Notes: a model not told the origin generated them from the letters alone. A DNA stretch of 39,085 nucleotides from Crocinitomicaceae bacterium (GCA_002691605.1 NZID01000086.1:1-39085), one strand, 5' to 3'; positions 1 through 39,085 are shown, counted from the first letter of the stretch. Translations and numbers: made by a program.

Positions 1-164
1 ACAGTTCACTAAAATTTATAACTATGAAAGTTACTATTGATATTAGTAACTTTCATAGTTATAAATTTTAATAAAGCCGTCAATGGGTTTGATATACTCA
101 TCTTTAATTGGATACATACTAATATCAATAGTAACTTTCATAGTTATAAATTTTAGTGAACTGT
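1..164. repeat. Three-copy inverted repeat, possible fold-back element
   Basis: Bases 1-48 are the exact reverse complement of 117-164. A 27-base segment starting TAGTAACTTTCATAG occurs at 44-70 and again directly at 129-155, and inverted at 10-36. Two hairpins are therefore mutually exclusive: a 27-bp stem (10-36 with 44-70, loop of 7) and a 48-bp stem (1-48 with 117-164, loop of 68). The repeat reaches the window edge, so it may continue to the left. The core (71-116) has no repeat copy. No transposase is visible. It could be a MITE, the end of a mobile element or an intergenic palindrome family; the sequence alone does not decide. Confidence 0.85.
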
Positions 165-263
165 GAAGATAATAAAAGGCTAAAAAAATAGCTAGATGTT
201 GAGTGAATATTGAGTCATATCAAGGGAGTCTGATTTTTAGTATCGTAACTCCCTGATAATGAG

Positions 264-337
264 TGGGCCCAGAAGGGCTCGAACCTTCGACCCCCTGATT
301 ATGAGTCAGGTGCTCTAACCAACTGAGCTATGGGCCC
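264..337 (-). tRNA. tRNA with CAU anticodon (Ile2 or Met)
   Basis: The minus strand folds into a complete 74-base tRNA. The acceptor GGGCCCA pairs with TGGGCCC and the discriminator is A. The D-arm begins TAGCTCAGTTGGTTAGAGC, the anticodon stem is CCTGA/TCAGG around CTCATAA, and the T-arm contains GGTTCGAGCC. CCA is not encoded (the next bases are CTC). CAU can be elongator Met, or Ile2 read as AUA after lysidine modification. The GC-rich GGGCCCA acceptor resembles tRNAs usually annotated as Ile(CAU) in Bacteroidota, so I lean to Ile2. Nothing else distinguishes them here. Confidence 0.93.
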
Positions 338-355
338 TAACTTGCTTAAAAAGAA

Positions 356-386
356 CAAGTTTAGCGCGTTTATCAATGAGTTGCAA
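356..386 (-). promoter_or_regulatory. Candidate tRNA promoter
   Basis: On the minus strand a TTG (at 384-386, inside TTTTTG) is followed after 20 bases by TAAACTTG (356-363), one mismatch from the Bacteroidota -7 element TAnnTTTG. The known spacing in flavobacteria is about 17-23. Transcription would begin near 350, about a dozen bases before the tRNA 5' end. This is a motif match only. Confidence 0.4.
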
Positions 387-594
387 AAATGACAATCTCA
401 CCATAACCTCACCAAGTATGCTAATTATTTGCAACTTTTTGAATTCCAAATTTATAAAATTGGTTGTCAAATGTATAATAAAATTTGAGAAAGTACTAAG
501 TGCGAGATAGCGAGATTGTGAGATGTTATTTGAAAAACTTTATTTCCAGCTTTTTCTTACTTTAATGATTTAAAACTTATAAAATGAAGTAGAT

Positions 595-810
595 ATTATT
601 TTTATTGATGTATTGTGTTTTGGTCAAAAATGTATTAAAGGAAACTGCAAAAACGGACAAGGAACTTGTACTCATGTTAATGGAGATAAATATGTAGGAG
701 AATGAAATGACGGTCTTACAAAATATATGTTTAATGAAGATTAGAATTAGTTTGAAAAAGTATCAACTCAAACACAAAACGAACTGGTGGAAGAAGATGA
801 ATACCACTAG
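595..810 (+). pseudogene. Decayed MORN-repeat gene fragment
   Basis: In the frame starting at 595 the translation contains CIKGNCKNGQGTCT, then NGDKYVGE, then a TGA where MORN repeats have Trp (GEW), then NDG. This is the GxGT...NGDxYxGEWxxG pattern of MORN repeats, which in Bacteroidota occur in secreted or membrane-associated proteins. Further in-frame stops sit at 742, 748 and 808, and no ATG opens the frame. The same frame also carries a short ATG-initiated stretch ending LFLTLMI at 523-573, possibly the remnant of a signal peptide, but it is separated by stops. TGA recoding is unlikely because TGA ends other genes here. The MORN core (622-714) is convincing; the borders are guesses. Confidence 0.6.
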
Positions 811-1006
811 TGGGTGTAAAAAATATATCCAGGGTTTTTAAAGTAAGTTTGATAGCAAATTTTTAAAAAAAAATCTAATTACTAGTAATAATATAAACAA
901 TAAATAAATTTTTTTTGTGGAGTATAACTCTAGTTTTGTTTAACAATTATTAAACAAAATTAAACAAAAATTAAATTTTAAATATTTTTAAAAAAAAAAA
1001 AACTAA

Positions 1007-1144
1007 ATGAATATTGTCGTACTATTTTGGTTATTATGCATTTCAAGTATAATGGGCTATCTCATAACTAATAAACTTGTCTTAAAAAATAAGAAAATTA
1101 CTTCAAGGGCTTTTAACAAAAATAATCAAAATCAAAATTTTTAA
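1007..1144 (+). CDS. Possible small single-pass membrane protein (45 aa)
   Basis: ATG at 1007, stop TAA at 1142-1144, one base before the stop of the convergent TonB receptor gene. The peptide starts MNIVVLFWLLCISSIMGYLI, a plausible transmembrane helix, followed by a basic, Asn/Gln-rich tail (KNKKITSRAF...). The start follows a run of 13 A, which suits A-rich Bacteroidota initiation regions, but there is no Shine-Dalgarno site and no family I recognise. It is too short for the supplied ORF track. The hydrophobic-then-basic layout and the compact fit against the next gene favour a real gene; chance in AT-rich DNA is the alternative. Confidence 0.35.
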   Translation: MNIVVLFWLLCISSIMGYLITNKLVLKNKKITSRAFNKNNQNQNF

Positions 1145-1145
1145 T

Positions 1146-3092
1146 TTATCTAATCTCCCAAAGTACCCCACCCATTAGCCACCTACCAGGCATTTTTGCA
1201 CCAAGTATATTTTGATAATCAGTATTGGTTATATTGAGTATTTGAATATTGAAGTAAACTCCACTTTTTATTTTGTAACCTATTCTACCATTTAATAATG
1301 CATAATTACTTTCTAAGATAGAGGAAATGGATTCTGCAAGCTGCTGATTTCTTTCTTTGTACAAGCCAGAAATAGAGAATTTTAAAGAATTATATTTTAA
1401 AATAATTTGGGAGTTGATAAGATGCTTAGCAAAACTTGACAAATAAATTCCAAGATTATCATTACTAATATCTGTAAAGGTATATCCCATTTGCCAACCT
1501 AAAGTCTTGTTTTCTGATATAATAAATTTAGTATTTAGTTCAAATTCAAGCCCATTTACATAAACATCCTTGATGTTTTTTGCGAAAAAATAATCTGCTC
1601 CTGAGTATAAACTACCAATATTGCTCACATTGCCAATATCACTCTCATTTGTTAATATATAATCTATTATGTTTTTAGACTGCCTACTAAAGACGGTTGC
1701 TTTAAATAAAATATTTTTAAATAGGTAGTAGTTAATTCCAATTTCTTCTGACCAGCCTTTTTCAGCAATTAAATTTGGATTACCAAGGCTTCTTTCAGGT
1801 GTTAACTCAACTACATTATTGGATACATATCTTTCTGTATAATCTGCTGCCCTAATACTTTTCCCCGCAGATGCTCTCAGGACTATATTATTCGCACTAT
1901 AAGAAGCACTAAGTTGAGGACAAAATTCAAACCCATAGTTTTGATCATAATCTTCTCTAGCTATGGCTGTGAAAACCATATTATTTGACTTATAAACGCC
2001 CATTAAATATCCACCAAAATGATAGTCACTGTGATTCCCCCTATCATTACTTTCTATTTTTCTAAAATCCCCTTGAAGGCCAGATTTTAATTTGATCTTG
2101 TTTTTAATTTCTCTTGAACTATTTATGGTAAAATTTATGAAATCCATGGTATGGGAATTAGTAGACGGGAAATCAGGACTAAATATAAATTCATCATTAC
2201 TTCGTTTGTAACTTGCATTTATATCTAGTGTTGAACCTAAATTTGTTTTTCTTTGGAATTGGACTCGGTTAAACCAGTTAGATGTGATTTCAGTTGATTT
2301 ATCAAAAGTATTAGTTGTATAAAAATATCTTGCGTTAAAATCGCTAGAAAGGATAGAAGACCTAAACTTTATTTCCCATAAATCATTTAATTTATATCCT
2401 CCAGAAAGACTGATATTTTTAATGTCAAAATAATTTCTGTATCCCTCTAAAGTTGTAGAAGAGTCCACCGAAATAGGTGGGACACTATCACCAATAGATT
2501 GATTTAATGACAAGCCTAATCCAAAGTAAAATTTATTTGACTTATGAAAAATACCAGCTGTTGAGTTTATTAATTTATTTGCACCATAGTTTATGGTTCC
2601 TGAGGAGGAAGTTCCATTTTTTAAAGAATCAAAACCCTTAGTGATTATATTAATTACTCCGCCAACAGCATCTGGACCATACATAGAAGCACCTGCTCCT
2701 TTAAGTATTTCAATTCTTTCAATTTCCATATTCGAAACTGGAACATAGCAGTTGAAATGCCCAGTTAGAGGGTCATTAATTCTCATTCCGTCAATTAAAA
2801 CTAAAACTTGTGAAAAAGTTGATCCTCTCATGACTATATCCCCTTGAACACCAAATCCACCACGAGATTGAATCTCTATTCCTGAAATAGTTTGTAATAA
2901 TTCATAAAAAGTAGTGGCTGGCAACTCTTGAATTTGCTCTTTTGTAAGAATGTTAATACTTCTCCCCGTCTCATTAACTTTTAGCGGTATTCGAGTAGTT
3001 TGAACTACTAACGTGTCTAAACTAAAACTATTTTGAGCCCTGAAACTAACAAATAGTAAAAAAATGATTGATGTGGTAAAAAAGTTTTTCAA
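1146..3092 (-). CDS. TonB-dependent outer-membrane receptor, BtuB-like
   Basis: At 648 aa with a signal peptide (about residues 1-20), this is an outer-membrane active-transport channel. A plug domain (about 25-155) contains the stretch ending VLVLIDGMRINDPLTG and the characteristic YGPDAVGGVINIITKG. The rest is a beta-barrel with alternating hydrophobic strands and a strand-like C-terminus. There is no N-terminal carboxypeptidase-like (CarboxypepD) domain and no SusD partner nearby, so it is of the small BtuB/siderophore type, not a SusC polysaccharide receptor. The size and plug resemble vitamin B12 receptors, but the ligand cannot be read from the sequence. It is divergent from the HAD phosphatase gene (79 bases between starts) and convergent with the 45-aa ORF. 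Confidence 0.9.
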   Translation of the reverse strand: MKNFFTTSIIFLLFVSFRAQNSFSLDTLVVQTTRIPLKVNETGRSINILTKEQIQELPATTFYELLQTISGIEIQSRGGFGVQGDIVMRGSTFSQVLVLIDGMRINDPLTGHFNCYVPVSNMEIERIEILKGAGASMYGPDAVGGVINIITKGFDSLKNGTSSSGTINYGANKLINSTAGIFHKSNKFYFGLGLSLNQSIGDSVPPISVDSSTTLEGYRNYFDIKNISLSGGYKLNDLWEIKFRSSILSSDFNARYFYTTNTFDKSTEITSNWFNRVQFQRKTNLGSTLDINASYKRSNDEFIFSPDFPSTNSHTMDFINFTINSSREIKNKIKLKSGLQGDFRKIESNDRGNHSDYHFGGYLMGVYKSNNMVFTAIAREDYDQNYGFEFCPQLSASYSANNIVLRASAGKSIRAADYTERYVSNNVVELTPERSLGNPNLIAEKGWSEEIGINYYLFKNILFKATVFSRQSKNIIDYILTNESDIGNVSNIGSLYSGADYFFAKNIKDVYVNGLEFELNTKFIISENKTLGWQMGYTFTDISNDNLGIYLSSFAKHLINSQIILKYNSLKFSISGLYKERNQQLAESISSILESNYALLNGRIGYKIKSGVYFNIQILNITNTDYQNILGAKMPGRWLMGGVLWEIR

Positions 3093-3171
3093 AATAACTT
3101 GGTGTAGAAAATTTGGTTAATATGTCTAAATTCGACGCAATTTTAATACTTTGTTTTCATTAAATGAAAGT

Positions 3172-3813
3172 ATGACTAAGATTAAAAATATAATTTTTGA
3201 TTTAGGAGGAGTAATCTTAAATCTTGACTATTCCAACACAATTAAAGAGTTTAGTAAACTAGGGCTCTTCAATTTTGAAAAATTATACAGTCAAAAAAAA
3301 CAATCACAAATTTTTGATGATTTTGAAAAGGGTAAAATTTCTGCTGAAAAATTTATTTTTTCAATAAAGCAGTTGGTAAAATTAGATATAAAAGAAATTG
3401 ATTTCATTAATGCATGGAACGCAATGCTTTTAGAAATACCTTTAGAGAGGCTAGAATTTATTAAACAGCTAAAAAAAAATTTCAAAATTTATTTATTGAG
3501 TAATACTAATGAGATTCACATTAAAAAATTTGAAGAAGATTTGAGTAATACTAATAAATTAAAAGATTTTCAAGATTGTTTTGACCAAATATATTATTCT
3601 TCGGAAATGGGGATGAGAAAACCGGATGCTGAATGCTTCCTTAAAGTAATACAGGATCACCATTTAAATGCCCATGAAACCTTATTTATTGATGATACTA
3701 TTCAGCACGTTAAGGGTGCAAGAAAAGTGGGCATTAATGCAATTCTTCTTAAAAAAGAAATGACAATTATTCAACTTCTTCCTGGCATAATTCAATTAAA
3801 ACCCCATTCGTAG
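3172..3813 (+). CDS. HAD-family hydrolase (subfamily IA, YihX-like)
   Basis: HAD phosphatase of about 213 aa. Motif I is IIFDLGGVILNLD (nucleophile Asp), motif II is LLSNTN, the motif III lysine lies in MRKPDAECF, and motif IV is LFIDDT. This is the G-G-V variant of YihX-type sugar-phosphate phosphatases; the substrate is unknown. The ORF track opens at a TTG (3151), but the ATG at 3172 places MTKIKNIIFDLGG at the N-terminus as in relatives, so I prefer 3172. The last 47 bases overlap the 3' end of the convergent epimerase gene, so both C-termini share DNA. No terminator lies between them. Confidence 0.88.
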   Translation: MTKIKNIIFDLGGVILNLDYSNTIKEFSKLGLFNFEKLYSQKKQSQIFDDFEKGKISAEKFIFSIKQLVKLDIKEIDFINAWNAMLLEIPLERLEFIKQLKKNFKIYLLSNTNEIHIKKFEEDLSNTNKLKDFQDCFDQIYYSSEMGMRKPDAECFLKVIQDHHLNAHETLFIDDTIQHVKGARKVGINAILLKKEMTIIQLLPGIIQLKPHS

Positions 3814-4171
3814 TTTTTGGATGGAGAAAGCATATTAATTTCTTATCAGCCCCTTTTTTAACATCGCCAATGGTTTCAAAACCTAAAGTTTTCAATCTTC
3901 CAAGTTCTTTGTGAATGTCGTCTACATGCAATGCTAAATGATGCATTCTTTGTCCATATTTAGACAAAAACTTTCTTATTGGACTATTCTCATTAATGGC
4001 TTCTAATAATTCAATTTTTGTTTCTCCTAATTGATAAAAATGAGTTTTGACTCCTTCCGAAGGAACTTCCTCATTTTTATAGGATCTTGAATCCAATAGT
4101 TGGTCAAACATTTTAAGTGAACTATGAATGTCTTTAACCGCTATTCCAATATGTTCAATTTTTTTAATCAT
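3767..4171 (-). CDS. mce: Methylmalonyl-CoA epimerase (VOC superfamily)
   Basis: A 134-aa single VOC (glyoxalase-fold) protein, the usual length of methylmalonyl-CoA epimerase, which interconverts the (R) and (S) forms for the B12-dependent mutase in propionate and branched-chain amino acid metabolism. Visible metal-ligand regions are HIGIAVKDI at the N-terminus, MHHLALHVDDI near the middle and GVLIELCQE near the C-terminus, all typical of the family. The mutase is not in the window. A B12-type TonB receptor lies one gene away, but on a separate transcript. The 3' end overlaps the HAD gene by 47 bases. Confidence 0.9.
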   Translation of the reverse strand: MIKKIEHIGIAVKDIHSSLKMFDQLLDSRSYKNEEVPSEGVKTHFYQLGETKIELLEAINENSPIRKFLSKYGQRMHHLALHVDDIHKELGRLKTLGFETIGDVKKGADKKLICFLHPKTTNGVLIELCQEEVE

Positions 4172-4340
4172 GAATTTTTTTAGGAATATCTAAGTTAGAA
4201 ATTTTGAGCTTTTTTTCCTTTAATTTTTTTCCAATAATGAGATTATGTTTAATCAATGAAAGATAAACTTTACTTTTCCAATAAATCTTTGGTATAGTCT
4301 TTATTTAAAAGTAGTTTTAAGCGTTTATTAAATTAATTCT

Positions 4341-4523
4341 ATGTTTGGGCTATTCAAAAAAAAATCAGAAAAAGACACTTTACTAAAGAAATACCAGTTA
4401 TTGACAGAAGAAGCCTATAAATTATCTCACACAGACAGATCAGCAAGCGATAAGAAAACAAAAGAAGCGAATGACATTCTAGAAAAAATAAAAATATTAG
4501 AATCGCAGGAGAACAATCCATAG
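4341..4523 (+). CDS. Lacal_2735-like small protein (DUF6435 type)
   Basis: A 60-aa highly charged, probably helical protein. It begins MFGLFKKKSEKDTLLKKY and continues with a pattern of Lys, Glu and Leu typical of the Lacal_2735/DUF6435 small-protein family in flavobacteria. There is no signal peptide or membrane segment and no known function. It lies 24 bases upstream of rnr on the same strand and is probably co-transcribed. The 169-base gap before it shows no clear TAnnTTTG promoter element. Family recognition is from memory of the MFGLFKK start and overall composition. Confidence 0.75.
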   Translation: MFGLFKKKSEKDTLLKKYQLLTEEAYKLSHTDRSASDKKTKEANDILEKIKILESQENNP

Positions 4524-4547
4524 TACTGGATGTATTTATAAAACTTT

Positions 4548-6647
4548 ATGAAAGATCGTGAACTCTCTGAGCGAATTTTAGCAGTACTAAGAAAGCACCC
4601 GGATCATACCTACAATTACAAACAGATAGCAGCAGTTTTGGGAATTAAAGATCCCTTTATTCGCAAAAGAATCGTAACTCTTTTAGCTCAATTAGCTAAA
4701 AATAAAATATTGGACGAGCATACCAGAGGAAAATTTCAAACAAAAAGTGCCAATTTTGAGTACGAGGGACATATTCAAACAGTTAGCAAAGGTGGAGCCT
4801 ATTTTATTTCTCCCAAATTAGAAAAGGATGTTTACATTCATCCTACCAACTTAAAAAATGCCCTTAATAGAGATAAGGTTCTTGTTAAGACCACTAACTA
4901 TAAAGGAAAAGAAGAGGGCAGAATTATCAAAATATTAGAAAGAGTTAAAAAAGAGTATATAGGAATTTTAGAATTATCCAAGAACTATTGTTTTTTTATC
5001 CCAGATGATAAGACAGTTAAAACCCATTTTTTTATAGAAAAAAAACACTTAAATGGAGCTAAAAATGGTCAAAAAGTAAAAGTAAAGTTTCTCTCATGGC
5101 CTAAGAACGTTAAAAGCCCACATGCAGCAGTAATTGAAATAATTGGACCCCCCGGGGAACTAAACGTAGAAATGAATTCTATACTCTCAGAATTTGGATT
5201 TCCGACTAAATTTTTAGCTCCAGTTATGAAAGAATTGGATTCTATATACACTCCTAATTACAATAAAGAAGCATTAAAAAGAAGAGACTTTAGAGACATT
5301 ACCACCTTTACTATTGACCCAATCGATGCTAAAGATTTTGATGATGCAATAAGTTTTCAAATAATTGACAAGGATATCTTTGAAATTGGAGTACACATTG
5401 CAGATGTGGGGCATTTTGTAAAAGAAAAGTCGGTGATTGATAAGGAAGCTTTTGAAAGAGGAAACAGTGTTTACTTAGTGGATAGAGTAATTCCTATGCT
5501 CCCTGAAAAATTAAGTAATGAACTATGTTCTCTTAGGCCGAATGAAGATAAATTGACTTTTTCAGTAGTTTTTAAATTGGATATAAAAGGAGAAATTAAA
5601 GATACTTGGTTTGGTAAAACAGTAATCCACTCTAACCACAGATTTACCTATGAACAGGCCCAAGAAATAATTGAAGGGAAGGAACATAAATTTTCAAAAG
5701 AAATAAACACACTTAATACTATTGCTAAAACTCTACGCAGAAAAAGATTAAACAACGGAGCATTAAATATCGAAAGTAGTGAAGTTAGATTCCAATTAAA
5801 TGAGGAAGGTTTCCCTGTAGGAACATTTATAAAAGTTTCTAAAGAAGCACACCAGCTTATAGAGGAATTTATGCTACTGGCAAATAAACATGTGGCTATT
5901 AAGATGGGTAAGCCTCAAAAAAACAAAATGATTAGCCCATTTATTTATAGAATTCACGAAGATCCTAACGAAGAAAAGTTAAGTGATTTAAAAATTTACC
6001 TTCAGGCTATGGGATACGATTGGGTAAGAATAAAGAATAAACCAATTTCTTTTTCTTTAAATGAAGTAATGAAAAAAGCAAAGGTAAATAAAGAGCTTCA
6101 TTTAATTGCTCCAATGATTATTCGATCGATGTCAAAAGCAGTCTATAGTTCAGATAATATAGGCCACTATGGATTGGCATTTCAATATTATACCCATTTC
6201 ACTTCACCAATAAGAAGGTATGCAGATTTGATAGTTCACAGAAAATTATGGAATGCTATTAATGAAAAGTCTTATCACTCTAAAGAACAATTGGAGCATA
6301 CATGCAACCATATTTCTAAGATGGAAAAGCAAGCAGTTGATGCTGAAAGAGCTTCTATTAAATATATGCAAGTATTATTTTTAAGAGAAAAAATTGGAAC
6401 TCAATTTAGTGGAGTGATTTCAGGTCTTACAGACTGGGGAATTTTTGTAGAATTAGACAATAATAAGTGTGAGGGAATGATTCCCTTAAATAGCATTAAA
6501 GACGATCAATATTTCTATGATAATGAACTTAAATTAATATTGGGCCACAACACAAGAAAAAGCTATAAGCTAGGACAAGAAATCAATGTAATAGTTAAAA
6601 AAGCAGATATTTACAAAAGACAGATTGATTTTACACTAGTTAATTAA
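4548..6647 (+). CDS. rnr: Ribonuclease R
   Basis: A 699-aa 3'-5' exoribonuclease of the RNB (RNase II/R) family that degrades structured RNA. In order: an N-terminal winged helix (about 1-60), cold-shock OB domains (about 70-200), the catalytic RNB domain with the Asp cluster TIDPIDAKDFDDAIS (about 255-269) and the signature HYGLAFQYYTHFTSPIRRYA, and a C-terminal S1 domain (about 620-697, GVISGLTDWGIFVELDNN). The length is normal. The N-terminal helix-turn-helix points to RNase R and not RNase II. Its stop overlaps the 3' end of the convergent metalloprotease gene by 8 bases. Confidence 0.96.
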   Translation: MKDRELSERILAVLRKHPDHTYNYKQIAAVLGIKDPFIRKRIVTLLAQLAKNKILDEHTRGKFQTKSANFEYEGHIQTVSKGGAYFISPKLEKDVYIHPTNLKNALNRDKVLVKTTNYKGKEEGRIIKILERVKKEYIGILELSKNYCFFIPDDKTVKTHFFIEKKHLNGAKNGQKVKVKFLSWPKNVKSPHAAVIEIIGPPGELNVEMNSILSEFGFPTKFLAPVMKELDSIYTPNYNKEALKRRDFRDITTFTIDPIDAKDFDDAISFQIIDKDIFEIGVHIADVGHFVKEKSVIDKEAFERGNSVYLVDRVIPMLPEKLSNELCSLRPNEDKLTFSVVFKLDIKGEIKDTWFGKTVIHSNHRFTYEQAQEIIEGKEHKFSKEINTLNTIAKTLRRKRLNNGALNIESSEVRFQLNEEGFPVGTFIKVSKEAHQLIEEFMLLANKHVAIKMGKPQKNKMISPFIYRIHEDPNEEKLSDLKIYLQAMGYDWVRIKNKPISFSLNEVMKKAKVNKELHLIAPMIIRSMSKAVYSSDNIGHYGLAFQYYTHFTSPIRRYADLIVHRKLWNAINEKSYHSKEQLEHTCNHISKMEKQAVDAERASIKYMQVLFLREKIGTQFSGVISGLTDWGIFVELDNNKCEGMIPLNSIKDDQYFYDNELKLILGHNTRKSYKLGQEINVIVKKADIYKRQIDFTLVN

Positions 6648-8703
6648 TTTTCATAAATGGATAGGACCGCAGTTTATTTCCTTGAATAATTTGAATAAAA
6701 TAGTAGCCATTTTCAAGTGAGCCGGTGTTTAATACTAATTTTTTAGTAGCTAATAAATTCTTTGTTAAAACAGTTTTCCCCATTATATCTAATACGTGAA
6801 TTTGTGAAAAATAGTTAGTTGCGTTTATCGTAAGCTGATCTTTTACTGGATTAGGATAAATAGATACTTCATTGTAAAAAGATGAATTTATAGAAGTAGT
6901 ATTTTCGTAAGAAATATTGATATTATCAATATAAAGGTTGTTTCCTCCACCTGACTCAAATTCAAATTTAAATCTGAAGTTTTGTACACAAAATGGACCA
7001 ATAATACTACTTATAGAAGCTTCTTTCCACTCGCTAAAGGATGGGAGAAAGTTAATTTGATCAGGGGCTGTAATTAATTGGCTATATTGAATAACTTTTC
7101 TCACAGACCAAGTTTTACCGCAATCGTTGGAAGCCAATACTTTTAAATAATCATTATTTGATGTGTTTTTTCTTGCAAATGCATATCTAAAATTAAAAAA
7201 AGCTTTAGTGGTGTCAGAAAGATCAAAAGTTTTGCTTTCTAAAATATGTTTTGTTCCTTCATCCACTCCATCGTTTTCTAACTTTAAACAATAATTTCCA
7301 TTATAGGCAGCTTCATCAGTTATACTCCAATTACCAACATTTGAAATCCATTCTGGAGATGTAAAATTGATATTTTCAAAGCCTTCATAAAACGGCAGTG
7401 GTGCTCCGTTGTAATCCATCACAATAATGGCATCATTTTTAACTTCAGTTAAAAAAGTAGTACTATCTCCAGAAGCAGTCAATGAAACATCAAAAACTCC
7501 CTGATTTGGATAAAATGCATAGGTGTTATCTAAATTAGATGAGTCCGGATTAGCTCCTTCAAAATACCAATCCCAAGCTATGGGGTTATGATAAGAATAA
7601 TCTTGAAAATATAAACTGTCACCAGAACATGTAATATATCTGTTAGCAAAAAAGTCAGCCTTACAAAATGGAGCAATAGTATCAATTCCAGTAGCAAAAT
7701 GATTAGCCGGGGTAATCAGGTTAGATCTTCCACCTGTACTTGAATTTAAAGCTGTTCTCATTCTTGCCTTCTGACCTAAAGTAAACATTTTTCTACATGG
7801 GGTATACTCCATGTGATTTTCAATATTAGCAACTGAGCCGCAGGTAGTTTCATTATAATTACACCATTGTGAGCCTATCGTATTAGGAGTATCAGTAACT
7901 CCATCATCTGTAGTACAGTTAGATGCCAGTCCAGGTTCGTTGGTACTTCCCCAAGTATGAGGAAGGTTTAACCAATGTCCCACTTCATGAACAAAAGTTT
8001 TACTTGCAGACGGATTAGCAGTTCCAATACTACCGCAATAATCATGTCTTAACCAAATTCCGTTATTCATCGCATTACCAAAAAAGCCAGATGGGTAATA
8101 TGTATATCCGGCAATGCCAGTTCCAACAGCACCACAAACAAAGACGTTTAAGTATTGGTCACCAGGCCAATTTCCTTGATATACATCATTGTACATCATT
8201 ACTGCGTCCACCTGATCAGAGCCATTTATATCTCCGTTGTTGTAGGAGAAGGGGGTCTCTGTCATGGTGATCCCACTAAAACAAGTTCCGTCAGGAGCTT
8301 TAGTAGCCAAAACAAACTCAACTTCAATATCTGCAATAAGGGGTTGAAATAAAGAATCTACCGTAGATGTATCTGGCCTAAGAGCTCTTAAGTCTATATT
8401 TAATTTTTCCAATGCGTCAAGTACTTGGCTTCTATCTATTTTTTCAATCCCATTATTATGCACAATGTGAAAAACTACTGGGATTTTATAGACTACGCCA
8501 CTTTTGAGGGAAGAAATTTGATTGCTTGAAGAAAAGGATCTTTGTTCTTGATCATAATAAGTTTTAAAATCATTGTTTTTTAATAACTCTTTTAATACTA
8601 TATGTTGCCCACATTTATGATGAGGAGTTTGAGATAAAAAAGAAGTAGTTTTAAAAATTAAAACAATAATTAAAAAACTTAGGTAATAAATAGCTTTATT
8701 CAT
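6640..8703 (-). CDS. Secreted M43-type zinc metalloprotease with T9SS sorting domain
   Basis: A 687-aa exported protein. The signal peptide is about residues 1-24. The catalytic domain carries the metzincin zinc site HEVGHWLNLPHTW (H239, E240, H243, H249) with a Met-turn around NHMEY (M298), as in pappalysin-like M43 peptidases. A PKD-like domain follows (about 350-425), then a beta-rich region (about 440-600) that looks like a MAM or jelly-roll module. The end (about 615-687) is a type A T9SS sorting domain, with SIYPNPVKDQLTI and a final strand YPFMKIN. It is therefore predicted to cross the outer membrane by type IX secretion; PorW is encoded in the same window. The substrate is unknown. 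The 291 bases upstream hold only a gene remnant. Confidence 0.92.
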   Translation of the reverse strand: MNKAIYYLSFLIIVLIFKTTSFLSQTPHHKCGQHIVLKELLKNNDFKTYYDQEQRSFSSSNQISSLKSGVVYKIPVVFHIVHNNGIEKIDRSQVLDALEKLNIDLRALRPDTSTVDSLFQPLIADIEVEFVLATKAPDGTCFSGITMTETPFSYNNGDINGSDQVDAVMMYNDVYQGNWPGDQYLNVFVCGAVGTGIAGYTYYPSGFFGNAMNNGIWLRHDYCGSIGTANPSASKTFVHEVGHWLNLPHTWGSTNEPGLASNCTTDDGVTDTPNTIGSQWCNYNETTCGSVANIENHMEYTPCRKMFTLGQKARMRTALNSSTGGRSNLITPANHFATGIDTIAPFCKADFFANRYITCSGDSLYFQDYSYHNPIAWDWYFEGANPDSSNLDNTYAFYPNQGVFDVSLTASGDSTTFLTEVKNDAIIVMDYNGAPLPFYEGFENINFTSPEWISNVGNWSITDEAAYNGNYCLKLENDGVDEGTKHILESKTFDLSDTTKAFFNFRYAFARKNTSNNDYLKVLASNDCGKTWSVRKVIQYSQLITAPDQINFLPSFSEWKEASISSIIGPFCVQNFRFKFEFESGGGNNLYIDNINISYENTTSINSSFYNEVSIYPNPVKDQLTINATNYFSQIHVLDIMGKTVLTKNLLATKKLVLNTGSLENGYYFIQIIQGNKLRSYPFMKIN

Positions 8704-8828
8704 AGAACGTACAATTTATAAAAAACATTTATTGAAAAGGTTTTTGTCTTGAAATTAAAGTGTCAAAATCAGCTAAAATTTAATCTAGCATGTTATTGGC
8801 CAATTCTTTTGGAAATATTAAAAAACTT

Positions 8829-8972
8829 TTAGTATGGTATTCCATGTTCGTCTATTACAGCTAAAGAAATGACTTTATTATCTAAATAAATTTTTATGCT
8901 CCAAAAATTACCTTTCTCAATGTAAGACGCTTCGCCTTCACACCAGTCAGCTATGTATATAGTTAAGTAACA
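8829..8972 (-). pseudogene. Start-less 47-codon remnant of an unknown protein
   Basis: Between the exonuclease and metalloprotease genes, the minus strand has an open stretch bounded upstream by a TAA and ending at TAA (8829-8831). It contains no ATG, GTG or TTG. The translation reads as natural protein: ADWCEGEASYIEKGNFWSIK, then an amphipathic strand pattern around DNKVISLAVIDEHGIPY. The composition (Trp, Gly, alternating beta pattern) looks like the C-terminus of a small globular protein, so I read it as what is left of a truncated gene. I do not recognise the family. Chance cannot be excluded at this length. Confidence 0.4.
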
Positions 8973-8994
8973 TTAATTTCAATACTAATTTGAA

Positions 8995-9714
8995 TTAGGC
9001 TATATGTATAAATTCTTCATTGATTATGGATTCTCCTTGATATTTTCTAAAAAGCTGAATAGTAGCTACGACATCTTTTTCACAGTAGTGAATAATTCTA
9101 TCTAAATCTTTATCTTCATAAAAGACTTTAGCAACTTTACTACCATCCATATCATTCTTAGGAGTAGGAATATTAAATACATAGGAAAGTAAATCTAAAG
9201 AAGTATAATTTTTAAAATCGCCAAATTTCCAAAGCTCCATAGTATCTAAATGCTTAATTTCCCACGGTTTTTTTCCAGAAACATTTAAAATATTAGGGAT
9301 TTTTTTGCCATTTATCAGAATCCTTCTACATAAAAAAGGAATATCAAATTCCTTTCCATTATGAGCACAAAACAAAAAGTCTGGAGCAGTATAATAGCTA
9401 TTTAATAAGTCGATGAATTCTTGTAACAAAGCCTGTTCATCTTCATTAGCAATACTTTTTAAACGAATTTGAGTTTCTCCATCTTTTTGTAAAATAAAGC
9501 CTAAAGAGATGCAAACTACTTTACCAAATTCTGCATAAATACCCGCTTTTTCATACACTTCTTCTGCATTTAAATTTTCTCTTTCTTGAATAAACCTTGT
9601 CTTTTTATTCCACAGATGTTGACCCCGTTCATCTAAATCCTTAAAATCATATTTTATCGGGACAGTTTCTATGTCAAAAAAGAGAATCTTACTGTAATTT
9701 AGATTTTTAAGCAT
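8995..9714 (-). CDS. Predicted PolB-type 3'-5' exonuclease
   Basis: A 239-aa DEDD-superfamily exonuclease resembling the proofreading domain of family B DNA polymerases (DNA_pol_B_exo2 type). Exo I is ILFFDIETVP, Exo II lies around CAHNGKEFDIPFL, and Exo III is YCEKDVVATI, fitting the DEDDy YxxxD pattern. It is a stand-alone nuclease without a polymerase domain, presumably acting on single-stranded DNA ends; the role is not established from sequence. It is the last gene of the long minus-strand run, 13 bases after lipB. Confidence 0.88.
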   Translation of the reverse strand: MLKNLNYSKILFFDIETVPIKYDFKDLDERGQHLWNKKTRFIQERENLNAEEVYEKAGIYAEFGKVVCISLGFILQKDGETQIRLKSIANEDEQALLQEFIDLLNSYYTAPDFLFCAHNGKEFDIPFLCRRILINGKKIPNILNVSGKKPWEIKHLDTMELWKFGDFKNYTSLDLLSYVFNIPTPKNDMDGSKVAKVFYEDKDLDRIIHYCEKDVVATIQLFRKYQGESIINEEFIHIA

Positions 9715-9727
9715 AATACAATAGAAA

Positions 9728-10432
9728 TTAATTTTCCAATAATTCTATATTAAAGATATTGATAAAATTATTTTTAAAATAGTCTTTAACATCTTCCATA
9801 TTTACCTCTTTTTGTATCTCTTCTTTCAAAGAAGTAACGGCTTTATCTTCAATACCACATGGAATAATGGAGTTGAAGTAACTCAAATCGGAATTAATGT
9901 TAAATCCTATACCGTGCATGGTTACCCAGCGGCTACTCTTTACACCTATTGCACATATTTTTCTAGGTATTCCCTTATTAGTTATCCAAACTCCCGTTAA
10001 TCCATCAATTCTTTTACCTAATAAACCGAAATCAGACAAAGTCCTAATAACAGTTTCTTCTAAAAATCTAAGATATTTATGTATATCTGAAAAAAAATAG
10101 TCTAAATCCAAAATAGGATATACAACTAACTGTCCAGGACCATGATAAGTAATATCTCCGCCCCTATTGGTTTTAAAAAAAGTAATTTTTTTGGAATCTT
10201 GTTCCTGCTTGCTAATCAATAAATTTTTCTTATTTCCACTTTTTCCTAAAGTATATACATGAGGATGTTCACAAAAAATTAAATGGTTTTTAGTGCTTTC
10301 TTTTTTATCAGGGTTTTTTCTATTGTATATTTTTTGGTGAACAGCTTTGTTAAATAATTTTGTTTGAAAGTCCCAACATTTTTGGTACTCAATAAGCCCT
10401 AAATCCATAAAATGAACCTTAGGCAGGTTCAT
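9728..10432 (-). CDS. lipB: Octanoyltransferase LipB
   Basis: A 234-aa enzyme transferring octanoyl groups from octanoyl-ACP to the lipoyl domains of 2-oxoacid dehydrogenases and GcvH; cytoplasmic. Family motifs are RGGDITYHGPGQLVVYP near the middle, then RKICAIGVKSSRWVTMHGIG containing the conserved Lys, and the active-site Cys in IIPCGIE. The length is typical. The start ATG overlaps the TGA of the SIS isomerase gene (ATGA, 10429-10432), indicating translational coupling. LipA is not in the window. Confidence 0.95.
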   Translation of the reverse strand: MNLPKVHFMDLGLIEYQKCWDFQTKLFNKAVHQKIYNRKNPDKKESTKNHLIFCEHPHVYTLGKSGNKKNLLISKQEQDSKKITFFKTNRGGDITYHGPGQLVVYPILDLDYFFSDIHKYLRFLEETVIRTLSDFGLLGKRIDGLTGVWITNKGIPRKICAIGVKSSRWVTMHGIGFNINSDLSYFNSIIPCGIEDKAVTSLKEEIQKEVNMEDVKDYFKNNFINIFNIELLEN

Positions 10433-11412
10433 ATTTTAGCTAATTCTGCTTTTAAGAAATCAATTACTTTTACTTCTACATCGTCTACCTCATTGAGTTC
10501 TGCTAAATAAACAGAAATCCAGTCACCCAATAATATATGGTAAAACGATTGGGCAAGAAAAGTGTCTCCCTTTGCTTTAAATTCAAGAACAGTAGAAGTA
10601 TATTTTTTAAAAATATCTTTAGAAATATCAATTCTAACACTAGACCTAGGATGCTCAAAGGATGATCTGAAAATTATAACAGCATATTCTTCTTTTCCTC
10701 CTGCCCAGCCGACTAATTCGTTATGATTCATTTCTGGAAATACGTGTTCCCAGCCTAAAGACTTTGAATTCTCGTTAATTTGCTGTCTGAACCTAGTAAT
10801 CACTCCCTCTATAGAGGCTTCTGAATACGCTACAGTAGTTTTTTCAAATAAGGATTTAGCTGTCTTCTTTGCTGTAGAAATGATGTTATTTTCCTCAGCA
10901 TTGAGAAGCGCAACAGTTGCTTTTGTATCATTTATAAATTGGTTGTTAATAAAACCATAATGATGAAATAAAAATAATTGTTGTATAACAGAGTAAGTAA
11001 GCATGGCTCTCGGTGAAAATGCTTTAGGTAATACCAATAAATTATATTTATGATCTTTTGCAATTTGAGCTAATTTCCCTCCTGAAGTTATGCACGCTAT
11101 TTCAGCTTTGGCTTTTTGGGCACACTGTAGCGCTTCTAAAGTTTCTTCTGTGTTTCCTGAAAAACTGGAAACAATCACCAATGTATTCTCATTCACAAAT
11201 AACGGTAACCTGTAATCATTATTAATTATTGCAGGTATTTGCATCTGATCAGCAACTAATTGGGTGGCAATTTTACCTCCAATTCCAGAACCGCCCAATC
11301 CTGTTATAACAACATTATTTATCTTATTTTTAGGAGCATTTAAATTGGTATTAATTCCAATTTCTAAAGCTTCTGTAAGTTGTGCAGTAAATTCTTTTAC
11401 TAATCTTCTCAT
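10429..11412 (-). CDS. SIS-domain phosphoglucose/phosphomannose isomerase-like protein
   Basis: A 327-aa protein with two SIS subdomains, resembling the bifunctional phosphoglucose/phosphomannose isomerase family of archaea and some bacteria. Visible: the sugar-phosphate loop GLGGSGIGGKIA (about residue 40), SSFSGNTEETL (phosphate binding), and the C-terminal catalytic region around FPEMNHNELVGW with the conserved His. This would interconvert glucose-6-P or mannose-6-P with fructose-6-P. A conventional pgi may exist elsewhere, so its physiological substrate is uncertain. It lies 20 bases after the RidA gene and overlaps lipB by 4 bases. Confidence 0.85.
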   Translation of the reverse strand: MRRLVKEFTAQLTEALEIGINTNLNAPKNKINNVVITGLGGSGIGGKIATQLVADQMQIPAIINNDYRLPLFVNENTLVIVSSFSGNTEETLEALQCAQKAKAEIACITSGGKLAQIAKDHKYNLLVLPKAFSPRAMLTYSVIQQLFLFHHYGFINNQFINDTKATVALLNAEENNIISTAKKTAKSLFEKTTVAYSEASIEGVITRFRQQINENSKSLGWEHVFPEMNHNELVGWAGGKEEYAVIIFRSSFEHPRSSVRIDISKDIFKKYTSTVLEFKAKGDTFLAQSFYHILLGDWISVYLAELNEVDDVEVKVIDFLKAELAKI

Positions 11413-11432
11413 TTTTTGATTTTATGGTTTTG

Positions 11433-11861
11433 TTATATTGTTGCTATACATTTAAGCTCTATAGCTATTGGCGTGGGTAAAGAGTCAATAGCTACAGTAG
11501 TTCGACAAGGTTGATTGTCCTTAAAATATGTTGCATAAATTTTATTGAAGGTATGGAAATCTCTTTTCATATCTACTAAAAACACGGTAATATCTACAAG
11601 ATTTTCCCAAGAAGAGCCACTATCTTCTAAAATAGTTTTAACGTTTTGAAAAACACTATGACATTGTGCTTCAAAATCAAAGTTTTTAAAATTACCATTA
11701 TGGTCTAATTCCAATTTGGGGACAAATGAATCATGAATATCTGATTGTGCTTTTCTAGGCCCAACCCCAGAGAGAAATAACAAATTTCCCACTTTTCGTG
11801 CATGGGGATATAATCCAACAGGCTTAGGTGCTTTTTTAGAGCTAATAGGTGAAGAATCCAT
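11433..11861 (-). CDS. RidA-family protein, probable 2-aminomuconate deaminase
   Basis: A 142-aa single-domain YjgF/RidA protein. The C-terminal block PCRTTVAIDSLPTPIAIELK holds the conserved substrate-binding Arg and Glu. The general RidA role is hydrolysis of enamine/imine intermediates. The next gene upstream encodes an aldehyde dehydrogenase of the 2-aminomuconate/2-hydroxymuconate semialdehyde type. RidA relatives paired with that enzyme act as 2-aminomuconate deaminase in kynurenine (tryptophan) catabolism, which I infer here. The N-terminal extension (SSPISSKKAPKPVGLYPHA) fits that subgroup better than a housekeeping RidA, which starts closer to the fold. The gap to the dehydrogenase gene is 24 bases. 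Confidence 0.8.
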   Translation of the reverse strand: MDSSPISSKKAPKPVGLYPHARKVGNLLFLSGVGPRKAQSDIHDSFVPKLELDHNGNFKNFDFEAQCHSVFQNVKTILEDSGSSWENLVDITVFLVDMKRDFHTFNKIYATYFKDNQPCRTTVAIDSLPTPIAIELKCIATI

Positions 11862-11885
11862 AATAATATTTATTTGAAAACGAAA

Positions 11886-13331
11886 TTAGTCATAACTTAT
11901 ACAAACATTGGTAGTTTCGGTGAAAAAATTTAGTGCATACGTTCCCCCTTCTCTACCAACTCCAGATTCTTTTACACCTCCAAAAGGAGTTCTTAGGTCT
12001 CTAACTAGCCAACAATTTACCCAAATAATACCGGCCTGTAAGTTATTTGAAATCCTATTAGCTTTACCTATATTTGTCGTCCATATAGTTGCAGATAAAC
12101 CATATTTCGTACTATTAGCATATTGTATTAATTCCTCTTCGTTATTAAATGGAGTTAGAGTTACCACTGGACCAAAGATTTCTTCTTGGTTGGTAGCACA
12201 ATTATAGGGTAATCCTTCAAAAACAGTAGGACGTATAAAATACCCTTCTTTGCATCTTCCTTCTGGAAAATATTGCGATCCTCCGCTAAGTAAAGTACCC
12301 CCTTCTTCTTTGGCAATTCTAATATGATCAAGCACTTTGTTCATATGACTTTTGGAAACTAAAGCTCCTACTTTTGTGTTTTCATTTAACGGGTCGCCAA
12401 TAGTGAGTCGGCTAACCTTTTCTAAAAACTTCTTTTTAAAAGCATGGTATATTTTTTTCTCAATTAAAATTCTTGAGCCACATAAACATATTTGCCCTTG
12501 GTTAGAAAAAGAGCTAAGAACAGCGCTAGAAACCGCTTTTTCTAGATCACAATCAGCAAATAGGATATTAGGATTCTTACCGCCTAATTCTAAACTTAGC
12601 TTTTTAAACATTGGAGCAGCAATCGAAGCAATTTTTTTACCCGTTGCTGTGCCACCTGTGAAAGAAATGGCCTTAATATTTGGATGCTTTGTTATAGCGC
12701 CACCTACTTTTGGCCCAAGACCATGAACAATATTTAAAACACCTTTTGGTAATCCGGCATCATGACAAATTTTGGAGAATAAATAAGCAGTCATAGGAGT
12801 AATTTCTGAAGGCTTCGCAACTACTGTGTTTCCTGTTGCCAATGCTGGTGCAATTTTCCAAGTAAATAAATAAAGAGGTAAATTCCATGGCGAAATGCAT
12901 CCTACAACACCAATAGGTTTTCTCAAAGTATAATTTATAGCGATTTGATTCATTTGATGTGAATCTGAATTTTCATGTAAAATAGCAGTAGCAAAAAAAG
13001 ACATATTAGCAGCGGCTCTTGGAATATCTACCTTCTTTGCTAAAGCCAAAGGCTTTCCATTATCTACACTCTCAGCTAGTGCTAGTTCATCCAATCTTTC
13101 AGTGATAAGTGATGCAATCTTAAGTAATACATCACTTCGTTTTTTTATAGAAGTATTTGACCAAAGAGAAAAAGCATTAGAAGCTGCCTTTTCAGCTAAG
13201 GCAACATCTTTTGAATCAGAATCTGGTATATATCCATAAATTGCGCCTAATGCTGGATTGTAATTATTGAGCCAGTTGCCTTCATGAGCTGTTAAAAAAT
13301 CTCCATTAATATAGTTGTAAATTTTATCCAT
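11886..13331 (-). CDS. Aldehyde dehydrogenase, probable 2-aminomuconic semialdehyde dehydrogenase
   Basis: A 481-aa NAD(P)-dependent aldehyde dehydrogenase of normal length. Visible: cofactor region GVVGCISPWNLPLYL (about 141-155), SFTGGTATGKKI (about 223), general base Glu248 in LELGGKNP and catalytic Cys282 in NQGQICLCGSRI. The GQICLC context and the neighbouring RidA gene match 2-aminomuconate (or 2-hydroxymuconate) semialdehyde dehydrogenases, which oxidise the ring-cleavage product in the meta route of kynurenine degradation. The specificity is inferred. The dioxygenase and decarboxylase of that route are absent from the window. Its start lies 3 bases after the upstream lipoprotein gene's stop. 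Confidence 0.88.
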   Translation of the reverse strand: MDKIYNYINGDFLTAHEGNWLNNYNPALGAIYGYIPDSDSKDVALAEKAASNAFSLWSNTSIKKRSDVLLKIASLITERLDELALAESVDNGKPLALAKKVDIPRAAANMSFFATAILHENSDSHQMNQIAINYTLRKPIGVVGCISPWNLPLYLFTWKIAPALATGNTVVAKPSEITPMTAYLFSKICHDAGLPKGVLNIVHGLGPKVGGAITKHPNIKAISFTGGTATGKKIASIAAPMFKKLSLELGGKNPNILFADCDLEKAVSSAVLSSFSNQGQICLCGSRILIEKKIYHAFKKKFLEKVSRLTIGDPLNENTKVGALVSKSHMNKVLDHIRIAKEEGGTLLSGGSQYFPEGRCKEGYFIRPTVFEGLPYNCATNQEEIFGPVVTLTPFNNEEELIQYANSTKYGLSATIWTTNIGKANRISNNLQAGIIWVNCWLVRDLRTPFGGVKESGVGREGGTYALNFFTETTNVCISYD

Positions 13332-13334
13332 CTA

Positions 13335-13574
13335 CTACTGACAACGATTATAAGCTTTTTGAAATTTTAATTGTTCGGACTCTTTATTTTCTAAATATTT
13401 CAATATTTCAATATACAAAACATTACATGAGTCTGTCCAAAAAAGCTGTTCTTCTTTTTCTTGAGCTCTGTGTAGTTGGGTATAGCAATCACATAATTTT
13501 TCTGCCATAGGATGCTTTTGTTCGCAAGACCATAATGTAATTGTAAATAGCAATAGACAATAAATTTTTTTCAT
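13335..13574 (-). CDS. Small Cys-containing lipoprotein, unknown function
   Basis: A 79-aa protein with a lipoprotein signal: MKKIYCLLLFTITLWSCEQ, lipid-modified Cys about residue 17. The mature part is short and charged with further cysteines in AEKLCDCYTQ, TDSCNV and the terminal YNRCQ, possibly forming disulfides in the periplasm. I know no family. It sits 4 bases downstream of the YD-repeat protein gene and 3 bases upstream of the aldehyde dehydrogenase gene, so it is embedded in the operon-like run. The typical lipobox and close packing make it likely to be real. Confidence 0.72.
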   Translation of the reverse strand: MKKIYCLLLFTITLWSCEQKHPMAEKLCDCYTQLHRAQEKEEQLFWTDSCNVLYIEILKYLENKESEQLKFQKAYNRCQ

Positions 13575-13578
13575 TTTA

Positions 13579-14472
13579 CTAATTATAAAATTCAGGTTTA
13601 AATTTTGTTATAGTTATTAAGTTGGAAACCAAGTCTTGAGATAAAATTGTTTTTAATATAAGAGTAGAAGGATGGTAAAGTAATTCTTTATGTACAACTC
13701 TTTCATTATCCTTATACTCATCCATAAAGGTTACATTACCCCATTCGTCGTAATCGTATTTAATTTCCTTTACTGGAATAGGGTTTTGCTCTTTAAAATA
13801 TTTTATGGATTTTAAGAATCCCTTATCATTATACTGATAAGTTTGTTTATTATTTTTATTAGAAATTAAAAATCTGGTTTGGGAGTTTTCTAAATAACCT
13901 AACTGGTTATAAATTTTTTTTTGAATTTGGTACGGTCTCCCATTGCTATTTAAGGTAGTTATTATATTTACCGAGTCCCGGATTTGATATTGATAAGCTT
14001 CTTCAAAAATGATGTATTTTTCTTCTAACTTAAAATGAATTTTACTATTAGAAGCATTTTTCTCTCTAGAAAAAGTTTTAGAAATGATTCTATCTAAAGA
14101 ATCATAAGCTTTAGAGTAAGAATAAAATCCATAAGAGTCACTTACTCTAACAACAGTATTATTGCCTCTTATATACTCATAAAATGTAAAAATAGTATCG
14201 TATTTATTTTTGAATTTAGTAGTTAAATAATGGGTTACTAGATGTCCTTTTTTATCAAATATATAAGACTCTTTAATTCCTGAACTTTTTATGGAGCCTA
14301 ATTCTTTTTTGGAAGAGATAGTCCCCGTAATAGATTTTAAATTAATAGAACGAATGTATTTTTCATTAAAAAACGGAGTTTCAGAAAATAGATTTCCTTT
14401 TTCATTATTCAACATTTGTGCTGACAAATTCAATCCTGAAAAACAAATTAACAAACAAATAATTCTAATCAT
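13579..14472 (-). CDS. Secreted YD-repeat-like beta protein, unknown function
   Basis: A 297-aa protein with an N-terminal signal peptide (MIRIICLLICFSGLNLSAQ). The body has imperfect repeats of the RHS/YD type: FDKKGHLVTHY, YDSLDRIISK, LNSNGRPYQIQ, YNQLGYLENS, YNDKGFLKSI, YDEWGNVTFM. These usually form beta-strand units of about 20 residues. There is no toxin domain or RHS core, so it is likely a small periplasmic or surface beta protein; similar proteins are common and uncharacterised in Bacteroidota. Its start overlaps the stop of the DUF255 gene by 4 bases (ATGA). Confidence 0.75.
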   Translation of the reverse strand: MIRIICLLICFSGLNLSAQMLNNEKGNLFSETPFFNEKYIRSINLKSITGTISSKKELGSIKSSGIKESYIFDKKGHLVTHYLTTKFKNKYDTIFTFYEYIRGNNTVVRVSDSYGFYSYSKAYDSLDRIISKTFSREKNASNSKIHFKLEEKYIIFEEAYQYQIRDSVNIITTLNSNGRPYQIQKKIYNQLGYLENSQTRFLISNKNNKQTYQYNDKGFLKSIKYFKEQNPIPVKEIKYDYDEWGNVTFMDEYKDNERVVHKELLYHPSTLILKTILSQDLVSNLITITKFKPEFYN

Positions 14473-16388
14473 ATTTTTACTCTTAATGCATCTTTAACAT
14501 TATCAATTTCTGAAATGCAAGAATTTTCATTGCAAATAAAAATATTTTTTACCTTTTCCTTGTATTTTTCTTTAAAAATTAAAATATCAGAACCTTTCTC
14601 TAAAATATAAATTGATGCTAAATTATTTTTTTGATGGTGAAGCGCTAAAATTTCATTCATTTTTAGGCCCATAACCAAATATTGAATTTTTTTAGAATTT
14701 AATTTTTGTTTCAATAGCATCCAATTTGTGAAATTAGGTAACCACTTATTCGCTTTATTAGCTACCCTCATTATCATTGTATTCATTTTATCCAGATAGT
14801 TTTCTTGTCTTGTAATTTGAAATAATTCATGTAAATTATTTGCCATTAAAGAATTACTAGAAGGAATTACTTGGTCTTCGACTTCAAAAGTTTGTTTATA
14901 AAGCGATTTATTAACGGAGTAGGTAAATAACCCTTTCTTTTTATTCCAAAATTTTTCAATTGCAATTTCCATCCAATCAAGGCTTTTACTCAACCAATAA
15001 ACAGAGTTTTTAATACTACTTATACTAATAGCTGCAGCTATTAACCAAGAATAATCCTCCAAAGTACCATTGATCATTTTTTTATTGTACACCAACCTAT
15101 TGCATTGGTTTTTAATAGTAAAATGGTCAAAAATCAATTGTAAGGTTTCTTCTGCTAATTTTAGCCACTGAATATTTTTATAGGCTATTCCAGCATCAAT
15201 TAGCCCAGTTACCATCATACAATTCCAACTACAAATTGCTTTTTGGTCAATTTCTGGAAAGGACTTATTAGATCTAATTTTCTTTAATTTTGTTGCTACA
15301 GTCTCTTCCTGCTCAATATTTATATGAGGATCATTATGAATATGCCATTTATTTTGTTGAAGATTTGGATCATTCATATTATACTTTTTGGCTGCGTATT
15401 CAAGTTCTTTTTTGGATAAAATCTTAGAGATTTCGTCTTTTTTAAACCAATAATATCCCCCTTCTCCATCTTCGTTATCTGCATCTATTGAGGACGGAAA
15501 AAAAGCATTCTTACTCTTAATTGACAACCAAAAATGAATAGTTTGATCAACTATTAAAATGTATTTTCTTTTCTTATTAATCAAATCAAAATTTGATAAA
15601 ACACTAATCAGCTGAGCATTGTCGTAAAGCATTTTTTCAAAGTGGGGAATATTCCACTTCTCGTCGATACAATATCTAAAAAACCCGCCATCTAAAGGAT
15701 CATAAATCCCTTTTTGAGTAATATTTTTCAAGGTTAGGTCTAAAAACACATCCCATTTTTTTGTTTTAGGTAAATAGATCATATATACCAAAAAATTAGG
15801 CATTGGAAATTTCTGCCTTGATTTTATTCCCCCGTAATCTAGATCTAAAAAACTTTCCCATTCATTGAAACAAGAACTGTGTTTAAAAGAACTGCTTTCT
15901 ATAAATTTTTCTTCCTCATTAAGATGCTCTATATAGTTTTTAGAATACGCAATTAGTTTATCAGGAGTTTCTTTAAAAAAAGTATAAAATCTGGAGATTA
16001 AATTCAGCCAATCATCAGCTTTATAATAGGTTCCAGCGAAAACAGGCCTGGTGTCTGGAAGTAAAATACAATTAAGCGGCCAACCTCCATTTCCTTTTGT
16101 ATTTAAAATAAAGTCCATATAAATATGATCTACATCGGGATGTTCCTCTCTATCTATTTTAATGCAAATAAAGTTTTGATTCATGAAATTGGCAATCAAT
16201 TCATTTCTGAAAGTTTCTTTCTCCATAACATGACACCAATGGCAGGCCGAATAACCAATACTTAAAATAATGAGTTTATTTTCTTTTACTGCTAGCTCAA
16301 GAATTGCATCTGACCAGAATTTCCAATGAATTGGATTTTTTGCATGGTGCCGTAAATAAGCGCTATTAGCATGAGTGAGCTCATTCAT
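14469..16388 (-). CDS. DUF255 thioredoxin-domain protein (YyaL/SSP411-like)
   Basis: A 639-aa protein. The N-terminal thioredoxin-like domain carries SACHWCHVM (C49 and C52), with NGGWPLNCIL further on. A large alpha/alpha barrel follows, with GGFFRY and WNIPHFEKMLYDNAQL, the standard features of the YyaL/spermatogenesis-associated protein 20 family. The biochemical role of this family is not settled. It is slightly shorter than many relatives (about 680), mainly at the C-terminus. No signal peptide, so cytoplasmic. It overlaps the WYL gene by 8 bases and the YD-repeat gene by 4. Confidence 0.92.
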   Translation of the reverse strand: MNELTHANSAYLRHHAKNPIHWKFWSDAILELAVKENKLIILSIGYSACHWCHVMEKETFRNELIANFMNQNFICIKIDREEHPDVDHIYMDFILNTKGNGGWPLNCILLPDTRPVFAGTYYKADDWLNLISRFYTFFKETPDKLIAYSKNYIEHLNEEEKFIESSSFKHSSCFNEWESFLDLDYGGIKSRQKFPMPNFLVYMIYLPKTKKWDVFLDLTLKNITQKGIYDPLDGGFFRYCIDEKWNIPHFEKMLYDNAQLISVLSNFDLINKKRKYILIVDQTIHFWLSIKSKNAFFPSSIDADNEDGEGGYYWFKKDEISKILSKKELEYAAKKYNMNDPNLQQNKWHIHNDPHINIEQEETVATKLKKIRSNKSFPEIDQKAICSWNCMMVTGLIDAGIAYKNIQWLKLAEETLQLIFDHFTIKNQCNRLVYNKKMINGTLEDYSWLIAAAISISSIKNSVYWLSKSLDWMEIAIEKFWNKKKGLFTYSVNKSLYKQTFEVEDQVIPSSNSLMANNLHELFQITRQENYLDKMNTMIMRVANKANKWLPNFTNWMLLKQKLNSKKIQYLVMGLKMNEILALHHQKNNLASIYILEKGSDILIFKEKYKEKVKNIFICNENSCISEIDNVKDALRVKI

Positions 16389-17400
16389 TTTCGTAACTGG
16401 ATAAAAGGTCTTTTAATTCTTTCATCACTTGATTTTTTAAATTATCAGGACGGATAATTTTACAGTCTTTACCAAATCCAAGTAATAACATTTTTAGTTC
16501 GTAAGTTATTAAAAGGTGAAATGAAAAAATATGACCACCGTCTTGTTTAATTTCAATTATTTTTTGAGAATGATGAAGAGGTTGAGAAGCCAGGTATTTA
16601 GATAAAATTGCACTTGTTTCTATAATAATTTCGTCTGGAAGTTCATTAAAAACAGTAATGCCAATGGAATGCTTAAAGAAATGATCTGGTGAAAATCCAG
16701 TTTCTACAGTAAAACTTTGGTCTAGTTCGATAGGATCAAATATTCTATCTAGTCCAAACGTGATGACTTTTTCTTTTAACTCACTTTTCCCGATTAAATA
16801 CCATCTATTTCTATATTCTTTTAAAAGGTATGGGTGTATTCTCCTTACAGACTTATTATTTTTAGAATAGTTAAAGTAATTAAATTGAACTACTTTTTTG
16901 TTTTTAATAGCGTTTAAAAAAAGTTCTAAATTTTCATTTCCTCTTATTGTTGGTAAAGATTCAAATTGTATTACTTCGTCTTCTTTCACTAAAGAAGGTC
17001 TATCAGATGTGATAGCTCGATCCAAAATTTTTTGTATTGCATATTCATATTGACCAAATAAACTGGTGTGTTTAAATTGGTGAAGAATGGTCGATGCAGC
17101 TTTAATAGCGTCAATATCTTTTTCAGTTAAAGGAACATCGTCCATTGAAAAGCTACTGTCTGAATAATAATACCCTCTTTCTCTTTTGCTGTAAGTGATG
17201 GGCGCATCATGCTCAATCCGCATGGCAAATAAATCTTTTTCTATAGTAGAATCACAAATATGATCACCTTGAGAACTTCCAAAAATCTCTTCTTCACATA
17301 ATTGTCTGAGAACTCTTTTACTTGGAAATGGAGAGTATTCATTTCTTATTGCTCTGTCAATTATTCTATACCTTAATAATGCATTTTTAATTGCTGGCAT
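16381..17400 (-). CDS. WYL-domain transcriptional regulator
   Basis: A 339-aa protein with an N-terminal winged helix (about 1-90; it includes CDSTIEKDLFAMR and ITYSKRERGYYY) and a C-terminal WYL domain (about 165-240; RRIHPYLLKEYRNRWYLIG), followed by a C-terminal extension. WYL proteins bind nucleic acid or nucleotide ligands and often regulate DNA-damage or defence functions, but also housekeeping operons. Here no defence genes flank it: upstream is the MBOAT gene (5-base gap), downstream the DUF255 gene (8-base overlap), so it is probably co-transcribed with them. The target is unknown. Confidence 0.88.
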   Translation of the reverse strand: MPAIKNALLRYRIIDRAIRNEYSPFPSKRVLRQLCEEEIFGSSQGDHICDSTIEKDLFAMRIEHDAPITYSKRERGYYYSDSSFSMDDVPLTEKDIDAIKAASTILHQFKHTSLFGQYEYAIQKILDRAITSDRPSLVKEDEVIQFESLPTIRGNENLELFLNAIKNKKVVQFNYFNYSKNNKSVRRIHPYLLKEYRNRWYLIGKSELKEKVITFGLDRIFDPIELDQSFTVETGFSPDHFFKHSIGITVFNELPDEIIIETSAILSKYLASQPLHHSQKIIEIKQDGGHIFSFHLLITYELKMLLLGFGKDCKIIRPDNLKNQVMKELKDLLSSYENE

Positions 17401-17405
17401 AACTT

Positions 17406-19136
17406 TTAAAATTGAAAATAAATAAATGGTTGAAGACTAGTAGAGGCTATTTGATACATAAAAAAAACAGCCATAAAACCAATCAGCAGCTGAATTACTA
17501 CTGAAGAAGTAGCAAAAGCTTCTCTATACCGTTTTTTCCATTTTTCAGGAATAAAATGGATTAAAAATCCAATTCCAATAACTATAAATACATTTTTGTA
17601 AACACTCAATACTTCAAAAGCTAAATTCCATTGAAAGTTAAAAAACAATTGATTAAGAATCTCATTTGCAGTAAACCATTCTGAAATAATGTTATGAGAT
17701 TCATCCATTTGATCCCAAGAATTTATTGAACCGGTTCTAAACCAAATCCTTGTAAATGTCACAAAATTAAAAGTGATAATGATTCCCCAAATCTTACTGA
17801 GCCAAGTAAATTTATCTTTCCAAGGACTAATTTTTTTCCATAGTTTATAAATTACAATTCCCAATCCATTTAATCCACCCCAAAGGACAAAATTCCAACT
17901 GGCACCATGCCAAAGGCCGCCAATTAGCATAGTAAGCATAATATTAATATTAGTTAGGTACCATTTGTTAAATTTAGGGAAAAGCTCACCAAAAAGTAAT
18001 GTTAAAAATATCACAGAAAGCAAGCCAAATAACAGTGCAAGTGAACCACTTATTAAATATACAAATAGTACAATTAAAGATAAAGTAACATAACTAAATA
18101 TGGACCCTCCTCGGTTACCTCCCATAGGGATGTATAAATAGTCCTTAAGCCAAGAAGACAACGAAATATGCCACCTTTTCCAGAACTCACCACAATTATC
18201 AGCTTTGTATGGTGAGTTAAAGTTTTTAGGAAGACGAAAACCTAAAATTAATGCTATCCCAATTGCAATATCTGTGTAGCCGGAAAAATCTGCATAAACT
18301 TGAAGAGAATATCCGTATAGGGCCATTAAATTTTCAAACCCTGAAAACATTCCAGGATTATCAAATACTCTATCAACAAAGTTTACCGCTATATAATCTG
18401 CTAAAAGAAATTTTTTTAAAAGCCCGTTTAAAATCCAGAATAAAGCCGTTCCAAAATCTTTTTTACTTACACTGTAGGGTTTTTGAATTTGAGGAATAAA
18501 TTCAGATGCTCTTACTATCGGACCTGCAACAAGCTGAGGAAAAAAAGAAACATAAAAACCAAAGTCGAAAATATTATTTACCGGGGTTAATTTCTTTCTG
18601 AAAATATCAATAGAGTAAGACATAGTTTGAAATGTATAGAAAGAAATACCAACTGGTAATAATATTTGATCTACTCTAAAACTAGATCCTGTAGCCTGAT
18701 TAGTTAATAATGCAAAATGATTAATTGGTTGCCAATTAGATCCAATAATGGAGTTAAACGAATCCGCGAAGAAGTATGCGTATTTAAAATATATTAAAAT
18801 AAGTAAATTAGAAGCAATACTGAATCCGAGAAGAACCTTAGCATTTAACTCTTTTTTTGAATTATATATAGCTTTTCCTAAAAAGAAATCTAGTACGGTA
18901 GAAAACAATAATATGGAAAAGAAAAATCCACTTGTTTTAAAATAGAAGTACAAACTAACTAAAAGTAAGAAGATACTTCGTAATCTTATTTTATTATAAA
19001 TTAAGCTATATCCACTAAGCACCAAGAGAAAGAAAATCCAAAAAGTGTACTCTGTAAATATCATAGGATGTTCAGATGTGTTCAAAAAGGCATCAAAACC
19101 CCAATTAAAAAACTTATTTATTGAAAAATCACCCAC
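17406..19136 (-). CDS. MBOAT membrane-bound O-acyltransferase (AlgI-like)
   Basis: A 576-aa polytopic membrane protein with about ten hydrophobic segments. Hallmarks: QLVAGPIVRASEFIPQ, YADFSGYTDIAIGIAL, FWKRWHISLSSWLKDYLYIP (H323) and GGLWHGASWNF with the catalytic His410. AlgI-type MBOATs move acyl groups, usually acetyl, across the membrane for an extracytoplasmic SGNH partner to place on a polysaccharide or peptidoglycan. Two SGNH genes lie immediately upstream and overlap in series (8 bases with this gene), so they probably form that partner set. An extra hydrophobic stretch (about 345-385) lies between NRGG and the catalytic His. The acceptor polymer is unknown. Confidence 0.93.
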   Translation of the reverse strand: MGDFSINKFFNWGFDAFLNTSEHPMIFTEYTFWIFFLLVLSGYSLIYNKIRLRSIFLLLVSLYFYFKTSGFFFSILLFSTVLDFFLGKAIYNSKKELNAKVLLGFSIASNLLILIYFKYAYFFADSFNSIIGSNWQPINHFALLTNQATGSSFRVDQILLPVGISFYTFQTMSYSIDIFRKKLTPVNNIFDFGFYVSFFPQLVAGPIVRASEFIPQIQKPYSVSKKDFGTALFWILNGLLKKFLLADYIAVNFVDRVFDNPGMFSGFENLMALYGYSLQVYADFSGYTDIAIGIALILGFRLPKNFNSPYKADNCGEFWKRWHISLSSWLKDYLYIPMGGNRGGSIFSYVTLSLIVLFVYLISGSLALLFGLLSVIFLTLLFGELFPKFNKWYLTNINIMLTMLIGGLWHGASWNFVLWGGLNGLGIVIYKLWKKISPWKDKFTWLSKIWGIIITFNFVTFTRIWFRTGSINSWDQMDESHNIISEWFTANEILNQLFFNFQWNLAFEVLSVYKNVFIVIGIGFLIHFIPEKWKKRYREAFATSSVVIQLLIGFMAVFFMYQIASTSLQPFIYFQF

Positions 19137-20358
19137 GGTTCTTCTTATACTTTATGTAAGACTTGATTAATGCATCAAATAAAAGATCGCCAATTAAATT
19201 GTAGCCATCATAACTTAAATGAATTAAATCTTTTTTGGCTAATTGGTTTTTTTCCCACTCTTTTATGGAATTTAATCCCCCCATTATATCAAACATGTCC
19301 CATACTGCAAGATTTTTATTTTCAGCCAATTTTTTCATTTGTTGTTGTACTTCTAAAGCTCTTTCATTAGGGTACTTAACCTTATAATAACTATCATTAT
19401 TAGTGGTAAGTAAAATAGCTACATTGGGGTTTACAGATTTTATTTTATCAATAAGGGTGTCATAATTTTGGTAAAATAAATCTTTTGAAAAATCTTCTTC
19501 ATAAGCATCGTTTATTCCAATAGAAAAAATAACTAAATCAGGCTTAACCCAGCTTAACTCAGAAACCAGGTTTTCACACCTTAAATAACTTTTTACGCTC
19601 GCACCATTAACCCCAATTGAATGATAGGTGATACCATTAATATCGTTATCTAAATAAAGACCAAAAAATGAAAAATGTCCAGAATTAACGCCGATTTTTT
19701 TAATTTGAATAGCTAAAGAGTCGACATTTTCTGAAAAAGAAAAAGTAATAGATTCTTTTCCTTTTTTTGATTTTATTTCAATATTAGAATCTAATAAAAT
19801 ATTGATTTCGAAGTTATTAGAATCCTTATAAAAAAGAGTAACAGAAGAAAACGAATCATACTCTATTTCCGGATTTTCATGCCAAATATTAATAATAGAA
19901 AGGGTATCTAATAACTCGGCTCTAGCACCCATTAGTCCGAATGGGCCATTATGCGAATAAACAGAATTTCTATACCCTTTCCACCTTCCTGTATGACTAG
20001 ATTTTATAACGGGAGATCCGTTAGAGTTGATTAATCTGAAAGGAAATACAAAACCCCTTCCAGATTGATTAAAAGGCAACGCATTCTGGAAGTTGGTACG
20101 CATTTTATTTGACCAAATGTCGGCCTGAATATGAGAACCCCCAATATGAAGAATATTGACTTTTTCGTTTCCTTTCGAATATTGATTATCTAACTTATTA
20201 AAAAATATTTTCCATGATTTATGCCCATAAATTTCAAGATTATTCTTCTCTTTTTTAATAAATGGATATTGGAGATAATCAGGGCTTTCGAGTTGACCAT
20301 ACATGTTATAACAGGCAAATACGCAGGTAAAATAAAATAGAAATTGTGATTTAATCAT
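19129..20358 (-). CDS. Periplasmic SGNH hydrolase/acyltransferase (first of two paralogs)
   Basis: A 409-aa protein with a signal peptide (cleavage near YGQ, about residue 21). All SGNH blocks are present: Ser75 in ILHIGGSHIQAD, Gly in SIGVNGAS, Asn283 in FSIGINDAY, and the Asp377-His380 pair in KKDLIHLS. Between blocks I and II lies a beta-sandwich-like insert of about 85 residues. It shares WDMFDIMGGLNSIKEW with the adjacent SGNH gene (WDMYLNMGGKNSIQKW there), marking them as tandem paralogs. Next to an MBOAT gene it is probably the AlgJ/AlgX or PatB-like acetyl-transfer or esterase component. It overlaps both neighbours by 8 bases. Confidence 0.88.
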   Translation of the reverse strand: MIKSQFLFYFTCVFACYNMYGQLESPDYLQYPFIKKEKNNLEIYGHKSWKIFFNKLDNQYSKGNEKVNILHIGGSHIQADIWSNKMRTNFQNALPFNQSGRGFVFPFRLINSNGSPVIKSSHTGRWKGYRNSVYSHNGPFGLMGARAELLDTLSIINIWHENPEIEYDSFSSVTLFYKDSNNFEINILLDSNIEIKSKKGKESITFSFSENVDSLAIQIKKIGVNSGHFSFFGLYLDNDINGITYHSIGVNGASVKSYLRCENLVSELSWVKPDLVIFSIGINDAYEEDFSKDLFYQNYDTLIDKIKSVNPNVAILLTTNNDSYYKVKYPNERALEVQQQMKKLAENKNLAVWDMFDIMGGLNSIKEWEKNQLAKKDLIHLSYDGYNLIGDLLFDALIKSYIKYKKNRG

Positions 20359-21838
20359 TGTTTTTTTGATCTAAATAATATTTATAATCCCTTATAAAAT
20401 CTTCAATAAAATAATCGGCAATTTTTTGTGCTCCTCTGTTAGTGAAATGAATATAATCCCTAGCAGCTAAAGAGGGTTTTTCATTTACCCATTTTTGAAT
20501 GGAATTTTTACCTCCCATATTTAGATACATATCCCAAAAGCAAGAATTAGTCTCAAAAGCAGCGCTTTTTAGGGCCAAAATAACCTCTTCTAAAATTGGA
20601 TAAGTTATGAATTCTGTTTTTTCTTTCATAGCCATATCAGCAGGGCCAATAATTAAAAACAATGTATTAGGATTAATTTTCTTTAATTTTTGAATTTGTT
20701 TCTTAAAATACTTTCCATATTTTACAGCTCGCTCTTTAGTTTTTATATAAGGGATAGTATTACCCCCAAATTCTAAAATAAATAAGTCTGGATTCAATAT
20801 TTTTTGCATTTCACTTAAGGATTCAAAATCTACTTTTGAAAACTCAATTCCAGATGCGCCTCTTAAAGGGATATTATCGACTACTACTCCTTCTTCTCCT
20901 TCTAAGGAAATTCCATAAATTATGGGACTAGAGCTAGAACTAAACTGTAATGTCAAAGCTTTTGGCCCCTTGCTAAAATCCAATTGTTTAAGTTGAATCT
21001 CTTTGGTTTTTCTTAATGTATCTATATAAAAAATAGAGTCGTGAATAATTAATTTAAATACAGTATTTTCTGAACAACTATAATACACCTTCAAAGTTTT
21101 AAAGTTTTTACAAAGCTTATAAGATTTAGTAGGTTTTTTTATTTCAATTTCACCCTTATACAAAAAGTTCGAATCTGAACTGATGGAGTCTTTTCCTATT
21201 TTACAAAAAGAGAATATAGCTCCATATTTTTTATGTTCAACAGATTTATCTATGTAAGGGCCAAAACCAGTTTTTCTTATCCAATTTTCAGACGGTTTAT
21301 TATTCAAACTGATTTTTCTTGTTGCTGGAATCAACGCAAAAAGTCCAGGCCCATTTCCGCCAAATTCACTTTGTAGTCTCTCTCGTAGTCTTCCAGAAAT
21401 TCTATCTCCCTCAATTTGTGAATCTCCATAATGCATTATTCTCACTTTTTTATTTTTGGCATTTTCTAATTTTCTAAAAAAAGAATGTAAAACTATTGGA
21501 TTATTTCTAGGGTATTGTATATTTTTTTCAGAATATAAAATAGAATCTTCTTTTCGTTTTTCTTCAATAATTTTAAGATTATATAAACTATCTTGAATCT
21601 GCTTTTTCACTCTTTTAATGGAGTCATGATTTATAATAATAACAGATGGTTTGACAACAACTACTTCCTCGATTTCGGTTTCTTTATGGAAATCTTTTTT
21701 AGAAATAAAATTTAATTCCAGTGTTCCTAATTGAACTCCATCAAATGGAAACACCCAAATTAAGAGAAGAATCAGAAGATATAATCCACTAAAAAACAGT
21801 AATGGATAAAAGGGCTTTATTTCTTTATTATTTTTAAT
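20351..21838 (-). CDS. Membrane-anchored SGNH hydrolase/acyltransferase (second paralog)
   Basis: Numbering follows the 467-aa ORF that opens at a GTG (21754). SGNH blocks: Ser112 in MHYGDSQIEGD, Gly in LRGASGIEF, Asn332 in EFGGNTIPY and the Asp433-His436 pair in ARDYIHFT, with a beta-sandwich insert between blocks I and II. The GTG start gives no membrane signal, but the frame continues upstream for 28 sense codons to an ATT (21838). That stretch reads IKNNKEIKPFYPLL, then a Leu/Ile-rich helix ending LLLIWVFPF, a clear signal anchor. No ATG, GTG or TTG lies in it; ATT, ATA (21820) or an internal CTG would have to initiate, or there is a sequence error. I extend to 21838, overlapping the LysM gene. 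Confidence 0.75.
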   Translation of the reverse strand: MKNNKEIKPFYPLLFFSGLYLLILLLIWVFPFDGVQLGTLELNFISKKDFHKETEIEEVVVVKPSVIIINHDSIKRVKKQIQDSLYNLKIIEEKRKEDSILYSEKNIQYPRNNPIVLHSFFRKLENAKNKKVRIMHYGDSQIEGDRISGRLRERLQSEFGGNGPGLFALIPATRKISLNNKPSENWIRKTGFGPYIDKSVEHKKYGAIFSFCKIGKDSISSDSNFLYKGEIEIKKPTKSYKLCKNFKTLKVYYSCSENTVFKLIIHDSIFYIDTLRKTKEIQLKQLDFSKGPKALTLQFSSSSSPIIYGISLEGEEGVVVDNIPLRGASGIEFSKVDFESLSEMQKILNPDLFILEFGGNTIPYIKTKERAVKYGKYFKKQIQKLKKINPNTLFLIIGPADMAMKEKTEFITYPILEEVILALKSAAFETNSCFWDMYLNMGGKNSIQKWVNEKPSLAARDYIHFTNRGAQKIADYFIEDFIRDYKYYLDQKNND

Positions 21839-23097
21839 TTCTGATTAGGTTTTAGGTTTTGATAGGAATTATATTTGCAGATATCTTTTATTTTTAAATA
21901 AGGATATTTGTTTAGTATTTGCCAAAAATATTTTTCATTGCTAATCCTATGATTTAAAAGATTTTCTAGATTAGGAGAAGAGTTAGAAAAAATCAATAAT
22001 TTTTGTCCTTGATATATGATGGTATTTTTCAGATTATTCCAAGACATAATTTGACTTATACTAACATCATAATCTATGGCTATTTGCCCTAAAACATCTC
22101 CCTGTATGACCAAATGTTTTTTTTGTCCGCTAACTAAATTATCCAAGTATAGATCATTCAACATTGAGTCTTGAAAGTTCAGGATCTCATCTATTTTTTT
22201 TATGATATAGTTACCAGTACTCCTTTTTAAATAAACAGGATAGTTTTTAGGCAATACCGAATTGATTAATACTGGATTGGAATTAATTATTTTAGTAAAG
22301 TCAATTTTTTTATGCTGCGCAATTGCATCAAAGTAGATATTTTCCTTGAAAGTGTATAAATTTAATTTTGATACCGTATTTTTTTTAAAAATAGAGTTTT
22401 TGATTTCTTGCTTTTTATTTTTCTCTAACCATGCAGCTAGTTCTATGATTTTTAAAAATCTAGGGTTAATATTTTTTTTGCAGTCTTCCCATTTTTGTGA
22501 TCCTTTATTTTTAATAATGTTAGAGACATAATTTGGAGAAGTAATAAAAGCTAACATTGCCCAATTCTCATCTTTATACTGCTTCATAAGATTTTGTAAG
22601 TAAATAATGGACGCTTTAGTAGCTAGTTTTATATCAAATCTTTCATCAACATAATTATTTACTACAAGTTCTGATCTTAATGCAGTTAAATAGGCCAACC
22701 CCCAAACACCTTTTTTTGAATAAGCTCCCTCATGGTTGATTTGATAGCCTGAAGAAATCAATGGTAGATATTCAAATATAACTGGCAGCTTATTTGCAAG
22801 TATACTAGAGTCTATAAAATCAAATCTTTCGTCTTTTATTTTAAGTAAATAGTTTAAGAGATTGGTACATGAATTATAAGACTTAAGATTTTTGGGCAGG
22901 TTTAGAGGTGTATTTGTTTGGGTAGTTGGAATATTGATTTCAGAAGTATTAAAAAGAAAGTTTTCGCTTTTTTGTGATAAAATTGAAATAGGAATAAGAA
23001 AGTTCACCAAAAAAATAAAATACCAACCACCCTTTTTATTGGGTTTTATAAAATCCAAAACAATTAGAACTTGATTTTTTAAATGATCAATCTTCAA
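21817..23097 (-). CDS. LysM protein with degenerate MltD-like transglycosylase domain
   Basis: A 426-aa protein with one N-terminal membrane segment or signal (about 24-40). Residues about 105-195 align without gaps to MltD-type lytic transglycosylases (YVDERFDIKLATKASIIYLQ is the family's DERxDPxxATxAAxxYL), but the catalytic Glu is gone: the usual LPxxES is LPLISS, Ser at 115. GLWQFM has become GVWGLA, and AAYNxG has become AFITSP. One good LysM (about 328-370, IQGDVLGQIAIDYDVSISQI) and a weaker second (about 384-424) follow. It is most likely a peptidoglycan-binding pseudoenzyme, first gene of the MBOAT cluster, 72 bases downstream of lysS. Confidence 0.82.
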   Translation of the reverse strand: MKIDHLKNQVLIVLDFIKPNKKGGWYFIFLVNFLIPISILSQKSENFLFNTSEINIPTTQTNTPLNLPKNLKSYNSCTNLLNYLLKIKDERFDFIDSSILANKLPVIFEYLPLISSGYQINHEGAYSKKGVWGLAYLTALRSELVVNNYVDERFDIKLATKASIIYLQNLMKQYKDENWAMLAFITSPNYVSNIIKNKGSQKWEDCKKNINPRFLKIIELAAWLEKNKKQEIKNSIFKKNTVSKLNLYTFKENIYFDAIAQHKKIDFTKIINSNPVLINSVLPKNYPVYLKRSTGNYIIKKIDEILNFQDSMLNDLYLDNLVSGQKKHLVIQGDVLGQIAIDYDVSISQIMSWNNLKNTIIYQGQKLLIFSNSSPNLENLLNHRISNEKYFWQILNKYPYLKIKDICKYNSYQNLKPNQKLKIIKK

Positions 23098-23169
23098 AAT
23101 TATAAGCTAGTAGAATATAAATACAATATTAAATGTAGTTATACTTCAATAATAATAGTACAAAATCGC

Positions 23170-24870
23170 TTATTTATACCAAGCTTCTACTTCTTCGAGT
23201 AGTATTGGAGGGATACTTAACTTATTTTTTTTACGATAGCTGTTTAATTTTTGATGAACAGCTGTTGGTTTAGCTTCCAAAAGAATGCTTACTGAAGTGT
23301 ACCCAATTTCGTATAGTGGTTGAATCCAACTTTCAGCAATATTTAATTTTAAATATTCTTTTTTATTTGGTCCAGTATCCCATTTTTCCGGCTTCATTTG
23401 AGGGAAAAGTAAAACTTCTTGAATGGAAGATTGATTACATAGAAACATTACAAGTCTATCAATTCCTATTCCCATTCCAGATGTTGGCGGCATTCCATAT
23501 TCAAGAGCTCGAATGAAATCTAAATCGATTAGCATCGCTTCATCATCCCCTCTTTCAGCTAACTTAATTTGCTCTTCAAACCTCAACTTTTGATCAATAG
23601 GGTCATTTAATTCTGAATAGGCATTGGCCAACTCTTTTCCATTTACCATTAATTCAAATCTTTCAGTAAGTTCATCGTTATCTCTATGTTTTTTACACAA
23701 TGGAGACATTTCAATGGGATAATCCGTAATGAATGTTGGCTGGAGGTAGTTAGATTCACATTTTTCTCCAAAAATCTCATCAATTAATTTCCCTTTGCCC
23801 ATAGAGTCGTTAGTTTCTATATTCAGCTTTTTACAAGTCTCAAAAAGTTCCTTTACACCCATTTTTGAAATATCTATACCCGTATGTTCTTTTATAGAAT
23901 TAAGCATAGAAATTCTTTTAAATGGTTTTTTAAAACTAATTGTATTATTTCCAATTTTAACATCTGTCGTTCCTAAAACTTCCAAACAGATAAATTCTAA
24001 CATCTCTTCGGTGAAACTCATCATCCAATGATAATCTTTATATGCTACATAAACTTCCATTTGGGTAAACTCAGGATTATGGGTCTTATCCATTCCTTCA
24101 TTTCTAAAATCTTTGGCAAATTCATAGACTCCCTCAAATCCTCCAACTATGAGTCTTTTTAGATAAAGTTCATTGGCAATTCTTAAATATAATGGAACAT
24201 CTAAAGCGTTGTGATGGGTTACAAATGGTTTTGCTGCAGCTCCTCCTGGAATACTTTGTAAAATTGGGGTTTCCACTTCAACATAGTCTTTCTTAGAAAG
24301 AAACTTTCTCATACTATTAATTACTTTAGATCTCTTAAGAAAAGTTTCCTTAACGTAGTCGTTTACAATAAGATCTACATACCTTCTCCTATATCTTAAT
24401 TCTGGATCGTTAAAAGCATCATGAGTAATTCCATCAGTATCAACTTTAGGCTGAGGTAAAGGTTTTAAAGACTTACTTAGTAAATGAATCATTTCTACAT
24501 TAACAGAAATTTCTCCAACCCTTGTTTTAAAAACTTTTCCTTCAATTCCTAATATGTCACCAAGATCGAGCCATTTTTTAAAGACATCATTATACATAGA
24601 CTTGTCTTCATCTGGACATATTATGTCTCGATTTAAATAAATTTGTATTTTACCTTTTGCATCTTGAATAGATCCAAAACTAGCTTTCCCTTGTATTTTT
24701 CTTCGCATTAACCTGCCAGCAATAATAACTTTCTCCCCGTCTATAAAATTTTCTAAAATTTGAGATGAATAATGGGAGAATTTAAATTCTTCGGCAGGGT
24801 AGGGGTTAATTCCATAGGAAATTATTTTTTGAAGACTTTCTCTTCTAATCTGCTCTTGTTCTGAAAGCAT
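23170..24870 (-). CDS. lysS: Lysyl-tRNA synthetase, class II
   Basis: A 566-aa class II aminoacyl-tRNA synthetase. An N-terminal OB-fold anticodon-binding domain (about 45-150, VIIAGRLMRRKIQGKASFG) is followed by the catalytic core: motif 2 region FAKDFRNEGMDKTHNPEFTQ, then NAYSELNDP, and motif 3 GMPPTSGMGIGIDRLVMFL. After LLFPQMKP the protein continues about 65 residues (KKEYLKLNIAESWIQPLYEI...) beyond where E. coli LysS ends, a helical extension I associate with Bacteroidota enzymes. About 70 bases separate it from the LysM gene, and 102 bases lie upstream without a clear promoter. Confidence 0.97.
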   Translation of the reverse strand: MLSEQEQIRRESLQKIISYGINPYPAEEFKFSHYSSQILENFIDGEKVIIAGRLMRRKIQGKASFGSIQDAKGKIQIYLNRDIICPDEDKSMYNDVFKKWLDLGDILGIEGKVFKTRVGEISVNVEMIHLLSKSLKPLPQPKVDTDGITHDAFNDPELRYRRRYVDLIVNDYVKETFLKRSKVINSMRKFLSKKDYVEVETPILQSIPGGAAAKPFVTHHNALDVPLYLRIANELYLKRLIVGGFEGVYEFAKDFRNEGMDKTHNPEFTQMEVYVAYKDYHWMMSFTEEMLEFICLEVLGTTDVKIGNNTISFKKPFKRISMLNSIKEHTGIDISKMGVKELFETCKKLNIETNDSMGKGKLIDEIFGEKCESNYLQPTFITDYPIEMSPLCKKHRDNDELTERFELMVNGKELANAYSELNDPIDQKLRFEEQIKLAERGDDEAMLIDLDFIRALEYGMPPTSGMGIGIDRLVMFLCNQSSIQEVLLFPQMKPEKWDTGPNKKEYLKLNIAESWIQPLYEIGYTSVSILLEAKPTAVHQKLNSYRKKNKLSIPPILLEEVEAWYK

Positions 24871-24972
24871 ATGAATAAGTAAATTCTAAATAAAGAATGA
24901 AAAGGAAGACTTGGTTACATCGTTCGGATTCACACATAAAACAGGAATCATTAAACTATTAGCAACTAATTT

Positions 24973-25713
24973 TTATTGAAAGGAATTTTCTAATATTCCC
25001 AAGATAGAATCTTCCTGTAAATTCATTATTGCAATTAAATCTGCATCAACTTTTACTGATAATTTCAATATCCCTTCAGACAAGGTTTGTCCTTTTTCAA
25101 CAAGATGAGAAGAATGAGAGACGTTTTTCTCACTTAGATATTTACCTGCCCATAGTTGATTGGCTTTAAGTTTGTTTTTTGCAAATTCATCTTCCTCATC
25201 TAACGTAATTAGATGAACTTGAGAGTCAAAATATTGAGCAATTTTAGATACCAACTCTAATTTCTGTTTGGTTTCAATATTTAAATCTAGTGGAACAACT
25301 ATATGATCATATCCCGAATCTTGCATTAGTTTTTCTTGAACTATAATAAATGGAACGGGAGAGTTAGTAATAACTTTTAATGCATTACTTCCAGTTATTT
25401 TTTGCCATCTACTAGCTCCATGAGTGCCCATAAATATTAATGAAACTCCAATTTCGCTAGCTACATCACCAATATCATCAAAAATATTTCCAATTCTAAC
25501 TACAGTACTAATTGAGCATGAAGAATCAACGGCCTTACCGATAGAAGTCTCTTGTTCTAGCTTTTCATGGGCTTTACTTACGTCCTCTCTTGAATCTACT
25601 ATATGAAGTAGAACCAATTCAGCATTAATAATAGATGCAAATTTAACAGCATGTTGAATAGCCGTATGTGAAACTTCCGAAAAGTCAGTTGGTACAAGTA
25701 ATTTAGTAGGCAT
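24973..25713 (-). CDS. Tandem universal stress protein
   Basis: A 246-aa protein with two Usp domains. The first (about 1-125) begins MPTKLLVPTDFSEVSHTAIQHA and ends with the nucleotide-loop motif GTHGASRWQKITGSNALKVI, matching the G2xG9G(S/T) ATP-binding pattern. The second (about 138-246) begins DHIVVPLDLN and lacks the glycine-rich loop (ADLIAIMNLQEDSILGILEN), so probably only domain 1 binds ATP. Such fused Usp proteins are common in flavobacteria and generally stress-related. It has its own likely promoter (TAAATTTG) just upstream. Confidence 0.92.
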   Translation of the reverse strand: MPTKLLVPTDFSEVSHTAIQHAVKFASIINAELVLLHIVDSREDVSKAHEKLEQETSIGKAVDSSCSISTVVRIGNIFDDIGDVASEIGVSLIFMGTHGASRWQKITGSNALKVITNSPVPFIIVQEKLMQDSGYDHIVVPLDLNIETKQKLELVSKIAQYFDSQVHLITLDEEDEFAKNKLKANQLWAGKYLSEKNVSHSSHLVEKGQTLSEGILKLSVKVDADLIAIMNLQEDSILGILENSFQ

Positions 25714-25740
25714 AATTAAAGAATTTAATTTTTAAGTTGA

Positions 25741-25748
25741 CAAATTTA
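25741..25748 (-). promoter_or_regulatory. Candidate -7 element for the uspA-like gene
   Basis: TAAATTTG on the minus strand is an exact match to TAnnTTTG, 27 bases upstream of the start codon. Transcription would start near 25735. No TTG is found at the expected 17-23-base distance upstream, so only half of the promoter is supported. Confidence 0.4.
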
Positions 25749-25793
25749 AAACTATTAAAGTAAAAAATAGTTAAATAATTATTATAAAATTAT

Positions 25794-26231
25794 TTAAGCG
25801 GTTTTATCTTTTAAAGGTTCTTTATTTTGATTTAAAGATTCTTCATTCGAGGAAAGATCTTTTAAAACAGCTCCCATTTTACAGTTTCCAGAAAAAATTG
25901 CTCCAGGTTCAATGGCCAATTTATTTGTAGAAATTTCGCCCTGTAATTTAGCAGTACTTTTGAGAGATAACAATTCGTCGACTTCAATAGTCCCATTTAG
26001 TTTACCTTCAATGTCAGCATTTTTACAGTTAATATCACCATCAATTTTTCCAGTTGGACCTAGAACTAACCTGCCCTTTAGAGAAATTGTTCCTTTTAGG
26101 TAACCATCAATTCTAATATTAGAATCAGATTTTATATCCCCCTCAATATGTGTCCCTTCCACTATTCTGTTTAGCCTTTCGGGAGACTGGTTATTAGAAT
26201 TTGCCATATGCTTATCGGATTTAAATACCAT
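25794..26231 (-). CDS. Bactofilin (CcmA-like cytoskeletal protein)
   Basis: A 145-aa protein with a bactofilin domain (about 20-120): a regular right-handed beta-helix pattern, for example NIRIDGYLKGTISLKGRLVL, DGDINCKNADIEGKLNG and QGEISTNKLAIEPGAIF. The N- and C-terminal tails are polar and disordered (NQNKEPLKDKTA at the end). Bactofilins polymerise without nucleotide and scaffold peptidoglycan enzymes, often M23 endopeptidases. Two starts are possible, 26231 (MVFKSDKH) and 26207 (MANSNNQ); the predicted promoter leaves almost no leader for the first, so the second deserves consideration. Its promoter overlaps the end of porW. Confidence 0.93.
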   Translation of the reverse strand: MVFKSDKHMANSNNQSPERLNRIVEGTHIEGDIKSDSNIRIDGYLKGTISLKGRLVLGPTGKIDGDINCKNADIEGKLNGTIEVDELLSLKSTAKLQGEISTNKLAIEPGAIFSGNCKMGAVLKDLSSNEESLNQNKEPLKDKTA

Positions 26232-26242
26232 AATTTATTCGA

Positions 26243-26271
26243 CAAAGATACAAAAAACATGAAATTTCAAA
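26243..26271 (-). promoter_or_regulatory. Candidate bactofilin promoter
   Basis: On the minus strand TTTG (26268-26271), 17 bases, then TATCTTTG (26243-26250), an exact TAnnTTTG. Both elements fit the flavobacterial consensus. The start would fall about 26236-26238, giving a leader of only some 5-7 bases to the ATG at 26231 or about 30 to the ATG at 26207. It lies in the 40-base gap right after the porW stop. Confidence 0.55.
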
Positions 26272-28926
26272 TTATTGATAAAATGCATTAAAAAATTCAA
26301 TATAATTTTTTGGATTTTTTTCTAAATAAAGCTCTTTCAGGTTATTAGGAGAAATTAAGAAAAAGTCTTCATTTTTATAGTTTTTCACATTTCCTTTATT
26401 CACCTTAAATGAAACATAATAGTCTAGAGCAATTTGACTATTTTTAAAAAATTTAACCATAACCATTTGATCAGAAGTATTTAAAAAAGTATTAAAAACT
26501 TTTAATTTTAAATCTGAAAAATTAGACATATTAAAGTCTGCAATGTTATTTTTTGCTTTATTTATTTTGAGATTTTTTGGTGCTATCATTACAAAATAAT
26601 GAATAGTGTCGGGGTTATAATTAAAGTTCCAAGTTTTTTTAGCTATTAAGTTTTTAGCACTTTTTACTTTTAGTGCACTTAGTGCATTATTAGCTTGGTC
26701 CCCATAAAATGTTCCTAAACACTTTTCTACTACAAACTTCAGAGTAGAAATCAATTCTTGATTGTTGGCTGATGTATCATTTAATTTTTTTAATGTGTAA
26801 GCTTTCAAAAGCCCATATTGACAGGTTAAAATATTATTTGAATCTGCAAGTTTATTATTACAGGAAGCTAAAACTTCATTGTAGTTTTCAGTTTGAAACT
26901 TATTATAAAGTTGACTATAAAAGTTTTTTTCTAAAGTTAGTTCATTTTGCACATCGCTAGATATTCCGTCTTCCAAAAGTAGTTTTGCATATTTACTTTT
27001 AGGATATTTCTCTAACAATAGCTTCTTCATTTTTAAACTCAAATCAGTTTTATTGAGGGTATAAAAAATATTGTGTAATTCATAGATCGAAGCTATGGCC
27101 TCCATTTTGGGTTGGTAATTTTCTACAATTCTATTAAATTTTTTAATGGCTTTAACTAAGTCTTGAGTTTCATAGTGATGAATCAGTCCTAGGTTATAGA
27201 GAGATAACAGAACAGAGTCTTCCATGGAGTTTCTTAATTCTTTGTTTTCACATGGCAGGCTTTTTAAAAGCTCTTCAAACAATTCATTATTCGTGTAAGT
27301 TGAATTAGTTTCTTCATTTTCTTCAAAGAAGAGACTTGTCTTGGAAGATCTTCTCCAGTTATCCTCAAAGATAATTTTACCCCACTTTTTTTCAAATTCA
27401 TTTTTTCCTCTTTGGAGTAATCCTTGATCCCAAATAAAAAAAGAAGTATTTATAACACTATTACTATTTGGAGCCGAGAGCTTTTTACTATTACTGGCGA
27501 GTAAAGGAGTATTGGCTACTTCTTTTTTTTTTGAAATTTCCATTTCCACAATTTCATATAATTTGTTGTTTCTTTCTTCTTCAGAAAGTGAACAAAGATC
27601 TAACAAACTATCATTTCTACTTACACTAAGTTCATTTAAATAAATGTCCTTTAGAAGTTGATATCTTTTCAGAATTAATTCCTGGTCTCTATATTTTTTT
27701 AATGGAATTTTTTGGATAGAGTCATAATATAAAAAAGAATTAATATACTCAGAGTCGTCGTAAAATAAATCTCCCATTCTTCTCATAGATTTAATTTTTT
27801 GTTGAGGATCATTTAAGCTTAAATTGATTGATTTTTGCAATTGCTCAATTCCCAGATTTTTCTGATTTTCTTTAAATGATATTTCTGCTAAGGCATAATA
27901 AATTTGATCAAAATATTCTATGTTCTTATCATCCTTAAGCATTTTCATTAATTGAGCTTTGATTGCCTTAGAATCTCCTTTGCTAAAAGATAAGGCTCGG
28001 TTTATTTTAGCCTGAAAGGCCATTTCATATTCTGGATTACTTTCTACAACTTCTTGATAATAGTAAGATGCCTTATAATTCTCTTTTTGATGATAAAGTT
28101 GAGCCAGTATAAACGTCAACCTTGTTTTAAATCTTTTTTTATATTTTTTGTCAAGTGCTAGTTCAAGATACTCAATAGCCTTTAGGTTGTTCTTACTTTT
28201 AATATACAGTGCTGCTAAAGTAGGATAGATTTTATTTATTGTTTTTTCTAAAATTATTTTTTCTTGATCTTCTAAAAAATCCATTCGATATTCATAATCA
28301 AATACCATTTTAATCTTTTCTTTGGTGGGAGTTTTACTTTTATTCTTTAAATTTTTTAGCTGTTCTTCATACTTTACTAGTAGATTCAATAGTATTTCTT
28401 CCGCTTCATCAAATGCTTGCATTTCTATTAATACTTTAGCTTGCCAAAAAATACTTTCGTAATAATTATTTTCTGAAGAGTATTTATTTTCAATATGTTG
28501 GAAAATTTTTAGTGAGCTAGGAAAATCATGTTTATAATACCTTGTTTTTCCCATAGTCATCCAATTATCGTCAATAAATTTACCCCACTCTTTGTTTCTA
28601 TTTTTTCCTCTTTTTTTGTGTGGCATTCTATGCTTGAAAATCACCAATTCACATTTTTTATAAGCTGTATCCATGGGCGCATACCAATTTTTAGCTTCTT
28701 CATTGCTAGTAAATGGAAAAACAGGAAGAATTTCATTGTAATCTTCTTTTCTAGATTCTAAAAAATTATTGTAAGATGTCTTTATAAGTTCATTTGCATT
28801 GAAAAAACCATTGTATTTAGCATGTAGGTTATGAAAGCCTCTGTGAATTACTGTATTTTTTTCAGTAGAACATTGAGAAATTAACATAATTAATAATGCT
28901 GTAAAAACACTTTTTGTTAGTTTCAT
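26272..28926 (-). CDS. porW: Type IX secretion lipoprotein PorW/SprE
   Basis: An 884-aa lipoprotein: signal MKLTKSVFTALLIMLISQC with the lipid Cys at 19, followed by the conserved start of the family (RGFHNLHAKYNGFFNANE). The body is helical with TPR-like units (about 120-680, e.g. NLKAIEYLELALDKKYK and LAQLYHQKENYKASYYYQ) and a beta-rich C-terminal end (about 760-884). PorW/SprE is an outer-membrane lipoprotein needed for T9SS function and, in gliding flavobacteria, motility. A T9SS cargo with a type A sorting domain is encoded at 6640-8703. The gene is divergent from the M23 peptidase gene across 126 bases. Confidence 0.9.
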   Translation of the reverse strand: MKLTKSVFTALLIMLISQCSTEKNTVIHRGFHNLHAKYNGFFNANELIKTSYNNFLESRKEDYNEILPVFPFTSNEEAKNWYAPMDTAYKKCELVIFKHRMPHKKRGKNRNKEWGKFIDDNWMTMGKTRYYKHDFPSSLKIFQHIENKYSSENNYYESIFWQAKVLIEMQAFDEAEEILLNLLVKYEEQLKNLKNKSKTPTKEKIKMVFDYEYRMDFLEDQEKIILEKTINKIYPTLAALYIKSKNNLKAIEYLELALDKKYKKRFKTRLTFILAQLYHQKENYKASYYYQEVVESNPEYEMAFQAKINRALSFSKGDSKAIKAQLMKMLKDDKNIEYFDQIYYALAEISFKENQKNLGIEQLQKSINLSLNDPQQKIKSMRRMGDLFYDDSEYINSFLYYDSIQKIPLKKYRDQELILKRYQLLKDIYLNELSVSRNDSLLDLCSLSEEERNNKLYEIVEMEISKKKEVANTPLLASNSKKLSAPNSNSVINTSFFIWDQGLLQRGKNEFEKKWGKIIFEDNWRRSSKTSLFFEENEETNSTYTNNELFEELLKSLPCENKELRNSMEDSVLLSLYNLGLIHHYETQDLVKAIKKFNRIVENYQPKMEAIASIYELHNIFYTLNKTDLSLKMKKLLLEKYPKSKYAKLLLEDGISSDVQNELTLEKNFYSQLYNKFQTENYNEVLASCNNKLADSNNILTCQYGLLKAYTLKKLNDTSANNQELISTLKFVVEKCLGTFYGDQANNALSALKVKSAKNLIAKKTWNFNYNPDTIHYFVMIAPKNLKINKAKNNIADFNMSNFSDLKLKVFNTFLNTSDQMVMVKFFKNSQIALDYYVSFKVNKGNVKNYKNEDFFLISPNNLKELYLEKNPKNYIEFFNAFYQ

Positions 28927-29018
28927 TAACTTTTAAAATATGCAATATTAACCACAATCTTTAAAACTTATTGTATGGTAACTTCGTAATCTTGAAGTTA
29001 ATAATCTTTGATTAACTA

Positions 29019-29026
29019 TATTTTTG
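29019..29026 (+). promoter_or_regulatory. Candidate -7 element for the M23 peptidase gene
   Basis: TATTTTTG matches TAnnTTTG, 26 bases before the ATG. The nearest upstream TTG (28992) is 24 bases away, slightly too far. An alternative reading is TTTG (29007-29010), 17 bases, then GATATTTG (29028-29035), with one mismatch. Either would serve the gene at 29053. Confidence 0.3.
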
Positions 29027-29052
29027 TGATATTTGTAGATATAATTAATTGA

Positions 29053-29952
29053 ATGACCAATTCACAACCTTCAAAATCACGTTTTAAAAGTTGGATTAAT
29101 AATCTTCAAGAAACAAGAAGAATTGTTGTCTTGGACGAAGGAAGTTTTGAAGAAAAAAGAAATTTCACAACCTCAAAATTTTCCATTATAGTAATTATTT
29201 TGTTTTCAATTATTGTTTTTGGCACTTTATTTTTCTTTCTTATTTCTGCCACCTCACTTAAAACATTTATATCAGGATACCCTAATCCTACTCTTCAGAA
29301 GGAATTAATAGACAAAAACATTAAACTAGACCAAAAGCTAAGTGATCTAATTGACAAAACCTCAAAAGAAGAGCAATATTTAAACAATATTCAAAAAATA
29401 CTAAATGGTGGAATACCCAATAATAGAGATACAGTTTTTAAGGTATTTAAATCTCAGAAAATAAATAATAACCAAAAACTTTCAGCTTCAGAAAAAACTA
29501 TTAGAGAAAAAGTCAGTAACAGAGAAAAGTATGATATTGATGTAATACCTGGCGGAGCACTGACTAAAGATGTCCTTCCAGAGCTTTTGTTATTCCCACC
29601 TATTATCGGAGAGATAACCAATAAAATGAATATTTCTTCAGGACATTTTGGCGTGGATGTAATTGCTCCTAAAAATGAAGCTGTTGTTGCCATATTAAAA
29701 GGCACAATAGTATATCAAAACTGGTCGCCAACCGATGGCCATGTAGTTCACATTCAACATAAAAACAATTTACTTTCTATATATAAACACAATTCGGAGG
29801 TACTCAAAAAAATTGGTGACTATGTTGATGCAGGAGAACCTGTTTCAATTGTGGGCAATAGTGGAGAGCACTCTACAGGACCTCATTTACACTTCGAACT
29901 TTGGCATAACGGTTACCCAATAAACCCAGAAAAGTTCATCAATTTTCAATAA
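29053..29952 (+). CDS. M23 (LytM) peptidoglycan endopeptidase, membrane-anchored
   Basis: A 299-aa protein: a cytoplasmic tail (about 1-42), one transmembrane helix (about 43-68), a short coiled-coil-like region (about 83-118), and a C-terminal M23 domain (about 180-299). The zinc site is complete: H198 and D202 in GHFGVD, H278 and H280 in GPHLHFEL. It is therefore expected to cut peptide cross-links in the periplasm. The topology with TM and coiled coil matches MepM/Csd-type M23 enzymes that partner bactofilins; a bactofilin gene lies 3 kb away beyond porW. Confidence 0.93.
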   Translation: MTNSQPSKSRFKSWINNLQETRRIVVLDEGSFEEKRNFTTSKFSIIVIILFSIIVFGTLFFFLISATSLKTFISGYPNPTLQKELIDKNIKLDQKLSDLIDKTSKEEQYLNNIQKILNGGIPNNRDTVFKVFKSQKINNNQKLSASEKTIREKVSNREKYDIDVIPGGALTKDVLPELLLFPPIIGEITNKMNISSGHFGVDVIAPKNEAVVAILKGTIVYQNWSPTDGHVVHIQHKNNLLSIYKHNSEVLKKIGDYVDAGEPVSIVGNSGEHSTGPHLHFELWHNGYPINPEKFINFQ

Positions 29953-29978
29953 AGTTTTTTTCTTAGGTTCATTATACT

Positions 29979-29986
29979 TAAATTTG
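29979..29986 (+). promoter_or_regulatory. Candidate -7 element of the yceD-rpmF-plsX-fabH operon
   Basis: TAAATTTG is an exact match to TAnnTTTG, 16 bases before the yceD ATG. No TTG lies at the standard upstream distance. The 50-base gap after the M23 gene holds no hairpin. Confidence 0.4.
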
Positions 29987-30002
29987 TCGGCTATTTAGTA
30001 CT

Positions 30003-30518
30003 ATGAAAATGTTAAAAGAATTTATAATTCCTTTTTCAAGTCTTAAATTTGGGTCTAATTTTCATGAGTTTGAAATAGACAAAACGTTCTTTGAAGCTTT
30101 TAATTACTCTCGTTATGAATTCTGTAACATTACTCTACAGATAGATTTTAGAAAGGAAAACACTTTAATGGATTTACAATTTAATTATAGTGGATATTTG
30201 GAAATATTATGTGACAGATGTTTAGATAACGTCACTATTGAATCTTCTGGAAAATTCAGTAATATATTAAAATTTAGACATGGAGTAGATGAAATAATAA
30301 ATGACGATGTTATTTATTTACCCTACGAAAGTTATGAATTTAACATTGCGCAGCTATTTTATGAATATATTGTGTTAAATACTCCTAATAAAGTCAAACA
30401 TAATAAAGACCTTTGTAATATTCAACAATTAGAACTAATCAATAAATATTCACCGAGTAATAAAGAAGGCATTTATGACCTTAGATGGAGTAAATTAAAA
30501 GATTTAAAAAACAACTAA
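30003..30518 (+). CDS. YceD/DUF177 family protein
   Basis: A 171-aa cytoplasmic protein of the DUF177 family, normally encoded immediately before rpmF, as here (20-base gap). The signature is LEILCDRCLDNVTIESSG, including the CDRC motif, preceded by a strand pattern (LQIDFRKENTLMDLQFNYSG). YceD is linked in bacteria and plastids to 23S rRNA accumulation and ribosome assembly. The gene order yceD-rpmF-plsX-fabH is widely conserved, joining ribosome and membrane-lipid synthesis. Confidence 0.9.
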   Translation: MKMLKEFIIPFSSLKFGSNFHEFEIDKTFFEAFNYSRYEFCNITLQIDFRKENTLMDLQFNYSGYLEILCDRCLDNVTIESSGKFSNILKFRHGVDEIINDDVIYLPYESYEFNIAQLFYEYIVLNTPNKVKHNKDLCNIQQLELINKYSPSNKEGIYDLRWSKLKDLKNN

Positions 30519-30538
30519 AAATAGTATAAAAAAAAGTT

Positions 30539-30730
30539 ATGGCACATCCTAAAAGAAAACAGTCCAAAACAAGAAGAGATAAAAGGAGAACTCACTACAA
30601 AGCTTCTACCCAACAGCTTGCAACATGTCCTACAACAGGTGAAACTCATTTATATCATAGAGCACATTGGTCAGAAGGAAAACTTTATTATAAAGGTAAA
30701 GTTGTAATGGAAAAAGATGCTATAGTTTAA
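30539..30730 (+). CDS. rpmF: Ribosomal protein L32
   Basis: A 63-aa bL32. It starts [20 protein letters not shown], the almost invariant N-terminus. It continues with a single Cys ([10 protein letters not shown]) and not the four-Cys zinc ribbon, so this is the zinc-independent form. The C-terminus ([11 protein letters not shown]) is normal. It lies 20 bases after yceD and 9 bases before plsX. Confidence 0.98.
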
Positions 30731-30739
30731 TATTTCTCA

Positions 30740-31678
30740 TTGAGAATTGGAATAGATATCATGGGCGGAGACAACGCCCCCGATGCTAATTTGTTAGGCG
30801 CTTTCTTAGCTTACAAGGAATTAGGTTCTAACGAAAAAATAGTACTGGTTGGGAATCAAGATTTGGCTCACCAATGGTTTTCATCAAATAAAATAGATGC
30901 TACCCTTTTCGAATATATTCATTCGGATCAGGTCATATTAATGAATGAGCACGCTACAAAAGCCATTAGAAAAAAACCCAATAACAGCATTTCAGTTGGC
31001 TTTAAGGCTTTGAAAAAAAATGAAATTGATGTTTTCTCTAGTTCTGGAAACTCCGGAGCTATGCTTGTTGGAAGTATGTTTTCTATAGGTCCAATAAAAG
31101 GCGTCATACGTCCAGGAATTACTTCTGTATTGCCAAAAGAAAATGGAGGTGTGGGATTGATTCTTGATGTAGGGGTTAATGCTGATTGCAAGCCGGATGT
31201 ATTATTTCAATTTGCAATTTTAGGAAGTTTATTCGCAGAAAATGTTTACAATATACAAAGCCCTAAGGTAGGGCTATTAAATATTGGGGAAGAAAAAGGC
31301 AAAGGAAATCTTCTTACCCAAGCTACTTATCAACTTTTAGAAGACAATGAAGACATTAATTTTATTGGGAACGTTGAAGGGAGAGATTTATTTACTGAAA
31401 AAGCTGATATAATAGTTTGTGATGGGTTTACTGGAAATGTGGTTCTTAAACTAGCAGAATCTTTTTATTCGCTGATTAAAAAGAAAAATTTTTCCGATCC
31501 TTATTTTGATAGATTTAATTATGAAATTTATGGTGGAACGCCAGTTTTAGGGGTAGATGGAAATGTTCTAATTGGTCATGGAATTAGCAATGAATACGCT
31601 GTTAAAAATATGATATTACTGGGTAAAGATCTAATCAATTCTAAACTTAATTCTAAGATTAAAACTGCTTTTAAATGA
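30740..31678 (+). CDS. plsX: Phosphate acyltransferase PlsX
   Basis: A 312-aa enzyme making acyl-phosphate from acyl-ACP for phospholipid synthesis. It begins RIGIDIMGGDNAPDA, the family hallmark, and has VFSSSGNSGAMLVGS and IVCDGFTGNVVLKL. The start codon is TTG at 30740: it reproduces the standard N-terminus, while the next ATG (30761) would remove the first strand. A weak non-ATG start may keep expression low. The TGA stop overlaps the fabH ATG (ATGA at 31675), indicating coupled translation. Confidence 0.96.
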   Translation: MRIGIDIMGGDNAPDANLLGAFLAYKELGSNEKIVLVGNQDLAHQWFSSNKIDATLFEYIHSDQVILMNEHATKAIRKKPNNSISVGFKALKKNEIDVFSSSGNSGAMLVGSMFSIGPIKGVIRPGITSVLPKENGGVGLILDVGVNADCKPDVLFQFAILGSLFAENVYNIQSPKVGLLNIGEEKGKGNLLTQATYQLLEDNEDINFIGNVEGRDLFTEKADIIVCDGFTGNVVLKLAESFYSLIKKKNFSDPYFDRFNYEIYGGTPVLGVDGNVLIGHGISNEYAVKNMILLGKDLINSKLNSKIKTAFK

Positions 31679-32661
31679 AAAAACCTTCGGCTGCAATTAC
31701 CGCTGTTCATAGTGTTGTCCCTCAAAAAATATTATCTAACCAAGATTTAGAGAAGATGGTGGACACTAGTGACGAATGGATCGTCTCGAGAACCGGTATC
31801 AAAGAAAGAAGAATTGTAGATAATGGCCAAACACTTTCAGATATGGGAAGTGAAATAGTAATCCAGATTTGCAAAAAAAGAGGCATTTCTCCATTAGAAG
31901 TTGATATGGTCATTGTAGGAACTGTTACAGCTGATCATCGATTTCCAAGTACTTCTAATATTATATGCGATAAAAGTGGAGCTACCAATGCTTGGGGTTT
32001 TGATTTAAGTGCCGCATGCTCCGGATTTATTTACACTTTAGTTACGGGACAACAGTTTATTGAAACTGAGAAGTATAAAAAAATCATAGTAATTGGAGGT
32101 GATGTAATGTCTTCTATAGTAAGCTACAAAGACAGAAATACCTGCATAATCTTTGGCGATGGAGCAGGTGGCGTTCTTTTAGAGCCTAATTTAGAAGGTT
32201 TAGGAGTAATAGATTCCATTCTAAAAGCCGATGGTTCAGGAAGAGATTTACTGATTCAAAAATACGGAGGATCAGCTTACCCAATAACCAAAGAAAATGT
32301 AGAACACCCAGACGCTTATGTCTATCAAGAGGGGAGATCCGTATTTAAATTTGCGGTAACTAATATGGCCGACGTTTCAGCTGAGATTATGGAAAGAAAT
32401 AATCTAAATGGAGATCAAGTAGACTGGCTTATTCCACATCAAGCAAATCTTAGAATTATTGATGCAACTGCCAATAGAATGGGATTAAGTAAAGAAAAGG
32501 TCATGATAAATATTGAAAAGTATGGGAATACTACATCTGGTACTATTCCTTTATGTATTTGGGAATGGGAATCTAAATTAAAAAAAGGAGACAATATTAT
32601 TCTTGCTGCATTTGGAGGTGGCTTTACATGGGGAAGTGTTTATTTAAAATGGGCATATTAA
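31675..32661 (+). CDS. fabH: 3-oxoacyl-ACP synthase III
   Basis: A 328-aa KAS III, condensing acyl-CoA (acetyl or branched) with malonyl-ACP to start fatty acid chains. The triad is visible: Cys115 in LSAACSGFIYTL, His in WLIPHQANLR and Asn in EKYGNTTSGTIP. The C-terminus (LAAFGGGFTWGSVYLKW) is typical. Overlaps plsX by 4 bases. The 63 bases to accB are AT-rich and contain no hairpin or recognisable promoter. Confidence 0.97.
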   Translation: MKKPSAAITAVHSVVPQKILSNQDLEKMVDTSDEWIVSRTGIKERRIVDNGQTLSDMGSEIVIQICKKRGISPLEVDMVIVGTVTADHRFPSTSNIICDKSGATNAWGFDLSAACSGFIYTLVTGQQFIETEKYKKIIVIGGDVMSSIVSYKDRNTCIIFGDGAGGVLLEPNLEGLGVIDSILKADGSGRDLLIQKYGGSAYPITKENVEHPDAYVYQEGRSVFKFAVTNMADVSAEIMERNNLNGDQVDWLIPHQANLRIIDATANRMGLSKEKVMINIEKYGNTTSGTIPLCIWEWESKLKKGDNIILAAFGGGFTWGSVYLKWAY

Positions 32662-32724
32662 ATATCTTTATACTAGATTACATTATTTTTATTTTAGATT
32701 TACATATTGATTTAATTTATACAT

Positions 32725-33240
32725 ATGAATATTAACGAAATCCAAGATTTAATAAAATTCGTCGCTAAGGCTGGAGTTAACGAGGTAGAAATTGAAAAAA
32801 AAGACTTCAAAATTGTCATTAAGTCAGATTATATGGCAAAGAAGAAAACCAACTTTAAGGAAGAAACCAAAATAGTTCAACAAATAAGCCCAGTTGGAGC
32901 GATTCCTCAAGCTACTATTCCTCCGCCCCCTGCACCTATTGAACAGCCTACTATTCCATCTGAAAAAACTGAAACAGTTGAGAAAAAAGAGGAAGAAAAC
33001 CTTATTACTGTTAAAGCTCAGATGATAGGAACTTTTTATAGATCCCCGTCACCTGATAAACCACCTTTTGTAGAAGTAGGGACTGTTATAAAACCAGGCG
33101 ATAAACTATGTATCATAGAAGCAATGAAATTATTCAATGAAATTGAATCTGAAATTTCAGGAAAAATAATAAAAGTTCTTACCGACGACATTACACCTGT
33201 TGAGTTTGATCAACCTCTTTTTCTTGTCGACCCTTCTTAA
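32725..33240 (+). CDS. accB: Biotin carboxyl carrier protein of acetyl-CoA carboxylase
   Basis: A 171-aa BCCP: N-terminal amphipathic region (1-40), a Pro/Glu/Lys-rich linker (about 55-92, IPPPPAPIEQPTIPSEK), and a C-terminal biotinyl domain with the biotin site EAMKLFNEIES (Lys135) and the BCCP thumb region FYRSPSPDKPPFVEVG. It carries CO2 between AccC and the carboxyltransferase. 18 bases separate it from accC. The carboxyltransferase genes are not in the window. Confidence 0.97.
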   Translation: MNINEIQDLIKFVAKAGVNEVEIEKKDFKIVIKSDYMAKKKTNFKEETKIVQQISPVGAIPQATIPPPPAPIEQPTIPSEKTETVEKKEEENLITVKAQMIGTFYRSPSPDKPPFVEVGTVIKPGDKLCIIEAMKLFNEIESEISGKIIKVLTDDITPVEFDQPLFLVDPS

Positions 33241-33258
33241 CAATAGAAAATCTAAACT

Positions 33259-34599
33259 ATGTTTAAAAAAATCTTAGTTGCCAACAGGGGAGAAATTGCA
33301 CTTCGTGTAATTAGAACCTGTAAAGAAATGGGAATCAAAACAGTTGCCGTTTATTCTACTGCCGATAAAGATAGTTTACATGTTAAATTCGCTGATGAAG
33401 CAGTATGTGTTGGACCTCCTTCTAGCGCAGAATCCTACTTAAAAATCCCAAATATAATTGCAGCAGCTGAAATCACCAATGCAGATGCAATTCATCCAGG
33501 ATATGGATTTTTATCTGAAAACTCTAATTTTTCTAGAATTTGTCAAGAACATGAAATTAAATTCATTGGCGCTCTTCCAGATCAAATTGATTCAATGGGG
33601 GATAAGGCATCAGCTAAGGAAACAATGAAAAACGCAAATGTCCCTACTATTCCAGGCTCAGTAGGATTAATAGAAAATTTTAATGAAGCTAAGAGTATCG
33701 CAAAAAAAATTCAATTTCCTGTAATGCTTAAAGCAACTGCTGGAGGAGGAGGTAAAGGAATGCGTCTTTGTTGGAATGAAAAGGAATTGGAAGAGGGATG
33801 GGAATCTGCAAGAACTGAAGCTGCGGCAGCATTTGGTAATGATGGTATGTATATGGAAAAATTCATTGAAGAGCCAAGACATATAGAAATTCAAATTGCA
33901 GCTGATCAATTTGGAAAAGTGTGTCATTTGTCTGAAAGAGATTGCTCTATTCAAAGGAGACACCAAAAACTGGTAGAAGAGACTCCATCACCTTTTATGA
34001 CCAATACTTTGAGAAAAGAAATGGGTGAGGCAGCTAAAAAAGCCGCAAAGGCAGTCAACTATGAGGGAGTAGGTACTGTTGAATTTTTAGTAGATAAGTA
34101 TAGAAATTTCTATTTTATGGAAATGAATACAAGAGTTCAAGTAGAACATACCATTACTGAAGAAGTAATTAATTATGATTTAATCAAAGAACAGATCAAA
34201 ATTGCTTCAGGACATAAAATATCAGGTAAAGATTATTTTCCAGAAATGCACTCTATCCAATGTAGAATAAATGCTGAAGATCCGTATAAAGGATTTATTC
34301 CTTGTCCTGGTAGAATTACTAATTATCACTCCCCTGGTGGTCATGGAATAAGAATTGATACTCATGCATATGCAAACTATATGATTCCCCCATATTATGA
34401 TTCAATGATTGCTAAATTAATTACGGTTGCTCAAACCAGAGAAGAAGCTATTCAAAAGATGAAGAGAGCACTAGATGAATATATTATTGAAGGAATAAAA
34501 ACAACAATTCCTTTTCATCAGCAACTACTAGAGAACGAAAAATTCCTAAGTGGGGATTTTACAACTAAATTTATGGATGAATTTGAAATAATGACTTAA
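33259..34599 (+). CDS. accC: Biotin carboxylase subunit of acetyl-CoA carboxylase
   Basis: A 446-aa ATP-grasp enzyme carboxylating biotin on AccB. Visible: the N-terminal [20 protein letters not shown], the glycine-rich ATP loop [29 protein letters not shown], and the active-site [15 protein letters not shown]. The length is that of the stand-alone subunit, not a fused pyruvate or propionyl carboxylase. Its stop codon shares TTAA with the stop of the convergent mfd gene (34596-34599), so no independent terminator can separate them. Confidence 0.97.
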
Positions 34600-37500
34600 T
34601 TCGCCATTTCAAAAAGTAGAGAATTAGCTTGTTTTATATTATTTATACTTTTCGCAGTGAATAATAAAACTTCCTTTTTTTCTTTAAGAGCCACTTCATA
34701 TTTATTAAGTTGAATAAATCTTAAAACTTTTGTAAATGCTTCAGATTCATAATAATTAGCATGAGTAGTTGAAAATTTACCGAGCAGTTTATTTTGTTTG
34801 ATTATTAACTTTTCAAATCCTATTTTCTTGGCCAACTCCCTGAGTTTTAAGGTTTCTATTAACTCTCTAGTTTCCTGAGGAATTTCTCCAAATCGATCTT
34901 TCAATTCTTCCGTAAAACTGGTTATAGCCTCATGGTAGGAAAGTTGGTCAATTCTTTTATAAAGAGTAAGTCTTTCGTTAATGTCATTAACATAATCATC
35001 AGGGATAATTAGTGACAAATCAGTTTCTAAAATGCATTCACTAACATGTGGTTTATTTATTAACTCCTCGGAAAATACAGTTTTGAATTCATTTTCCTTT
35101 AACTCTTGAATTGCTTCGTCAAGTATTTTTTGATAGGTATCAAAACCAATATCATTGATAAAACCACTTTGATTAGCGCCTAATAAATCCCCAGCACCTC
35201 TGATGTCTAAATCACGCATAGCAATATTAAAACCACTCCCCAAATCAGAATGTAGTTCAATTGCATTTAATCTTTTTCTTGCTTCAGATGACAAATGCTG
35301 AGGAGGAGGAGTAAATAAATAAGCAAATGCTTTTTTATTAGATCTACCGACTCTTCCTCTAAGTTGATGTAAGTCGCTTAATCCAAAATGGTTGGCATTG
35401 TTAATAATGATGGTGTTGGCATTAGGAATATCAATCCCAGACTCAATAATAGTGGTAGCTACGAGAACATCGTAAAGGCCGTCCATAAAATCTAATATAA
35501 TGGCTTCCAATTTTTTACCTTCCATTTGACCATGACCAATAGCAATTTTTGCATTGGGACATGCCCTTGCGATCATATCTGCAATTTCTTTAATGTTCTG
35601 AACTCTGTTATGAATAAAAAAAACTTGTCCTTCTCTTTCTAGCTCATAACTTATAGCTTCTCTAATGGTGTTTTCTGAAAATGTTTGGACTATTGTTTCC
35701 ACTGGGAATCTATTTTGAGGAGGAGTATTAATTATGGAAAGGTCTCTTGCATTCATTAAACTAAATTGTAGCGTCCGAGGAATTGGAGTTGCAGTAAGTG
35801 TTAGGGTATCAACATTGACTTTTATATTTTTAAGTTGGTCTTTTACTCCTACACCAAATTTTTGTTCTTCATCTATAATCAATAGCCCTAGATCTTTAAA
35901 TATTACGTCTTTTCCAATCAGCCTATGGGTTCCAATCAAAATATCAATTTTTCCATTTTTCAAATATTCTAAGGTCTTTTTTATGCTTTTAGAAGACTTA
36001 AATCTATTTATATAGTCTACATTGCATGGAAAGTCTTTAAGTCTTTCTGAAAAAGTTTTGTAATGTTGAAAGGCTAAAACAGTAGTTGGAACCAAAATAG
36101 CTACTTGTTTATTGTCAGCTACCGCTTTAAAAGCAGCTCTAATAGCAATTTCGGTTTTCCCAAAGCCTACATCACCACAAACTAGCCTATCCATTGGAGT
36201 AGGGTCTTCCATATCAGACTTTACTGCAGCAGTAGAAGAAAGTTGATCTGGGGTGTCTTGATAAATAAACGAGGCCTCCAATTCATTTTGCAAATAGGTA
36301 TCTGGTTGAAATTCAAAACCTTTTTGGACTTTTCTTTTTGCGTAAAGCTGGATTAAATCATAAGCTACTTCTTTAATCTTCTTTTTTGCCTTCTGTTTTG
36401 CTAAAGACCAAGCAGGGGATCCTAATTTATTCAGAGTTGGTTTGGTACCATCCTTGCCAGAAAACTTACTTATTCTATGTAGAGAGTGAATGCTTACATA
36501 TAAAATATCCCCTCCTTTATAAATTAATCTAATTGCTTCTTGTTCTTTCCCCTTTACATCTATTTTTTCTAATCCGGAAAATTCACCGATTCCATAATCT
36601 ATGTGAACTACAAAATCACCCTTTTGTAAATCGTATATCTCTTTGAGAGTAAAGGTTTCTTTAGATTTTGAAATACTTTTTTTAGATTGGAACCTATGGT
36701 ATCTTTCAAAAATTTGATGATCCGTAAAAACAATTATCTTTTCATTATGATCTATAAACCCTTGATGCAAGCCGATAGAAATAAAACTACAAAGGCTTTC
36801 TTTCTCTAAGTCTATAAAAATAGATCTTAATCGTGTTAACTGTGAATCTTGGTCTGAACATATATATATTGTATAATCCTGTCTTTTCCACTTTTCTAAA
36901 TTAGCAACTAATAGGTCAAAATTTTTATTAAAATTAGGCTGTACTTCTGAGTTAATATCGATTTTAAATGCTTTATTTTGATCTATCAACCTATTCCATT
37001 CAATCAAAAAATAGTTGTTAATTTTAGTAAAAAAATCATGGGGAGACAAATACATTTCAATGGGTAGAAGAACATTATTTTTATTTTTTATTTTTTCATA
37101 AACCTTATTAGAAATTTCAAATCCTTGTATTATTTTCTTTTGTGCAACTTCTAAATCTTTACCCCAAATAGTGGTGGTTTTGGGTAGGTATTCTAAAAAT
37201 GAAATTTTATTTTGAGCAAATTGATTATTATTTATATTGGGAATAATTTTGACTCTATTTAAGGTAGTTTTAGAAAGTTGGTTAATAGGGTTAAATTCTC
37301 TTATAGAATCAATTTCATCTCCAAATAATTCTATTCTATAAGGAAGTTCATGATGATAAGAAAAAACATCTATTATTCCGCCTCTTATGGCAAACTGACC
37401 AGGCTCATAAACATAGTCTACCTTTTCAAAATCTAAATCAATTAATAATTCATTGATGAAATCTAATTCCAATTCTTCTCCAACAGCAATAGAAATACTA

Positions 37501-37928
37501 TTTTCTTTAATTTTTTTTTTGTCTATTACTTTTTCAATAATCGCTTCTGGATAAGTGATTACGATTAATGTTTTTCTGTGTTTATCTAATGAATCAATCG
37601 CTTCGGTTCTTTGTAGAATACTTGTAGGATCTGAGTTCATTATTTGATAAGGCCTTCTGTAGGAGGCAGGATAAAAAAGTAAGGTTATTCCTCTTTCATT
37701 ACTAAAAAGATTTTCCAAATCATTAAAAAAATAAAGCGCTTGTTCTTTTTCTGGAAGTATAAATAAATGATTCCCATTCTTTTTCTGGATAATACAATAA
37801 CTTAAGTAAGAAATATAAGATCCTTCTACATTCTTTAAAGCTAATCCTGATTGGTGTCCCCAGGAATTTATGATCTTGTTAAAAGAACTGGAAGAAGATA
37901 TACTTCTTTTAATTTCATTATCGCTCAC
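34596..37928 (-). CDS. mfd: Transcription-repair coupling factor Mfd
   Basis: A 1110-aa ATP-dependent translocase that displaces RNA polymerase stalled at DNA damage and recruits UvrA. In order: a UvrB-homology N-terminus (about 20-330, with [19 protein letters not shown]), an RNA-polymerase-interacting CarD-like domain (about 435-495, [20 protein letters not shown]), then helicase motifs: Walker [13 protein letters not shown] (about 584), DEEQ in [12 protein letters not shown] (about 690) and QLRGRVGRS. The C-terminal TRCF domain is present ([20 protein letters not shown]). The length is slightly below E. coli (1148) and normal for Bacteroidota. It overlaps fbp by 11 bases. Confidence 0.97.
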
Positions 37929-38937
37929 TCGCTAAAATTTCTTCTAAATGATCAATCATATATTTAGACCCTACAAAAAATGGAACTCTTTGATGTAATT
38001 CAGATGGTGGGATCTCCATAACTCTTTTATCTTTTGAAATAGCCCTGCCACCAGCTTGTTCTGCAATAAAAGCTAAAGGGGCACACTCATAGGTTAATCT
38101 CAATTTTCCATTTGGATGACTTAAATTGGATGGATATAAATAAATTCCTCCCTTAATTAAATTTCTTTGAAAGTCAGCGACTAATGAACCAATATATCTA
38201 GAGTTATATTTTCTTTTATTGGTAGAAAGATCTTCAGATTGACAGAACTTAATATACTCCCTAATAGCAGGACAAAATTCAGCGAAATTTCCCTCATTAA
38301 CAGAATATAATTTTCCTTCTTTGGGAATCTTCATATTTGGATGAGATAAAAAGAAAACCCCTATACTTGGATCAAAGGTGAAACCATTTACCCCACTTCC
38401 AGTTGTATATACAAGCATAGTAGAGGATCCATAAATAATATATCCAGAGGCAACTTGACAATTTCCGCTTTGTAAGAAATCTTTCATTTCAACAGGCTGT
38501 CCTTTTTTAGATTGCCGTTTATAAACACTGAAAATAGTCCCAACAGAAACATTTACATCAATATTGGAAGAGCCGTCTAATGGGTCTATTAGTACTACGT
38601 ATTTAGCATCATTATTTACATTATCGTTAAATGCTATAAAAGAGCGATTTTCTTCTGAAGCTACTCCGCATATTACTCCCCTTGCAGATAAAGCATTGAT
38701 GAATGTATCATTTGCAAAAACATCTAATTTTTGCTGATCTTCACCTTGGGTATTTTCTTTCCCAACTGAACCTAATATTTCTTTTGCCAAGCCAGCTTTA
38801 TTTATTTGATGACTTAAAATTTTTGAAGCTAGCTTAATGGCGCTTAAAATTTTAGACAACTCTCCAGTAGATCCAGGGAAATTATTTTGTGATTCAACAA
38901 TAAATTCTCCTACAGTTACATTTTTCATTATGGACAT
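37918..38937 (-). CDS. fbp: Fructose-1,6-bisphosphatase, class I
   Basis: A 339-aa gluconeogenic phosphatase of class I. The metal site is [20 protein letters not shown]; the Glu metal ligands lie in GVASEEN. The substrate-binding KFCQSED...[22 protein letters not shown] and the terminal [13 protein letters not shown] are present. Length normal. A second in-frame ATG follows at codon 4 (MSIMKNVT), so the start could be either. Overlaps mfd by 11 bases, probably one transcript. Confidence 0.96.
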
Positions 38938-38993
38938 ACTTTTTTTGCGTATGTAAAAGCGTACAAGATAATAAAGGAAGTAATACCCAAAAT

Positions 38994-39083
38994 ATGAAAT
39001 CCAAAAAAAAACCTAAAACACTTGACTTAGTGTTTTTAACACACTATCTTTTCTCAGAATTTACGAAAAAAATTAAATTATGA
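38994..39083 (+). CDS. Doubtful 29-codon ORF at the right edge
   Basis: ATG at 38994, TGA at 39081-39083. The peptide is basic with a short hydrophobic centre ([18 protein letters not shown]...). Its TGA overlaps an ATG at 39080-39082 (ATGA), the arrangement of a leader coupled to a following gene that would begin as the window ends. It also spans a hairpin. Possible leader peptide or chance ORF. Confidence 0.2.
39003..39036 (-). terminator. Hairpin followed by T-run on the minus strand
   Basis: AAAACACT (39015-39022) pairs with AGTGTTTT (39029-39036) around a 6-base loop. Read on the minus strand, the stem is followed after AGG by nine T (39003-39011), as in a weak intrinsic terminator for a minus-strand transcript entering from the right. 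It would isolate fbp-mfd from that transcript. The stem is AT-rich, so stability is modest. Confidence 0.35.
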
Positions 39084-39085
39084 TT

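Follow-up and report, generated by a model that had tools for sequence, protein, structure and literature searches.

What might a lytic transglycosylase that has lost its catalytic residue be doing in one series of genes with an MBOAT acyltransferase and two SGNH proteins? The question is raised by a stretch of 39,085 nucleotides from a Crocinitomicaceae bacterium (GCA_002691605.1 NZID01000086.1:1-39085), here called the window, in which positions 17,406 to 23,097 had been read as a candidate envelope-acylation unit. This sequence-only reading described four genes in series on the minus strand with overlapping ends: an MBOAT, two SGNH paralogs and a LysM protein whose transglycosylase fold is dead. 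All four are present in that arrangement, and their Pfam families agree. We propose that they form an operon of the O-acetylpeptidoglycan (OAP) type, for O-acetylation and de-O-acetylation of peptidoglycan, with the dead lytic transglycosylase (LT) as a glycan-binding adaptor. Taken as a whole, we hold this proposal with moderate confidence.

Gene order and its conservation in Bacteroidota

In direction of transcription the series begins with a pseudo-MltD gene (21817..23097), which encodes a signal peptide, a degenerate GH23 lytic-transglycosylase domain and one or more LysM repeats (Pfam SLT 4.1e-5, LysM 6.3e-11). It is followed by the genes for the first SGNH protein, SGNH1 (20351..21820, 489 aa when counted from an ATA codon), the second, SGNH2 (19129..20358), and the MBOAT O-acyltransferase (17406..19136, 576 aa, with a LWHG histidine motif and a FWKRWH motif; Pfam MBOAT 1.3e-21). 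Pfam Lipase_GDSL_2 matches SGNH2 at 2e-15 and SGNH1 at 1.5e-5, the latter below cut-off. ORF finders call SGNH1 as 20351-21754, with a GTG start at 21754; once the start is moved upstream to the ATA at the LT stop codon, all four genes overlap their neighbors.

The search covered 60 relatives and 396 Bacteroidota genomes, to which 80 named loci were added, one genome per species, out of 588 confirmed relatives. The order LT-SGNH1-SGNH2-MBOAT is complete in 64 of the 102 Bacteroidota loci examined, a fraction which is not an unbiased prevalence, as the set was baited by SGNH1. The LT gene is missing in 17 loci, about one fifth, and the remaining loci are partial or cut by contig ends. One fragment, in genome G010, was considered as a decaying cluster and dropped; it sits at a contig end and is uninformative. 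In most genomes of the window's family the cluster lies between lysS and a gene for a WYL regulator. In two other families of the same order (loci L085, L088 and L091) the flanks are different and the four genes are still together. Because the order is kept in several families and orders despite unrelated flanking genes, it is far beyond chance. The sequence-only reading had staked its proposal on such a conserved order across Bacteroidota genomes, and loss of the neighborhood among relatives is not what we found.

Five other genera of the window's family are devoid of both SGNH1 and SGNH2, and those of the five that were tested for the cluster MBOAT lack it as well. From this joint absence, it appears that the genes are gained and lost together. 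The four-gene unit is real and widespread.

An MBOAT of PatA type and two SGNH proteins of Ape1 type

The nearest solved structure to the MBOAT protein is DltB, the teichoic acid D-alanyltransferase. The protein carries the two features expected of the PatA type, namely the conserved histidine (LWHG) and a C-terminal FxYxxF motif (FIYFQF, 17409..17426, minus strand), whose tyrosine is acetylated in PatA and serves as an acyl shuttle (PMC12148441). The motif recurs in 80 of the 81 tabulated cluster MBOAT frames over 480 aa. Identity amounts to 44-85% with MBOATs of the same cluster elsewhere, versus 36-40% with the two paralogues in the same genome, which are found on a different contig, one of them adjoining a sugar-nucleotide epimerase gene. 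Membership in an exopolysaccharide operon is rejected on these grounds, and the grouping with exopolysaccharide-type MBOATs of the genome, against which the sequence-only reading had asked to be checked, is not observed.

Both SGNH proteins had been credited with complete catalytic blocks. This stands: in SGNH1 the catalytic Ser, Asn, Asp and His (S112, N332, D433 and H436, numbered from the GTG) are invariant among 16 relatives, and in SGNH2 N283, D377 and H380 are invariant and S75 is nearly so (at least 90% of 15 relatives), with GGS in place of GDS in motif I. The letters of motifs I and VII are GDSQ and DYIH in SGNH1, GGSH and DLIH in SGNH2; measured against the definition of Ape1, GDS(H/F) and Dx(V/T)H, the catalytic letters are kept and their neighbors differ.

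Profile searches against solved proteins gave 4k3u as the top match of both, at 9e-31 for SGNH1 and 8e-30 for SGNH2. We take this entry to be Ape1 of Neisseria meningitidis (database name: peptidoglycan O-acetylesterase). The further top profile matches, 8gkd (4.5e-26 for SGNH2) and 8gld, were labelled Campylobacter jejuni Ape1 by the fold search. The AlphaFold model of SGNH1 (pLDDT 84) matches 8gld at 6e-24 with a TMt of 0.79, the next other family following at 1.4e-8, and covers the Ape1 structures nearly end to end. The beta-sandwich insert ascribed to both paralogs is included in this coverage of SGNH1, and in SGNH2 about 170 residues separate motif I from block II. Ape1 is taken as the nearest known protein of both (by profile and predicted fold for SGNH1, by profile only for SGNH2). 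The AlgI/AlgJ/AlgX system, cited as an example in the sequence-only reading, is not the right relative: AlgX and AlgJ gave no match to either protein by sequence nor any among the best 50 folds for SGNH1, and the Ape1 type points to peptidoglycan, not to exopolysaccharide.

Such a set of genes is known in the same phylum. According to Weadge, Pfeffer and Clarke (2005, PMC1199599), O-acetylpeptidoglycan clusters other than that of Zymomonas start with ape1b, and ape1c and pat come next; the ape1b-ape1c pairs listed there belong to Bacteroides and Porphyromonas, and the same paper gives a measured peptidoglycan O-acetylation of 69.4% for B. fragilis and 27.0% for B. thetaiotaomicron. The window has what defines an OAP cluster, an MBOAT transferase gene beside at least one Ape esterase-like gene, and SGNH1-SGNH2-MBOAT has the order of ape1b-ape1c-pat, two SGNH genes and then the MBOAT. 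In this respect the envelope-acylation unit of the sequence-only reading is upheld. SGNH1 further resembles ape1b in being the first SGNH protein, in the beta-rich segment that follows its motif I and in a membrane anchor, which is a possible one in the P. gingivalis protein. The three genes look like the counterpart of ape1b-ape1c-pat by order, phylum and relation to Ape1, the comparison with PMC1199599 being one by description. There are differences, too. The OAP clusters described in that paper have no LysM/LT gene, SGNH2 has the insert whereas Ape1c is said to lack the segment of roughly 100 aa after motif I, and the motif letters GDSQ, GGSH and DxIH depart from those of its Ape proteins. 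The patA-patB-ape1 operon of Neisseria and Campylobacter is comparable in its MBOAT with FxYxxF tail, its two SGNH proteins and its Ape1 fold. Unlike that operon, the window shows no recognized PatB homologue, both SGNH proteins are Ape1-like, a dead LT is added and the gene order is another.

How might the two SGNH proteins divide the work? SGNH1 has a conserved, uncleaved membrane anchor about 100 aa ahead of motif I in relatives, and the N-terminus of SGNH2 is signal-peptide-like. SGNH1 occurs with the MBOAT in six loci devoid of SGNH2 (L131, L143, L210, L213, L214 and L215); SGNH2 is on the opposite strand in two others (L226 and L229), and in one genome (G190) some 19 kb separate SGNH1 from an SGNH2-MBOAT pair. 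Among the loci and phylum genomes examined, none was seen with SGNH2-MBOAT but no SGNH1. Block II reads NGA in Ape1 and in SGNH2, and RG[AS] with an invariant arginine in SGNH1. From the anchor as opposed to a signal peptide, the constancy of SGNH1 beside the MBOAT and the difference in block II, SGNH1 is likely the transferase, the proposed partner of the MBOAT, and SGNH2 likely the O-acetylesterase. Some caution is due, as both are without the known transferase mark of PatB, where Ser or Asn replaces the glycine of block II (PMC12148441). Neither was matched by a recognizable PatB in PDB sequence searches and both retain this glycine; PatB identity is rejected for either on these grounds.

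Two other explanations have to be weighed here. In the first, SGNH1 and SGNH2 both act as esterases, and it is the MBOAT itself, or else a third protein of SGNH type encoded elsewhere, that transfers acetyl to the wall. Their likeness to Ape1 with its block II glycine speaks for it, and so does the naming of both SGNH genes of ape1b-ape1c-pat clusters as Ape esterases in 2005 (PMC1199599). The shuttle tail of the MBOAT, however, is expected to require an SGNH acceptor, the anchored SGNH1 is the constant companion of the MBOAT, and it has turned NGA into RG[AS] with an unvarying arginine; we also count here that a PatB-like match was obtained for neither protein. We therefore regard two esterases as unlikely. 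To a second explanation we likewise give little credence, namely that the unit acylates a different polymer of the envelope (exopolysaccharide, LPS or a surface glycan) and the LysM protein merely anchors the machine at the wall. MBOAT-SGNH pairs do act in this way elsewhere (AlgI/J/X, Wss; PMC12148441), Ape1-like assignments are assignments by homology, and those SGNH1 families that lack SGNH2 could act on other polymers. Nevertheless, the nearest relative of both SGNH proteins has peptidoglycan as its substrate, LT and LysM modules belong to peptidoglycan, genes for glycosyltransferases or polymer export did not recur in the flanks of the loci examined, and the genome owns separate MBOATs, one of them beside the epimerase gene.

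A lytic transglycosylase without its catalytic residues

The fold of the LysM protein is that of MltD. Its AlphaFold model (pLDDT 79, the overall arrangement being uncertain) has MltD 8rhf as the best match, at 1.6e-12, and it shares both the GH23 fold and the LysM module with MltD of Pseudomonas aeruginosa (8rhe/8rhf). The catalytic machinery is another matter. Where MltD has its catalytic glutamate, the alignments place Ser115 (codon at 22753..22755, minus strand; LPVIESAY has become LPLISSGY), and the dead LT, unlike MltD, has also lost the Gln and Asn of conserved motifs. The residues of an active GH23 enzyme are absent and, judged by these alignments, the window LT is catalytically dead, as the sequence-only reading had it.

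This state is shared by a clade. The loci supplied 78 LT proteins, of which 58 are without the glutamate and 20 have it, and one branch splits the two groups with support of 100/100, present in all 200 bootstrap trees. Repeated independent losses are rejected; the tree shows a single change. In all 20 Glu-positive proteins the GLWQ glutamine is still there, and so are the tyrosine, asparagine and glycine of AYNAG, whereas Glu, Gln and Asn are lost or variable in the 58. The dead forms nevertheless retain G-W and D-x-R positions while their catalytic residues vary freely. A script found 56 of the 58 Glu-minus genes adjoining SGNH1, and inspection of the other two (L140 and L144, with reading-frame problems) makes it 58 of 58, an adjacency which is partly built in because SGNH1 was the bait. 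A check independent of the bait is given by three genomes with several LTs (G044, G050 and G054): their sole degenerate SLT is the one in the cluster, and normal LTs are elsewhere.

In 15 loci a Glu-positive, active-looking MltD is encoded upstream of SGNH1, mostly in a parA-parB-DUF5683-mltD neighborhood. The occurrence of such genes beside SGNH1 in other lineages suggests that the dead LT may have arisen from an mltD which already neighbored the acetylation genes.

For the present role of the dead LT, some hints come from elsewhere. In Neisseria, Ape1 is bound and made more active by the lytic transglycosylase LtgA, and cells whose LtgA is a catalytic mutant keep a normal shape (PMC7083599). 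Locus L090, which has no dead LT, encodes SGNH2 as a fusion with two LysM domains. The LtgA-Ape1 complex and this fusion fit a non-catalytic role, and we suggest by analogy that the dead LT is probably a glycan-binding adaptor or docking part of the acetylation system. The analogy to LtgA-Ape1 of N. meningitidis consists in a lytic transglycosylase paired with an O-acetylesterase, a pairing only proposed here. Unlike LtgA, which is an active enzyme, the partner here is a dead LT of MltD type encoded inside the acetylation operon. Another analogy is offered by DipM and similar dead LytM regulators of autolysins (PMC10336132): a wall hydrolase fold free of catalysis which controls other enzymes of the wall. 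The fold, however, is unrelated, and the targets there are autolysins, where we propose O-acetylation enzymes.

The adaptor role has its weak points. Within a genus, the dead LT is 43-48% identical, SGNH1 66-75% and MBOAT 82-86%; none of the four proteins changes as fast as the dead LT, and such a pace is not what a tight scaffold would lead one to expect and calls for caution. The lack of the dead LT in about one fifth of the loci, and the active-looking MltD that takes its place in 15, also speak against our reading. The idea of the sequence-only reading that a LysM pseudo-enzyme could guide acylation on the glycan stays plausible, with LtgA-Ape1 and the LysM-fused SGNH2 in its favor. Could the dead LT then be a functionless relic of an active MltD, retained just by operon structure? 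Its fast change, its absence from some clusters and the active-looking MltD at the same place in other lineages would suit such a view. Set against this, the active site was lost once and long ago, and frames of about 400-550 aa with LysM are still open across several orders; G-W and D-x-R were kept as the catalytic residues drifted; and the LT stayed though the flanks changed. We consider a mere relic rather improbable.

Probable coupling at the LT/SGNH1 junction and a proposed mechanism

The GTG of SGNH1 given by ORF finders is about 22 codons too late. Upstream of it the frame is open and encodes the membrane anchor common to relatives (IKPFYPLLFFSGLYLLILLLIWVFPFDG, 21737..21820, minus strand), and extension to 21820 yields a 4-nt overlap with the stop codon of the LysM/LT gene. 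This overlap is ATAA (21817..21820, minus strand), the LT stop TAA lying over the presumed AUA start of SGNH1. Each of the 17 loci from the window's family has ATAA here, and ATG, GTG and TTG are absent ahead of the anchor; among 30 other loci in the same phase the overlap is ATGA in 22 and GTGA in 3. The codons after ATAA vary synonymously (for proline CCC, CCA and CCT), from which it follows that the SGNH1 frame is translated from that point or earlier. A single base change would restore ATG, and it is seen in 0 of the 17 family loci. Overlaps of four bases, such as ATGA, link the translation of the two genes and are found in excess where the products are subunits of complexes (PMC10666635); a description of reinitiation at odd codons concerns eukaryotes (PMC4648390) and is not used as evidence here. 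We infer that in the window's family SGNH1 would begin by AUA initiation coupled to termination of the dead LT. An altered genetic code behind ATAA is ruled out, since TGA serves as stop in the same loci. Quite unlikely, too, as an account of the junction is an SGNH1 made as LT fusion by a -1 frameshift where the LT gene ends: the two frames do stand in the right relation and a few SGNH1-frame codons are open upstream of the overlap, but no slippery heptamer is conserved among the family loci compared, where agt-cca-TAA or aat-cca-TAA is the reading in several, and other lineages carry ATGA or GTGA at the same place.

A possible mechanism starts with the MBOAT, which would pass acetyl from acetyl-CoA in the cytoplasm to the tyrosine of its C-terminal FxYxxF, as shown for PatA. 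SGNH1, with its Ape1 fold and tethered to the inner membrane beside the MBOAT, would take the acetyl group onto its serine and hand it to the C6 hydroxyl of MurNAc in peptidoglycan, thus doing the job of PatB in Neisseria and Campylobacter. SGNH2, presumably a soluble periplasmic esterase, would take acetyl groups off. The dead LT may bind glycan strands and also one or both SGNH proteins, and may set the sites where acetyl is added or removed, and the 4-nt overlap (with the AUA start in the window's family) would tie synthesis of SGNH1 to that of the dead LT. A bolder version would make the dead MltD an obligatory targeting subunit throughout the phylum, held in fixed ratio to SGNH1 by stop/start coupling, in one family by way of the conserved AUA. 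We put it forward tentatively, as a possibility we rather doubt.

Three of the four genes are a known kind of system, so the claim that the combination is an undescribed one stands for the added part only: a dead LT in an acetylation operon was not found described in the literature searched. The mechanistic work that we found on O-acetylation of Gram-negative walls concerns Neisseria and Campylobacter. Walls of Bacteroidota, for example of B. fragilis, are heavily acetylated, and the clusters described from them are without PatB. For this phylum our result singles out SGNH1 as the likely transferase and SGNH2 as the likely esterase, and adds a partner that is a dead enzyme. The dead LT would be an evolutionarily old, natural example of how a lytic transglycosylase can become a non-enzymatic component of the very chemistry that blocks lytic transglycosylases. 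The AUA junction, moreover, lets stop/start coupling be tested in a natural setting where a normal start codon is missing. If the bolder version is true, then the conserved AUA start would keep SGNH1 dependent on the dead LT in the family to which the window belongs.

Start codon of SGNH1

The junction between the dead lytic transglycosylase gene and SGNH1 is unusual in the window's family, Parvicellaceae. In none of its 17 loci (the window and L035-L050) does SGNH1 possess an ATG, GTG or TTG start, and the stop/start overlap reads ATAA (21817-21820 in the window), as against ATGA in other lineages. Taken together, these two features of the sequence imply that SGNH1 would be initiated at AUA in this family. 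The junction in L103, ATAG, looks similar.

Variants of the cluster and other MBOATs

In several Flavobacteriales (L101-L104), a gene for a HAD-family hydrolase (for example, L104:11667-12320) is interposed between SGNH2 and MBOAT. L213 and L214 lack SGNH2 and have a tandem pair of MBOAT genes after SGNH1. L090 lacks the dead transglycosylase, and its SGNH2 (8107-9900) carries two C-terminally fused LysM domains; the frame of the adjoining MBOAT was read as 803 aa. A Bacteroidota-type cluster in L175, a locus titled Candidatus Competibacteraceae (Pseudomonadota), may reflect a misbinned contig or transfer. Two further MBOATs of the window's own genome, both with FIYFQF tails, lie about 6 kb apart on contig C8 (L001, L002); a sugar-nucleotide epimerase adjoins one of them, and the region is probably an exopolysaccharide locus.

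Lytic transglycosylases

Directly upstream of the acetylation genes, ten loci (L110, L124, L125, L131, L143, L156, L159, L162, L165 and L170) carry parA-parB-DUF5683-mltD, with the catalytic residues of mltD retained. Canonical MltD was not found in four genomes of the window's genus (G000, G001, G004 and G006), each having, besides the dead enzyme, a single weak match to the SLT domain. These small genomes thus seem poor in lytic transglycosylases.
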